DNA of 64,000 bases from Gemmatimonadota bacterium (GTDB taxonomy: Bacteria > Gemmatimonadota > Gemmatimonadetes > Longimicrobiales > Gaopeijiaceae). Below, piece after piece: positions 1 to 64,000 of the stretch. The stretch spans positions 41,221 through 105,220 of the forward strand of contig JAPPGF010000028.1 in the NCBI GenBank assembly GCA_028875075.1, given 5' to 3'. Both the position numbers and the translations under genes were made by a program. Every line of letters starts with the position of its first letter. The first letter of the stretch is position 1. A model generated the notes under the pieces. That model made no database searches. It was not told where the DNA came from and was given only the letters and a program-made list of their open reading frames with translations.

Positions 1-1
1 C

Positions 2-232
2 TCCTACACCGACCACGACGAAGCGGGAAGCGAGTACGAACAGGTCGACAGCTTCATGACGCTGGACGCGACCGCGCTGTGGCGCCCGTCCAGGGGCATG
101 GGGATCTCGCTCTCCCTGCTGAATCTGACCGACGTCGCACCGCCCTTCGTGAAGTGGGAGCAGTCCTTCGACGGCTTCACCCACAGCGCCAAGGGGCGGC
201 GCATCAAGCTGTCGGTGACCTATCGCATCTGA
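2..232 (+). CDS. C-terminal fragment of TonB-dependent receptor / outer membrane beta-barrel (5' end outside window)
   Basis: Open from window edge; translation ...LNLTDVAPPFVKWEQSFDGFTHSAKGRRIKLSVTYRI* resembles terminal barrel strands of TonB receptors. Confidence 0.55.
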   Translation, partial: SYTDHDEAGSEYEQVDSFMTLDATALWRPSRGMGISLSLLNLTDVAPPFVKWEQSFDGFTHSAKGRRIKLSVTYRI

Positions 233-436
233 GCGCGACGCCGGCGCCACGGGGAGTTGGAAGTCTCACGTCGCCCGGCGTCCTGCCGTCCACGCGCGGG
301 GGAGGGGGCTGCAGGCTCTCGAGTGGCCACCTGGAGGTGCGTCGGGGGTCGACGCTGATCGAGCAGCGGCGCCCGGAGTTACGCTACATGTGGTTGGGGC
401 GGTCCGTACATCGGCGGGCGATTCTGGGATGAGTCC

Positions 437-1587
<1,151 letters not shown>

Positions 1588-1591
<4 letters not shown>

Positions 1592-2679
1592 GAGCAAGAC
1601 GCGGAGCGAGCGTCGGTGCCCTAGCAGTAGTAGCCCTGGCTGCGGGCTGCGGCGGGGAGGCGCGCGAGTCACTTACGGCCGTCTCCTGGGGCGGCTCCTA
1701 CGCACGGGCCGTCACTTTGGGCTACATCGAGCCCTTCATGGCCGAGACGGGTATCGAGGTGCGCTTGGAGGACTACAACGGCGGCCTCGCCCAGGTGCGC
1801 GCCCAAGTCGAGTCGGGCAGCGTGCACTGGGACGTCGTGGACCTTGAGATCGCCGATGCCGTCAGCGGCTGCGACGAGGGCCTGCTGGAGAGGATCGACC
1901 CCGGCATGCTTTCGCCCGCTCCGGACGGCACGCCGGCCGTCGACGACTTCCTTCCCGAGACGCTGTTGGAGTGCAGCGTGGGCACGCTCTTCTATTCCAC
2001 CGTCTACGCCTACAACGACGAGCGCGTTCCGGGCGAGAAGCCGGCGACGATCGAGGACTTCTTCGATCTGGAGCGCTTTCCGGGCCGTCGCGGGATGCGC
2101 CGCACGCCGGTCGTGAATCTGGAGTTCGCGCTGATGGCGGACGGCGTGCCGGTCGAGGCGGTGTACGACGTGCTAGACGCGCCCGAAGGCGTGGAGCGGG
2201 CCTTCCGCAAGCTCGACACCGTCAAGGACCAGGTCGTGTGGTGGGAAGCGGGGGCGCAGCCGCCACAGATGCTGGCCGACGGCGAGGTCGTGATGACGAC
2301 GGCCTACAACGGGCGGATCTTCAACGCCCAGGTGCTTGAGGGCCAGCCGCTGGTGATCGTCTGGGACGGCCAGGTGCTCGACACGGGTCAGTTGGGCATC
2401 GTCGCCGGCACACCGAACCTGGAGGCCGCCCTGGCCTTCGTCCGCTTCGCCACTTCCGCCCGGTCGATGGCCGCCGTCAGCGGCTACATCGCCTACAGTC
2501 CTGTACGGGGCTCGGGTCTCCCGCTCGTGGGGACCCACGTCGAGACCGGCGTGGACATGAACCCCCACATGCCGACGCACCCGGACAACGGCGCGCGCGT
2601 GCTGACCAACGACTGGCTGTGGTGGAGCGACCACATGGACGCGATGAACGAGCGCTTCAGCGCATGGCTGGCTGAATGA
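1588..2679 (+). CDS. Extracellular solute-binding lipoprotein (PotD-like)
   Basis: Lipobox LAAGCGG; SWGGSY motif; ATGA overlap with upstream ATPase. Confidence 0.85.
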
Positions 2680-3860
2680 ACGGGGCAGGGCTTCGGGCTG
2701 CGGGGCTGGTGCTGCCGCTGGCGGCCTTCATCGCCGTGACCTTCGCTCTGCCGCTGGGGACGATGCTCGTGCGCAGCGTCTACGACCCGACCGTGGCGGA
2801 AGCGATGCCCGAGACGCTGACCCGGCTGGGCGAGTGGGACGGCGCGGGGATGCCCGACGAGGTGGTCTACAGCCGTGCCGCGGCCGAGCTCGCGCGCGCG
2901 ACCGAGCAGGGTACCCTCGGCCAGGTCGCCAGCCGGATCAACCGAGTGCGGAGCGGGCTGCGCAGCTTGCTGGTCCGGACCCCGCGGCAACTACGCGACT
3001 CACCGGCCGGTCCCCGACGCGAGGCGCTCCTCGCCATCGACGAGCGATGGGGTGACCCGGAGACCTGGCACGCCATCCGGACGGCCGGTGACCCGCTGAC
3101 GGCACGGCACTACCTGCACGCGCTCGACCTGGACCGCGCGCGTGACGGTTCGATCGTCCAGCGGCCGGCGGAGGAACGCGTCTACCTGCGCCTGTTCGCA
3201 CGCACGTTCGCCGTCGGCTTGGCGGTCACTGTGCTCTGCATGTTGCTGGGCTATCCCATCGCCTACCTTATCGCGCACGCCTCTGCTAGAAACGCGCGGT
3301 GGCTCCTGGCGTTCGTGCTGGTGCCGTTCTGGACGTCGCTGCTCGTCCGGACAACCTCGTGGATCGTCCTGCTACAGACCCAGGGAGTGGTCAACGACTT
3401 GTTGGTCACGGTCGGGCTGGTCGCCGACGATGGACGGCTGGCTCTGGTCCACAACATGACCGGCACGCTCGTGGCCATGACCCACATCCTGCTCCCGTTC
3501 ATGGTCCTGCCACTCTACTCTGTCATGCGCGGCATCCCGTCGCGGCAGATGGCGGCGGCCGCCTCGCTCGGCGCAGGATTCTTTCAGGCGTTCCGCCGTG
3601 TCTACTGGCCCCAGACCGTCCCGGGCGTCGGCGCCGGCTCGCTGCTGGTTTTCATTCTGGCGATCGGCTACTACATCACGCCTGCGCTGGTGGGCGGCCA
3701 GAGCGGGCAGTTGATCTCCAACTTCATCGCCTACCACATGCAAACCTCCCTGAACTGGGGGCTCGCGGGCGCGCTAGGCGGGATCCTGCTGGCTTCGGTG
3801 GCGGCCCTGTACGTCGTCTACGACCGTGTGGTCGGGGTCGAAGGGATCCGCCTGGGTTGA
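2676..3860 (+). CDS. ABC transporter permease (PotB-like)
   Basis: Multiple TM segments, EAA-loop region (AAAASLGAGFFQAFRRVYWPQTVPGVGAG); ATGA overlap. Confidence 0.85.
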   Translation: MNGAGLRAAGLVLPLAAFIAVTFALPLGTMLVRSVYDPTVAEAMPETLTRLGEWDGAGMPDEVVYSRAAAELARATEQGTLGQVASRINRVRSGLRSLLVRTPRQLRDSPAGPRREALLAIDERWGDPETWHAIRTAGDPLTARHYLHALDLDRARDGSIVQRPAEERVYLRLFARTFAVGLAVTVLCMLLGYPIAYLIAHASARNARWLLAFVLVPFWTSLLVRTTSWIVLLQTQGVVNDLLVTVGLVADDGRLALVHNMTGTLVAMTHILLPFMVLPLYSVMRGIPSRQMAAAASLGAGFFQAFRRVYWPQTVPGVGAGSLLVFILAIGYYITPALVGGQSGQLISNFIAYHMQTSLNWGLAGALGGILLASVAALYVVYDRVVGVEGIRLG

Positions 3861-3862
3861 CG

Positions 3863-4711
3863 ATGGCGTTGCTCGCTTCCCGCCTGGGGCGGATCGCCTA
3901 CCTGATGGCCTGCGGGCTCGTCTTCGTCTTCCTGCTCGCACCGCTGCTCGTGATCGTGCCGCTGAGTTTCAACGCCGAGCCTTACTTCACTTTTACCGAG
4001 GGAATGCTCCGCCTCGACGCCGAGGCGTTCTCGTTCCGGTGGTACCGCCAAGTGGCCACCGACCCCGTGTGGCGGCGGGCCTTGGCTAACAGCCTCTTGA
4101 TCGGCACCGCCGCCACTCTGCTCGCGACTGCACTGGGCACGCTGGCTGCCATGGGCCTGACCAGCCGGGCCATGCCTGTGCGCCGTCTGGCGACGGGGCT
4201 GCTCATCTCGCCGATGGTTGCGCCACTCGTCATCTCGGCGGCGGGGATGTTCTTTTTCTATTCGGCGCTAGGCCTGGCGCAGACTCATCTGGGCCTGATC
4301 CTGGCCCACGCGGCCCTGGGCACGCCGTTCGTCGTCATCACGGTCACCGCGACGCTCTCGGCCTTCGACCGCAACCTGAGCCGAGCCGCTGCCGGGCTGG
4401 GTGCCGGGCCGTGGCTCACGTTCCGGCGCGTGGAGCTCCCGATCATCGCCCCCGGGGTCGTGTCGGGCGCGCTCTTCGCCTTTGCCGTCTCCTTCGACGA
4501 GGTGGTCGTCGTGCTGTTCATGGCCGGCGAGGCGCAGCGGACCATTCCACGGCAGATGTGGGCCGGCGTGCGCGAGCAGATCAGCCCGGCGATCCTCGCA
4601 GTGGCCACGTTCCTCATAGGCTTCGCCGTGCTGCTACTGTGGACGGTGGAGTGGCTGCGCCGCCGCACTCGAGCCAGCGCGGGCTACCAGCCGTATGCCC
4701 CCGCCCGGTAG
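3863..4711 (+). CDS. ABC transporter permease (PotC-like)
   Basis: In-frame start inside longer ORF 3299..4711; TM segments; AAAGLGAGPWLTFRRVELPIIAPGV EAA loop. Confidence 0.85.
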   Translation: MALLASRLGRIAYLMACGLVFVFLLAPLLVIVPLSFNAEPYFTFTEGMLRLDAEAFSFRWYRQVATDPVWRRALANSLLIGTAATLLATALGTLAAMGLTSRAMPVRRLATGLLISPMVAPLVISAAGMFFFYSALGLAQTHLGLILAHAALGTPFVVITVTATLSAFDRNLSRAAAGLGAGPWLTFRRVELPIIAPGVVSGALFAFAVSFDEVVVVLFMAGEAQRTIPRQMWAGVREQISPAILAVATFLIGFAVLLLWTVEWLRRRTRASAGYQPYAPAR

Positions 4712-4804
4712 CGTCCTCCACCGATACACGAAGGTGGCCGAGACGGCTAGATTGGCTCCTGCCGGCCGGTCGGAGCGGACTTACAGAGCAAGGAGGGTGC
4801 CAGC

Positions 4805-6055
4805 GTGACGTCTTGGGTGAGAAAGCCGACCGTTCCCGTACTCGTGGGCGACGTCACGGTGGGCGGATCGGCGCCGGTGGCCGTGCAGTCGATGACGAAC
4901 ACCGACACCGCCGACGCGGCCGCTACGGCGGATCAGGCGGCCGAACTGGCGGCGGCGGGAAGCGAATTGGTCCGCGTCACCGTGAACACCGACGAGGCGG
5001 CGCGAGCGGTACCGGAGGTCGTTGCCCGGCTCCGCGACCGCGGCGTTGAAGTGCCCGTCGTCGGTGACTTCCACTACAACGGGCATCTGCTGCTCACGCG
5101 TAGCTCGGACTGCGCGCGCGCGCTGGCCAAGTACAGGATCAACCCCGGCAACGTCGGCTCGAAGCGCCGCGACGCCAACTTCCAGGCCATCGTCCGCGTC
5201 GCGATCGAGCACGACAAGCCGTTACGCATCGGCGTCAACTGGGGGTCGTTGGACCAGCGCCTGCTCACGGACCTGATGGACGCCAACTCGCGGCGGCTCG
5301 AGCCCAGGGACGCTCGGGAGGTCTTGTTAGAGGCGATGGTGGAATCGGCCGTGCGGTCGGCCGCGCTGGCCGAGGAGACCGGGCTCGGTCACGACCGGAT
5401 CATCCTGTCCGCGAAGGTCTCCTCCGTGCCCGACCTGCTCGGCGTGTACAGGACGCTGGCCGAGCGCACGGATTTCCCGCTGCACCTCGGGCTCACCGAG
5501 GCGGGGATGGGCATGAAGGGCATCGTGGCTACGACGGCAGCGCTCGCGCCGCTGCTCATGGACGGAATCGGCGATACGATTCGCGTCTCATTGACCCCCC
5601 GGCCGGGTGGAGAGCGCACAGAGGAGGTCAAGGTCGCCCAGCAAGTGCTACAGAGTCTGGGCATCCGCCACTTCGAGCCGCAGGTCACCTCGTGCCCCGG
5701 ATGCGGGCGCACGACCAGCACGTTCTTCCAGGAGATGGCCGAGGACATCCTGGGCTATATCCGCGAGCAGATGCCCGAGTGGCGGAGACTCTATCCGGGA
5801 GTCGAGGAGCTCGACGTCGCCGTGATGGGATGTGTCGTCAACGGCCCCGGTGAGAGCCGCCATGCCAACCTCGGCATCTCGCTCCCGGGCACGTTCGAAG
5901 AACCGAAGGCTCCCGTGTACGTCGACGGCGAGCACGTCACCACGCTCAAGGGCGAGAGGCTGGTTGAGGAGTTCAAGCGCATCTTGGACGACTACGTGAC
6001 GGGGCGCTACGGAACCGGTTCGCGATCCGACGCCGTGGGGGTGGGGGACTCCTGA
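4805..6055 (+). CDS. ispG: 4-hydroxy-3-methylbut-2-enyl diphosphate synthase (flavodoxin)
   Basis: [47 protein letters not shown] motifs of IspG/GcpE; GTG start. Confidence 0.95.
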
Positions 6056-6325
6056 AGGGGTCTGGCAAAGACGCGGGACGCGACCTCGCTCTGACGGGCG
6101 GATCGACTCACCCCCGGAAGGCGGCCGCGTAGCGGGTCGTTGGGAGCGCTTGCGGATCCTCCTATATTGACCCTGGCCGGGGGCCGTGGACGGGTCGTGA
6201 GATCCAGGCGCTTCTGCTCCGGCGGCGCCTCGAGCGACCGAGACGATGTCAGCGAAGCAGCACGCTCACGTGTCTCCACGTCGGTGCTCCCTCGCCCTGA
6301 TTCCAAAAGCGCCCGCAAGGCTCAT

Positions 6326-9160
6326 ATGTGCCGACCGAATCCGTTGCTAGCACTCCGTCCGAGAGTATTCGCCGCCCTCCTCATCTCCGTGGCCGGCGCT
6401 GCGCCGACGCTCGAGGCCCAGGACCGCGCGCGCCAGAGCCCGCAGTCCGCCTCGGTGCCAGAGCCGGGCCCTGCGGCTCCGGTCGCGTCGGTGGCGAGGC
6501 GGACCGGAGAGATCCGCGTGGATGGGCGGATCGACGAGGCCGCCTGGGACGCCGCGCCGGTCGTGAGCGACTTCGTGCAGAGCGAGCCAGTGGAGGGCGA
6601 TCCAGCGTCGCGCGGCACGCGCGTCCGCGTGCTGCTGGACGAGGAGGCGATCTACGTCGCGGCTCGCATGGACGACGACCCCGCCGACGTGGTCCGTGTG
6701 CTCAACCGGCGCGACGAGCTGGGCGGATTCTTCGACTGGATCGGCGTCTCCTTCGACACCGACCTGACCCGCCGCAACGCGTATCACTTCCGCGTGAACG
6801 CTGCCGGGGTGCAGACCGACATCTACGTGACGGACGAGTCCCGCCAGGACGTCGCCTGGGACGCCGTGTGGGAATCCGCAGTCGAGCACGACGCTGAAGG
6901 CTGGAGCGCCGAGTTCCGTATTCCGCTCTCCCAGATTCGTTACGCGGAGGGGGAAGGGCCGCGCACGTGGGGCTTCAACGCCCACCGGCGGATGGTCTCC
7001 AGCAGCGAGCTCGTGCATTTTTCCCTGCAGAGCCGCCGGCGGGGTGGCGGAGGCAGGGGCGGCTTCTTCGGTGGCAGAGGCAGAGCAGGCGGAGGCGGCG
7101 GCTTCTTCGTCGTCAGTGAGTTCGGCACTCTCGACAGAATCGAAGTGCCCTCGACCAACCAGCGCATCGAGGCACGGCCGTACGTGCTCTCCAGCCTGCA
7201 CCGTGGCCCTGCGGAGCCAGGCGACCCGTTCTTCGATGGCAGCAGGGCGGGCGGGCGCGCGGGATCGGACTTCCGCTTCGGGCTCGGGCCGTCTTTCACG
7301 ATGGATGCGACGGTTAACCCGGACTTCGGACAGGTCGAGGCGGATCCCGCCGTGATCAATCTGACCGCGTTCGAGACCCGTTTCCAGGAGCGCCGGCCGT
7401 TCTTCGTCGAGGACGCGCAGGTCTTTGACTTCCGACTCTCCGGCGGGCCGAACGAGCTATTCTACAGCCGCCGGATCGGCCGCTCGCCCCGTGCCGATGC
7501 ACCCGACGGGGCCGAATACTACGATGCGCCGGAAGCCACAACGATCCTCGGTGCCGCCAAGCTCACGGGTCGAACGGCGGGTGGCCTGCGCGTCGGGGCC
7601 CTCGCGGCGGCGACCCGCGCCGAGGAGGGGAGCGCATACCTCCCGGACGGGAGGACTGTGATTTTCCGTGCGGAGCCCTGGGCGGAGTACGGAGTCGTGA
7701 GTGCCCAGCAGGACCTGAACGAGGGGGCCTCGCAAGTGAGTGGCATCATGACCGCGATACGCCGGTCGCTGCCGGGCAGCGGGGAATTCGACCACCTCCC
7801 GGCCCAGGCCTACAGTGCCGGGATGCGTTTCGAGCATCAGTGGAGCGACCGCGTCTGGCGGCTGTCGGGGTTCCTCGCCGGCAGCCACGTCCGCGGCGAG
7901 CCCGAGGCGCTGACCCGGATCCAGCGTGCGAGCAATCACTACTTCCAGCGTCCCGATGCGACCAGGATGCGGGTCGACTCGACCGCGACGTCGATCACGG
8001 GAGCCGAGTGGCGGCTGCAGCTCGATCGCCAAAACACCGCGTGGACCGGCGGGGTCTGGCTGGCCGAGGTCACCAAGGGCTTTGAGATCAACGACTTCGG
8101 CTTCAGTAGGAACCAAGAGCGGCTGGATGGAGGTTTCCGCGTGGGCTATTTGCAGATCGAGCCCGGCCGCATCCTCCGCGACTACAGCGTCAGCTTCTTC
8201 ACGTTCTACAATTTCAGCCACGAGGCCCTGGATCAGCCCGGTTCGTGGGACTCCTGGCGCGAGGCGTACACCAATGGGACGTTCAACCTCCAGGGCCGCT
8301 TCTCGCTGCTCAACTACCACGGCGGCAACGCTAACATCTCCTTCCGGCCCGACACTTACAGCCGCAACGCCACGCGTGGCGGCCCGGTCATGCTCGAGCC
8401 GGGCTCGGTCGGCATAGGATTGGGCGTGAACTTCGACCGACGTCGCCCGTACAGCGGAGGCATGTACCTCAACTGGCGGCGTGACTCGTACGGGAACGGG
8501 GGCGAGGTCTTCGTTGGCGCGGACCTCCAGATGCGCCCGACCCCGCCGCTTCAGCTCCAGATCGAACCGCGCTTCAGCACGGAGACGGACGGGAGCCAGT
8601 ACGTCACCTCCACGTCGACGATGGCGTACGATCCCACGTTCGGCCGCCGCTACTTCTTCGGTGACCTGAAGCGGAAGACGCTGTCGCTCGAGACGCGAGT
8701 GAATTACGCGTTCTCGCCCTCGCTCAGCCTTCAAGTGTACGCCCAGGGGCTCCTCTCGTCGGGCGACTACCTAGCGTACAAGCAGCTCCAGACCCCGGGC
8801 ACGTTCACCTTCCGAGAGTTCCAGCAGGGTTCGGCTGCGCTCGTGGGAGGGAACGTGCAGTGCGAAGGAGGTGACATCTGCCGCACCGCGGACGGCGACC
8901 AGCACTTGGACTTCGACGGCGACGGCTTTGCGGACTACGATTTCGGGGACCGGGACTTCAACGTCCGTTCCCTGATCGGCAACGCCGTGCTCCGTTGGGA
9001 ATACCGTCCCGGGTCGACGATCTTCCTGGTGTGGCAGCGCCAACAGGAGGGCAGGGTGGACTTGGGCGACTTCGACTTCGGCCGAGATCTCGACGCGCTC
9101 TGGGACGCGCCTGCCCACAACCGGTTTATAATTAAGATGAACTACTGGCTGGGGCTGTAG
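6326..9160 (+). CDS. DUF5916 / CBM9-like N-terminus outer-membrane protein
   Basis: Signal peptide; IRVDGRIDEAAWDAAPVVSDFVQSEP...GDPASRGTRVRVLLDEEAIYVAARMDD; C-terminal barrel-like strands. Confidence 0.85.
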   Translation: MCRPNPLLALRPRVFAALLISVAGAAPTLEAQDRARQSPQSASVPEPGPAAPVASVARRTGEIRVDGRIDEAAWDAAPVVSDFVQSEPVEGDPASRGTRVRVLLDEEAIYVAARMDDDPADVVRVLNRRDELGGFFDWIGVSFDTDLTRRNAYHFRVNAAGVQTDIYVTDESRQDVAWDAVWESAVEHDAEGWSAEFRIPLSQIRYAEGEGPRTWGFNAHRRMVSSSELVHFSLQSRRRGGGGRGGFFGGRGRAGGGGGFFVVSEFGTLDRIEVPSTNQRIEARPYVLSSLHRGPAEPGDPFFDGSRAGGRAGSDFRFGLGPSFTMDATVNPDFGQVEADPAVINLTAFETRFQERRPFFVEDAQVFDFRLSGGPNELFYSRRIGRSPRADAPDGAEYYDAPEATTILGAAKLTGRTAGGLRVGALAAATRAEEGSAYLPDGRTVIFRAEPWAEYGVVSAQQDLNEGASQVSGIMTAIRRSLPGSGEFDHLPAQAYSAGMRFEHQWSDRVWRLSGFLAGSHVRGEPEALTRIQRASNHYFQRPDATRMRVDSTATSITGAEWRLQLDRQNTAWTGGVWLAEVTKGFEINDFGFSRNQERLDGGFRVGYLQIEPGRILRDYSVSFFTFYNFSHEALDQPGSWDSWREAYTNGTFNLQGRFSLLNYHGGNANISFRPDTYSRNATRGGPVMLEPGSVGIGLGVNFDRRRPYSGGMYLNWRRDSYGNGGEVFVGADLQMRPTPPLQLQIEPRFSTETDGSQYVTSTSTMAYDPTFGRRYFFGDLKRKTLSLETRVNYAFSPSLSLQVYAQGLLSSGDYLAYKQLQTPGTFTFREFQQGSAALVGGNVQCEGGDICRTADGDQHLDFDGDGFADYDFGDRDFNVRSLIGNAVLRWEYRPGSTIFLVWQRQQEGRVDLGDFDFGRDLDALWDAPAHNRFIIKMNYWLGL

Positions 9161-9450
9161 GGTTGAGCAGGGGCGGTACGGCTTGAGACTTGCGGAGAGC
9201 GCCGGTCGACCAGGGAGTTTAATTCCGCGGCCGCTCGCTGATATCACTGGATTGAGCAGGGCATCCTTCGCGCAGCGGTGGGCGCGGATGCGAGAGCGGA
9301 CGCCAGCCGCGTATCTTGGGACGACGTAATCCGTCGTCAGGCAGGCGACCGGCATGGCCTTTTGCCTCGGCCTCGTCATCCTCCGCCTTCCCGCCGCCAC
9401 GGGCGGAGCCCTCATCATCTTGTCTCGACATTCAGCTGTTGGTGAGCGCC

Positions 9451-9633
9451 ATGCCAGATACCGCACAGTCACGTCGCCGCAGAGCGCGCCAGCGACTCCT
9501 AAAGCGCGCGTTCAGAGTCTATTGGCGTCCAGTCCTGAGCGAGCGCACCTTCTGGATCATCTGGATCGGAATCGCGGTCTTGGCAGTCGGTTACTCCGTA
9601 GGGTTGCTCGTGCTGCTGGTGACGGCCGCGTAA
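9451..9633 (+). CDS. Small basic single-TM protein (60 aa), hypothetical
   Basis: MPDTAQSRRRRARQRLLKRAFRVYWRPVLSERTFWIIWIGIAVLAVGYSVGLLVLLVTAA; basic N-term plus TM helix. Confidence 0.4.
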   Translation: MPDTAQSRRRRARQRLLKRAFRVYWRPVLSERTFWIIWIGIAVLAVGYSVGLLVLLVTAA

Positions 9634-9867
9634 GTCACACGCACGGCATCGAGTCGTGAGTCGAATGGGTAGTCTTGCCGGCTGCTCGAGGCCTGGAGCC
9701 TCCTCCGAAGGACCGATCGAGACCTGGCACAGCCTTGTCGCGATTCCTGCGGCGGGCGGGCGGGTGAGCGCCACGGCACGGCAACTATCGGACACGGAGC
9801 AACAATTGCAGTCGGACAGCGCGGTAGCAGCAGCCCGGAGCGTGAGGAGCCTGATCTTGGCCGACCA

Positions 9868-11098
9868 CGTACCTTTTCCGCTGCGTGAGGCCGCTGTCCG
9901 AAACCCTATCGTGCTCGAGCAAGGCGAGGGCGTCCGGGTTCGTGGCTCGGACGGTGCCGAGCACCTTAGATCTCTTCGCCGGGATTCTCACGACCTCGAT
10001 CGGACACGGTCACCCTCGGGTGGTCGGGGCAGTGTCCAAGCAGTTGGGTCGAATCGGTCACACCTCGACCCTGTACGTAACGGCCGAGCAGGTCGAGGCG
10101 TCGCGTCGCATCGCCAGGATCGCGCTCGTTCTTCACGAACAGCGGCACGGAGGCCGTTGAGACGGCCATCGTTTTGGCCAGCGTATTCACCGGCCGCACT
10201 GAGATCATCGTCCTAAGGCTGGGATATCATGGTCGCTCGGCCCTGGACCAATCTCACCGGCCATGCACCCCGGCGCCCCCTTGCGAGCCGCGTCGCTGGC
10301 ATCAAGCACGCCATTTCACCCTATCCGTTCCGGAGGCCGTGCGACGGGACGTGCGTCGACGCCACGTCGACGATCTGCAACAGGTCATCGAGACGACCAT
10401 GAGCGGCCGGCCCGCCGCGTTGATCGCGGAGGCGATCCAATGAGTCGGGGGTTACGTCGTGCCGCCGCCAGGCTATTTCCGGCGGGTGGCGGAGGTCATC
10501 CGGAGCCACGGAGGGCTCTTCATCAGCGACTAGGTCCAGACCGGGTTCGGCCGTACCGGAGAGCATTGGCTCGGCATAGGGCATTGGGGAGTGGAGCCGG
10601 ACATCAGGGTGATGGCGAAGGGGGTCGCGAACGGGTTTCCCGCCGGCGTGACCACGACCCGCAGGGAGATCGCAGAGGCCTGGACCACAAAGACGATCTC
10701 CCCGTTCGGGGGCAATGCGATCAGCATGGCCGCGGCGGTGGCGACGCTGGACGTGATGCGGGAGGAAAACGTGCCGATGCGTTCGGCCGACAGGAGGCGG
10801 CAGCTCGGCGCGACGCGCGCTAGGGGCCGAGCACGACTGGATCGGCGAGGCCCGCGGCATGGGGTTGATGTGGGGGATCGAACTCGTGACTGATCGGGAG
10901 TCCCGCGAGCCCGACGCGGCGCGCGCCACGACGCTGGTGGAGGCCGCGAGCCAGGAGGGGCTGCTGGTCGGACTGGGCGGCCTTCACGGCAACGTCGTCG
11001 GGATCGGGCCCTCCATGCTCATCACCGAAGACGAGCTCGCTGAGGCGATCAGGCGGTTCATGCGGGCGTGCGATCGAGTGGCGGAAGGCGCCCCATGA
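9868..11098 (+). pseudogene. Decayed class-III aminotransferase (alanine-glyoxylate / AGXT2-like)
   Basis: Homologous blocks across frames (DLFAGILTTSIGHGHPRVV, SGTEAVETAIVLAS, VQTGFGRTGEHW, DIRVMAKGVANGFPAG, MGLMWGIELV) with in-frame TGA at 10441, TAG at 10531 and several frameshifts. Confidence 0.85.
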
Positions 11099-11415
11099 GC
11101 GTGAATCCTCACCGGGTCACCGTGCCGGCTCCGGTCGCCGTTCCGTCAGTGTGTTGAGGGGCTTACGGTCCGGCTTCCACTTTAGCATGCGCTGGCGGGG
11201 CGCCAGGTAGGCGACGGTTCGCGGCCGGCCGCGAGTCTCGCCCGGTCGCGCTGACCACAGTATTCTACCGGTTTCGCTTGTCACCACCTGTCGTCGAACA
11301 TCGCACCGGGACTCCGCCGACCCTGCAGAAATTACCGGGCGCGGAGGTCTGCGCGCTGTGTGAAGGCCCCGGTTCACAGAGAGACTCTACCGAGCCATCA
11401 CGGAGGTATGTGGAG

Positions 11416-12567
11416 ATGAGGAACCCATTGACGGGTCTGGTCCTGCTGCTCGCCGCCGCAACCGTGCTATCCGGTTGTACGGACACCCGGGTGCAGACGG
11501 CGGCGGCCGAGGCGATGCGAAAAGGAGGCGACAACCGTACTGGGGAGTATTTCCCCGCGCCGGAGGGCTGGTGGAAGGACGCTCCGGAGCACGACGAGGT
11601 TTACCGCTGGGGTCAGGGTTCGGGCGTGGTCGCCGACGGTCCCGACCGGATCCTGGTCGGCTTCACGGGTGACCGGGGACGGCCCGGCGTGGAGATCCCG
11701 AGGTTAGCCCGTAACATGGTCGTCGAGTTCGACGCCGACGGGAACGTCAGCCAGCGCTGGTCCCAGTGGGACACGCTCATCGGCTTTCCACATCAACTCT
11801 ACATCAGTCCATACGACCCAGAGCGCCACATCTGGATCGTCGACCGGGGCGGCGGCCCTCACAATGTTCACGAACAAATCCTCAAGTTCACCAACGACGG
11901 TAGCGAGCTCGTGATGCGGCTTCGTGATCCGAACCCGCGTCAGAGCGACGAGGTAGTGCTCGCAAACCAGCCGCCCGGACCCCTCGACTTCGGCCAGGCG
12001 GCCGTGCTCGCCTTCTTTCCTAACGGCGACTTCGTCGTCGGCGACGGCTACCAGAACGGGCGCATCGCGCGTTACAGCGTAGGGGGCGACTTCATCTCGC
12101 AGTTCGGCGAGCCCGGCAAGGACAGTCCCGGCCAGTTCGACCTGATTCACGGTATCGCGATCGACCGCGACCGGCGCATCTACGTCTCGGACCGCGACAA
12201 CGACCGGATCCAAGTGTTCACCGAGAACGGCGAGTTCATCGAGGAGTGGCCCGACATCAAGGGGCCTACGGGCATCTACATCGACGAGAACGAGCGCGTC
12301 TGGGTAATGTCCACGACCCTGAACCAGGTCTCGCAGTTCAGCATGGACGGCTACCTCGAGTACCAGTTCGGAGCGTACTGCTGCACGCGCGGCGGCTTCA
12401 ACGGCGGGTTTTCGCGCCCGCACCAGATGAACGTGGACGCGGACGGCAACCTCTACGTGGCCAACTTCGACGGCGGATACATCACCAAGTACACGCCGCG
12501 GCCGGACGCCGACCCGAACAAGCTCGTGGGACAGCCGATGCTAATGCAGGGGCGGGCGACGGACTGA
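11416..12567 (+). CDS. NHL-repeat beta-propeller lipoprotein, PAL-like (copy 1)
   Basis: Lipobox VLSGCTD; NHL blades IHGIAIDRDRRIYVSDRDNDRIQVF. Confidence 0.85.
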   Translation: MRNPLTGLVLLLAAATVLSGCTDTRVQTAAAEAMRKGGDNRTGEYFPAPEGWWKDAPEHDEVYRWGQGSGVVADGPDRILVGFTGDRGRPGVEIPRLARNMVVEFDADGNVSQRWSQWDTLIGFPHQLYISPYDPERHIWIVDRGGGPHNVHEQILKFTNDGSELVMRLRDPNPRQSDEVVLANQPPGPLDFGQAAVLAFFPNGDFVVGDGYQNGRIARYSVGGDFISQFGEPGKDSPGQFDLIHGIAIDRDRRIYVSDRDNDRIQVFTENGEFIEEWPDIKGPTGIYIDENERVWVMSTTLNQVSQFSMDGYLEYQFGAYCCTRGGFNGGFSRPHQMNVDADGNLYVANFDGGYITKYTPRPDADPNKLVGQPMLMQGRATD

Positions 12568-12605
12568 GGGACGGTTTTACAGAACCATCACGGAGGAGAG
12601 TGACT

Positions 12606-13739
12606 ATGAGATTCGAGCACGCAGGCCCCGCTCTCGTCCTTGCGGTGGTCTTGTTGTCCGCTTGCGCGGACACACAGGCTGCGGCCACCGACAGGGGGAT
12701 GGTCGTCAAGGGCGGCGACATGCGAAACGGCGCCTACGACGCACCCACAGACTGGTGGAAACCGCATCCGGAGGCCGATGCCGGTTACGGCTACGCCCAG
12801 GTGGCGGGCGCCGTCGCGGACACACCCGACCGCATCATCGTCGGCATCCGCGGCGACCGTACGCCCGACGGAGGGGAGCGGCCCAACAGCTCGAACTACC
12901 TCGTGGTCGTCGACGGCCAGGGCGACGTGGTCGAGCGCTGGACGCAGTGGGACACGATGATGGGCTTCCCGCATGCGCTCTACATCAGCCCGTACGATCC
13001 CGACCGCCACGTGTGGGTCGTTGACCGGGGCGGCACGATGAAGACCGTGCACGAGCAGATCCTTAAATTCACGAACGACGGCAGCGAACTCGTGCTGCGC
13101 CTCCGCGATCCGGCTCCCACGCAGGCCCAGGGTGGGCCGGTCGCCCGCGACAATCCCAGTCCAGGGCCGTTGGACTTCGGCCAGGCCTCGTCCGTGGCGT
13201 TCCTGCCCAACGGTGACTTCCTGGTCGGCGACGGCTACCAGAACGGCCGCATCATCCGTTATAACGCGGAAGGTGAGTTCGTGTCGGAGTTCGGCTCCGT
13301 CGGCAGTGGACCCGGGCAGTTCGACCTGATCCACAGCGTCGCCGTAGACCGTGATGGTCGGATCTACGTGGCGGACCGCAACAACGACCGGATCCAGGTC
13401 TTCATGGAGGACGGCGAGTTCGTCGAGGAGTGGCCGAACATCTCCGACCCCGTGGGCGTCCTAGTGGACGAACGCGACGGGGTGTGGGTGATCTCGGCGG
13501 TCCTGAATCGGATCCTCAAGTACGACACGACCGGCGTGCTACAGACGTACTTCGGAGCGTACGGCGGCACGCGCGGGGGCTTCCCCGGAGGGCTCGAACG
13601 GCCACATCAGATGAGTGTCGATCCCGCCGGTAACCTCTACGTGGCGAGCTACGACGGACCGCGGCTCGAGAAGTTGACACCGAAGCCAGGGGCCGACCCG
13701 GGCGAGCTGGTCGGCCAGCCGGTGATGATCGGGAACTAA
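12606..13739 (+). CDS. NHL-repeat beta-propeller lipoprotein, PAL-like (copy 2)
   Basis: Lipobox LLSACAD; same architecture as copy 1. Confidence 0.85.
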   Translation: MRFEHAGPALVLAVVLLSACADTQAAATDRGMVVKGGDMRNGAYDAPTDWWKPHPEADAGYGYAQVAGAVADTPDRIIVGIRGDRTPDGGERPNSSNYLVVVDGQGDVVERWTQWDTMMGFPHALYISPYDPDRHVWVVDRGGTMKTVHEQILKFTNDGSELVLRLRDPAPTQAQGGPVARDNPSPGPLDFGQASSVAFLPNGDFLVGDGYQNGRIIRYNAEGEFVSEFGSVGSGPGQFDLIHSVAVDRDGRIYVADRNNDRIQVFMEDGEFVEEWPNISDPVGVLVDERDGVWVISAVLNRILKYDTTGVLQTYFGAYGGTRGGFPGGLERPHQMSVDPAGNLYVASYDGPRLEKLTPKPGADPGELVGQPVMIGN

Positions 13740-13780
13740 CGCCTCGTTCCCCGCTGGGGACGCGAGACCGGAGAAGTGAC

Positions 13781-14938
13781 ATGAGAGTCGAGCATGCAGG
13801 GCCTGTCCTCCTCGTCTTGGGAGTCTCCACGCTCGGTGCCTGCACGGCCCAGGACCAGGCCACCGAGGGACCGATGGTTAAGGGCGGAGACGAGGCGACA
13901 GGGGAGTACACGGCCGTCGCGGACTGGTGGAAGCCCGCGCCGGATCACGCCGACGAGGCTACCTGCGAGGCCACGCCGGACGAGTGTTGGACCTGGGGCC
14001 AGGTGTCCGGCGTAGCGGTGGATGACCCAGAGCGGATCATCGTCGCGGTCTGGGGCGACCGGAACGCCGAGGGCGAGCAGCGCCCCAACAGCTCCAACTA
14101 CATAGTGGTCGTGAACTCGCAGGGCGAGATTACCGAGCGGTGGACCCAGTGGGACACCGTGCTCAACACTCCGCACCAGGTCTACATCAGCCCCTACGAC
14201 CCCGACCGCCACGTCTGGGTCGTAGAGCGCGGCGGCGACAACACAGTTCGCGATATCCACGAGCAGATCATCAAGTTCACGAACGACGGCAGCGAGATCG
14301 CGCTCCGCCTGCTCGACCCGAATCCGCGGCAGAGCGCGGAGGAGGCGCGCGCGAACCTGAACCCCGGGCCGCTGGACTTCGGCCAGGCCTCGGTGATGAC
14401 GCTCCTGCCGAACGGCGATTTCCTGGTGGGGGACGGCTACCAGAACGGCCGCATAGCCCGCTACGATGCCCAGGGCGAGTTCATCTCCGAGTTCGGGTCG
14501 GTCGGGGCCGGCCCCGGGCAGTTCGACCTCATCCACGGGATCGCGGTGGACCGCGACCGGCGCATCTACGTGGCCGACCGGCAGAACGACCGCATCCAGG
14601 TGTTCACGGAGATGGGCGAGTTTATCGAGGAGTGGCCCGACGTCACCAATCCCGCCGGGATCTACATGGACGAGGACGAGAACGTCTGGGTGGTCTCGGC
14701 CACGCTCAACCGGCTCGTGAAGTACAACAAGCAGGGCGAGTACCAGTACTATTTCGGCGTGTACGGCGGAACGATGGGCGGCTTCCCGGGCGGACTCTCC
14801 CGACCGCACCAGATGGATGTCGGCCCCGACGGCACGGTCTACGTCGCGAGCTGGGACGGCGGATGGCTCAACCAGTTCATTCCCAAGCCGGACGGGGATT
14901 CCGCGAAGCTCGTGGGCCGGCCCCTACGCCTCCAATAG
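13781..14938 (+). CDS. NHL-repeat beta-propeller lipoprotein, PAL-like (copy 3)
   Basis: Lipobox TLGACTA; same architecture. Confidence 0.85.
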   Translation: MRVEHAGPVLLVLGVSTLGACTAQDQATEGPMVKGGDEATGEYTAVADWWKPAPDHADEATCEATPDECWTWGQVSGVAVDDPERIIVAVWGDRNAEGEQRPNSSNYIVVVNSQGEITERWTQWDTVLNTPHQVYISPYDPDRHVWVVERGGDNTVRDIHEQIIKFTNDGSEIALRLLDPNPRQSAEEARANLNPGPLDFGQASVMTLLPNGDFLVGDGYQNGRIARYDAQGEFISEFGSVGAGPGQFDLIHGIAVDRDRRIYVADRQNDRIQVFTEMGEFIEEWPDVTNPAGIYMDEDENVWVVSATLNRLVKYNKQGEYQYYFGVYGGTMGGFPGGLSRPHQMDVGPDGTVYVASWDGGWLNQFIPKPDGDSAKLVGRPLRLQ

Positions 14939-14949
14939 GAAGCAGCGTA

Positions 14950-16032
14950 ATGACGAATCGTCGGCGGGATCTCTCGGTATCGATCTTCGCCGCGGGTGCG
15001 GCTCTGTCCGCGTGCATGCGCGAGAACGGCGCGCAGCCGGCGGGCGGCGGCATGATGGCCGTGGGCGGCGACGATCGCAACGGGGAGTATATGCCCGTCC
15101 GGGACTGGTGGAAGCCCACCCCGAACCACGACTCCATCTGGCACTGGGGCGACAAGAACGACGAAGGCGAGCTGCAGACGCCGACCTCGGATATGGTCGT
15201 CGTCGCGAACCGCGACGGCGAGATCATCGATCAGTGGACCCGATGGGACTCGATCCTCAACTGGCCGCACCAGGTCTACGTCGATCCCTACGACCCAGCG
15301 ATGCCCGTGTGGGTCGTGGAGCGCGGTGGCGGCGGACCCTACATGCAGGTCGTCAAGTTCACGAACGACGGCAGCGAGATCCTGCTGCGCATCGGCGACA
15401 CAACCATTCCGCAGAGCCGCGAGGAGGCCCACGCCAATCCGAACCCTGGGCCCTACAACTACGGGCAGCCGGCGGTCCTGGCGCTTTACGCGAACGGCGA
15501 CTTCCTGCTGGATGACGGATACTGGAACTGCCGGATCGTCCGCTACAACGCCCGGGGCGAGTACCTCTACGAGTTCGGCTCCTGCGAGGAGGGCCCGGCC
15601 GAGTTCAACGTCGTGCACGGGCTCGGGATCGACCGAGATGGCCGCATCTACGTGGCCGACCGCAGCAACGACCGCGTCCAGGTCTTCGAGGAGAACGGGA
15701 CGCACGTAGCGACGTGGCCCGACATCGCGAGTCCGGGCGGGATCTGGGTGGACGACAGCAACAGCGTCTGGGTGGTCGGCCGCACGACGAACCGCATGCT
15801 GAAGTACGACACCGAGGGTCATCTGCTCTACTACTGGGGGAGCTACGGCGGGACGTCGGGCGGCTACGACGGCGGCAGCGGCGGCTTCCACCGTCCGCGC
15901 CAGATCGGGGTGGACCTGGAGGGGAACTTCTATGTCGCCAATTGGGAGGCCGGCGCGGTGGGCAAGCACGTCCCGAAGCCCGACGCCGATCCCTCGAAGC
16001 TAGTGGGCCGGCTGATGAGGCCCGGCGGCTGA
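14950..16032 (+). CDS. NHL-repeat beta-propeller lipoprotein, PAL-like (copy 4, divergent)
   Basis: Lipobox ALSACMR; VHGLGIDRDGRIYVADRSNDRVQVF; third PH motif is PR. Confidence 0.85.
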   Translation: MTNRRRDLSVSIFAAGAALSACMRENGAQPAGGGMMAVGGDDRNGEYMPVRDWWKPTPNHDSIWHWGDKNDEGELQTPTSDMVVVANRDGEIIDQWTRWDSILNWPHQVYVDPYDPAMPVWVVERGGGGPYMQVVKFTNDGSEILLRIGDTTIPQSREEAHANPNPGPYNYGQPAVLALYANGDFLLDDGYWNCRIVRYNARGEYLYEFGSCEEGPAEFNVVHGLGIDRDGRIYVADRSNDRVQVFEENGTHVATWPDIASPGGIWVDDSNSVWVVGRTTNRMLKYDTEGHLLYYWGSYGGTSGGYDGGSGGFHRPRQIGVDLEGNFYVANWEAGAVGKHVPKPDADPSKLVGRLMRPGG

Positions 16033-16098
16033 GCAGCGCACGGGCGGACGGGCGCGCCGGGAACTGAGCGCGCCGGCGCCACGCGGAGGAACGCCGAT

Positions 16099-16139
16099 GG
16101 CGCCTCGAGGGGGTAGCTTGCTGTCGCCCTCGGGGCGCC
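16099..16139 (+). terminator. Hairpin terminator after NHL array
   Basis: GGCGCCtCGAGGG / CCCTCGgGGCGCC stem with 15-nt loop followed by TTCTCCTC. Confidence 0.5.
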
Positions 16140-16155
16140 TTCTCCTCAATCGGGG

Positions 16156-17415
16156 GTGGGGATGAATCCCGCTGTGACTTCGTTAGTCGCCTTGCTGATC
16201 GCGATCGTGATCTCGATCACGAGCCGCGTGAACGTGGGTTTGGTCGCGATCGCCTTCGCATGGGTCCTGGCGGTCTATGTGGCCGACCTCGGCGCGGGGG
16301 CCGTGGTCGAGGGCTTTCCGAGCTCGCTCTTCCTTACGCTGACCGGGGTCACGCTCCTGTTCGCGGCCGCCGAGGTGAACGGCACGCTGGAGCGTCTCAC
16401 GCACCGGGCTACACGCCTCGCCAGAGGCGACGCTCGGCTCATGCCCGGCGTGTTCTTCGTGATCGCCGCGCTCGTCTCGAGCGTCGGGCCGGGCGCGATC
16501 TTGAGTGTGGCGCTGATCGCACCGCTCGCTATGGCCATGGGCCACCGGGCCCGGGTTCCGCCCTTCCTCACGGCGTTGATGGTGGCGAACGGGGCCAACG
16601 CCGGTAACCTCTCGCCCATCAGCTCGGTCGGGATCATCGCGAACGACGCGATGGCGAGCGTGGGGCTCGTCGAGCACGAGGCGAAGGTATGGTTCGCCAA
16701 CTTCGCGGCTCACCTTCTCGTGGCGGCGGCGGCGTACCTGCTCCTGGGCGGATACCGTGTGCGCGGCTCCGGACCACGGGAGCCCGCCTCCGCGGAGGAC
16801 GGCGCGCCGCTCGACGCCAAGCAGCGCCTCACGGTAGCGGTCGTGCTGGCCTGGATCGCGGGTGTCCTGATGTTCGACATGGCGCTCGGGCCGAGCGCCT
16901 TCGCCGCCGCGGCCGTGCTGGTCACGCTCAGGGCCGCACCGGACGCCCAGGCCATCCGGCGCGTCCCGTGGGGGGTGATCGTGATGGTGAGCGGCGTGAC
17001 CGTGCTGATTTCGCTGCTCGACGCGACGGGCGGGATGGAGCTCTTCACCGGGCTCCTCGCGCGGGCGGCCGGGCCCTCGACCGTGAATGGATCGGTGGCG
17101 TTCGTGACCGGCGCGATCTCGGCCTACAGCAGCACCTCCGGAGTGGTCCTGCCGGCCTTCCTGCCGACCGCGGCCGGCCTCGTAGAGCAAGTCGGAGGCG
17201 GCGACCCGCTCGCCGTGGCGCTCAGCATCAACGTCGGCTCGTCATTGGTCGATGTCTCGCCCCTGTCGACTCTGGGCGCGCTCTGCCTCGCGGCGCTGCC
17301 CGCCGGGGGGGACGCCGACGCCTTGTTCAAGCGACTCTTCGTGTGGGGCGTGTCGATGACGCTCGTGGGCGCCCTCCTTTGTCAGCTGTTCGCCGGCGGC
17401 CTCGCCCGGGCCTGA
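16156..17415 (+). CDS. MatC-like / SLC13-type anion (dicarboxylate) transporter
   Basis: Polytopic; GANAGNLSPISSVGIIAND and SSLVDVSPLSTLGALCLAA motifs of the DASS/MatC type. Confidence 0.7.
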   Translation: MGMNPAVTSLVALLIAIVISITSRVNVGLVAIAFAWVLAVYVADLGAGAVVEGFPSSLFLTLTGVTLLFAAAEVNGTLERLTHRATRLARGDARLMPGVFFVIAALVSSVGPGAILSVALIAPLAMAMGHRARVPPFLTALMVANGANAGNLSPISSVGIIANDAMASVGLVEHEAKVWFANFAAHLLVAAAAYLLLGGYRVRGSGPREPASAEDGAPLDAKQRLTVAVVLAWIAGVLMFDMALGPSAFAAAAVLVTLRAAPDAQAIRRVPWGVIVMVSGVTVLISLLDATGGMELFTGLLARAAGPSTVNGSVAFVTGAISAYSSTSGVVLPAFLPTAAGLVEQVGGGDPLAVALSINVGSSLVDVSPLSTLGALCLAALPAGGDADALFKRLFVWGVSMTLVGALLCQLFAGGLARA

Positions 17416-17508
17416 CCCGGGGCCGTGTCCGGCGCGACGTCTGGCCGTGCGCGTGTCGGAGCAGGCCGCAGTTGGGGTGGAAGCGAGGCCCCGACGGGGC
17501 CATGTTGA

Positions 17509-18189
17509 ATGCCCATGTCCAAGCGCATCCTCCAGATTGGTGCTGGCGCGAGCCTCGGCCTTCTGCTCGGGCTGCTCCTCATCCGGCCCGGGACTGGCAG
17601 CGGTACGCGGCCGGGCGAGCAATTTCTCCTCCCCGCGCCGCGGCCCGCCGCCGACGCGGAGCTGGTCGACCAGACGGGGGAGGTCGTGCGGTTGAGCGAG
17701 CTTTGGAGGGAGCGCACGGCCGTCCTGTTCTTCGGCTACACGCATTGCCCCGACATCTGCCCGATCACGATGGCAGTGCTCGGGCGCGCGCGTCAGCTGC
17801 TCGGGGCGGAGGGCGAGCGTGTACTGGGGATGCTGATCACCGTGGATCCTGTGCGTGACACCCCCGAACGACTGGCCGAATACCTGTCGATCTTCCCGAC
17901 GGGCCTGACGGGGTTGACGGGTTCGCCGGAGACGCTCGAGGCGCTCATGATGGGGTACGGGATCATCGCCGAGCGCTCCGAGGCCACGTCGGCGGGAGCG
18001 CCCGCCGACGGGGACGCTGCCAAGGCGCGTGCGGGCGAAGACGACCCGGGCGGCGAGAGCGACGGCTACCTGATCGACCACACCGGGCGCTCTTTCGTCG
18101 TCCACCAGGGAGCCGTGCGCATGACATTTCCGCCCCTGACAGACGCGCACTTGGTCGCGGCCGGTCTCAAGGTCCTTCTCGATCCGTGA
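17509..18189 (+). CDS. SCO1/SenC/PrrC family copper chaperone
   Basis: FFGYTHCPDICPITM CxxxC motif; later conserved His in SFVVHQGAVRM region. Confidence 0.85.
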   Translation: MPMSKRILQIGAGASLGLLLGLLLIRPGTGSGTRPGEQFLLPAPRPAADAELVDQTGEVVRLSELWRERTAVLFFGYTHCPDICPITMAVLGRARQLLGAEGERVLGMLITVDPVRDTPERLAEYLSIFPTGLTGLTGSPETLEALMMGYGIIAERSEATSAGAPADGDAAKARAGEDDPGGESDGYLIDHTGRSFVVHQGAVRMTFPPLTDAHLVAAGLKVLLDP

Positions 18190-18491
18190 CGGCGCGCCCG
18201 GTATGCCGCCGGGCGGCCTTCATGCTCGCCGCCGCTGCCGGCAGTGCGTGCGCGGAGTTTGCGCCGGGAGAGCCGGAACTCAGGCTCGAGATCGCGGTTT
18301 CCCCCACTCCGGCGACGGTCGGCTCCGCCCGGGTCCTGCTTACCCTGTCGGACACGGCGGGGGCCATGCGCGGCGGGGCGACGGTCGTCGTGAGCGGCCG
18401 CTCTCCGTGGTGGGCCCACCACCCGGACGTTGAGGCGGCCAGCGGCGGACCCCCGCCCGCATCCCGGCGCTACGCTCCCCGTGTACGCTGA
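18186..18491 (+). CDS. Small lipoprotein-like ORF, possibly truncated YtkA/FixH-like
   Basis: Overlaps SCO1 stop; lipobox-like GSACAE; LRLEIAVSPTPATVGSARVLLTLSD. Confidence 0.4.
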   Translation: MTARPVCRRAAFMLAAAAGSACAEFAPGEPELRLEIAVSPTPATVGSARVLLTLSDTAGAMRGGATVVVSGRSPWWAHHPDVEAASGGPPPASRRYAPRVR

Positions 18492-18611
18492 GGGATGATG
18501 ACCGGGCCGAGGGCGGCAAGAGGGGAGGATAGGAGGCGGATGGCTCCGTTGGACGCGGATCACTCCTTGCCCGCTCAGCGTTCGTGCTCCCATGCGTCGG
18601 CGGATGAAGAG

Positions 18612-20243
18612 ATGCGCGACGAGATCGAGGCCAAGTTCCTGTTGGAAGACGCCGCCACGGTCGCTCAGGTGCTCGACGCTCTCCGCGCGCGCCATGCGCG
18701 GTCAGTGTCTGCCGTGGAAATCGTGGATCGATACTGGGACGCTCCCAACTGGCGCTTGCTGAAGGAGGGGTGGACCTACCGGTGGCGAGAGGCGTCGGGG
18801 CGGAAGAGCCTTACGCTGAAATCTGCCGAGCCGAGCCACGGCGTCGTGCAGCGACGGCGGGAGGTGGAGCAGAGGGTCAGCACGTTTCCGGAGAGCGGCG
18901 AGCCGATTCCGTTTGGGCCGGTCACGGAGCGGGTTCTGGGCATCTGGCCCGGAGAACTACGGGAGCTGTTTCGGGTCCACAACTACCGCAGGCTCTTCCA
19001 CCTCCGGGCGCTGCCCGGGGAGCTGATCGAGGTCGCGATCGACCAGGCCACCATCACGGCCGAAGACCCAGGCAGCGGGGCCGCATCGGGTCGCATGGCG
19101 TTCGTCGAGCTGGAGCTGGAGCTGAGAGAAGGCCCGGAGGAGTCGCTCTTGCTACTGGTCGACGACATGCGCCGGCTGTTCCGGGTATTGCCTTCGCGGC
19201 TGAACAAGTTCGAGCGGGGGCTCCAGACTGCCGGCCTGTCCGGGTCGGCCGCGATGATGAGGCATGAGCTCATCCGCTCGCGGCTCGGGGAGGCGTCGCC
19301 TGAGCGGCCCCTGTCGCACGCCGATCGTGCGTCCGAGCTAGCGCATCGGTGTCTGAAGGAGCAGTTCGAGGAGATGCTCGCCGAGGAGCCGAAGGCCTGG
19401 GAGGGGCTGGACCCCGAAGGGGTGCACAAGATGCGGGTCGCAATTCGCCGGCTCCGGGTGGTGTTTCGCTCTTTCAAGGACGTACTGCCGGCCCGGCCGG
19501 TCCTAGCCTACAACCGCGAATTCAAGCGGGCCGCGGCAGTGCTGGGCGAGGTCCGAGACCTGGACGTAAACCGGGGCAATCTCGAACGCTATGCGGCCGG
19601 CATCCCGTCCGAAGACGCCGCTCATCTGGCTGGCTACCGGCGGCATCTCATCGACCGGCAGCGGCGCGCGCGAAGGCGCCTGGTGGCCTACCTGGCGAGC
19701 CGGCGCCATCAGCGGCTGAAAGACCGCTTCGCCCGCTTCCTGGAGCGTGGTCCGTCGCGGCGAACGAAGAACGCAGGGGACTCCGCCACGGTCGGCGAAG
19801 CCGCCCGGCGTCTTGTGAGAAAGCGCTACGGGCGCCTGCTAGCTGACGGTTGCGCGACCGGCCCGGGCGGCTCCGACGAATCCTACCACGCGCTCAGGAT
19901 TCAGTGCAGGCGGCTGCGCTACCTGCTCGAGTTCTTCCGAGCGACGTACGGTGAAGGGCTTCGGCCGGCGATCGAGGCTCTCAAGGAGCTCCAGGACGTG
20001 CTGGGCGAGCTTCAGGACGTGTGCGTCGCCACGGCCCAGCTGCAGGAATACGCCGAGCGCGTTCCGGCGCGCTCCGGGCAGCGAGCCCAATTCCTCGTGC
20101 TGGGACAACTCGTTGGCAGCCAGCGTCACAACGCGGAGGTCCGGCGCGGCCAGGTCGGGGATGCCTGGAAGCGGTTCGACCGCAAGCGCTGGCGAAAGAG
20201 GGTCCTGGCCGTCTTCGCCACCGGGTCGTCGGCCTCGGACTAG
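18612..20243 (+). CDS. CYTH-CHAD domain protein (start could be 18495)
   Basis: N-term EIEAKFLL CYTH signature; C-term CHAD HKMRVAIRRLRVVFRSF and LRIQCRRLRYLLEFF. Confidence 0.85.
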   Translation: MRDEIEAKFLLEDAATVAQVLDALRARHARSVSAVEIVDRYWDAPNWRLLKEGWTYRWREASGRKSLTLKSAEPSHGVVQRRREVEQRVSTFPESGEPIPFGPVTERVLGIWPGELRELFRVHNYRRLFHLRALPGELIEVAIDQATITAEDPGSGAASGRMAFVELELELREGPEESLLLLVDDMRRLFRVLPSRLNKFERGLQTAGLSGSAAMMRHELIRSRLGEASPERPLSHADRASELAHRCLKEQFEEMLAEEPKAWEGLDPEGVHKMRVAIRRLRVVFRSFKDVLPARPVLAYNREFKRAAAVLGEVRDLDVNRGNLERYAAGIPSEDAAHLAGYRRHLIDRQRRARRRLVAYLASRRHQRLKDRFARFLERGPSRRTKNAGDSATVGEAARRLVRKRYGRLLADGCATGPGGSDESYHALRIQCRRLRYLLEFFRATYGEGLRPAIEALKELQDVLGELQDVCVATAQLQEYAERVPARSGQRAQFLVLGQLVGSQRHNAEVRRGQVGDAWKRFDRKRWRKRVLAVFATGSSASD

Positions 20244-20555
20244 ACCCGCCTCGGCCGAGACGAGTGCGCGCGCGTACCGCAGAGGCGGGCGAGCCCGACT
20301 GGTCGGGCGTGGCTCCGTCTCCCTGCGGGGCGAAGAACACGGGATCCGTCTGATCGCGGCGTTCCGGAGGCGACGTCGGATCTCCCCCGACAGGGCCTTC
20401 GATACCGTCGAAGCCGCAGCAAGCTCCGGCCGCTCGCGATGTTGCGTGACGGGCGCCCCGTTCTCGTATTATCTCTCCGTCGGGCCCGCGAACTCGGCGA
20501 CGGCGGCCGCCGCTCAGTCCGAGGGGCGTGGCGCGATTCCACAACGAAGGAGGCG

Positions 20556-21263
20556 ATGGTGAGAACCTGGACGGCGCTCGTGACGGCGTTGGCGATGGGC
20601 TCCTGGGGCTGCGGTCCCGTGGCAGACTCGGCGGAGGACGAGCCCGCAGTCTCAGTCGCCGATACGGCTTCCGCCCGCACGCTCCTACTCAATCCGCGCC
20701 TCCAGGGCGACACCGCCCCGTCCACGTACCGGGCGCGCTTCCGGACGACAGCGGGAGACTTCGTCGTCCAGGTGCACCGGGAGTGGTCGCCCCGCGGCGC
20801 GGACCGCTTCCACTATCTGATCCGGGCCGGCTATTACGACAGCGTCTATGTCCACCGCGTGACGCCGGGAATCGCCCAATTCGGCTTCCACGCCGACCCG
20901 CGGGTCAACAACCTCTGGCTCGGCCGCTTCATCGGCGACGACCCGGTCGTGGTGTCGAATACGCGCGGGCGCGTGAGCTTCGCCCATGCAGGCATGAACA
21001 CCCGCTCCACCCAGATATTCATCAACCTGCTCGACAACGCTCAGTACGACGAGCAGCGCTTCACCCCCTTCAGCGAGGTCGTAGAGGGAATGGACGCGGT
21101 CGATGCCTTCTACGGCGGCTACGGCGAGGTCGCGCCCGATGGCAACGGGCCGGTGAACTCGCTGGCTGCGTTCCGCGGCAACGAATACCTGGGCACGGAC
21201 TTCCCCGAGCTCACGCAGATCTTCACGATCACGATCGAGGGTGCCCCCGCCCTCGCCCCGTAG
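20556..21263 (+). CDS. Cyclophilin-type peptidyl-prolyl isomerase, lipoprotein
   Basis: SD aaggagg; lipobox-like SWGCG; FHYLIRAGYYDSVYVHRVTPGIAQFG and STQIFINLLDN cyclophilin motifs. Confidence 0.85.
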   Translation: MVRTWTALVTALAMGSWGCGPVADSAEDEPAVSVADTASARTLLLNPRLQGDTAPSTYRARFRTTAGDFVVQVHREWSPRGADRFHYLIRAGYYDSVYVHRVTPGIAQFGFHADPRVNNLWLGRFIGDDPVVVSNTRGRVSFAHAGMNTRSTQIFINLLDNAQYDEQRFTPFSEVVEGMDAVDAFYGGYGEVAPDGNGPVNSLAAFRGNEYLGTDFPELTQIFTITIEGAPALAP

Positions 21264-21748
21264 CTGGCAACCCCGGTCGATCCCGTAAGTGTTTTTTTGG
21301 GGGGGTCTTTGGTCCGGCCTCCGGGTTCTCAGACCACCTTGGGTGGCCCGCCGAGATGTCCACGATGGTCCTGCCGGGGGCAAACCTCGGATACACCGCG
21401 GGGAGCAAGGAGCGACCCCGGATTGCCCGTGGCCGAGAGCGGCTGCAGGGCGCCGCCCCGGGGCAGGGGATTGCACGACTCGCTATACCGTGGGGACGCG
21501 GCTGACAGGACACCGGCTCCGGCTCTCGCGAGGTATCACGACGGTATTGGTACAGGGGTCCCTCCACCTGATGTCATCATCGTGAACTGCGTGGGGACAT
21601 CTTCTCGGCTAGTGCCTCAACCTACCTGAGTCGTGTCGTGCCAGTGTGTGCGCTGGACCACACTGTCGTTTGCGGGGAGATCGGCGCAGCCGCGGTGGGA
21701 ACAGCACGCTCCGGCGCCGTCGCCGGGAACCCTCCAGCCTTCCCCTAG

Positions 21749-24190
<2,442 letters not shown>

Positions 24191-24250
24191 GCCGGGCGCG
24201 CCCGCCCGGGATCGGCGATCCGCCCCGTCCTGGGCCCGGCGAGCCGCCGC

Positions 24251-25606
24251 TCAGGCGGTGGGGTCGTGAATCACGCCCATGAAGATTATGGTCCCGCTCA
24301 GGCGCTCGCGTATCACGACGAGGAACGGCCGGTCGAAGCGGATCTCCGGCGGCGCCGAGGTCACGACGACTCCGCCGCTCACTGCGGCGGCCTCCGTTCC
24401 CTCTTCGTCGACCCTCACGAAGGCCTTCTGCTTGACCACGTCCAGCCAGAGTCCGCCTCCGGGCGTGAGGCGCGAGAAGTCGGCGGCCCCGAAGGCGTCG
24501 CTCATCCCGAGCCGGATCAGGGGCTCGTTGAGGCGGCTCTCCCACTCCAGCTCGAAGCGGGGAAGGCGGACGTAGGCCCGCCCTGGAGCCAGTTCCCGGG
24601 TCCAGGCGTCCCAGGACTCCTCCGTCAGGTCGCTCACGAAGTCCCGCACGGTCGTGCCCTGCGCGGGCATCACGGCGACCATGCCGAACGCGCCCCGGCC
24701 GTAAGGCAGCTCCACCATCGTCGCGCCGTCCGGGTGTGCGATCGGGACGTCGCGGCCGTCCATGTGCATGAGAGGGGCGTCGACCGTCGAGCCGTCCGGC
24801 CTCGTGAAGGGCGCCGGCTCGGTGAGGTCGGGGTCGAAACGGTTGACCCAGCTCGCGTCGAAGTAGATCGCGCTGAGGAGCACCATGATGGCGTTGGGCG
24901 GCAGAGTGTCGAAGATCGTCTCGATCCGCCCCCGCGTGGCCTCGCTCGCCCAGCGGTTGATGCGGTCGAGCGTGCCCGGGTCGTCGAACCTGACACTCTC
25001 GGCCTTGGCGCCGAAGCTCGACTGCACACGCTCCAGGAAGTCGGGGAGAAGGGGGAAGCCGGGCTCGGTCCAGATCGAGCTGCCCAGATCGATCGTCACC
25101 GACGAGTCGAGACGCAGGAGCAGCTCGACGAGGTCGGCGTATCCCCGGTTGATCTGCTCCTCGGTGAGAGCGTCGAATCCCAGGACCGACCGGATCTGAG
25201 CCCGCGTCTCTCCGCCCGCCCCGTTCAAGATCATCCCGAGCAGCATCGAAGCGCTGAGCGGCGAATAGAACAGGTTCGAGTCCGCCTCCTGGGGCAGCAG
25301 CTCCTTCGCGAGAGCCAACGCGAACCGGTTGCTCGTCGAGACCAGCTCCAGTTCGATCTCCGAGAGCGCCCGGGGGAGTTCGGTGATCGGGCCGCGGTCG
25401 GGCGCGGTCGGACCCTCAGAGCACCCGAAGGCCCCAGGCCAGAAGAGCCAGACGCCCAGGACCGCGACGGTGGATCGAGCGGCGGACCGGCGTATCGGGA
25501 CGGCCCGGGCGGGCGGGCCCGGGAGCGTACGGGCTCTGCTGGGCGGCGGGCCCGCGGATCGCATCGTGGTCTCTTCCCCTCTCACCTGCCCCGGCCGGAA
25601 CGGCAC
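24251..25606 (-). CDS. Serpin (serine protease inhibitor), predicted lipoprotein
   Basis: NLFYSPLSASMLLGM..., hinge VDEEGTEAAAVSGGVVVTSAPPEIRFDRPFLVVIRE; lipobox FGCSE. Confidence 0.9.
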   Translation of the reverse strand: MPFRPGQVRGEETTMRSAGPPPSRARTLPGPPARAVPIRRSAARSTVAVLGVWLFWPGAFGCSEGPTAPDRGPITELPRALSEIELELVSTSNRFALALAKELLPQEADSNLFYSPLSASMLLGMILNGAGGETRAQIRSVLGFDALTEEQINRGYADLVELLLRLDSSVTIDLGSSIWTEPGFPLLPDFLERVQSSFGAKAESVRFDDPGTLDRINRWASEATRGRIETIFDTLPPNAIMVLLSAIYFDASWVNRFDPDLTEPAPFTRPDGSTVDAPLMHMDGRDVPIAHPDGATMVELPYGRGAFGMVAVMPAQGTTVRDFVSDLTEESWDAWTRELAPGRAYVRLPRFELEWESRLNEPLIRLGMSDAFGAADFSRLTPGGGLWLDVVKQKAFVRVDEEGTEAAAVSGGVVVTSAPPEIRFDRPFLVVIRERLSGTIIFMGVIHDPTA

Positions 25607-25614
25607 GTCCCCAT

Positions 25615-26313
25615 CTAGCCGATCGGAATGGACAGACCGGCCCGGAGATGGACGGCGCGGTTGCGGGCGTCCCCGAAGATCGCCGACAGGCCCGCCGCGT
25701 AGAGCACCTCCAGCGACACGTTTATCGGGCCGACCGAGGGCAGCCGCGCGCCGATTCCCCCGACCGCGCCGAATTCGATTTCCTCGCTGTCGGAGGCCCC
25801 GATCTCGTAGTCCCTCTCGGTGCAGGCCACGTCGGAATAGTCGATGCCGAAGTCAGACTCGACGGTATTTCCGCCGAGGGAATACGTCAGGTCGGTCGCG
25901 CAGTTCGCCTGCAACGCAACCGTCGGCCCGGTGAGCAAATAGAGGGAAGCGAAGCCGGCCGGGATGCTCACTCGTGCGAGTGCCGACAGTTCGATGTAGT
26001 CGAGCTTGAGATCCGCGAAGAAGGCGTCGACGATATCGTCGGCGAGAATGCCGTAGCTTGCGCCCTTCTGAAGATAGGCGGCGCCCAGGTAGAGCCCCAC
26101 GCCGGGAAGCACCGGAAGGGTCAGTCCCGCGCCCAACGAGAGGGCCCTGCGCGGCCCGTCGGATTGGTCTTCTCGGCCGCCGGCCGTAAGATCGGCGGAC
26201 GTGACTCCGGCGTGCAGCGACAGCGCCGTCTGCCCGGCGGCGGGTGTCGCCGCGTACAGGGCTGCCAGTGCCGGGAGGAAGAGGCTGAGGAACCGGTTGC
26301 GGCTGCGGACCAT
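25615..26313 (-). CDS. Outer-membrane beta-barrel protein
   Basis: Signal peptide, alternating barrel-like strands, 232 aa. Confidence 0.65.
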   Translation of the reverse strand: MVRSRNRFLSLFLPALAALYAATPAAGQTALSLHAGVTSADLTAGGREDQSDGPRRALSLGAGLTLPVLPGVGLYLGAAYLQKGASYGILADDIVDAFFADLKLDYIELSALARVSIPAGFASLYLLTGPTVALQANCATDLTYSLGGNTVESDFGIDYSDVACTERDYEIGASDSEEIEFGAVGGIGARLPSVGPINVSLEVLYAAGLSAIFGDARNRAVHLRAGLSIPIG

Positions 26314-26768
26314 GGACTGGATCCTGCGGATGGGGCTGGCCTACGAGGCCCGGCAAGGTGCGAGGTCCGGAGGCCACCGAGGCCTACACACCAGCGGTAC
26401 GGCGGTTTCCGCCGGCTTGCGCCCGAATCGACTAGCCAGTAGCGTGGCGGAGGAGTTCACGGACGTCCCTGGCCCTCGCGCCCGTCCGTAGCGGAGAGGG
26501 TGCCGTCCGACTTGCCTAATCCGCACGGCCATGAGAAGTTGAAGTCGTCCGCCCGGGCGGCACTCGTCGGCTATCGCCGGCTCCGACCCTTGGGGCGATC
26601 CGTCTCTCCCGGAGTTCGGGAGGGATTCTCTGGCAATTCCCGCGGCCATTTCGTCCGCGGATGGGCGAGCGGCTACGGTCCTTGTCACGCCAGTCGTGAG
26701 CAGAGCCGCCAAGCGCGCGAGCGAGCCGTTTTCTGATACTCGAATCGCCCCGATAGGGTAGGGAAGCC

Positions 26769-26858
26769 GTGCGGCCGAGCGGCCGGCGCCCCGAACTAAA
26801 CGGCGCGGACATCGACCGCGCCCTGCCATCACCGCGAGCCATCACGATCGAAGAGTGA
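26769..26858 (+). CDS. Putative 29-aa upstream ORF coupled to rho
   Basis: SD-like agggaagcc then GTG; VRPSGRRPELNGADIDRALPSPRAITIEE*; its TGA overlaps the rho GTG (GTGA). Confidence 0.35.
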   Translation: MRPSGRRPELNGADIDRALPSPRAITIEE

Positions 26859-27997
26859 GCACAGAGGAATCGCTTGGGATCCTCGAGGTCCTCGGAAGTG
26901 GATCCGGGTTCATCCGCAGACGCGACGCCGGCTATGTCCCGAGCAACGACGACATCTACGTCGGCGGCCGCGTCATCCAGAAGTTCGGGCTGCGCACGGG
27001 CGACGAGTTGGCCGGCAACGTCGGCAAGCGGCCCAAGAACGGAAAGAGCCCACCGCTTGTCCACTTGACGCACGTCAACGGCGGGGGACCGGAAGACGCC
27101 CGGCGGCGCCCCGACTTCAACCGCCTGTCGGCCATGCACCCCGACGCGCAGTTGAGGCTCGAGTGCGGTCGCACCGTGCGGGGACAGCTCGACTACACGA
27201 ACCGGGTCATCGACCTGTTCTGTCCCTTCGGGAAGGGGCAGCGCGCGATGATCGTCGCGCCCGCCAAGGCTGGGAAGACCATGGTGCTGCAGGCGGTCGC
27301 GGAGGGCATCGTCACCAATCACCCCGAGTGCACGCTCCTCATCCTCCTCGTCGACGAGCGCCCGGAGGAGGTCACCGAGATGGAAGCGTGCGGCTTCGGC
27401 GAGGTGATCGCGTCGACGTTCGACCGCTCCGCCGAGCGACACACCGCGGTCGCGGAGATGACGCTCGAGCGCGCGCGGCGCCGGGTGGAGGCCGGCCAAG
27501 ACGTGGTGGTCATCCTGGACTCGATCACCCGCCTAGCCCGGGCCTACAACACGGTCGAGGAGGGGAGCGGACGCACGCTCTCGGGCGGCCTCGATGCGAA
27601 CTCGTTGGAGAAGCCCAAGCGGTTCTTGGGCAGCGCCCGCAAGATCGACCCCCGCCAGGGCGGCGGCTCGCTCACGATCGTCGCGACCGCGCTGGTGGAC
27701 ACGGGCTCGCGGATGGATCAGGTGATCTTCGAGGAGTTCAAGGGCACGGGCAACAGCGAGCTCGTGCTCTCTCGCGAGCTCGCCGACAAGCGGATCTGGC
27801 CGGCCATCGATCTGACCGCTTCGGCCACACGCAAGGAGGAGCTCCTGCTCGGGGACGACGCCCTGGCGCTGTCGCGCGCGATGCGCCGCCAGCTCTCCGA
27901 CGTCCCTCCGCCCGACGCGATGACGGAGCTTCTGGGGGTGATGAAGCGCATGGCTAGCAACCAGGAGTTGCTGGACTACTACCGGGCCCGCATGTAG
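26855..27997 (+). CDS. rho: Transcription termination factor Rho
   Basis: GQRAMIVAPAKAGKT, LILLVDERPEEVTEM, LDSITRLARAYN, DPRQGGGSLTIVATALVDTGSRMDQVIFEEFKGTGN. Confidence 0.97.
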   Translation: MSTEESLGILEVLGSGSGFIRRRDAGYVPSNDDIYVGGRVIQKFGLRTGDELAGNVGKRPKNGKSPPLVHLTHVNGGGPEDARRRPDFNRLSAMHPDAQLRLECGRTVRGQLDYTNRVIDLFCPFGKGQRAMIVAPAKAGKTMVLQAVAEGIVTNHPECTLLILLVDERPEEVTEMEACGFGEVIASTFDRSAERHTAVAEMTLERARRRVEAGQDVVVILDSITRLARAYNTVEEGSGRTLSGGLDANSLEKPKRFLGSARKIDPRQGGGSLTIVATALVDTGSRMDQVIFEEFKGTGNSELVLSRELADKRIWPAIDLTASATRKEELLLGDDALALSRAMRRQLSDVPPPDAMTELLGVMKRMASNQELLDYYRARM

Positions 27998-28012
27998 GCC
28001 CGGACGGGGCCT
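27996..28012 (+). terminator. Possible terminator overlapping rho stop
   Basis: AGGCCC-GGACG-GGGCCT stem-loop then TT. Confidence 0.3.
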
Positions 28013-28483
28013 TGGCCGTGCCGTGGCGCACGGTGTCCTGTCTGACGAACTCGCTACGGTAGTCAGGGTGCAGTGGTCGGCTCCGAAGCGCTTGAGTTGC
28101 CGTCGAAGACGTCGACGGGCAAGGCGGCTGCCGAGATGCTCACCTGTATCGACGAAAAGCTGGAGTGGCTGACTGACGGGATCGGGAACGGTGAAGCGGC
28201 GCATGCATCCGGCAACAGCCTAGTGGTGGCTGCGGTCGATTCGTTGGCAGAACGCGACCGCCTGCTGGCCCGTGGCGTCCAGCGTTCGGGACTCCAGAGT
28301 CGTGATACCTCCGCCGACGATATCGAATTCCGGCGTTGCCGGAAGCAGCCAGCGGGTGGCCTTGTGGAACCGGACGTGAGGACAACCTCCAGAACCTGCG
28401 AGGCCTAGTGGGGCAGTCTCCGTCGACGCGCCACCAGCTTTCTTCGGACGTGACAGGATCCGGTCCTCTCGCCCGCGGCTCGC

Positions 28484-29059
28484 TCAGCCTCCGGAGGCCG
28501 TGGCCAGTTCCGCGAGGCGTGCGAGTGCCCCTTCCATCTGAGCGCCCTGCAAGCGGTCCATGCCCCGGGCCATGAATCCCATCAGGGGGTTGAGCCCGAA
28601 GTCGCCCCGCTCGGACCAGGTGACCCTGGTCCCGTTCCCTTCGGACTCCAGCGTGAGCGCGCCTTCGGTGACGAGGCTGCCCTCCTGCACGCTCACCCGA
28701 TAGCGGACCTCGCGGCCGGGCACTACGGCGGTCAGCGTGAAGGTGCCGTCGCCCATCTCGGTGTGATCCCAGCTCCTCGTCGCGCCGACGCCACGCTCGG
28801 GCCCGGAGAACGTGGTCGCGACGTCTCCCAGCGGAGCCCACCGGTCCCAGCGGCGGGGATCCTCGAGCCAGACGAACACGGCCGCGGGCGATGCCTCGAC
28901 GAGCGTGCTCCGCTCGGCACGCCAGGTGCCCGGTAACAGCAAGCCCGTGACGAGGGCGGCCCCGAGCATGGCGGCCGCCGCCGCGAGCACTTTGACGGGA
29001 AAGTTGAAGCGGAAACCCGCCCCCGCCGGCCCTCCGGACTGGGGTTCAGGCGCGCTCAC
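28484..29059 (-). CDS. SRPBCC family protein (polyketide cyclase/dehydrase-like), membrane anchored
   Basis: TM helix then VEASPAAVFVWLEDPRRWDRWAPLGDVATTFSG, FGLNPLMGFMARGMD. Confidence 0.75.
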   Translation of the reverse strand: MSAPEPQSGGPAGAGFRFNFPVKVLAAAAAMLGAALVTGLLLPGTWRAERSTLVEASPAAVFVWLEDPRRWDRWAPLGDVATTFSGPERGVGATRSWDHTEMGDGTFTLTAVVPGREVRYRVSVQEGSLVTEGALTLESEGNGTRVTWSERGDFGLNPLMGFMARGMDRLQGAQMEGALARLAELATASGG

Positions 29060-29775
29060 GGGGGCGCCCCGTCGCCGGAACGCAGCAGGATCGGCTCCAA
29101 CACCGGCCAGACCGTGCGCGCCATACGCCTGTGCCCCTCGCCGGTCGGATGGATCCCGTCGTCCTGGTTGAGCTCAGCGACGCCCCCGACGCCTTCGAGC
29201 AGGAAAGGAACCAACGCAGTCGAGCGGGAGCGTGCCACCCGCCGGAAAACCTCGCCGAAGGCCTCGGTGTAGCGCGGCCCCAGGTTCGGTGGGACCTGCA
29301 TGCCGACAAGCACGATTTCCGCCTCCGGCCAACGCGCGCGGGTCGAGTCGATGATCGCCTCGAGGTTCTCCTTGAGCGCACCGGTGTCGAGGCCCCTGAG
29401 TCCGTCGTTCGCGCCCAGCTCGAGCACGAGCACGTCGACCGTGTCGGCGGCGAGCACCCACCCGATGCGGCGGCGCCCCCCGGCGCTCGTCTCGCCGCTC
29501 ACGCCGGCGTTCACCATGCGCGCGGCCACACCCGCCGAGTCGGCCAGCTCCTGCAGCCGCGCGACATAGCCCTGCTCGGGCGAGTCGAGCCCGAACCCGG
29601 CCGTGAGGCTCGTACCGACGAAGACGACCCGTGGGCCGCTCGGGCGCCCGGCCGGACCGTCGACCCTCCGGGCCTGTACAATTGACTGGCCCGCCGGGGG
29701 CGCAGCATCATCGGGCGGCCCGCACGCCGGGGCGGCCCAAAGCAGTGAAGCGACAAGCGGGAGGCGCAGGCGCAT
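29056..29775 (-). CDS. Arylesterase / GDSL lipase, TesA-like
   Basis: VVFVGTSLTAGFGL, ELGANDGLRGLD, DGIHPTGEGHRRMA (SGNH blocks). Confidence 0.88.
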   Translation of the reverse strand: MRLRLPLVASLLWAAPACGPPDDAAPPAGQSIVQARRVDGPAGRPSGPRVVFVGTSLTAGFGLDSPEQGYVARLQELADSAGVAARMVNAGVSGETSAGGRRRIGWVLAADTVDVLVLELGANDGLRGLDTGALKENLEAIIDSTRARWPEAEIVLVGMQVPPNLGPRYTEAFGEVFRRVARSRSTALVPFLLEGVGGVAELNQDDGIHPTGEGHRRMARTVWPVLEPILLRSGDGAPP

Positions 29776-30507
29776 ATGATCGTGGCCCGGGGGCTGGGGA
29801 AGACGTATCAAAGCGGAGGCCGTCCGCTTACGGTCCTGAGCGACGTCGACCTCGTCATCGCCGCCGAAGCGTTCGTCGCGGTCCTTGGACCCTCGGGCAG
29901 CGGCAAGACGACGCTGCTCGGGCTGCTCGCGGGCCTCGACGAGCCCACGACCGGCCGGGTATGGCTGGACGGCGTGGACCTCACCGATCTTACCGAGGAC
30001 CAGCGCGCCGAGTTTCGGGCCCAGCACGTGGGGTTCGTCTTCCAGACCTTCCACCTGTTGCCGACGCTTACGGCGCTAGAGAACGTGCTCGTGCCGCTCG
30101 AGCTGCTTGGCGAGGGCGCCGTCGCCGAGTTGCGCGACCGTGCGGCGGAGTTGCTCGGGCGCGTCGGGCTGTCCGATCGTCTCGGCCACTACCCGATGCA
30201 GCTCTCGGGCGGCGAACAGCAGAGGGTCGCGCTCGCGCGTGCCTTCGCGAACCGCCCCCGCATTCTCTTCGCCGACGAGCCGACGGGCAACCTCGACCAG
30301 GCGACGGGCGGGCGGATCATCGACCTGATGGAGTCTCTAAACCGGGAGGCCCGCACGACGCTCGTGCTGGTGACGCACGATCTCGAGCTGGCGGGGCGGG
30401 CGCACCGGATCGTACGGCTGGCCGACGGAAGGGTGGTCGCCGACAGCGCCTGCGCGCCCGGCGGCGGGGACCTCTCTCGCGCGGCCGCCGCCGGGGAACG
30501 GGCGTGA
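29776..30507 (+). CDS. ABC transporter ATP-binding protein, YbbA/LolD-like
   Basis: GPSGSGKTTLL, LSGGEQQRVALARAF, ILFADEPTGNLD. Confidence 0.9.
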   Translation: MIVARGLGKTYQSGGRPLTVLSDVDLVIAAEAFVAVLGPSGSGKTTLLGLLAGLDEPTTGRVWLDGVDLTDLTEDQRAEFRAQHVGFVFQTFHLLPTLTALENVLVPLELLGEGAVAELRDRAAELLGRVGLSDRLGHYPMQLSGGEQQRVALARAFANRPRILFADEPTGNLDQATGGRIIDLMESLNREARTTLVLVTHDLELAGRAHRIVRLADGRVVADSACAPGGGDLSRAAAAGERA

Positions 30508-33056
30508 GCGGCGCGCGCTTCGTGTTAGGCCTCGCGCGGCGCGAGCTGCGCGCCTCCAGCCGGAGCATCGGCGTCTACATGATCTCGATCTCGCTCGGCG
30601 TGGCGGCCCTGGTCGCGATCCGCGGGTTCACGGCCGACGTCTCGCGTGCTGTCCGGGCCGAGGCGCAGGCGATGATGGGCGCGGACGTGCGCCTGGCCTC
30701 CAGCCACCCCTTCCCCGAGCCGGTCGTCCGGCTCGCGGACTCGTTGCGGGCGGCCGCTCGCCCCTCGGCACGCGTGACTAGCGTCGTCTCGATGGTCCTG
30801 GCTCCGCGCACGGGCCTGAGCCGCCTGCTGCAGGTACGCGGCGTGGAGGACGGCTACCCGTTCTACGGCGCTATCCGCACGGAGCCCGCCGGCGCGTGGC
30901 CGCCGGCTCCGGGGGACGCCCTGGTCGACCCCGCCGTGCTCACCATGCTGGACGCCCGACTGGGCGACTCGCTGATGGTGGGCGAGGTCGCCGTCCGGCT
31001 GGCCGGCACGGTCGAGGACCTGCTCGGAGACTTCGCTCTCCAGACCGCCGTCGGCCCGCGGCTCTGGCTCGCGCACCGAACGCTCGACCGGGCCGGGCTC
31101 CTCGCGTTCGGCAGCCTCGCCCGCTACGAGCGCTTCCTCATGCTCGGCAACCCGGGCGAGCGCCGGGCGGTCGAGGAACGCTACCGCGCCATGTTGGACG
31201 AGGCCCAGGTGGGCTGGAGCACGGCGGAGGCCAGGGCGCGCCGGCTGACCAGGTCGCTCGACTACCTGGGCGACTATCTGGGCCTAGTCGGGCTGGCGGC
31301 CCTGCTGCTGGGTGGGGTCGGCGTGGGCACGGCGATTCACGTGTTCGTGCGCCAGCGGCGCACCTCCATTGCCGTGCTGCGGTGCCTGGGGGGTCGCCAG
31401 CGGAGCGTGTTCGCGGCCTACGTCCTGCAGGCGGCGGCTCTGGGCTTCGGGGGCGCTGCCATGGGAGCGGCCGCGGGCGCGCTCGTCCAGTGGCTGCTGC
31501 CTCTGGCGCTCGCGGACGCACTGCCCGTGCGGGTGACGACACGACTCGCGGTCGGGCCGGCCCTGGGAGGCCTGGCAATGGGCGTCTGGGTCGCGCTGCT
31601 CTTCGCCTGGTTGCCCCTGCTTGCGGTCCGCGACGTGACGCCGCTCAGTGCGTTGCGTGAGGAAACCCGTGCCCGCCCACGTCGGCGCGACCCCCAGATG
31701 TGGGCCGCCCTCGCGGCGCTGGCCGCGAGCGTGCTGGCGCTGAGTCTCCTGCAGGCGCCTGAAGTGGACCAGGGCCTGGGCTTCGCCCTGGGGCTCGCCG
31801 TTAGCGTCGGCGCGCTGTGGGGCGCCGGCTGGGCGCTCGTACGCCTCACTGCGTGCTTCTTCCCGCGCGGCGCGCCGTACGCCGTCCGCCAAGGCGTCGC
31901 CAACCTCTTCCGCCCGCACAATCAGACGGTTGCGATAACGCTCGCCCTGGGTTTCGGGGTCTTCGCCGTGGCGACCGTGCTCCAGGTCGAGTCGGCGCTG
32001 ATCCGCGCGCTCGGTCTGGAGGACCAGAGCGGGGCCCCGAACCTCGTGATGTTCGACGTGCAGCCCGACCAGGAGCGCGGAGTGATCGGCTCGCTGCCGC
32101 CAGGCGCGCGCGCGCGCGCCGTGACGGCGCCCCTGGTCCCGGCGCGGATCGCGCTGATCAACGGCATGGGTCCCGCCGAGTTGGCCGCGCTGCCGGGCGG
32201 CCCTCGCCGCTGGGCGCTTAGGCGCCAGTACCGAAACACCTGGCGGGACACGCTGACCCGGACCGAGACGCTCGTCGCCGGCAGCTGGTGGGACGGAGGT
32301 GGTGGCCAGGCCGCTTCGCCCGCAGGGCGGGAGAGTGTCCGCATCTCGCTAGAGGAGGAGCTCGCCGACGACCTCGACGTCACCCTCGGCGACCGCATCA
32401 CGTGGGACTTCGGCGGGCGCAGGGTGGAGTCAGTGGTGAGCAGTCTGCGCGAAGTCGACTGGACGCGCCTCGAGCCTAACTTCTTCGTGGTCTTCGAGCC
32501 GGGCGCGATCGAGGACGCCCCGAGGAGCTCCGTCATCGTCGCGCGGGTCGAGGACAGCGAAGCGCGCGCGCGCATCCGGACCCGGCTGGTTCGGACCTAC
32601 CCGAACGTCTCGTCGCTGGACCTGACGCGCGTGCAGGAGGCGGTCGAGCGCGTGATGGCTGCCGTGAACACCGCGCTCCGCTTCCTCGGGCTCTTCACGG
32701 CAGCCACGGGCTTGATCGTGCTCGCGGGCGCGCTCGCCGCGTCGCGAGCCCAGCGGATCCGCGAGAGCGCGCTGTTGCGGACGCTCGGCGCGCGCCGGGG
32801 CCAAGTGCGCGTCGTGCTGCTAAGCGAGTACCTGGCGCTTGGCACGCTCGCCTCGGCGACCGGGCTGCTCCTCGCGGTCCTGGCGGCGTGGAGCCTGGCG
32901 CGGGGGGTCTTCGGCGTGGGCTACCTGCCGAGTCCAGCCTCGCTCGTCTGGCTGTGGACGCTCGTGGCCGCCCTCACCGTGGGGGTGGGGTTCCTGGGGA
33001 GCCTGGGACTGCTCGGGCGGCCGCCACTCTCGGCGCTCCGGCGCTCCGCCGGGTGA
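30504..33056 (+). CDS. ABC transporter permease, YbbP/FtsX-like
   Basis: GTG start in GTGA overlap; large protein with two FtsX-like TM sets; RTLGARRGQVRVVLLSEYLALG. Confidence 0.88.
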   Translation: MSGARFVLGLARRELRASSRSIGVYMISISLGVAALVAIRGFTADVSRAVRAEAQAMMGADVRLASSHPFPEPVVRLADSLRAAARPSARVTSVVSMVLAPRTGLSRLLQVRGVEDGYPFYGAIRTEPAGAWPPAPGDALVDPAVLTMLDARLGDSLMVGEVAVRLAGTVEDLLGDFALQTAVGPRLWLAHRTLDRAGLLAFGSLARYERFLMLGNPGERRAVEERYRAMLDEAQVGWSTAEARARRLTRSLDYLGDYLGLVGLAALLLGGVGVGTAIHVFVRQRRTSIAVLRCLGGRQRSVFAAYVLQAAALGFGGAAMGAAAGALVQWLLPLALADALPVRVTTRLAVGPALGGLAMGVWVALLFAWLPLLAVRDVTPLSALREETRARPRRRDPQMWAALAALAASVLALSLLQAPEVDQGLGFALGLAVSVGALWGAGWALVRLTACFFPRGAPYAVRQGVANLFRPHNQTVAITLALGFGVFAVATVLQVESALIRALGLEDQSGAPNLVMFDVQPDQERGVIGSLPPGARARAVTAPLVPARIALINGMGPAELAALPGGPRRWALRRQYRNTWRDTLTRTETLVAGSWWDGGGGQAASPAGRESVRISLEEELADDLDVTLGDRITWDFGGRRVESVVSSLREVDWTRLEPNFFVVFEPGAIEDAPRSSVIVARVEDSEARARIRTRLVRTYPNVSSLDLTRVQEAVERVMAAVNTALRFLGLFTAATGLIVLAGALAASRAQRIRESALLRTLGARRGQVRVVLLSEYLALGTLASATGLLLAVLAAWSLARGVFGVGYLPSPASLVWLWTLVAALTVGVGFLGSLGLLGRPPLSALRRSAG

Positions 33057-33079
33057 GAGCGTGTGTGGGCCGGGCGCCC

Positions 33080-34264
33080 TCAGGCGCCCGCGACCGCGTA
33101 GCGGGCCAGACGCTCGCCCGCCTCGTGGAGTGTCTCGAGCCGCTTGCAGAAGGCGAAGCGCACGAGCCTGCGCCCCGGCTCCGGGCTGCTGAAGAAGCTC
33201 GAGCCCGGGACCGCGGCGACCCCCGCCCGGCGCGTGAGCTCCAGCGCAAAGCTCCGGTCGTCCGCCCGCGAGATCTCGCCGAAGTCGGCCAGGACATAGT
33301 AGGCGCCCTCCGGGGGCAGGCAGCGCAGGCCCGCCCGGGCGAGCGCGGCAACTAGAACGTCCCGGCGCTTCCGGTAATCCGCGGCCAGGCCACAGTAGTA
33401 GTCCTCGCCCAGCCCTTCGAGCGCGGCCGCGACTCCCTCCTGGAGCGGTGCCGGGGCGCCCACGGTCAGGAAGTCGTGCACCTTGCGGATCGCGCCGGTG
33501 AGGGCGGGCGGCGCGAGCACCCAGCCCACGCGCCAGCCCGTCACGCTGAACGTCTTCGAAGCGCCGCTCACCAGCACGGTGCGCTCGCGCATACCCTCGA
33601 GCGTGGCCAGCGGCACGTGCCGGCCCTCGTAGAGGATGTGCTCGTAGATCTCGTCCGTGACGGCCAGCAGGTCGTGGTCCCGGCACACCGAAGCGATCGC
33701 CTCGAGCTCGAAGCGGTCGAAGACCCGTCCGGTCGGGTTGTTGGGCGTGTTCACGACGATCGCGCGCGTGCGGGGCGTCACGAGCGCCCGCAACCGCTCG
33801 GCCTCGATTCGGAAGTGGGGTGGCTCGACCCTCAGCAGGAGCGGTCGAGCCCCGCAGAGCTCGGCATCGGGGCCGTAGTTCTCGTAGAAGGGCTCCAGGA
33901 CGATCACCTCGTCGCCCGGATCGATCAGGGCGAGCAGGGCGGACGCCATCGCCTCCGTGGCGCCGCACGCGACCGTGAGTTCGCGCTCGGCGTCGACGTC
34001 GAGTCCGTGGCGGCTCCGGTATTTTTCGGCGAGGGCGCCCCTGAGGCGCGGAGCCCCCCACGTGACGGCGTACTGGTTGACGTCCGTCTCTATCGCTCGG
34101 CGGGCAGCCTCCTTGAGCAGCTCGGGACACGGGAAGTCGGGAAAGCCCTGGGCGAGGTTTATCGCGCCGTGCTCGGCCGCGACCCTGGTCATCTCGCGTA
34201 TCACCGATTCCGTGAAGCGACGCGTGCGAGCCGCGGTGTGCCTAGCGGTGGAGGTGTCGTTCAT
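33080..34264 (-). CDS. PLP-dependent aminotransferase class I/II
   Basis: NLAQGFPDFPCP, NTPNNPTGRVF, SGASKTFSVTGWRVGW (PLP Lys). Confidence 0.9.
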   Translation of the reverse strand: MNDTSTARHTAARTRRFTESVIREMTRVAAEHGAINLAQGFPDFPCPELLKEAARRAIETDVNQYAVTWGAPRLRGALAEKYRSRHGLDVDAERELTVACGATEAMASALLALIDPGDEVIVLEPFYENYGPDAELCGARPLLLRVEPPHFRIEAERLRALVTPRTRAIVVNTPNNPTGRVFDRFELEAIASVCRDHDLLAVTDEIYEHILYEGRHVPLATLEGMRERTVLVSGASKTFSVTGWRVGWVLAPPALTGAIRKVHDFLTVGAPAPLQEGVAAALEGLGEDYYCGLAADYRKRRDVLVAALARAGLRCLPPEGAYYVLADFGEISRADDRSFALELTRRAGVAAVPGSSFFSSPEPGRRLVRFAFCKRLETLHEAGERLARYAVAGA

Positions 34265-34339
34265 TGCGACTACGCTCGGACACGGAGCGCTCAGGCGCAA
34301 CGTCGGGACCTGCGGGACCGCCCGGGGTAGTGGGCCCAC

Positions 34340-34960
34340 GTGGCCGCGCTTCCGCTCTCTGTGCCCGCGCTCTTCGCTCTCGCCTCCCTCGCGCCCTGGG
34401 CGGTGCGGGCGCCCGCCCTGGAGGCCCAGAGCTCTCCGCTCGCGCTGGAGTTGAGCGGCGGAGCCGCCTATCCGATCGGGCAGTTCCGCACGGGTCCGCA
34501 GGGCGGCGCCCGGCTCGAGCGGGCCCCGACGTTCGGGCTCCATATCGTACGCCGGGGAGAGGGCGGATGGGGGCAGTACCTGGGCTTCAGCCAGCACCGC
34601 TTCGACTGCGCCGCCGAGCTTTGCCCGCTGGAGGGGGATGTGCTCACCGCCTGGGACGCAGGGATTGTGTGGACGCTCGGACGGCACGCGTGGCTGAGGG
34701 CCGGACTCACGACCGGCCGCTCGGAGCGATGCCGCACGGCTGGCGAGCCCCAAGGGGAGGAGGGAGAGGCGAGCGCCTGCGCGCTCTCCTCGCTCGGTGT
34801 GGGGGCGGAGGCGGGGGTCGGGCTGGCGATCGGGCTGGGGGGAACACTCGGCCTGGGCCCGGCCGTCCGCTACGGCTGGCTCGACACACGCTATCCGGAA
34901 GGCGGACGGGTCCGGATGCGGTGGCTGGTCGTCGAGCTCGCACTCTCGCTGGGCTTCTAG
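34340..34960 (+). CDS. Hypothetical secreted/outer membrane beta-barrel protein
   Basis: Signal peptide; barrel-like repeats; start uncertain. Confidence 0.5.
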   Translation: MAALPLSVPALFALASLAPWAVRAPALEAQSSPLALELSGGAAYPIGQFRTGPQGGARLERAPTFGLHIVRRGEGGWGQYLGFSQHRFDCAAELCPLEGDVLTAWDAGIVWTLGRHAWLRAGLTTGRSERCRTAGEPQGEEGEASACALSSLGVGAEAGVGLAIGLGGTLGLGPAVRYGWLDTRYPEGGRVRMRWLVVELALSLGF

Positions 34961-35190
34961 ATGCCGGCCGCGCCCACTCCTCCAGTGCCGCCGTCGCGGC
35001 CGGCGCGCCTCCCCCCGCCGTGCGGCGCCCGGGCAGCGGCCGGAGCCTTTGTCGCCACCCTGCGCGGTTGGTACACTTCCCCCGTGGTGGACCCCGTGCT
35101 TGATCGCGCGCCCTTCGGGACTCCGGCGAGGCTCTGCCCTGTGCGCCTGCCCCGATCTGCGCCGCTGCCGCCGTTCACGGAGCGAGGGAC

Positions 35191-36495
35191 GTGAGCCCCG
35201 CGGTTCTCGCAGTCATCCTCGTGCTGATCCTGGTCACTGCGCTCTACGTGGCGGCCGAGTTCGCTGCGGTGAGCGTGCGCCAGAGCCGGATCCGGCAGCG
35301 GGCCGAGGAGGGGGACTGGCTCGCCCGCCGACTGCTGCCGCACATTGACCATCCACACCGGCTGGACCACTACATCGCCACGAGCCAGGTCGGCATCACC
35401 GTCTCGAGCCTGGTGCTGGGCGCCTACGGCCAGGCCCGGCTGGCGCCCCTGCTCGTCCCTGTCTTCGAAGGCTTCCAGGGCATGCAGGTAGCGGCCTCGG
35501 AGTCGGCGGCCGCCGGCGTCGTGCTGGTGGCGCTGACGGCGGGGCACATGATCCTGGGCGAGCTCGTGCCCAAGTCGCTCGCACTGCAGTTCCCGACCCA
35601 AGTGGCGCTCTACACGCTCCTGCCGATGCAGTGGTCGATGCGCTCTCTCTCGTGGTTCATCCGGGTGCTGAACGGCAGCGGGCTGGCGCTGCTTCGGGTG
35701 CTCGGAGCGAAGCAGCAGGGGCAGGTGCACATGCATTCGCCGGACGAGATCGAGTACCTGATCGCCGAGAGTCGGGAGGGCGGGCTCCTGCAGGCGGACG
35801 AGCACGCGCGGCTCCGGCGGGCGCTCCGCCTCGGGGCCATGACGGTGGACGAGGTCATGGCCCCACGCACCGAGATCCTTGGGATCGATTCCCGCAGCGA
35901 CCTGGCCGAGATGCTCAGGATCGCGAGCGAGAGCCCCTACACCCGCCTCCCCGTCTACCGGGAGACACTGGACCACATCGTCGGCTACGTGCACGTCCAG
36001 GACCTCGCGCACAGCGCGCTGATGGGCAGTGCGATGCCCGCGCTCCGCAGCGTCCTCTTCATCCCCCACAGCCTGACGCTGGACCGGGTGCTCGAGCGGC
36101 TCCGCGCCGAGCGCCAGCATATGGCGCTCGTCTCCGACGAATTCGGCGGCACGGCGGGCCTCGTCACGGTGAGCGACATCCTCCAGCAGATCCTGGGCCG
36201 GGTGGCCGACGAGTTCAAGTCGGCCGATCCTCAGCCCGAGCGGCTCCCTGACGGGAGGCTCAGGCTGCCGGGCGCGGTGCGGCTCGAGGAGGCCGCGCAG
36301 CTGCTGGACACCGAGTGGGCGGGCTCCTCGGCCACCTTGGCCGGCTTCCTGATGGAGAGGATCGAGCGGCTGCCCAGGAGCGGGGAAGAGTTCGTGATCG
36401 ACGGCGTGGCCGTGGAGGTCGAGAGCATGGCCGGGCGGACCGTGGTGTCGGTCCTGGCCGCACCCGCGCAGGCGGGCGAGGTGGGCCATGGCTAG
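35191..36495 (+). CDS. CNNM/CorC (HlyC/UPF0053) family protein 1
   Basis: DUF21-type TM region, CBS domains, MALVSDEFGGTAGLVTVSDILQQILG, C-terminal CorC_HlyC. Confidence 0.85.
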   Translation: MSPAVLAVILVLILVTALYVAAEFAAVSVRQSRIRQRAEEGDWLARRLLPHIDHPHRLDHYIATSQVGITVSSLVLGAYGQARLAPLLVPVFEGFQGMQVAASESAAAGVVLVALTAGHMILGELVPKSLALQFPTQVALYTLLPMQWSMRSLSWFIRVLNGSGLALLRVLGAKQQGQVHMHSPDEIEYLIAESREGGLLQADEHARLRRALRLGAMTVDEVMAPRTEILGIDSRSDLAEMLRIASESPYTRLPVYRETLDHIVGYVHVQDLAHSALMGSAMPALRSVLFIPHSLTLDRVLERLRAERQHMALVSDEFGGTAGLVTVSDILQQILGRVADEFKSADPQPERLPDGRLRLPGAVRLEEAAQLLDTEWAGSSATLAGFLMERIERLPRSGEEFVIDGVAVEVESMAGRTVVSVLAAPAQAGEVGHG

Positions 36496-37816
36496 CCTGT
36501 GGCCGACCCTGATCGTCGCGGCGCTGCTACTCCTGAATGCGCTGTTCGTGGCGGCGGAGTTCGCCATCGTCGGCGTCTCGCCGGTCGAGCTTGAGCGGGT
36601 CGGGCGCAAGGGCGGCGCCCCGGGCCGGCTCGTGCGCTGGATCATCGCGGAGCCGAGGCGCCAGGACCGCTTCATCGCAACCGCGCAACTCGGCATCACC
36701 GCGGCGAGCCTGGGCCTCGGGATGTACGGCGAGCACGCGCTCGCCGAATGGATCGCGGCCCGCTTCGAGGGCTGGGGGCCCGAGCGCTGGATTGCCGCCC
36801 ACACGGTCGCGAGCGTGCTCGCGGTCACCGCCCTCACCTACTTCCACATCGTCATCGGCGAGATGGTGCCCAAGTCGCTGGCGCTCCAGCATCCGGGCCG
36901 GACGGCGCTATGGATCGCGCCCGTGATGCAGGTGATCCAGCTGGCCACCTGGCCGCTCGTGGTCGCCTTCAACGGGTTCGGCAACGCCGTGCTCGCGCTC
37001 TTCGGCGTGCGCCGTGAAGGGCGCAGCGTCGAGCACTACCGCACGCCCGAGGAGATCGCCTACATCGTGCGCGAGAGCCAGGCCGGGGGGCTGCTCCGGG
37101 AGGCGTCCGCCCAGGTGGTGGGCGACCTGCTTGAGTTCGGCGACCGCACGGCCGCCGAGGTGATGGTGCCGCGCGTGCGCGTCCAGGCGCTTGAGGCCGG
37201 AGCCGGCCGAGCCGAGCTGGCCGAGCTGCTCGAGCATGCGCCGCACACGCGCTATCCCGTCTACGACGGCACGCTCGACCACGTCGTGGGGATGCTCCAT
37301 GTGCGCGACGCGCTGCACGCGATCCGGGGCGGGCGCGCCATCGGGCCCGCTGACCTCCGCCCGCTGCCGCATCTTCCGGCGACCGCGCGCACCGACCGGC
37401 TGCTCGCGGCCATGCGACAAGCGGGGGTGCAGATGGCCATCGTGATGGACGAGCACGGCGGCACGGCCGGGATCGTGACGCTCGAGGACCTCTTCGAGGA
37501 GGTCGTCGGCGAGATCACCGAGCGCTCGAGCGAGGTGCCCGAGATCGTCGTCGAGGGAGCGGGCCGCGTGCGAGCCGACGGGGCCGTGCGCATCGAGGAG
37601 GTCGGCGAGGCGCTCGGTGTCGGGCTGGAGCACGAGGAGGTGGACACGGTTAGCGGGCTCGTGTTAGCGCTGCTCGGGCGGCGGCCTGTCGTGGGCGACG
37701 TCGTGGAGTACGAGGGCGTGCGCTTCGAGGTGCTGGCAATCAGCGGAAACGGGGTCGGACGATCGATCGCATTGCTGATGGAGCCTCCGGGAGGAAAGGG
37801 CGCGCCTCGCGCCTGA
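36488..37816 (+). CDS. CNNM/CorC (HlyC/UPF0053) family protein 2
   Basis: Same architecture; MAIVMDEHGGTAGIVTLEDLFEEVVGEI; 8-bp overlap with previous gene. Confidence 0.85.
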   Translation: MASLWPTLIVAALLLLNALFVAAEFAIVGVSPVELERVGRKGGAPGRLVRWIIAEPRRQDRFIATAQLGITAASLGLGMYGEHALAEWIAARFEGWGPERWIAAHTVASVLAVTALTYFHIVIGEMVPKSLALQHPGRTALWIAPVMQVIQLATWPLVVAFNGFGNAVLALFGVRREGRSVEHYRTPEEIAYIVRESQAGGLLREASAQVVGDLLEFGDRTAAEVMVPRVRVQALEAGAGRAELAELLEHAPHTRYPVYDGTLDHVVGMLHVRDALHAIRGGRAIGPADLRPLPHLPATARTDRLLAAMRQAGVQMAIVMDEHGGTAGIVTLEDLFEEVVGEITERSSEVPEIVVEGAGRVRADGAVRIEEVGEALGVGLEHEEVDTVSGLVLALLGRRPVVGDVVEYEGVRFEVLAISGNGVGRSIALLMEPPGGKGAPRA

Positions 37817-37912
37817 GAGAGCGGGGGCCGGACGGCGAGTCCGGGCGGTGAACCGCGGCGGGAGGTCCGGGTAGGGGACAGCGAGCCGAGCAACGCAGCG
37901 GGAGGGACGGAC

Positions 37913-38359
37913 GTGACGACACCGGAGCGGGGGGCGGAGGCCGCCGTGCGCTGCGCCTTCTGCGCGACCTTCAACCGCGTGGACCTCGCTCGCGCGGCCG
38001 ACCGTCCGAAGTGCGGCGAGTGCGACCGGCCTATGCTGCTCGACCGCCCGGTCAGGGTCCAGGAGGAGGACTTCGAGCGGACCGTGCTCGAGGCGAGCGT
38101 GCCCGTGCTGGTGGATTTCTTCGCGGACTGGTGCGCGCCGTGCAGGATGATTGCGCCGCTGGTGGACAAGCTGGCGCTGGAGCATGCCGGCCACGTACTG
38201 GTGGCCAAGGTCGACACCGACCGCGCCCATGGGCTCGCGGAGCGCTACCAGATACGCTCGATACCCACGCTCGTTCTGTTCAGGGACGGGCGGGAAGCCG
38301 GCAGAAGCATGGGCTACGAGCCCGAGAAACTCCGCGCGCTCGTCTCCGGAGCCCCCTGA
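37913..38359 (+). CDS. Thioredoxin, TrxC (Trx2)-like with N-terminal zinc-ribbon CxxC pairs
   Basis: CAFC...CGEC then DFFADWCAPCRMIAP, IRSIPTLVLF. Confidence 0.88.
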   Translation: MTTPERGAEAAVRCAFCATFNRVDLARAADRPKCGECDRPMLLDRPVRVQEEDFERTVLEASVPVLVDFFADWCAPCRMIAPLVDKLALEHAGHVLVAKVDTDRAHGLAERYQIRSIPTLVLFRDGREAGRSMGYEPEKLRALVSGAP

Positions 38360-38361
38360 GC

Positions 38362-38910
38362 GTGCCGCGCCCGACCCGCTCCGCTCCCGCCCCCGCCCGC
38401 GGGAGCGAGGCGTCCAAGGACCAACGGCATAGGGCCATCCTCGAGGCTGTACGTTCGCGGCGGGTCACGAGCCAGGAGCGGCTGCGCGAGCTGCTCGAGG
38501 AGGCGGGCTTCGCCGTCACGCAGGCCACCGTCTCGCGCGACATCCGTGAACTGCGCCTGGCCAAGGTCCCGGGCACGGGGGGCGTCGCGGCCTACACGCT
38601 CCCCGAGGAGCGCGAGAGCACGCCGCCGCTCAAGGAGCTCCTGCCCACGCTGTTCACGTCGGCGGAGGGGACCGGCAACCTGCTCGTCGTGCGGACCATG
38701 ACGGGCGGCGCCCAGGCCGTGGCGTTGGCGATCGACCGGGAGGACTGGCCCGAGGTGCTCGGCACGATCGCGGGCGACGACACGATCCTGCTGATCTGCC
38801 GCGAGGAGCGGCGGCTGCCGGACGTGCGGCGGCGGATCCAGGCGATCGCCCGGGGCTCCTCCTCCCGCCGCCCCGCCGAGCCGTTGCCTTTGCCCGGCTC
38901 CGATGCTTAA
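38362..38910 (+). CDS. argR: Arginine repressor
   Basis: ILEAVRSRRVTSQERLRELLEEAGFAVTQATVSRDIRELRLAKV; C-terminal GTIAGDDTILLICR; adjacent to arg genes. Confidence 0.92.
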   Translation: MPRPTRSAPAPARGSEASKDQRHRAILEAVRSRRVTSQERLRELLEEAGFAVTQATVSRDIRELRLAKVPGTGGVAAYTLPEERESTPPLKELLPTLFTSAEGTGNLLVVRTMTGGAQAVALAIDREDWPEVLGTIAGDDTILLICREERRLPDVRRRIQAIARGSSSRRPAEPLPLPGSDA

Positions 38911-38937
38911 TTATGCTATAAACATGCATTCAATTGC
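38908..38937 (+). promoter_or_regulatory. Putative ArgR operator (ARG box) region overlapping argC start
   Basis: TAATTATGCTATAAACATGCATTCAATTGC: AT-rich dyad ATGC...GCAT in a high-GC context. Confidence 0.5.
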
Positions 38938-39886
38938 AGATCCAGTGCCGGTCGGCGTCATGGGAGCGAGCGGATACACGGGGCTCGAGGTGCTCCGCGT
39001 GCTGAGCGGCCACGACGGCGTGAGCGTGCGCTTCGCCGCCTCCGACAGCGAGGCTGGGCGTCCGACGCCCGTGTCCGGGCTCACCTTCGTCCCGGTGGCG
39101 GACGTGCGGGCGGACGAGGTCGACTTGGTCTTCCTCTGCCTGCCGCACGGGGAAGCGGCGCGCTGGGTCGAACGGAAGGGCGGAGCGGGAGCGCGCCTCG
39201 TCGACCTCACGGCCGACCACCGCCCCGGCTCCGGCAGGGAGACTGGCGCCGTCTACGGGCTGCCCGAACTCAACCCCGAGGAGGTGGCGCTCGCCCGGCT
39301 GGTCGCGAACCCCGGCTGCTATCCCACGGGAGTGATCCTCTCTCTCGCTCCGCTCGCCCGGCGGGGAAGGATCGATCGCGCCCGTCCGGTCGTGGTCTCG
39401 GCCGCATCGGGCGTGACAGGCGCCGGCCGGAGCGCCAAGCGCGAGCTGCTCTTCGGCGAGGTGTTCGGGGACTTCCGCGCCTACGGGCTTGGCAACGGCC
39501 ACCGTCATCTGAAGGAGATGCGGGCACTGCTCCCGGGGCTCGGGCTGCTCTTCGTGCCGCATCTGCTGCCCGTCGCGCGGGGGATCCTGGAGACCATCGC
39601 GGTGCCGGTCGAGGCCGGCGTGGACGCGGCCGAGGTCAAAGCACTCTGGCGGAGCGTGTACGGGGGCTCGCGCGCGGTGCGCGTCACGGAAGAGCCTCCG
39701 ACGCTCGCCCGGGTCGCGAACACGGATGTCCTCGAGCTCGCGGCCTTCGACAACCCGGGGCTCGAGGCGCCCACGGTGACGGTCGTCGCGGCGCTGGACA
39801 ATCTCGGCAAGGGGGCGGCGGGACAGGCCGTGCAGAACATGAACCTCATGTTCGGCTACGACGCGGGGCGGGGCCTCCGGTGCTGA
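38924..39886 (+). CDS. argC: N-acetyl-gamma-glutamyl-phosphate reductase (start could be 38903)
   Basis: VGVMGASGYTGLEVLRVL, VANPGCYPTGVILSLAPL, GNGHRHLKEM. Confidence 0.95.
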   Translation: MHSIADPVPVGVMGASGYTGLEVLRVLSGHDGVSVRFAASDSEAGRPTPVSGLTFVPVADVRADEVDLVFLCLPHGEAARWVERKGGAGARLVDLTADHRPGSGRETGAVYGLPELNPEEVALARLVANPGCYPTGVILSLAPLARRGRIDRARPVVVSAASGVTGAGRSAKRELLFGEVFGDFRAYGLGNGHRHLKEMRALLPGLGLLFVPHLLPVARGILETIAVPVEAGVDAAEVKALWRSVYGGSRAVRVTEEPPTLARVANTDVLELAAFDNPGLEAPTVTVVAALDNLGKGAAGQAVQNMNLMFGYDAGRGLRC

Positions 39887-40641
39887 CGGTCGTGAAGGTG
39901 GGCGGCGCGGTCGCGGACTCGCCGTCCGAACTGGCCAGGCTCGCCCGCGCCGTCGCCGCCATGCCCGGCGAGCGTGTGCTAGTGCACGGGGGCGGAGCCG
40001 AGATCACCCGGTGGCAGGAACGGCTGGAGCTGCAGGTCTGCTGGCACGAGGGGCGTCGGGTCACCACGCCGGAGGCGATGAAGGTGACGGCGATGGTGCT
40101 GTCGGGCTGGGTGAACAAGCGGGTCGCGGCCGCGCTGATCGGCGCGGGCGAGGCCGCGGTCGGGGTCTCGGGCGAGGACGGCGGGCTGATGCGCGCGGCG
40201 CGCCGCGAGGGCGGCCGTCTGGGCGAGGTCGGGGAGGTCGAGGATGTGGACCCAAGGACCGTCCGCGCGCTCTTGGAAGCGGGCATGCTCCCGGTCGTCT
40301 CGCCCGTCTCGCGCGGGCCCGACGGGACGCCGCTCAATGTGAACGCGGACGAGGCCGCGATCGCGCTGGCGGTGGGGCTCGGGGCGAAGCGACTCCTGCT
40401 CGTCTCCGACGTGCCGGGCATTCTGGTCGACGGCTCGCCGCTCGGGCGGATCAGCGGGTCCGGCGCCTCGGACGTGCTCGAGCGCGCCGTGGTCAAGGGT
40501 GGCATGGCGCTCAAGCTGCGCCAGGCCGTGGACGCCGCGCGGGCGGGCGTGGAGGTGCGGATCGGCGACCGCCGGCTGCTCGCCGACCCCGCCGCGGGAA
40601 CCCGCGTAGTGCCGGACGCACGGACGGAGGTTGCCTCGTGA
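39880..40641 (+). CDS. argB: Acetylglutamate kinase
   Basis: VVKVGGA, VLVHGGGAEI, LNVNADEAAIALA, VVKGGMALKLRQA. Confidence 0.85.
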   Translation: MLTVVKVGGAVADSPSELARLARAVAAMPGERVLVHGGGAEITRWQERLELQVCWHEGRRVTTPEAMKVTAMVLSGWVNKRVAAALIGAGEAAVGVSGEDGGLMRAARREGGRLGEVGEVEDVDPRTVRALLEAGMLPVVSPVSRGPDGTPLNVNADEAAIALAVGLGAKRLLLVSDVPGILVDGSPLGRISGSGASDVLERAVVKGGMALKLRQAVDAARAGVEVRIGDRRLLADPAAGTRVVPDARTEVAS

Positions 40642-41828
40642 ACGGGACGGATGCGGCCGTCCGGCCCGCGGAACCGTTGCTCGGCGTCTACCTGAAGCCC
40701 GACACGCTGTTCGTGGCTGGCGAGGGCCCGTGGCTGATCGCCGAGGACGGGCGCCGCTATCTGGACTTCACGTCGGGGCTCGGCGTGAACGCGCTCGGCC
40801 ACGGCGCCGGCACGGTGCGGGGCGCTGTCATGGAGGCGCTGGACACGGGGCTTGTCCACGCCTCCAACTTGTTCCGCACGGAGCCCGCCGAGCGGCTGGC
40901 CGACGAGCTTGCGGCCGCGGCGTTTCCCTCGCGTGTCTTCTTCTGCAACTCCGGGGCGGAGGCGGGCGAGGCCGCGCTCAAGCTCGCGCGCCGGTGGGCT
41001 CGTGCCGCGGGCGGGGCACCCAAGCACCGCGTCGTCGCCTTCCGGGGCTCGTTCCACGGGCGCCTGTTCGGCACCCTGGCCGCGACGGACCGGGCAGCCT
41101 ACCGGGAGCCGTTCGAGCCGCTCATGCCCGGCGTCGACTTCGCCGAGCTCGAAGACGCCCGGGGCCTGGCTGAGCTCGTGCGCGAGGACCAGACGGCGGC
41201 CGTCATCGTCGAGCCCATCCAGGGCGAGGGCGGCGTCCGCACGGTCTCCTTCGAGTTCCTTGCCCGGCTGCGCGAGCTCTGCGACGAGCGCGGCGTCCAG
41301 CTCATCATGGACGAGGTGCAGTGCGGGCTCGGACGGACGGGCCGGTTGTTCGCGCACGAGCACGCGGGGATCCGGCCGGACCTGCTCATGGTTGCCAAGC
41401 CGCTCGCGGGCGGTCTGCCCATGGGCGCGGTCCTCGCGGCGCCGCACGTGGCGGACGCGATCCGGCCGGGGGATCACGGCTCGACGTTCGGTGGCGGGCC
41501 GCTCGTCGCGCATGTGGCCCGCGCAGTCCTTCGAACCCTCTCCGCGCCCGAGTTCCTCACGGCAGTTCGACGGCGGGCCGAGCGCCTGGACGGCCGCCTC
41601 CGCGGGTTGCAAGCGCGCTGCCCCGCCGTGCGCGAGGTCCGCGGGCTCGGCCTCATGCGCGGCCTGAGGGTCGAGGGCGAGGCGGCAGCCGTGGTCGAGA
41701 GGGCGCGCGAGCGGGGCCTGCTCGTGCTGGGCGCGGGGCCCGATGTCGTGCGCCTGCTGCCGCCCCTGAACACGCCGGACGAGCTGCTGGACCAAGCCGC
41801 CCGTGTGCTGGCGGCGGCGCTCGGCTGA
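40638..41828 (+). CDS. argD: Acetylornithine aminotransferase
   Basis: YLDFTSGLGVNALGH, FFCNSGAEAGEAALKLAR, FRGSFHGRLFGTLAAT, QLIMDEVQCGLGRTG; in arg cluster. Confidence 0.92.
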   Translation: MNGTDAAVRPAEPLLGVYLKPDTLFVAGEGPWLIAEDGRRYLDFTSGLGVNALGHGAGTVRGAVMEALDTGLVHASNLFRTEPAERLADELAAAAFPSRVFFCNSGAEAGEAALKLARRWARAAGGAPKHRVVAFRGSFHGRLFGTLAATDRAAYREPFEPLMPGVDFAELEDARGLAELVREDQTAAVIVEPIQGEGGVRTVSFEFLARLRELCDERGVQLIMDEVQCGLGRTGRLFAHEHAGIRPDLLMVAKPLAGGLPMGAVLAAPHVADAIRPGDHGSTFGGGPLVAHVARAVLRTLSAPEFLTAVRRRAERLDGRLRGLQARCPAVREVRGLGLMRGLRVEGEAAAVVERARERGLLVLGAGPDVVRLLPPLNTPDELLDQAARVLAAALG

Positions 41829-41856
41829 GGGCGCCGTCTTGCAAGATCTGCCGGAG

Positions 41857-41876
41857 CATATGAATATTTATGCTAG
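41857..41876 (+). promoter_or_regulatory. Putative ArgR operator (ARG box) upstream of argG
   Basis: TATGAATATTTATGCTAG close to TNTGAATWWWWATTCANW consensus; AT island in GC-rich DNA. Confidence 0.55.
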
Positions 41877-41891
41877 TTGTACCGGCCGAGC

Positions 41892-41915
41892 GGCGCCCCG
41901 GGGGTCCGGGGCGCC
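41892..41915 (+). terminator. GC hairpin in argG leader (terminator or attenuator candidate)
   Basis: GGCGCCCCG-ggggtc-CGGGGCGCC, perfect 9-bp stem, followed by TTCCGTT. Confidence 0.45.
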
Positions 41916-41974
41916 TTCCGTTCGAGCTGGTGCTCTGAAGCGCCGCTCACGCCGCGAGGGCGGGGGAGAGGGAA

Positions 41975-43222
41975 ATGAAGGTCGTGCTCGGATATTCCGG
42001 CGGGCTGGACACGTCGATCATCGTGCCCTGGCTCAGGGAGAACTACGACGCGGAGGTCGTCTGCATGGCCGCCGACGTCGGCCAGAGGGAGGACCTCTCG
42101 CGCTTGCACGACAAGGCCGCCCGGAGCGGCGCCTCGGAGCTCGTGGTCGAGGACGTGCGGGCCGAGTTCGTCGAACGGTTCGCGTGGCCGACCCTGCGCG
42201 CGGGCGCGGTCTACAGCCGGCGCTATCTGCTCGGCACGTCGATCGCGCGCCCGCTGATCGCCAAACGGCAGGTCGAGGTCGCGCGGCGTATAGGCGCGGA
42301 CGCTCTCGCACACGGCTGCACGGGGAAGGGCAACGACCAGGTCCGCTTCGAGCTCACGTTTGCGGCGCTGGCGCCCGATCTTCGGGTGATCGCGCCGTGG
42401 CGGGAATGGGACATCCGCTCGCGCGAGGACGTGCTCGCCTACGCGAGCGAGCGCGGGATCACGCTCGACGTCGACCCCACGAGGCTCTACTCGCGCGACG
42501 AGAACCTGTGGCACATCTCGCACGAGGGCGGCCCGCTCGAGGATCCCGCGTGCGAGCCCGAGGAGTCGATGTTCAAGTGGACCGTTGCTCCGGAGGCGGC
42601 CCCGGACGAGGCCGAGTCCGTCGACGTCGCCTTCGAGCGCGGGACGCCCGTCGCCTTGGGCGGCACGCGCATGGATGGGGTCGCGCTGGTCGAGAAGCTG
42701 AACGCGCTGGGCTCCAGGCACGGGGTCGGGCGCGCCGACGTGATCGAGGACCGCGTGGTCGGCATGAAGTCGAGGGGTGTCTACGAGACGCCCGCAGGGA
42801 CCATCCTGTATGCCGCCCTGAGGGAGCTTGAGAGCCTCACGCTGGACCGGCGCTCGATCGCGCTCAAGGACGAGCTCGCGCCGCGCTACGCCGATCTCGT
42901 CTACGAGGGCCGCTGGTGGACGCCCGAGCGTGAGGCTCTCGAGGCGCTGGTCGGCGAGCTGCTCCGGGACGCGACGGGTGTGGTGCGCATGAAGCTCTAC
43001 AAGGGCTCGGCTTGGGCGGTGTCGCGCGAGAGCGAGCGCTCGCTCTACCGCGAGGATCTGGCCACGTTCGGGGAGAGCGCGAGCTATGACCACGCCGACG
43101 CCTTGGGCTTCATCAAGCTCTTCGGGCTGCCGATGCGCGCGGCGGCGGCGCGCGACACCCGGGAAGGCGACCGCGTCGTGGCCGAGCTGCTTCGCGAGGT
43201 CGACCGGACCGCTACGCGCTGA
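41975..43222 (+). CDS. argG: Argininosuccinate synthase
   Basis: VVLGYSGGLDTSIIVPWL, HGCTGKGNDQVRFE, SREDVLAYASERGI. Confidence 0.97.
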   Translation: MKVVLGYSGGLDTSIIVPWLRENYDAEVVCMAADVGQREDLSRLHDKAARSGASELVVEDVRAEFVERFAWPTLRAGAVYSRRYLLGTSIARPLIAKRQVEVARRIGADALAHGCTGKGNDQVRFELTFAALAPDLRVIAPWREWDIRSREDVLAYASERGITLDVDPTRLYSRDENLWHISHEGGPLEDPACEPEESMFKWTVAPEAAPDEAESVDVAFERGTPVALGGTRMDGVALVEKLNALGSRHGVGRADVIEDRVVGMKSRGVYETPAGTILYAALRELESLTLDRRSIALKDELAPRYADLVYEGRWWTPEREALEALVGELLRDATGVVRMKLYKGSAWAVSRESERSLYREDLATFGESASYDHADALGFIKLFGLPMRAAAARDTREGDRVVAELLREVDRTATR

Positions 43223-43300
43223 CGGCGACCCCGGACCCGGAGCGCCCGGCCGCCCGCGGCCCGCGCCCAGGGGTCCGTCAACCAGGGGACCTGAGCCAAC

Positions 43301-44698
43301 GTGAGCAACGAACCGGCGGACACCGCCGCCCACAGCCTGTGGGGCGGCCGCTTCGAGGGTGTCCTGGCGCCCGAGATGGGCCCGCTCAACCTGAGTCTGG
43401 ACGTCGACCGCCGCCTGTGGCGCGAGGACGTGCGGGCGAGCCGCGCATGGGTGCACGCCCTCGTCGGTGCGGGCGTGCTGGAGCGGGACGAGGCAGAACG
43501 GCTGGACGGCGGGCTCCGGCGGGTCGCCGAGCGGCTGGAGGGCGGGGCTCCGTTCGCGGACGCCCCGGACGAGGACATCCACTCGCTGATCGAGCGGCTG
43601 CTGTTCCAGGAGGTCGGCGAACTCGCGGGCAAGCTGCACACGGGCCGCTCGCGCAATGACCAGGTCGCCACGGACCTCCGCCTCTGGGGCATGGGCGCCG
43701 GGCGCGACCTGGAGCGCGACATTACCGGGCTCTGCCGTTCGCTGCTCGCACTCGCCCGCGCCAGCGTGGACGTGCTGCTGCCCGGGTACACGCACCTGCA
43801 GCAGGGGCAGCCGATCCGGGGCGCCCAGTGGGCGCTCGCGCATCTGTGGGCGTTCGAGCGCGACCGCACCAGGCTCGACCGGGCCACGCACGCCGCCGGA
43901 GTGCTGCCGCTGGGTTCGGGCGCGATCGCCGGCTGCCCGTTCCCGGTGGACCGTGAGGCGCTCGCCCGTTCGCTCGGCTTCCGGCGCCCGAGCGAGAACA
44001 GCGTGGACGCCGTGAGCGACCGCGACTGGGCGCTCGACCTGGCATACGCGTGCGCGCTGGTCGGCGTGCACCTGTCGAGGCTCGGCGAGGATCTCGTGCT
44101 CTTCGCCTCGACGGAGTTCGGTTTCCTGCGCCTCGCCGACGCCTACAGCACCGGCTCGTCGCTCATGCCGCAGAAGCGAAATCCCGACGTCGCCGAGCTC
44201 GCGCGCGCCCAGGCGGGACGGCTCGCGGGGAACCTGGTGGCGCTGCTCACGCTGCTGAAGGCGCTGCCGAGCGGCTACAACCGCGACCTCCAGGAGGACA
44301 AGCGCTCGCTCTTCGATTCGGTCGACGCGCTCCGGACGGCGGTCCCGGCCGTGGCCGGGGCGCTCGCCACGTCGGCGTTCCGGCCGGAGCGCTGCCGCCA
44401 GGCGATGGACACGGAGCTTCTCGCGACGGACCTGGCTGAGCGCCTCGTCCGCAGGGGCGTCCCGTTCAGGCGGAGCCACGAGCTGGTCGGGCGGCTTGTC
44501 CGGAGGGCGGAAGACGCCGGCGTCCCCCTGGCGGAGCTTCCGGTGGATACGTTTCTGGAGGTCGCGCCGGAGCTCGGGCACGACGTGCTGGAGGTCTTCG
44601 ACTGGGAGCGCTCGGTGGAGTCCAGGAGCGCCCCCGGCGGCACCGCGCGTGCCTCAGTCCAAGAACAGCTGGCCGAGGCCGAAGGTCGGCTCGGCTGA
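43301..44698 (+). CDS. argH: Argininosuccinate lyase
   Basis: LWGGRFEG, HTGRSRNDQVATDLRL, GYTHLQQGQPI, GSSLMPQKRNPD; GTG start. Confidence 0.97.
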   Translation: MSNEPADTAAHSLWGGRFEGVLAPEMGPLNLSLDVDRRLWREDVRASRAWVHALVGAGVLERDEAERLDGGLRRVAERLEGGAPFADAPDEDIHSLIERLLFQEVGELAGKLHTGRSRNDQVATDLRLWGMGAGRDLERDITGLCRSLLALARASVDVLLPGYTHLQQGQPIRGAQWALAHLWAFERDRTRLDRATHAAGVLPLGSGAIAGCPFPVDREALARSLGFRRPSENSVDAVSDRDWALDLAYACALVGVHLSRLGEDLVLFASTEFGFLRLADAYSTGSSLMPQKRNPDVAELARAQAGRLAGNLVALLTLLKALPSGYNRDLQEDKRSLFDSVDALRTAVPAVAGALATSAFRPERCRQAMDTELLATDLAERLVRRGVPFRRSHELVGRLVRRAEDAGVPLAELPVDTFLEVAPELGHDVLEVFDWERSVESRSAPGGTARASVQEQLAEAEGRLG

Positions 44699-44709
44699 CA
44701 GGCGTGAGG

Positions 44710-44736
44710 TCGATAGTTCGAATCTACGCGGGCCCA
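44710..44736 (+). other. Possible degenerate tRNA 3' remnant
   Basis: GGTCGATAGTTCGAATCTACGCGGGCCCA resembles T-arm/acceptor 3' strand, but no 5' half nearby and T-stem is imperfect. Confidence 0.25.
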
Positions 44737-44914
44737 TTACCTCCTGCTACGGGATCCGAACATGAAGTCGGGCTGGATCGGCCCTGTTGACCTGGCCCCG
44801 CCGCTCATGGATCTTCGGACGGAGTTGAGAATGGATCTCATTTTGCGCAGCTTGTGCTGAGCGCGTGTGTGGACGCCACACGCAACCGGATTCACGAACC
44901 GAAACGGAGGGAGC

Positions 44915-45616
44915 ATGTCCCGCATTCACACCGCAACACTCGCCGTCGTCATGATTCCGGTGCTATCGGCCGGCTGTGGCGGAGGTGGCGATACGGCGGA
45001 ATCTGAACTCGCCGCAGCGGAGTCCATCGAGGCCATGGGCGATATGGATGCGGCCGATGCAATGGCCACCCTCTCCAACCCCAACCTCGCCACTGAAGAC
45101 GAGTTGACTACGGTCCCGGGGATCACGGCGGAGCATGCCGCGGCGGTTGTCGGCGGCCGGCCCTACCTGCGCGCGGCGGATCTGCACGCGGTGCTGGCGG
45201 GGGCGATCGGAGAAGAGGCGGCGCTGGCGGCTTACCGTGCGCTCTGGCTGCCGATCAACCTCAACGACGTGACGAACGAGGAGATCCTGCTGATTCCGGG
45301 TGTGGGGGATCGGATGGCGCACGAGTTCGAAGAGTACCGCCCGTACGTAGACATGGGCGAGTTCCGCATGGAGATCGGGAAATACGTGGACGAGGAAGAG
45401 GTGGAGCGGCTTGCACGCTACGTGTACGTCCCGATCGACCTGAACGGCGCCACCCGCGAAGAGATCATGGCGGTTCCGGGCATGAGCGAACGCATGGCCC
45501 ATGAGTTCGAGGAGTACCGCCCGTACACCGATCTGGACCAGTTCCGGCGCGAGATCGGGAAGTACGTGGACGAGGAAGAGGTCGCGCGGTTCGAGCGCTA
45601 CGTGACGCTGAACTAG
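44915..45616 (+). CDS. Secreted lipoprotein with three tandem ComEA-like helix-hairpin-helix repeats
   Basis: SD aaacggagg; lipobox LSAGCG; repeats PINLNDVTNEEILLIPGVGDRMAHEFEEYRPY / PIDLNGATREEIMAVPGMSERMAHEFEEYRPY. Confidence 0.75.
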   Translation: MSRIHTATLAVVMIPVLSAGCGGGGDTAESELAAAESIEAMGDMDAADAMATLSNPNLATEDELTTVPGITAEHAAAVVGGRPYLRAADLHAVLAGAIGEEAALAAYRALWLPINLNDVTNEEILLIPGVGDRMAHEFEEYRPYVDMGEFRMEIGKYVDEEEVERLARYVYVPIDLNGATREEIMAVPGMSERMAHEFEEYRPYTDLDQFRREIGKYVDEEEVARFERYVTLN

Positions 45617-45664
45617 GCGGACAAGTGCGGGCGCGGGCTTCGTCTGCCCGCCGCCGTCAATGCG

Positions 45665-46813
45665 ATGGTCCGGGCAATCGTCTTCCGGCTGCACCTCTCC
45701 GTGGCCGCGGCCGCCGGGCTGGTCATCCTGATGTTGGCGGCGACGGGGATGGTCCTGTCGCTGGAGGAGACGGTTACGGGGCTTGCGGAGCGACGGTACT
45801 TCGTGGCCGCGCCGGAAGGTGCGCAACGGCTGCCTCCGGAGGAGATCGCGGTGGCGGCGGGGTTCACGGCGACTTCACTGAGCTATCGGTCGGATCCACG
45901 CGCCCCGGTGCGCGTCTACGAGGGACAGGATCGCTACGCCCGCGTCAATCCGTACACGGGACAGGTGCTGGCAACAGGATCGGGCGGGCTCGAGCGGTTC
46001 TTCCAAGGCGTCCACAACTGGCACCGCTGGTTCAACGTCTCGGGAGCCTCAGTACGTCGGGCGCGGGCGGTGACGGGGGCGGTCAACGTGGCCTTCCTCT
46101 TTCTGCTGCTTACCGGACCGATCCTGTGGATTCCGCGGCCCCTCACCCGGCGGTCGCTTACCGACGTGATCCTTCTCCGTCCCGGGGCGAAGGGCGCCCG
46201 GCGCGACCTCAATTGGCACCGGGTGGTCGGGATCTGGTCTGTCCTGCCACTGGCCGTGATCGCGGCAACGGGGGTCACGACGTCGTATCCGGCTGTGGGC
46301 GATCGGGTCTATCCGATGGTGGGGAACGTGGTGTCCGCCGGGGCATGGGCGGCTGGATCAGCGTCCATAGGGGCGGGACTTGAGCGGGGGGCGATCTCTG
46401 AGGACTCCGCTCGCGTGCCAGACTCGGACCTGAGGGCCGCGCTCGCGACCGCCGAGGCATGGGCGCCGGGCTGGCGGACCCTGATCCTGAACGTGCCCCG
46501 CCCCGCGGACAGTGAGGTCCGCGTCGAGGTGCAGGCGGGCCGCGCGGGCCAGCCGCACAGGACCGGCGTTCTCACCCTGGACGCCACCTCCGGAGCCGCG
46601 CGTGCATGGGAGTCCTCCGCCGACGCTACGCCCACACGGCGCGCGCAGCAGTTCCTGCGGTACGCGCACACCGGGGAGTACTGGGGACTGGCGGGCCAGC
46701 TGTTGGCCGGCCTCTTCTCGTTGGCGGCCGCGCTGATGGTGTGGACCGGTCTTTCGCTGGCGGTGCGCCGGCTGCGGGACTTCGTCAGGTTCCAGCGGGC
46801 GCTACGGGGATAG
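45665..46813 (+). CDS. PepSY-associated TM helix domain protein
   Basis: RLHLSVAAAAGLVILMLAATGMVLSLEE, VHNWHRWF, LNWHRVVGIWSVLPLAVIAATGV. Confidence 0.8.
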   Translation: MVRAIVFRLHLSVAAAAGLVILMLAATGMVLSLEETVTGLAERRYFVAAPEGAQRLPPEEIAVAAGFTATSLSYRSDPRAPVRVYEGQDRYARVNPYTGQVLATGSGGLERFFQGVHNWHRWFNVSGASVRRARAVTGAVNVAFLFLLLTGPILWIPRPLTRRSLTDVILLRPGAKGARRDLNWHRVVGIWSVLPLAVIAATGVTTSYPAVGDRVYPMVGNVVSAGAWAAGSASIGAGLERGAISEDSARVPDSDLRAALATAEAWAPGWRTLILNVPRPADSEVRVEVQAGRAGQPHRTGVLTLDATSGAARAWESSADATPTRRAQQFLRYAHTGEYWGLAGQLLAGLFSLAAALMVWTGLSLAVRRLRDFVRFQRALRG

Positions 46814-46845
46814 GAGATGGCCTCCCGCTTCGGGCGGGATCTCCC
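46813..46845. terminator. Bidirectional terminator between convergent PepSY gene and fdhD
   Basis: GGAGAT..CCCGC-TTCGG-GCGGG-ATCTCC nested hairpin at stop codon. Confidence 0.45.
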
Positions 46846-46941
46846 GGGGGCACGCCGAGTTTCGGTACGGCGGAACCAGACATGATCTGCCAGCAAGAAG
46901 GGCAGATTGGCATCCGTCGGTCGGGTCTTCGACTGCGGTAG

Positions 46942-47787
46942 TTACCATGCGACGATTCGCTCCTGTCCGGCATAGACGTTGAAGCGGTTGTCCCGCAGGA
47001 AGCCGACCAGCGTCATTCCGAACTCGCGGGCCACGGCGACGGCAAGGCTGGAGGGCGCGGAGACAGCGCACACGATGGGCACTCCCGCGACAAGGCCCTT
47101 TTGCATGATTTCGAAACTGCACCGACCGCTCACGACGAGTAAGTGACCCGTGAGAGGCAGCCGGTCCTCCAGCAACGCCCAGCCGACGACCTTGTCCACC
47201 GCGTTGTGCCGCCCCACATCCTCCCGCACGCACACGGGCTCGCCTCCTGCGTCAAAGAGGCCGGCCGCGTGGAGTCCTCCGGTCGAGTCGAAGAGTCCCT
47301 GGGCCTCCCGCAAGCGCCCGGGAAGGCGTTGGACCACCTCGGCGCTCACGTCCGGGCCCGGCGGGGGAGCCTCGCAGCCCCGGAGCTGGAGTGCCTCCAA
47401 GTTCGCCTTGCCGCACACCCCGCAGGCGCTCGTGGTGTAGAAGTGCCGCTCTAGCTCCGCAAGTTCGGGAAGGGACGGGGTGCATAGCTCCACGCTTACG
47501 ACGTTGTACTGCTGATCGGCGTCCGGCTCCGGGCCTGTGCAGTACCGGATCTTGCGGATCTGGGCGCGCCCATCGACCACGTTCTCGCCGCGCAGGAACC
47601 CGGCCGCGAGCTCGAAGTCGCCGCCCGGTGTCCGCATCGTAATTGCTATGGTGCGCGAGACGCTCCCGGCCACGAGTCGGATTTCCAGGGGCTCCTCCGT
47701 CGCGACGTGGTCCGAACGCCATCGGGTGCCCTCGGGCTCGACGAGTCGCACCCGCATGCGGGTCCTTCCGCCGGGTCGTCCGTCCAC
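46942..47787 (-). CDS. fdhD: Formate dehydrogenase accessory sulfurtransferase
   Basis: EEPLEIRL, FYTTSACGVCGKA, VREDVGRHNAVDKVVG, VVSGRCSFEIMQK. Confidence 0.95.
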   Translation of the reverse strand: MDGRPGGRTRMRVRLVEPEGTRWRSDHVATEEPLEIRLVAGSVSRTIAITMRTPGGDFELAAGFLRGENVVDGRAQIRKIRYCTGPEPDADQQYNVVSVELCTPSLPELAELERHFYTTSACGVCGKANLEALQLRGCEAPPPGPDVSAEVVQRLPGRLREAQGLFDSTGGLHAAGLFDAGGEPVCVREDVGRHNAVDKVVGWALLEDRLPLTGHLLVVSGRCSFEIMQKGLVAGVPIVCAVSAPSSLAVAVAREFGMTLVGFLRDNRFNVYAGQERIVAW

Positions 47788-47788
47788 G

Positions 47789-50113
47789 TCATGCTTCCTT
47801 GCCCCGTAGGGCGGGCTTCTTCTCCAGGGTCACGAGTGCGTTGTAGTCGGGAATCCCCGCTTGAGGCGATCGCTTCCGACGATCGATCAGAACGAGTCCC
47901 TCGGGCCAGTGGACCTGAAGGCTACGCGGCGTGACCGGTGCGATCATCGCGCGCCCATGAAGCTCGCCGACATCGCTCTTGAGGATGACTCCGTCACCGT
48001 CCCCGATCTCGAACTCTTCCGCGTCGACTCGGTTTATCAGCACCGCCTCGCGCTCGGCGCCGGTGAGGGCATCGACCCGCTCGTGGACCATGGAGTTGAA
48101 CTGCTTCCCGCGGCGCGTGGACAACAGGAAGTGGCCCGCGCGGGCCTGGACCTCGGGAAGGGACACTACGGAGAAGTGCGCCTTCCCGTCGGGGGTGGGG
48201 AACTTCCAGTCGGCGCAGAGGTGCGCGCCCCCGTACTGAAACTGGTCGCCGTAGGCCGCCAGCCTCTGGATCCCGTCGTACATGGGAATTGCCCGGGCGA
48301 TCTCCTCCCGGATCGCGGGCGTTCCTCCGAAGTGCACCCTGTCAGCGAGGTGTGGAACCACCCGCTTGGCCAGATCGCAGAAGATCTCCCATTCGGGCCG
48401 GGCCTCGGCGATCCTGCGTCCCGGGACCTCCGGGCTGAACACGACCCGCCGCTCCGTCGTCGTTTGCGTCACGCCACCAGGCATCTCGTACCGCGTCGTC
48501 GCCGGAAGCAGGACGACGACGTCCCCAGGATCCACGAACATGTGGCTGGACAGCACGATGTCGGCGTGCACACGGAGCGGCACCCTCTCGAGAGCAACTT
48601 CGCAGTAGTCGGGTTCCGGTAGGACCTCGAGGAAGTTCCCCCCGGACGTGAGGAGCACGTCGAGTTGCCCGTCGTGCGCGGCGTCGATCATCTCGGGGGC
48701 CGTCATGCCCGGCAAGGCGCTCACCTCGAATCCCCAGAACTGGCTGAAGCGAGCGGCGTTGTCCTGCGTGAGCGGCAGGCCTCCGGGCAACGCCGTCGAG
48801 TAGGCGCCCATCTCGGCGCCACCCTGTACGCCGGAGTGGCCGCGGATTGGCATCACCCCGCACTGGTCCCGACCGACGAATCCCTTGGTGAGCGCGAGGT
48901 TGACGATCGCGCGGACGTTGTCCTCACCGAACTCGTGCTGTGTGATTCCCATGCTCCAGACGAACACGGCTGTCCTTGCCTCGCCGAGCATGCGCGCGAA
49001 CTCCTCCATCTCGTCGCGAGAAGTCCCCGCGAGCGCTTCCAAGCTCTCCCACGACTGGGCCCCGAGGCTCGCTTCCAGCTCGTCGAATCCCGCCGTGTGC
49101 TGGTCCACGAACCCACGATCCAACCACCCGTGTTCAATCACATGCTTCAGGGCTCCGTTCAGAAAACCGATGTCGCCGCCGACGTTGACGAGGAAGAATC
49201 GGTCGGCGATGCGCGTGCCGAACACCGCGCTCTCGATGTTCGAGGGGACCCAATAGCGCTCCATTCCCGGTTCGCGGTAGGTGTTGATCATGACCACTCT
49301 CGTACCGGCCTTCTTGGCCTTGTACAGGTACTTCATGGCGACGGGCTGGTTGTTCGCTACGTTCGACCCCACGAACACCACCAGATCGCTGCCGATCCAG
49401 TCGCTGTAGGAGCACGTCGTGGCCGCCACGCCGAGGGCGCCCTTCAGGCCGAACGTGCTGGGCGAGTGGCACACGCGGGCCGCGTTGTCGATCGAGTTGC
49501 CCCCCATGGCGCGGACGGCCTTCTGTGCAGCGAAGTAATTCTCGTTGGACTGGCCGCGGCTCGTGAGGTAATAGCCCGTACGGTCGGGGGATGACGCCCC
49601 GATGCGCCCGGCGATTTCGTCCAATGCCTGATCCCAGCTTATTCGGGAGAATCCCGGCTCACCCTTTCGCCGGATCATCGGATAGGGCAGTCGCCCGAGA
49701 TCGCGGAGTTCGGAGCCGCGCTTGGCCCTGAGAGACGTGACGTTCGAGAGGACGCGCGTGTCCATGGCCGGCATCGTGTTCAGTCGTAGAAGCCGAAGCC
49801 GGATGTTGCAGAGGTGAACCTCGTCGACCGTCCAGTCCCGGAGGCCCATCGTCCCAAGGGAGCAGCCGTCACAGGTCCCCTGCTTCAGGATGCGCCATGC
49901 GTACCCGAGCTGATCTCGGTTCTCGAGCGCCGCTCGGACGATCTCGACGTAATTGTTCGGCCGCTGCTCTCCGATCCCGAAGGGCTTCCAGCTCGCCCAG
50001 GCGGCCGGACCGACTCTATTCCCGCCCCCGCCAGTCCCCATTACGCCACTCCCCGGCTTGGATTGCCGCCTATCTCCCGCGCTGCGCCCCCCTCGACCTT
50101 GTCCATGCTTCAT
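47789..50113 (-). CDS. Molybdopterin oxidoreductase, FdhF/YdeP-like alpha subunit
   Basis: TCDGCSLG, GSNVANNQPVAMKYLYKAKKAGTRVVMINTYREPG, HSGVQGGAEMG; adjacent fdhD and mobA. Confidence 0.88.
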   Translation of the reverse strand: MKHGQGRGGRSAGDRRQSKPGSGVMGTGGGGNRVGPAAWASWKPFGIGEQRPNNYVEIVRAALENRDQLGYAWRILKQGTCDGCSLGTMGLRDWTVDEVHLCNIRLRLLRLNTMPAMDTRVLSNVTSLRAKRGSELRDLGRLPYPMIRRKGEPGFSRISWDQALDEIAGRIGASSPDRTGYYLTSRGQSNENYFAAQKAVRAMGGNSIDNAARVCHSPSTFGLKGALGVAATTCSYSDWIGSDLVVFVGSNVANNQPVAMKYLYKAKKAGTRVVMINTYREPGMERYWVPSNIESAVFGTRIADRFFLVNVGGDIGFLNGALKHVIEHGWLDRGFVDQHTAGFDELEASLGAQSWESLEALAGTSRDEMEEFARMLGEARTAVFVWSMGITQHEFGEDNVRAIVNLALTKGFVGRDQCGVMPIRGHSGVQGGAEMGAYSTALPGGLPLTQDNAARFSQFWGFEVSALPGMTAPEMIDAAHDGQLDVLLTSGGNFLEVLPEPDYCEVALERVPLRVHADIVLSSHMFVDPGDVVVLLPATTRYEMPGGVTQTTTERRVVFSPEVPGRRIAEARPEWEIFCDLAKRVVPHLADRVHFGGTPAIREEIARAIPMYDGIQRLAAYGDQFQYGGAHLCADWKFPTPDGKAHFSVVSLPEVQARAGHFLLSTRRGKQFNSMVHERVDALTGAEREAVLINRVDAEEFEIGDGDGVILKSDVGELHGRAMIAPVTPRSLQVHWPEGLVLIDRRKRSPQAGIPDYNALVTLEKKPALRGKEA

Positions 50114-50183
50114 TAGGTGTCACCCGCGACCGAGGCGCAATGGCGACAGACCGCTGTACCTGGCGTGCCGAAGGTCCGCCCTG

Positions 50184-50894
50184 TCACGGCTTACCGGGTC
50201 GTGCCTCGGCCTCCGGAAGAAGCATCATTTGTCTCGCGAGCTCGAGATCGGCTCGGGTGTTCACGTTGAAGAAGAGGCGCTCGGGGTTGCCGTAGCGACG
50301 CACGTCGTCGAGCGGCAAGCGCTCGACGCGCACCTGCTCGAGAAAGCCGACCATGCGGTGATCGCGGCGCGTGAGGGCGCTCTCGATCGGTTCGATGCAC
50401 GAACGGGAATAGAACGCGAACAGCGGCTCGATCCCTTTCCGGTTGCCCGGATTCTCGGGAACCACGGCATCTGCGCCGCCCGAGGCCGCAATCTCCGCGA
50501 TTCTCCGCAGAAGTGGCGCGGAGGGAAACGGCAGATCGCAGGCAACCGCGAGGACCCCCGGCCTCTTCAGTTGCGCCGCCCACCGAAGAGCAGCGAGGAC
50601 TCCACCCAACGGTCCGAGCCCGGGGACCGCGTCGGCGCGCGTCGGGAAGTCCACCTGGTCTCGAAGAGCGGTTTCGTCCGCGATCAGCACCACCTCGTCG
50701 GTCGCTTCCGCGAGCGCGGCCGCAACTCCGTCCACGAGGCACCGACCCTGGATCGGCTCGAGGGCCTTGGTCGCTCCGTAGCGGGTGCTGCGACCGCCTG
50801 CGATCAGCGCTCCTAAGGGACGATGTGAAGACACGCCGAAGTCTTTGTTGAGGCATTGCTGACAATAGATCTGCTTCTCATCCATCCCCTCCAA
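50184..50894 (-). CDS. mobA: Molybdenum cofactor guanylyltransferase
   Basis: GALIAGGRSTRYGATKAL, GPLGGVLAAL, ACDLPFPSAPLLRRI, NVNTRADLELA. Confidence 0.85.
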   Translation of the reverse strand: MEGMDEKQIYCQQCLNKDFGVSSHRPLGALIAGGRSTRYGATKALEPIQGRCLVDGVAAALAEATDEVVLIADETALRDQVDFPTRADAVPGLGPLGGVLAALRWAAQLKRPGVLAVACDLPFPSAPLLRRIAEIAASGGADAVVPENPGNRKGIEPLFAFYSRSCIEPIESALTRRDHRMVGFLEQVRVERLPLDDVRRYGNPERLFFNVNTRADLELARQMMLLPEAEARPGKP

Positions 50895-51036
50895 TGCCCT
50901 CAGGGTACCGAAGATACAGGGCCGGTCCTTCGAGGTGTCGATCCCGGTGGTGCGAAGGATACGGCGACCGTTAGCGTGGGCACGACCCCTGCCCCAACCG
51001 CCGTATGACGTGGAAGCCTGGCCGCGTGGGGCCGCG

Positions 51037-52092
51037 CTAGGCCACGGCCGCTGCCACGCCCGGGGCGACGCTCCGCCCGACCGCCTCCGCGACCGGCCGC
51101 ACGGCCGTCATCATGGCCTCGAACTCGCCCAGGTCGAGCGACTGCTCGCCGTCCGAGGTCGCGCGCTCGGGATCGGGATGCACTTCGACGATGAGCCCGT
51201 CGGCACCGGCAGCGACGCCCGCGAGCGCGAGCGGCGCGACCAGGTGGCGGTAGCCCCCAGCGTGGCTTGGGTCGACGACCACGGGCAGATGGCTCTCGCG
51301 CTTGAGCACCGGCACGGCCGCCACGTCGAACGTGTTGCGGGTCGCCGTCTCGTAGGTGCGGATCCCGCGCTCGCACAGGATCACCTGCATGTTGCCCTGG
51401 CTCATGATGTACTCTGCCGCCAAGAGCAGGTCCTTGATCGTGGCGCTCATGCCGCGCTTCAGCAGCACCGGCCGGTGCAGGCGCCCGACCTCGGTCAGGA
51501 GGTTGTAGTTCTGCATGTTGCGCGCGCCGATCTGGAGCACGTCGGCGTAGCCCGCGACCAGCTCCACCTGGCGCGTGTCCATCACCTCGGTGACCACCGG
51601 TAGGCCGATCGCGGCGCGCACGTCGGCCAGGATCTTGAGTCCCTCCTCGCCCTTGCCCTGGAAGGAGTAGGGCGACGTGCGCGGCTTGAAGGCCCCGCCC
51701 CGGAGCGCCCGCGCGCCGGCGCCCCGCACGGAGAGTGCGGTCGACTCCATGATCTGTGGGGTCTCGACCGAGCACGGCCCCGCGATGACCAGCAGCTCCC
51801 GGCCGCCGATCTCGGCGTTCTTGAGCGGGATCCGCGTGGGGGTGGCCGAAAATTCGCGGGCGGCCAGCTTGTACGGCTTCACGACCTCGTGCACGCTCTC
51901 GACGCCCGGGATGGAGAGGAGCGGGGTCTCCCGCAGGCGCGACTCGTCCCCGATGCAGCCGATCACTGTGCGCGTCTCACCGCGCGAGATGTGCGTTCGC
52001 AGCCCCATGGCCTCGATCCTTTCGCGGATGTGGTCGAGCTCCTCGGCGGTGACGCCCGCCCGGGTCACGATGATCATGAGGTTCCTCGGCAT
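51037..52092 (-). CDS. aroF: 3-deoxy-7-phosphoheptulonate synthase (DAHP synthase, ferredoxin-like N-domain type)
   Basis: [59 protein letters not shown]. Confidence 0.95.
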
Positions 52093-52134
52093 GGGTGGTG
52101 CGCCGGTCTCGGGAGCTGTCGCGGCCTCCCAAGC

Positions 52135-52164
52135 AAAAGGCCCCCGGGGATCCCCCCGGAGGCC
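52135..52164 (-). terminator. Attenuator terminator upstream of aroF
   Basis: RNA-sense GGCCUCCGGGG-GGAU-CCCCGGGGGCC followed by UUUUGC. Confidence 0.8.
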
Positions 52165-52189
52165 TGGCGGCGGCGTCTCGTGCGTCCGA

Positions 52190-52282
52190 CTAACGCATTC
52201 GCCTCCGGCCCCCGGAGCGGGTCCCGAAGTAGTAAAACCACCGGAAGGCGGCGGGGCGGGCGAAGCGCTGGTCAGCGTCCAT
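52190..52282 (-). CDS. Aromatic amino acid leader peptide (30 aa) of the aroF attenuator
   Basis: [35 protein letters not shown] codons at 52226-52240; located directly before terminator and aroF. Confidence 0.82.
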
Positions 52283-52312
52283 GCGGGAAACCTGCGGCGG
52301 CGCCCGATCCGG

Positions 52313-52318
52313 TGTCAA
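52313..52318 (-). promoter_or_regulatory. Candidate -35 box for leader/aroF transcript
   Basis: TTGACA on minus strand about 31 nt upstream of the leader ATG; -10 not clear. Confidence 0.3.
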
Positions 52319-52429
52319 GAGCTTCGACTCCGCGCGCCCGCGCCCGGGGGGCTCGCTCCGCTTCCGGGCCCTGGCTAGTTTTTCCCTGTCCGCCCCCGCC
52401 CCTCGACCCCCCGGAGATCCCCGACAGAC

Positions 52430-53359
52430 ATGGAACCGACCGCCGCACCGGCAAGGGCCAGCGTCAGCCGGCCCACGCTCGACCAGATGGCGCTCACCCT
52501 CGGCAAGCGGGTGAGGCTGAATCGCCTCTTCTACGGCTCAGGCCTGCGCAACGGCACGCTGATGATCCTGCCGATCGACCAGGGGCTCGAGCACGGGCCG
52601 ATCGATTTCTTCCCGAACCCGGACGCGGCGGACCCCGAGTTCCAGTGGCGCCTTGCGGACGAGGGCGGCTACAACGGCGTCGCGTGCCACTACGGGCTCG
52701 CCCGCAAGTACATGGAGCGTTACGCGGGGCGCGTGCCTCTGATCCTGAAGATCAACGGCAAGACGAACGTGCCCACCGACTCCGACGCGCTCTCGACCCT
52801 TACGGGCAGCGTCGAGGACGCAGTAGCGCTGGGCGCTGACGCCGTCGGCTATACGCTCTACGTCGGCTCCCCGCGCCAGGACGAAGACATCGTGCAGATG
52901 CACATGGTCCGAGAGGAGTGCGACCGCTACAACATGCCCCTCGTCGTGTGGGGCTACCCGCGCGGCGCGGCGATCGAGGAGAAGGGTGGGCGGGATTCGC
53001 TCTACGCCGTCGACTACGCCGCACGCGTGGCGCTCGAACTGGGGGCCGACATCGTCAAGCTGAACATCCCGAAGCACTCCCCCAAGGATGCGCGCCAGCC
53101 CAAGGATTACCAGAAGCTGGAGTGGACGTACGAGCAGGGAGCCGAACGCGTCGTCCGCTCCGCCGGGCGAGTGCCCGTCCTGGTGAGCGGCGGCAGCAAG
53201 CTGGGCGACGACGACCTGCTGGCCAAGGCGCGCGTGGCCCTGAAGGCGGGGGCCTGCGGGCTCATCTTCGGGCGCAACATGTGGCAGCGCCCGTTCGACG
53301 AGGCGCTCGCCATGAGCGAGCGGGTGCAGAAGGAAGTACTGGCCCACTTCGGGGTCTGA
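52430..53359 (+). CDS. Class I fructose-bisphosphate aldolase (FbaB/DhnA-like)
   Basis: MILPIDQGLEHGP, GADAVGYTLYVGS, GADIVKLNIPK, VLVSGGSKL, GLIFGRNMWQR. Confidence 0.92.
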   Translation: MEPTAAPARASVSRPTLDQMALTLGKRVRLNRLFYGSGLRNGTLMILPIDQGLEHGPIDFFPNPDAADPEFQWRLADEGGYNGVACHYGLARKYMERYAGRVPLILKINGKTNVPTDSDALSTLTGSVEDAVALGADAVGYTLYVGSPRQDEDIVQMHMVREECDRYNMPLVVWGYPRGAAIEEKGGRDSLYAVDYAARVALELGADIVKLNIPKHSPKDARQPKDYQKLEWTYEQGAERVVRSAGRVPVLVSGGSKLGDDDLLAKARVALKAGACGLIFGRNMWQRPFDEALAMSERVQKEVLAHFGV

Positions 53360-53389
53360 GCCCGTTCGCCCCCCAGTGCCGGGACTCGC

Positions 53390-54124
53390 TTGAGCGGCGC
53401 CCGTGAGGCGCGCCCGCCGGCGCCGTGCGCCTCCGAGCGTCTCAAGCGGGTGGCCGCCGAGCGGGCGGCGGAGCGGGTGCTTCCGGGGATGCGGATCGGG
53501 CTCGGAACGGGCAGCACCGTCGCCCAGCTGCTCGACGTGCTGGGCGAGCGGGCGGCGAGGGGGGAACTCGAGGGCATCGTGGGCGTTCCGACCTCGGTGC
53601 GAACGGCCGAGCGGGCACGCGAGCTCGGGATCCGGCTGGCGGAGCTCGACGAGGTGGAGCCCCTCGACCTCACGGTGGACGGCGCGGACGAGGTGGGGCC
53701 CGGCCTCGACCTGGTCAAGGGCCTGGGAGGCGCGCTCCTGCGCGAGAAGATGGTCGCGCAGGCGTCAGGGGCCTTGATGATCATCGTCGACGAGTCGAAG
53801 CTGGTCGGGAGGTTGGGAGAGCGGACGCCGCTGCCGGTGGAGGTCGTCCGCTTCGGGTGGCGGGCCCACATGGCCCTGTTCCGGGAGCTGGGCTCCGATC
53901 CCTTGCTCCGGCGGCTGGAGGACGGGAGCCCCTTCGTGACCGACAACGGGAACTACATGGTCGACTGCCGCTTTCCGGACGGGATGGAGGATCCAACGGC
54001 CCTCGAGGAGACGCTCCGCCGGCGCGCGGGGGTGGTCGAGAGCGGCCTGTTCCTGGGCATGGCCTCGGCGGTGGTCGTCGCGGGCGAGCGGGGCGTGACG
54101 GTCCTCGAGAGGGGAGGGACGTAG
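53390..54124 (+). CDS. rpiA: Ribose-5-phosphate isomerase A
   Basis: GLGTGSTVAQLL, DLTVDGADEVGPGLDLVKGLGGALLREKMVA, DNGNYMVDCRF; TTG start. Confidence 0.95.
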   Translation: MSGAREARPPAPCASERLKRVAAERAAERVLPGMRIGLGTGSTVAQLLDVLGERAARGELEGIVGVPTSVRTAERARELGIRLAELDEVEPLDLTVDGADEVGPGLDLVKGLGGALLREKMVAQASGALMIIVDESKLVGRLGERTPLPVEVVRFGWRAHMALFRELGSDPLLRRLEDGSPFVTDNGNYMVDCRFPDGMEDPTALEETLRRRAGVVESGLFLGMASAVVVAGERGVTVLERGGT

Positions 54125-54126
54125 GA

Positions 54127-54792
54127 GTGGGCAGGGTCAAGCTCGCGCCCTCGGTCCTGTCGGCCGACTTCGGCCGACTCGCCGAGCAGGTCGCCGAGGC
54201 CGAGCGGGCGGGAGCGGACTGGATCCACGTGGACGTCATGGACGGCCGCTTCGTGCCCACGATCACGATCGGCCCGCTGGTCACCGAGGCCGTCCGGCGG
54301 GCGACCTCGCTGCCCGTCGACGTCCACCTCATGATTGACGAGCCGGAGCGCCACGTGGAGGCCTTCGCGGACGCGGGGGCGAGCCTCGTCACGGTGCACT
54401 ACGAGGCGTGCGGGCACCTGCACCGCACGCTCGACCGGATTCGTGAGCTAGGCCCGAGGGCGGGCGTCTCGTTGAATCCGGCCACCCCCGTCGACGCGCT
54501 CTCGGAGATCGTGCCCTTCGTGGACCTAGTCCTGATCATGTCGGTGAACCCGGGCTACGGCGGACAACGCTACATCGTTACCAGCACGGAGAAGCTCCGG
54601 CGCGCCCGCGCCCTGATCGAGCGCTCGGGGGGACGGGAGGTCGAACTCCAGGTGGACGGCGGCATCGACCGCGAGACGGCGGGCGCGGCGGCGGCGGCCG
54701 GCGCGAGCTGCCTTGTGGCCGGCTCGGCCGTCTTCCGCCACCCCGACGGCGTGGCGGCCGGGATCCGCGCCATCCGCGAATCGCTCGCCTGA
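54127..54792 (+). CDS. rpe: Ribulose-phosphate 3-epimerase
   Basis: LAPSVLSADFGRL, HVDVMDGRFVPTITIG, MSVNPGYGGQRYI, VDGGI; GTG start. Confidence 0.95.
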   Translation: MGRVKLAPSVLSADFGRLAEQVAEAERAGADWIHVDVMDGRFVPTITIGPLVTEAVRRATSLPVDVHLMIDEPERHVEAFADAGASLVTVHYEACGHLHRTLDRIRELGPRAGVSLNPATPVDALSEIVPFVDLVLIMSVNPGYGGQRYIVTSTEKLRRARALIERSGGREVELQVDGGIDRETAGAAAAAGASCLVAGSAVFRHPDGVAAGIRAIRESLA

Positions 54793-54908
54793 GCGTCCGA
54801 GACCGCACGCGGGGCAGGGGCCGCCCCGGACGGGTCCCCCGGATCCGGGACAGAGCCTTGGGGGTATCCGAGATCCGCGGTACTCCGCTCGGGGATGTTT
54901 GACAATTC

Positions 54909-55268
54909 GGGGGCGACACGGCTTCGACGTGTCTAGGGAACGTGAAGCAGCGTGCCGAGGTCCCGGGACCTCGATAATCCACCGGGAACACTTCAATAGC
55001 TGCCAACTCTGATCTGGCGCTGGCCGCGTAAGGTTCTCCTTATCGCTGGCCCGTCTCCCGAACCGCCCGCCCGAGGCGGTTCCTGAGACGTCGACGAGTC
55101 GGGCTGGCCGTCCGGATGTGCTGTCCGTCCGGCGGCGAGACTTCAGCCAGCTGGTCCCGAATTCGGCCGATCGCCGGCCGGCGAGGGACGAGACGAAACG
55201 GCGATCTACGCACGTAGGCGCTTTGCCGGATCTAGTCGCGGACGCGGGTTCGACTCCCGCCGCCTCCA
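54909..55268 (+). ncRNA. ssrA: tmRNA; tag peptide ANSDLALAA encoded at 55002-55031
   Basis: 5' GGGGGCGACACGGCTTCGACG and 3' GGGTTCGACTCCCGCCGCCTCCA; 7-bp acceptor pairing; resume ORF GCC AAC TCT GAT CTG GCG CTG GCC GCG TAA. Confidence 0.95.
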
Positions 55269-55386
55269 TTTGCAAGAGTTCCAACTACCTCCGGTGAGGT
55301 CTCGTAAGTCCCTGTAGTTAAGGCGATTATCGGAGTATTCTGGTCTTGTATAGTCCACCCAAATTCCCTATGTTCTGCCGTTGCCG

Positions 55387-55405
55387 TGTGGGGAAAATGT
55401 GGGGA
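55387..55405 (+). repeat. Direct repeat TGTGGGGA x2 (11-bp phasing) in front of integrase
   Basis: TGTGGGGAAAATGTGGGGA immediately upstream of integrase SD/ATG. Confidence 0.6.
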
Positions 55406-55410
55406 GGACT

Positions 55411-56610
55411 ATGCCAAACCTGACGGCCGCAAAGGTCCGGACCATCAAGAAGTCTGGGATGCATGGGGACGGAAACGGTCTGTACCTGAACGTGACACAT
55501 TCGGGGAGCCGGTCGTGGATCCAGAGGATCGTGATCGGGGGTCGCCGCCGGGACCTGGGGTTGGGCGGCTATCCGGGCACCGGTTTGGCGGAGGCTCGTC
55601 GGAAGGCAATAGCCAACAAGGCGCTTGTCGTGGCCGGGCGAGATCCGGTGGCCGAGCGGCGTTCGGCCCGAGTACCGACATTCCGAGTGGCTGCGGAGCG
55701 GGTTTACAAGGCGAACTTGCCGAGGTGGCGAAACGGCCATCACACGAAGACGTGGTGGCAGTCCCTTGAACGCCACGCTTTTCCCGCCATCGGTGACATA
55801 CGGGTCGACCGGATTGGCCGGAGCGATGTGCTGGCGGTCCTGGAGCCAATCTGGAGTGTCCGGCAAGAAACGGCCCGGCGCGTTCGGCAACGTATCCGCA
55901 CCATTCTGCGGTGGTGCGAGGCACACGAGTACTGCGCGGGGAATGCGGCCGGGGAGGCGCTTGACGGAGCCCTGCCGACGCTCCCCCGCGTGACGGCGCA
56001 TCTTCGAGCCCTGCCCTACCAGCACGTCACGGAAGCACTTGAGGTCGTGGAGGCCTCTGGAGCATCGAAGGCCGCAAAAATGTGTCTCCGGTTTCTGGTC
56101 TTGACTGCCGCGCGAAGCGGCGAGGCGAGACGCGCGACTTGGGACCAGATCGACGAAGTGGAACGCCTGTGGGTGATTCCAGCAGACCGTATGAAGGGTG
56201 GTGCCGAGCACAGGCAGCCGTTGTCGGCAGCGGCGCTGGCCGTTCTTGGCCCGGCAAGAGTGCTTCGGGACGAATCCGGTCTGATCTTCCCGTCCCCGCT
56301 CCGGCGAGGGTGTCCGCTGTCCAACATGAGTCTGACCAAGGTTCTAAGGGACACCAGCCTCGCCGCCCGTACTACTGTCCATGGATTCAGAACGAGCTTT
56401 CGAACTTGGGCGAGCGAGCGGACCAACGCCTCGCACGCCGTAATGGAGCTGTCGCTCGCGCATGTGGTAGGATCCTCGGTCGAGCGAGCCTATGCGAGAT
56501 CGGATTTGCTCGCGAAGCGTCGCGGGCTGATGGAGCAGTGGGGCAAGTTCGTGGCTGGCGATGGTGCCGGTGTAGTACGAGTCGCCGGGCAAGGAGCTGG
56601 GTCACGGTAG
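55411..56610 (+). CDS. Tyrosine recombinase (P4-like integrase with Arm-DNA-binding N-domain)
   Basis: LTAARSGEARR (Arg I), HGFRTSFRTWAS (HxxR), LAHVVGSSVERAYARSD (H and Tyr); directly 3' of ssrA. Confidence 0.93.
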   Translation: MPNLTAAKVRTIKKSGMHGDGNGLYLNVTHSGSRSWIQRIVIGGRRRDLGLGGYPGTGLAEARRKAIANKALVVAGRDPVAERRSARVPTFRVAAERVYKANLPRWRNGHHTKTWWQSLERHAFPAIGDIRVDRIGRSDVLAVLEPIWSVRQETARRVRQRIRTILRWCEAHEYCAGNAAGEALDGALPTLPRVTAHLRALPYQHVTEALEVVEASGASKAAKMCLRFLVLTAARSGEARRATWDQIDEVERLWVIPADRMKGGAEHRQPLSAAALAVLGPARVLRDESGLIFPSPLRRGCPLSNMSLTKVLRDTSLAARTTVHGFRTSFRTWASERTNASHAVMELSLAHVVGSSVERAYARSDLLAKRRGLMEQWGKFVAGDGAGVVRVAGQGAGSR

Positions 56611-56748
56611 ACTGCGACCCCGTGCGCGCATCGCCCGGCGTATCAGCGCCGAGAGCGCCACGCCGGCGGCCTTCGCCTTGGCCCGCCAGTCGGCAGAGTC
56701 GCCCGGCGTGAGGCGAACGGCGACTAGGACTGGGCCGTGTCTAGCCAT
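56602..56748 (-). CDS. MobC-like small relaxosome/RHH-type protein (48 aa, possible remnant)
   Basis: MARHGPVLVAVRLTPGDSADWRAKAKAAGVALSALIRRAMRARGRSLP. Confidence 0.55.
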   Translation of the reverse strand: MARHGPVLVAVRLTPGDSADWRAKAKAAGVALSALIRRAMRARGRSLP

Positions 56749-56818
56749 CGGGACGGGTCGCCACGGGGGGCACGGGGGCGACGCCCCCGCCCGCGCGATT
56801 GACCAGAGCGCGGGCCTG

Positions 56819-56862
56819 TCCGGGTTCGAAGGGGCGGAGCCCCTCACCAGCCCCCGTGTTAT
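56819..56862. repeat. Left copy of inverted oriT-like repeat
   Basis: TCCGGGTTCGAAGGGGCGGAGCCCCTCACCAGCCCCCGTGTTAT; matches reverse complement of 63847-63902. Confidence 0.6.
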
Positions 56863-57057
56863 CAATGAATTACGCGAACCCTAGTTCCGCCGTCCGTCGC
56901 CAGCGGGGTTCGGATCCCTCCGAATAGGGGTGATGGCCGGCTCGACTGGGACGCCGTTAGTGGGCAATTCCTCACGCCATGGGACCGCGAGGCTCCGGCC
57001 GAGCATCTGGGCTACAGCCCTGACCTGCTGCGGCACGACCGGAGGGCAAGGCTAGCC

Positions 57058-57783
57058 TTAACGGGACGGGGCTGGCGAATCCGCGTGTTGCCCTGAGCCA
57101 CATTCCCGGTAGCCTGACTCCACACACCGGCGAGCGTAGTCGGTAGCGCGCTTGATGTCCTCCCGCGTCATGTACCGCTCTAGCCGCTCCCTTTGGGTTC
57201 GGGCCCGTGCCTCTCCGTTTGCTCCGGCCATGTTGAACCACATATGCGCCAACACGGTGTCCGTTGGGACCGGCGGAGCCCGCTCAACGCGATTCCGGCG
57301 GGACCAGATTCGATCCCAAGGGTCGCCGCCCGCGTACATATCCCCAAGGTGGTACTGTGCACGGGCCTCGCCCTGCTCGGCAGCCATACGGTACCAGCGC
57401 ACGGCCTCGCCGGCGTCTGCGAGAACACCCCGGCCTTCATCGTACATGCCCGCGAGGTTAAACTGCGCACGGGGTTCACCCTGCTCGGCGGCCATCCGAT
57501 ACCAGCGCACAGCTTCGGCGTCGTCCAGGGTGACACCCCGGCCGTTGGCATACATGACCCCGAGGTTGTTCTGCGCTTCTGCATGGCCCCGCTCGGCAGC
57601 TATCCGATACAATCGCACGGCTTCAGAGTCATCCTGGGGGACCCCTTCGCCGTTGGCGTACTTGACGCCGAGGTTGTACTGCGCCTCGGGAGAGTCCTGT
57701 GTCGGCTGACACCCGGATACGGCGAACACGAAAAAGACCCAAACCACGCCGGTGATGCATGGGGTCTTCCGCCATACCTTCAT
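57058..57783 (-). CDS. Sel1-like repeat lipoprotein
   Basis: VSGCQP lipobox; AQYNLGVKYANGEGVPQDDSEAVRLYRIAAERGHAEAQNNLGVMYANGRGV repeats. Confidence 0.85.
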   Translation of the reverse strand: MKVWRKTPCITGVVWVFFVFAVSGCQPTQDSPEAQYNLGVKYANGEGVPQDDSEAVRLYRIAAERGHAEAQNNLGVMYANGRGVTLDDAEAVRWYRMAAEQGEPRAQFNLAGMYDEGRGVLADAGEAVRWYRMAAEQGEARAQYHLGDMYAGGDPWDRIWSRRNRVERAPPVPTDTVLAHMWFNMAGANGEARARTQRERLERYMTREDIKRATDYARRCVESGYRECGSGQHADSPAPSR

Positions 57784-57818
57784 CCCCAGCCTCGCGATGT
57801 CCGCGCTGGACGGCCACG

Positions 57819-58052
57819 TTATCGATCCCAACCGTGTCCTCCTCGAACTGCGCTCACAGGGCCAAGGAAAGCCAGTGGTTCTCGATCCTCGTGCAGCAAC
57901 AAGAGAGGTTCTAGGGCCCGAACACCCGTGACCCTAAGCATCCGTTCCGCGTCCCCCAGCGTCAGGATGAACATGAAGTTCTGACCACGAACGTGCACCG
58001 GCAACCCCGTGTCCGGTCCAACGAGGCGTACATCCCGGTGTCCCCAACCCAA
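57819..58052 (-). CDS. Hypothetical small protein (77 aa)
   Basis: Protein-like composition (VRGQNFMFILTLGDAERMLRVTGVRALEPLLLLHEDREPLAFLGP) but no recognised family. Confidence 0.3.
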   Translation of the reverse strand: MGWGHRDVRLVGPDTGLPVHVRGQNFMFILTLGDAERMLRVTGVRALEPLLLLHEDREPLAFLGPVSAVRGGHGWDR

Positions 58053-58154
58053 GTCTGCCCTGTTCGCTTCGGAGCCGCCTCAAGACCAGCCCCGGACGGT
58101 AGGCCGTTAGATCACTCGTCGATCCGCACACACGGCTGAGCGGATGCGCAAGAC

Positions 58155-59396
58155 GTGGCAGTATCGGACGAGCGCGGTATCATGGTACCTCGCTATTGCT
58201 TGAACGCTAATCTCGGTAGAGGAGAAGAACTCGTGGAGGGCATCGGTCTTCGACAAGATGTACCGCGCGACCCGGTAGCCCAGATCCTGACGCACGAGGG
58301 ACGCTCGATCGCTTTGGTCGATCTCGGCAGGGATGCCAGTGAAGCACTGCGGAGGTCGTGGCCTGCGGACCGCCCGTTCCAGTCCGGCGGGGTCATCGAG
58401 AGCACGTGGCTGCTACCGATAATCGGTACCGGAAGCGCAGCTGCAGCGTCTCTGTTTGCTGGCAACGTCTTTCTGGCGACGGCCAATCCTGCAACGCTGA
58501 TGACCATCGGGAGTGGGGTCGGATCAGCCGTCATGGGGCCGACTGGGATCGTCGCAGCAGCGCCGTTCGTCGCCGCGAGCGGTGCGCTAATACCCGTCGT
58601 GGCACCGATCATGCTCTTCACGACCGTCTCGTCGGTCATGATGTCCGCGCGCCTCGATCGAGTTCAGAAGACGCTCGGCCAGCTTGAGGACTCGGTGGGC
58701 GAGGTTCGTGGTTTCCAGCGCGCCGCAGACTACGGCCAGCTCGAGCACGCGGCCTTCGTGATCGACCAGGTCCGATCCGAATTCGAGCACCGCCGCCGAT
58801 TCGCCAGTGACGTGCCGGCCAAGCTGTTGGGGATCCAGCAAAACGCGGGGGCGCTGCGTAAGAAGTACAGGCTGCTGACGACCCGCGACGTTCATTCGGA
58901 GGACCACGCCAGATCGGCGGTGGTGAATCTCGACGCGTTCTTCCTGGCAAGTGTTTGCGAACTTCAGGTCGACCTGCTCCAGCTGTACTTGGCCCTCCAG
59001 AACGACCCTGATGTCGTCGAGGGTCGCCAGTTGGACCTCCGGAAGAAGATCGAACGGTACAATGAGGACTTCCGACAGGCCCTCGATGACGACTCGGTTG
59101 GAGCCTTCCACAGGAAGCTGAAGGGAGAATCGACCAAGTCTTTCCTCCCCCGCAGCTTACACCGTTTCTTCAGAGGAGTACTGGCCAGGATGGAGCGGGA
59201 GCGGAACGTCCGGGCTATACGGAAAGACTTGCTCTCGGTCCAAGCGCGTATCAAACAATGGACTGACGAGATTGAAGCCGCCTCGGAGGAGCCACGCGAA
59301 CAGTCCATCGTTTTCTTCCGCGAACCTAAGGGGAAGCGTGCGTTGCGCGCGTACCACACGCGCGACGTTCGAGTGGAACGAGCGGCTGCCATGTAG
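58155..59396 (+). CDS. Uncharacterised protein: glycine/alanine-rich hydrophobic segment plus long coiled-coil C-terminus
   Basis: Long ORF in island; TGSAAAASLFAGNVFLATANPATLMTIGSGVGSAVMGPTGIVAAAPFVAASGALIPVVAPIMLF followed by helical region. Confidence 0.75.
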   Translation: MAVSDERGIMVPRYCLNANLGRGEELVEGIGLRQDVPRDPVAQILTHEGRSIALVDLGRDASEALRRSWPADRPFQSGGVIESTWLLPIIGTGSAAAASLFAGNVFLATANPATLMTIGSGVGSAVMGPTGIVAAAPFVAASGALIPVVAPIMLFTTVSSVMMSARLDRVQKTLGQLEDSVGEVRGFQRAADYGQLEHAAFVIDQVRSEFEHRRRFASDVPAKLLGIQQNAGALRKKYRLLTTRDVHSEDHARSAVVNLDAFFLASVCELQVDLLQLYLALQNDPDVVEGRQLDLRKKIERYNEDFRQALDDDSVGAFHRKLKGESTKSFLPRSLHRFFRGVLARMERERNVRAIRKDLLSVQARIKQWTDEIEAASEEPREQSIVFFREPKGKRALRAYHTRDVRVERAAAM

Positions 59397-59512
59397 GCGA
59401 GTGCAGGAGGATTCGTGCCCACGCTGCCGGGAAACACCCACTCCACCGAAGCCGAACAGGTAGCGATTGTCCATCAACCGGTGGGCCAATCTGAAATGAA
59501 GAGGAAACTGGT

Positions 59513-60526
59513 TTGTTGGGGAAAACCCGCTATCGCCTTTGGTTGAAGCTCCGGATGGGCAAGCCGCTGGCAACGGAGGAAACTGCCCTGACGGCATTGA
59601 TGGCCGGCAGGAAAGTGGTGATCGAGTCCGAGGTGGAGTCTCAACCGCTCTCGGAGGCGTCATGGTTGTTGATCGGATGTCGCGGTTTCGAGGCCGAGGA
59701 CGACGCAAGGGACTTCGGCGAGAAGCTGCGGCGAGCCGTGCATATGGCCGGGTTGTGCGCCCGAGTGGGAGTCGACGCGGGTGACCCGCATGAAGACCGC
59801 ACGGTCTCATGGTTCAATCCGGAGGTCTTGCGAGAACTCGGTGCTCTGGATCCCGATACACGACTCGGACCCGACGTCCATGGTCTCGTGGTCCTGCCGG
59901 ACGACGGGAAGACGGTGTTCCTTCGGATGGGGCACGCGACGGCGTCGGTACGCTCGAATGCGAGTGGTTTCGTTCGGGCTCTTCAGGACGCGTTGCCGGA
60001 GAGCGAGCCCGCAGGCGATTCCCCCTCGATACGGCGGGCCATCAGGGTGCTGAGTCTGGCCCAACTGAGCACCGACCCGATCGCGAAGATCGTGCTGGCG
60101 GTTTCTACCGTCGAAGGGCTGGTGACCGATCCACCGTGGACGGACGCACAGAAGGAGCTGATCGAGAGGGCCGCCGCCTGGCTTGAGCGGACGCATCCTG
60201 ACGGTGAAGAGGTCGGGCAGGTCACCAACGCGATTCGCGGAATACGACCCGAAAGCATTCGTCAGCGGATACGGAAGTTGCTTAGCTCAAATGACCTGTC
60301 GGACCTGTGGCGGGATTGGGACGCGCTGTACGGGAAGCGGAGCCGCTTGTTCCACGGTGGAAAGAGAGACGGGGGCGAGGAGAGCGCCGACCACTTGGAG
60401 GAATCGGAGCTTCGAGCCTTGAGTCAAGAGGCACTGACTCTCTGCAGCAGGATTGTCCTATCCATGGCAAAGCGAGCACGGATTCCGGTTCCCGACCGAA
60501 CTGGTGTGCATTTCGGTGTCGAATGA
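59513..60526 (+). CDS. Apea-like HEPN domain protein (putative RNase); start uncertain (TTG 59513 or ATG 59555)
   Basis: C-terminal LYGKRSRLFHGGKRDGG...ELRALSQEALTLCSRIVLSMAKRA with Rx4H motif. Confidence 0.65.
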   Translation: MLGKTRYRLWLKLRMGKPLATEETALTALMAGRKVVIESEVESQPLSEASWLLIGCRGFEAEDDARDFGEKLRRAVHMAGLCARVGVDAGDPHEDRTVSWFNPEVLRELGALDPDTRLGPDVHGLVVLPDDGKTVFLRMGHATASVRSNASGFVRALQDALPESEPAGDSPSIRRAIRVLSLAQLSTDPIAKIVLAVSTVEGLVTDPPWTDAQKELIERAAAWLERTHPDGEEVGQVTNAIRGIRPESIRQRIRKLLSSNDLSDLWRDWDALYGKRSRLFHGGKRDGGEESADHLEESELRALSQEALTLCSRIVLSMAKRARIPVPDRTGVHFGVE

Positions 60527-60834
60527 GGTTGGTCAGGCGGTTGACGAGACCGACGCCGCCTTGGGGAGGACGGGAGATTCCGTGACCGACAGTCAAACGG
60601 TGGGTGAGCCCACCCGTCCTTCGGACAGCCAAGACGTACCTGACGCTCGGGGTAGGAACGCTACCGCCCGACTCTTAATCTCCTGTCACCGGCCCGCCGC
60701 TCCCCTCCTAGCCCCCGGCACTGGAGGTGTCGTCTACCTCAAATAGCACAACGGGACCACAACGTCGCCCCGGTATTTACAGCAACGGAACCGAAAGGGA
60801 GTTATCTATTCAGGTTGACAGCTAGGAGGATGCT

Positions 60835-62149
60835 GTGGCCGACGGGGGAGCGGGCATGCGACGGATCCTAGCGAGTGACTTCGGTATCTGGCCAGTCGAT
60901 TCTGATGTCGCCGGCCCTTCCGACGCGATGGTGTCCTCCCAGGACTACTGGTCGCGCCTAGCGAACTACGTCCTTCTCTACGACCAGATCATCGTACCGA
61001 CGGGGAACCTGCAAGTTCTCCCCGTCTTGCGCCTCATGCTTGGCGAAGGCGTTTTCGACGAACTTGTACGTAACCGCGCCATCGTCCTCGCGCGCTTTGA
61101 CCAATGGCTCGGCTACGGAGGGAATGGCGCAGGCATCGTTTTCTTTCAGATCAAGCCCAACCCCGACCGTGCAATTGGCCCGAATCTCGGGTACGCCTTC
61201 TTCAAGCCCATCGACGAAGCTATCGACGATGCTCTCTCGACGACGACACCCCTCGCAGACCCGAAGCGGAAGTCCGAGCTGACAAAGCTTCTGTCGAAGA
61301 ACGTGATTGAAGTCCCTCTGGACAAGATATCTAACGAGGTTCGGGACGAAACGTACAAGGACATCCTCGGCAGTCCCTACCTTCGTGCTCTAATGGCTCT
61401 TCGGAACGCCGGTCGTTCAATGAATGCGCTATGCGGCATAGATGCAAATCAACTCATGTACTGCCACCCAAACTATCTACCAGGACCGGTCGATCTCCCA
61501 GGACCGGGCGAGTCACCGGAGATTCTTGCCGTGGCTTCGTGTAGCGTTCGAGAATTTCATCCTCGGATTGGGCGGATATCTGGAAGCAACGGAAATCACC
61601 GGTGACGACTCAACCCTAAGCTTGCTTAAGGCAAAGGGGCAGAGATTCGGTCTTCCCCTCGAAGGAAACGCTGCATTCACCAAGATTCAGGAGGTCAGTG
61701 GTGTCCCCGACATTGGCGCGGCCTTCGCGGCAAAACAGCTACAGCCGGCACAACTTCTCGCGCTTCGCCATTCCAAACACGCTCAGGCACTGCGCGACTG
61801 GTTCGCCGATGGTCAACCCAACGACTCCGCACAAGACACGCTGCACCGATACGTAGAGTCCATCGGTAAACCTACTTGGCTTGATGCGTTGCCGACGAAA
61901 CTGATCCGGATTGCCACCACAGCTGGGCTGGGTGTAGTTGAGCCGGCCGTCGGTGGTCTGGCCTCGGCAGCGGACACCTTCCTGAGCAAGTGGTTCCCTG
62001 GAAAATCTCCTCGCCTCTTTCTTCGCCAAGCGCGACGCATCCTCGCAGATCAATCCGTTGTTCCGAAACCAGTGATGCGAAAGAGGCCGAGAAACTCTCC
62101 GTGTCCGTGCGGAAGCGGCAAGAAGTTCAAGAAGTGTTGTGGTCGATGA
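60835..62149 (+). pseudogene. SEC-C motif protein split by one frameshift near 61510-61540
   Basis: ORF 60835..61605 continues in the +1 frame as ...[25 protein letters not shown]...[19 protein letters not shown] (61442..62149). Confidence 0.65.
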
Positions 62150-62303
62150 CGAGCTGCTCGGTCAACGCAGTATGGGCTACCGAACGACTCCACTGGGATT
62201 CTGGCTTCTGCCGATCCGCTGCTGCGGCTGTGGTGAGCCGGTCGAGTGTTCGTCGCTCAGCCAGAGTCATTCGGTGTTTCGCATGTGGGCTTCCCTGCGC
62301 GTC

Positions 62304-63021
62304 CTACAGCCTTCTGGATACCCAGACGGCGCGTCCGACGATGCGGATTTCGTCGGCCACGTGTTCGTAGCTGTCGTATTCGGGGCTGAGGGACTTGAGG
62401 ACCACGCGCGGTGGGTCGGAGTGGGGCACGTGCTCGATCCGTTTCGCGACGAGCTCGAGTCCGTCCCAGATCACAAAGATGCCCGGCGGTGACGGCGCCT
62501 GGCGGCTGACGTCGATCATGATGCGGTCGCCGCTCGAGAGCAGCGGGTCCATGGAGTCGCCGTCCACGGTGATCATGCGCAGGTCGTCGGGCTTGGCCCG
62601 GAACTCGTGGCGGATGAGGGGATCGGCGAACAGCCAGGCCTCCTTGATCTCCTCCAACTCTTTGGTTCCAGGCCCCGGCGCCAGCGGCCACACGTACATC
62701 GATCTCCGGCACGACGCTGTAGCCCTTGGGAGCGGCGTAGGGACCAGCCGGCGGCCGAGCGGGAGGCGTCCCGCGCCGCGCGCTCCGTTCGTGCCGGAGC
62801 AGGTCGGAGCTGCAGCCCAGGTACTCGGCCAGCGCCTCGTGGTCGTCCTCGGCGAGAACGCGGGGCGAGCCGCGGTGAATGAACTGGTGCAGGTACGTGG
62901 GGTTGCGCTCGATGGCGAGCGAGGCCGTGCGCAGGTTCGTGCGGCTATTGGCCACCAGCCGTAGCAGCCGTCTGCGGACCGGATCCAGTTCCGCGTCGCT
63001 CTTCACCCTTCGTTGTTTCAT
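62304..63021 (-). pseudogene. XRE-type HTH + S24 peptidase (CI/LexA-like) repressor split by one frameshift near 62665-62690
   Basis: N-part MKQRRVKSDAELDPVRRRLLRLVANSRTNLRTASLAIERNPTYLHQFIHRG...VVPEIDVRVAAGAG; C-part KELEEIKEAWLFADPLIRHEFRAKPDDLRMITVDGDSMDPLLSSGDRIMIDVS in another frame. Confidence 0.75.
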
Positions 63022-63081
63022 GGAGTGGGAAACTACCCACGATCCGGACCTGCAGCAAGCCCGATCTTCCCATCAATTTGT

Positions 63082-63102
63082 AGGGCTCCTTTTCGGAGCC
63101 CT
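63082..63102. terminator. Hairpin in repressor/Cro-like intergenic region
   Basis: AGGGCTCC-TTTTC-GGAGCCCT perfect 8-bp stem. Confidence 0.4.
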
Positions 63103-63121
63103 CTGAAACCCACTGGCAGCG

Positions 63122-63163
63122 AGCGATAAAATCGCGACTCCCGTATCTCGTTAACCGCTAACG
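63122..63163. promoter_or_regulatory. Candidate operator dyads between repressor and Cro-like gene
   Basis: GCGAT-AAA-ATCGC and TCGTTA-ACCGC-TAACGA. Confidence 0.4.
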
Positions 63164-63231
63164 ATATGGGATTTATCCTTCTTGCCATCCTATTGCGCGA
63201 TTTGCCGACTCGATGTTCTGGTGAACGCGTA

Positions 63232-63498
63232 ATGGAGAGCCTGACGAAGCAGTTCGAGCGGCAAGTGGCGGTGTTCCTTGGACGCGTGCGGATGTCGCCG
63301 TCGGAGTTCGGGGGGCGCGCGGTCGGGGACCGGAAGCTCCTCGGCGACATGCGGCGGGGCCGTTCCCCCCAGCTGGCGACGGCGGAACGGGTGCTGGAGT
63401 TCATGGAGAGGTACGACCAGGCCGCGGATCGGACGGCTCGAGGGATTCAACAGTCAGCGAAGGAGGTAGGAGAGGATGACGAGCACGACCGAACGTGA
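63232..63498 (+). CDS. Small Cro-like / HTH regulator
   Basis: MESLTKQFERQVAVFLGRVRMSPSEFGGRAVGDRKLLGDMRRGRSPQLATAERVLEFMERY; divergent to S24 repressor. Confidence 0.55.
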   Translation: MESLTKQFERQVAVFLGRVRMSPSEFGGRAVGDRKLLGDMRRGRSPQLATAERVLEFMERYDQAADRTARGIQQSAKEVGEDDEHDRT

Positions 63499-63778
63499 GG
63501 CGCCGTTACGGATACGCTTCCTGCGGCTGCCGGAGGTGCTGGCGCGCACGGGCTTGTCGCGGAGCACGATCTACGTGCGGCTGGAGCAGGGACTCTTTCC
63601 GAGGCCCGTATCGTTGGGCGTCCGTGCGGTGGGCTGGATCGAATCCGAGGTGGACGAGTGGATTCGGCGGCGCATCGCCGAGAGCCGGTTCGAGGGCGAC
63701 CGGGACGGTGAGCGCGGCGAGGCAGCGCCGGGGACCCCTGTCGCCGATTGGCAGGCGGCGGCCGGCCCAGTTCGATGA
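63476..63778 (+). CDS. AlpA family regulator / excisionase-like
   Basis: IRFLRLPEVLARTGLSRSTIYVRLEQGLFPRPVSLGVRAVGWIESEVDEWIRRR. Confidence 0.88.
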   Translation: MTSTTEREAPLRIRFLRLPEVLARTGLSRSTIYVRLEQGLFPRPVSLGVRAVGWIESEVDEWIRRRIAESRFEGDRDGERGEAAPGTPVADWQAAAGPVR

Positions 63779-63845
63779 GCCGGCGCGCTTGGCGGCGGCC
63801 GGGGACTAGCCCGTCGGTCGCCCTTAAGGTCCGTAAGCCAGCCCA

Positions 63846-63903
63846 CGCCGTGTTGAACACGGCGGCTGGCGAAGGGGTGGCTCCGCCCCCCTTCGATCCC
63901 CTG
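63846..63903. repeat. Right copy of inverted oriT-like repeat with internal dyads
   Basis: CGCCGTGTT-G-AACACGGCG palindrome and AAGGGG..CCCCTT dyad; reverse complement matches 56819-56862. Confidence 0.6.
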
Positions 63904-63974
63904 GCATTTCGCGCCGCGCGCGGAGCGGCGGACGCGCGGGGGCGAGGCCCCCGAACCCCGCCTCCGGTGCGCTG

Positions 63975-64000
63975 ATGGCGGAGCATCGCACCGTGATGGT
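63975..64000 (+). CDS. Start of second MobC-like gene (truncated by window)
   Basis: ATGGCGGAGCATCGCACCGTGATGGT = MAEHRTVMV..., alignable to MARHGPVLV of the 56.7 kb copy, behind the same upstream repeat. Confidence 0.45.

Follow-up and report, generated by a model that had tools for sequence, protein, structure and literature searches.

Organization of the aroF leader region

The window analyzed here is a 64,000-nt stretch of a Gemmatimonadota MAG (2.6 Mb, 42 contigs), in which the leader-aroF arrangement is present as a single copy. Its minus strand carries aroF, encoding a class I-beta 3-deoxy-7-phosphoheptulonate (DAHP) synthase, and the NCBIfam matches confirm the gene that the original prediction had placed behind a leader (Table 1). 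The DAHP synthase of Gemmatimonadales bacterium UBA2988, the nearest relative with a named record, is 82% identical. The gene is without an aromatic-pathway neighbour here, because it is flanked by a class I fructose-bisphosphate aldolase-like gene divergent from the leader (52430-53359, plus strand) and by a MobA-like gene downstream of aroF (50184-50894, minus strand). The window also contains a tmRNA gene at 54909-55271 on the plus strand (RF00023, 146 bits). The longest aroF ORF begins at 52092, and its M6, the second ATG at 52077, is the likely start, since the MIIVTR start kept in aroF orthologues maps to this ATG and a GAGG lies upstream of it. With this conserved start, the gap between the T-run of the terminator and aroF is ~57 nt and not the 43 nt given before.

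The 30-aa leader ORF and its five consecutive aromatic codons at 52240-52226 are present as predicted, and the intrinsic terminator (52165-52135) has its GGAT loop and TTTT run at the expected place, with one G-U pair in the stem and a short T-run (TTTTGCTT). The arms of the original prediction are also found in the sequence, with arms 1 and 2 having to be slightly shifted. Arm 1, previously put at 52217-52212, is more likely 52228-52218, and the homologous arm 2 at 52217-52207 forms 11 bp with arm 3 (-22.1 kcal/mol), compared with 8 bp (-16.1 kcal/mol) for the previous arm 2 at 52208-52201.

Table 1 Features of the aroF leader region in the window
Feature	Position	Strand	Basis
Promoter-like element: TTGACA (52318-52313) and weak -10-like CAGGTT (52294-52289)	52289..52318	-	Sequence; comparison with 50 relatives
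Leader peptide ORF, 30 aa	52190..52282	-	Translation; comparable ORFs in 50 of 71 orthologous upstreams
Control codons TGG TTT TAC TAC TTC (Trp15-Phe16-Tyr17-Tyr18-Phe19)	52226..52240	-	Sequence; aromatic clusters at a corresponding position in relatives
Arm 1 (UUCGGgaCCCG), 5' strand of the 1:2 hairpin, overlapping the Phe19 codon	52218..52228	-	Predicted fold, -12.5 kcal/mol; same shape in several relatives; statistically weak
Arm 2 region: CTCCGGGGGCC (52217-52207, homologous antiterminator arm) overlapping CCGGAGGC (52208-52201, arm 2 of the original prediction)	52201..52217	-	2:3 covariation
Arm 3 (AGGCCTCCGGGG), common to antiterminator and terminator	52154..52165	-	Terminator scan; covariation
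Arm 4 (CCCCGGGGGCCT) and TTTT run, intrinsic terminator	52135..52149	-	Terminator scan; 3:4 covariation
Shine-Dalgarno GAGG of aroF	52084..52087	-	Sequence; 38 of 50 relatives have a Shine-Dalgarno at the conserved aroF start
aroF, DAHP synthase, class I-beta	51037..52077	-	NCBIfam NF006421 and TIGR01361

Aromatic leaders are conserved upstream of orthologous aroF genes

We compared the 450 bases upstream of 71 orthologous aroF genes from the same order (~64% identity and above). An ORF of 15-40 codons with at least four aromatic codons in eight was found in 44 of these upstreams. The reverse strand gave 1 of 71, dinucleotide shuffles gave 0.6% and random stretches of the window gave 0.2%. With a threshold of at least three aromatic codons in eight, 50 of the 71 upstreams were assigned a leader, and terminator hairpins are present in nearly all of these 50. 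The leaders were picked by aromatic content, while the promoter, Shine-Dalgarno sequence, terminator and pairing discussed below lay outside that choice.

The leader sequence is fast-changing, and the peptides (for example RFYRWWYFYP, FFFGYFWFSY, WYRYGWY and YRYYWFA) barely align beyond their aromatic content. The remaining 21 of the 71 orthologues have no recognised leader, and some of these keep the promoter and the terminator. In the aroF upstreams L005, L010, L012, L013 and L016, the TTGAC box and the terminator are kept and the aromatic leader is missing or shortened.

The control codons differ from those of the genes that they precede. Among the 50 leaders, TAT accounts for 46% of the Tyr control codons versus 11% in the aroF genes of the same loci, and TTT for 52% of the Phe control codons versus 8%. 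This four- to six-fold enrichment over aroF, in GC-rich genomes, could be explained by a preference for rare codons or by the need for an unstructured, A+T-rich sequence.

The leader ORF is probably translated from a leaderless mRNA

In most of the 50 relatives, TTGAC lies 34-39 nt upstream of the leader start codon (mostly ~36), where 0.4 would be expected by chance, and an AxxxT hexamer is typically placed 6-7 nt upstream of the leader start. In the present leader, the promoter-like boxes end 6 nt upstream of the ATG, which would put the start site at the ATG or directly beside it. A sigma-70 scan of the locus gave no match owing to the weakness of the -10 box; the promoter emerged only when the relatives were compared. 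A Shine-Dalgarno sequence precedes the leader in 7 of the 50 relatives, which equals the background, versus 38 of 50 at the aroF start. Since the promoter boxes are close to the start codon and the Shine-Dalgarno sequence is not above background, the leader ORF is probably leaderless, with transcription starting at or beside its ATG. Such a design would free leader translation from the need for a Shine-Dalgarno sequence.

Arms 2, 3 and 4 covary among relatives

The minimum free energy of the whole leader is unremarkable (z -1.33) and uninformative at this G+C content; the evidence for the RNA structure is therefore comparative. Arm 2, which lies in the last part of the leader ORF, forms a better pairing with arm 3 than shuffled sequence does, with a combined p of 6e-25 over the 50 leaders, which as relatives are not statistically independent in this and the other comparative tests. 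In a swap test, the mean of each leader with its own terminator exceeded all 20,000 swapped permutations. In a structure-blind alignment, the 2:3 positions are 87.6% paired, with 38 double-change cells versus 14 when shuffled, and their covariation of 0.363 compares with 0.185 when shuffled and at most 0.128 when slid. The 3:4 positions are 96.6% paired, with a covariation of 0.481 versus 0.214. Because the compensatory change in 2:3 and 3:4 exceeds the shuffled and slid controls, the three arms appear to change together across the relatives. The 1:2 hairpin, which is seen in the fold of this leader and of many others, is barely above shuffles (median z -0.36). Conserved aromatic codons and covariation in 2:3 and 3:4, which the original prediction led one to look for in relatives, were both found.

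The same comparison bears on two other ways of reading a terminator or a short ORF at this place. A T-box, a riboswitch or the target of an RNA-binding protein would likewise put a terminator into the 5' leader of an amino-acid gene, but no Rfam family, the curated leaders (Trp_leader, Phe_leader, T-box and others) included, matched at gathering score, two irrelevant sub-threshold matches were all that appeared up to E 5, and no conserved aptamer-like core was seen beside the ORF and the arms; we consider this very unlikely. It is improbable, though less remote, that the peptide itself acts, by nascent-chain arrest on a ligand, by translational coupling or reinitiation or by mRNA protection, with the terminator being incidental. 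There is indeed a short ORF ahead of the gene and basic C-terminal residues recur (GRGxRR), but the coding of arm 2 explains this recurrent 3' part, no other feature of the peptide than its aromatic content is conserved, terminator and antiterminator covary, and the leader stop is far from the aroF start.

Codon choice follows the operon content

The genes downstream of aroF were compared with the prephenate dehydratase and dehydrogenase domains. The leaders of aroF-tyrA operons (n=15) contain 57 Tyr, 10 Phe and 2 Trp codons, those of aroF-pheA operons (n=4) contain 15 Phe, 7 Tyr and 2 Trp codons, and those of aroF with neither gene nearby (n=28, including the present one) contain 65 Tyr, 32 Phe and 27 Trp codons. 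The pheA and tyrA operons differ in their share of Phe codons with p 0.0025, uncorrected for relatedness, and Trp occurs in 21 of the 28 leaders whose aroF has no branch gene beside it, a contrast that is partly confounded with family. Judged from these counts, leader codon choice follows operon content, being Tyr-rich before aroF-tyrA, Phe-rich before aroF-pheA and mixed before a lone aroF.

A chance ORF beside an ordinary terminator or a GC-rich repeat would owe its stems to the high G+C, which makes them easy to form, and would fit the whole-leader folding energy. It is contradicted by the conservation relative to shuffles, the promoter spacing, the swap test, the rare-codon enrichment and the match with operon content, and we give it next to no weight.

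Two lone pheA (prephenate dehydratase) genes have Phe-rich leaders of the same design, which represent a putative sister attenuator for the Phe branch. In both leaders, AFFAFTFFAF (L151) and YFIDLDFFF (L158), a terminator is present and TTGAC precedes the start codon by 36 nt. The leader-like ORFs upstream of pheA in L218-L220 were set aside because they probably lie within upstream coding sequence. Trp leaders were looked for upstream of trpE and none was found, and a second DAHP synthase paralogue had no convincing leader in 20 examined cases, with two weak ORFs of three aromatic codons in eight. One of these two is the RFWF leader of a paralogous DAHP synthase gene beside pheA (L217, genome G009).

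In Planctomycetota, Acidobacteriota and other phyla, some DAHP synthase genes are likewise preceded by mixed aromatic leader ORFs with terminator-like hairpins (L059, L068, L081, L083, L107, L108 and L111), such as GGWWFYFYGF in L108. At least five aromatic codons in eight occur in 5 of 72 upstreams, versus 0.6% of shuffles.

The predicted switch point lies at the end of the aromatic run

We folded the RNA with a ribosome placed at each codon in turn, so that the folded stretch began at its leading edge and ended just short of arm 4, and used three footprint sizes. Over the 50 leaders, the mean sequestration of arm 3 was 0.75 while an aromatic codon occupied the A site; starting two codons beyond the last aromatic one, it fell to 0.29-0.46. 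For most leaders and with all three footprint sizes, the change point was no more than a few codons away from the last aromatic codon, which places the predicted switch point at the end of the aromatic run. For the present leader, arm 3 was sequestered by 0.91 from W15 to Y18 and by 0.75 at F19, and by 0.07-0.25 once codons 22-28 had reached the A site. Untranslated RNA is predicted to sequester arm 3 as well (0.91); therefore, no superattenuation is predicted at equilibrium.

These values bear on which amino acids are sensed. The original prediction held that a stall at Trp15 would leave arm 1 largely free and that the switch may respond mainly to Tyr and Phe. Because the antiterminator is predicted to be as free with W15 in the A site as with Y17 or Y18, Trp15 is not predicted to be ineffective and a switch for Tyr and Phe only does not follow. 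An attenuator whose effective signals are Tyr and Phe, or Phe alone, with Trp15 being passive, still deserves attention as a less likely alternative: Trp15 is furthest from arm 1, 11 of the 50 leaders have only Tyr in their core, and the Corynebacterium glutamicum AroR leader with Phe-Tyr-Phe answers Phe limitation only and not Tyr limitation (PMC11802643). The frequency of Trp codons before lone aroF genes is, on the other side, what would be expected if Trp is read, with the same confounding by family. On balance, we lean toward all three amino acids, Trp, Phe and Tyr, being effective signals.

A model for aroF attenuation

We conclude, with a probability of roughly 0.9, that aroF is controlled by a ribosome-mediated transcription attenuator. 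The conservation of aromatic codons, the 2:3 and 3:4 covariation, the switch point and the match between codon choice and operon content all agree with the trp/phe-type logic that the original prediction had proposed. From the anatomy, its conservation and covariation and the predicted dependence of the fold on the position of the ribosome, we infer how transcript, stalling, termination and amino-acid response would be connected in the cell. Transcription would begin at or beside the leader ATG and the leader would be read as a leaderless mRNA. Charged Trp-, Phe- and Tyr-tRNA would allow the ribosome to clear the WFYYF run and cover arm 2; arm 3 would then pair with arm 4 and RNA polymerase would stop at the T-run. 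A shortage of any of the three would leave the ribosome stalled with an aromatic codon in the A site, covering arm 1 at most, and arm 2 would capture arm 3 before arm 4 is made, leading to read-through into aroF. The attenuator very probably turns on the first enzyme of Trp, Phe and Tyr synthesis when charged aromatic tRNA is scarce, and a shortage of any one of the three would more likely than not be enough.

A broader proposal, for and against which we see about even chances, is a clade-wide family of attenuators. Here, a single leaderless leader would sense all three aromatic amino acids on behalf of the shared enzyme, and its codons would be re-tuned to Tyr when tyrA is gained or to Phe when pheA is gained. 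In a phylum whose gene regulation is little known, the leader would explain how the entry step of aromatic amino-acid synthesis is controlled, and a natural series of leaders that tracks operon content suggests that regulatory specificity could be read from genome sequence. If the proposal is true, the similar leaders in Planctomycetota, Acidobacteriota and other phyla would point to a common, overlooked control of entry into the shikimate pathway.

Comparison with known attenuators

In ilvGMEDA-type multivalent leaders, one leader contains codons for several end products, the branched-chain amino acids. The present leader resembles them in carrying codons for several end products and differs in that these are aromatic.

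With the Proteobacterial attenuators of the trp/phe/his type and with the trp attenuators known from Streptomyces and Corynebacterium (PMC1262725), it shares control codons, the pairings 2:3 and 3:4, arm complementarity that is kept across species and an intrinsic terminator; a 1:2 hairpin, statistically weak here, is predicted as well. Unlike these systems, it would read three amino acids of a branched pathway, and it has no Rfam leader match. The uORFC-13-1 motif before aroF in Acholeplasma is likewise a proposed upstream ORF with a terminator, but it has at least one Phe codon in a U-rich run and added structure, and it belongs to a different phylum (PMC8632094). Similar in target and logic is the aroR-aroF attenuator of C. 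glutamicum (Neshat et al. 2014, as described in PMC11802643; leader also in PMC4046766), in which a DAHP synthase gene is preceded by AroR, a leader peptide with Phe-Tyr-Phe, and is controlled by ribosome-mediated attenuation. In contrast to AroR, which answers to Phe only, the present leader contains Trp, Phe and Tyr codons together and occurs in another phylum. No earlier report of attenuators in Gemmatimonadota (Gemmatimonadetes) was found in the open-access literature. A DAHP synthase attenuator as such is already known from Corynebacterium as AroR, and the present leader would be a multivalent one of this kind. The mechanism itself is textbook, and what is unusual is that all three aromatic amino acids would be read and that the codon choice tracks the operon content.
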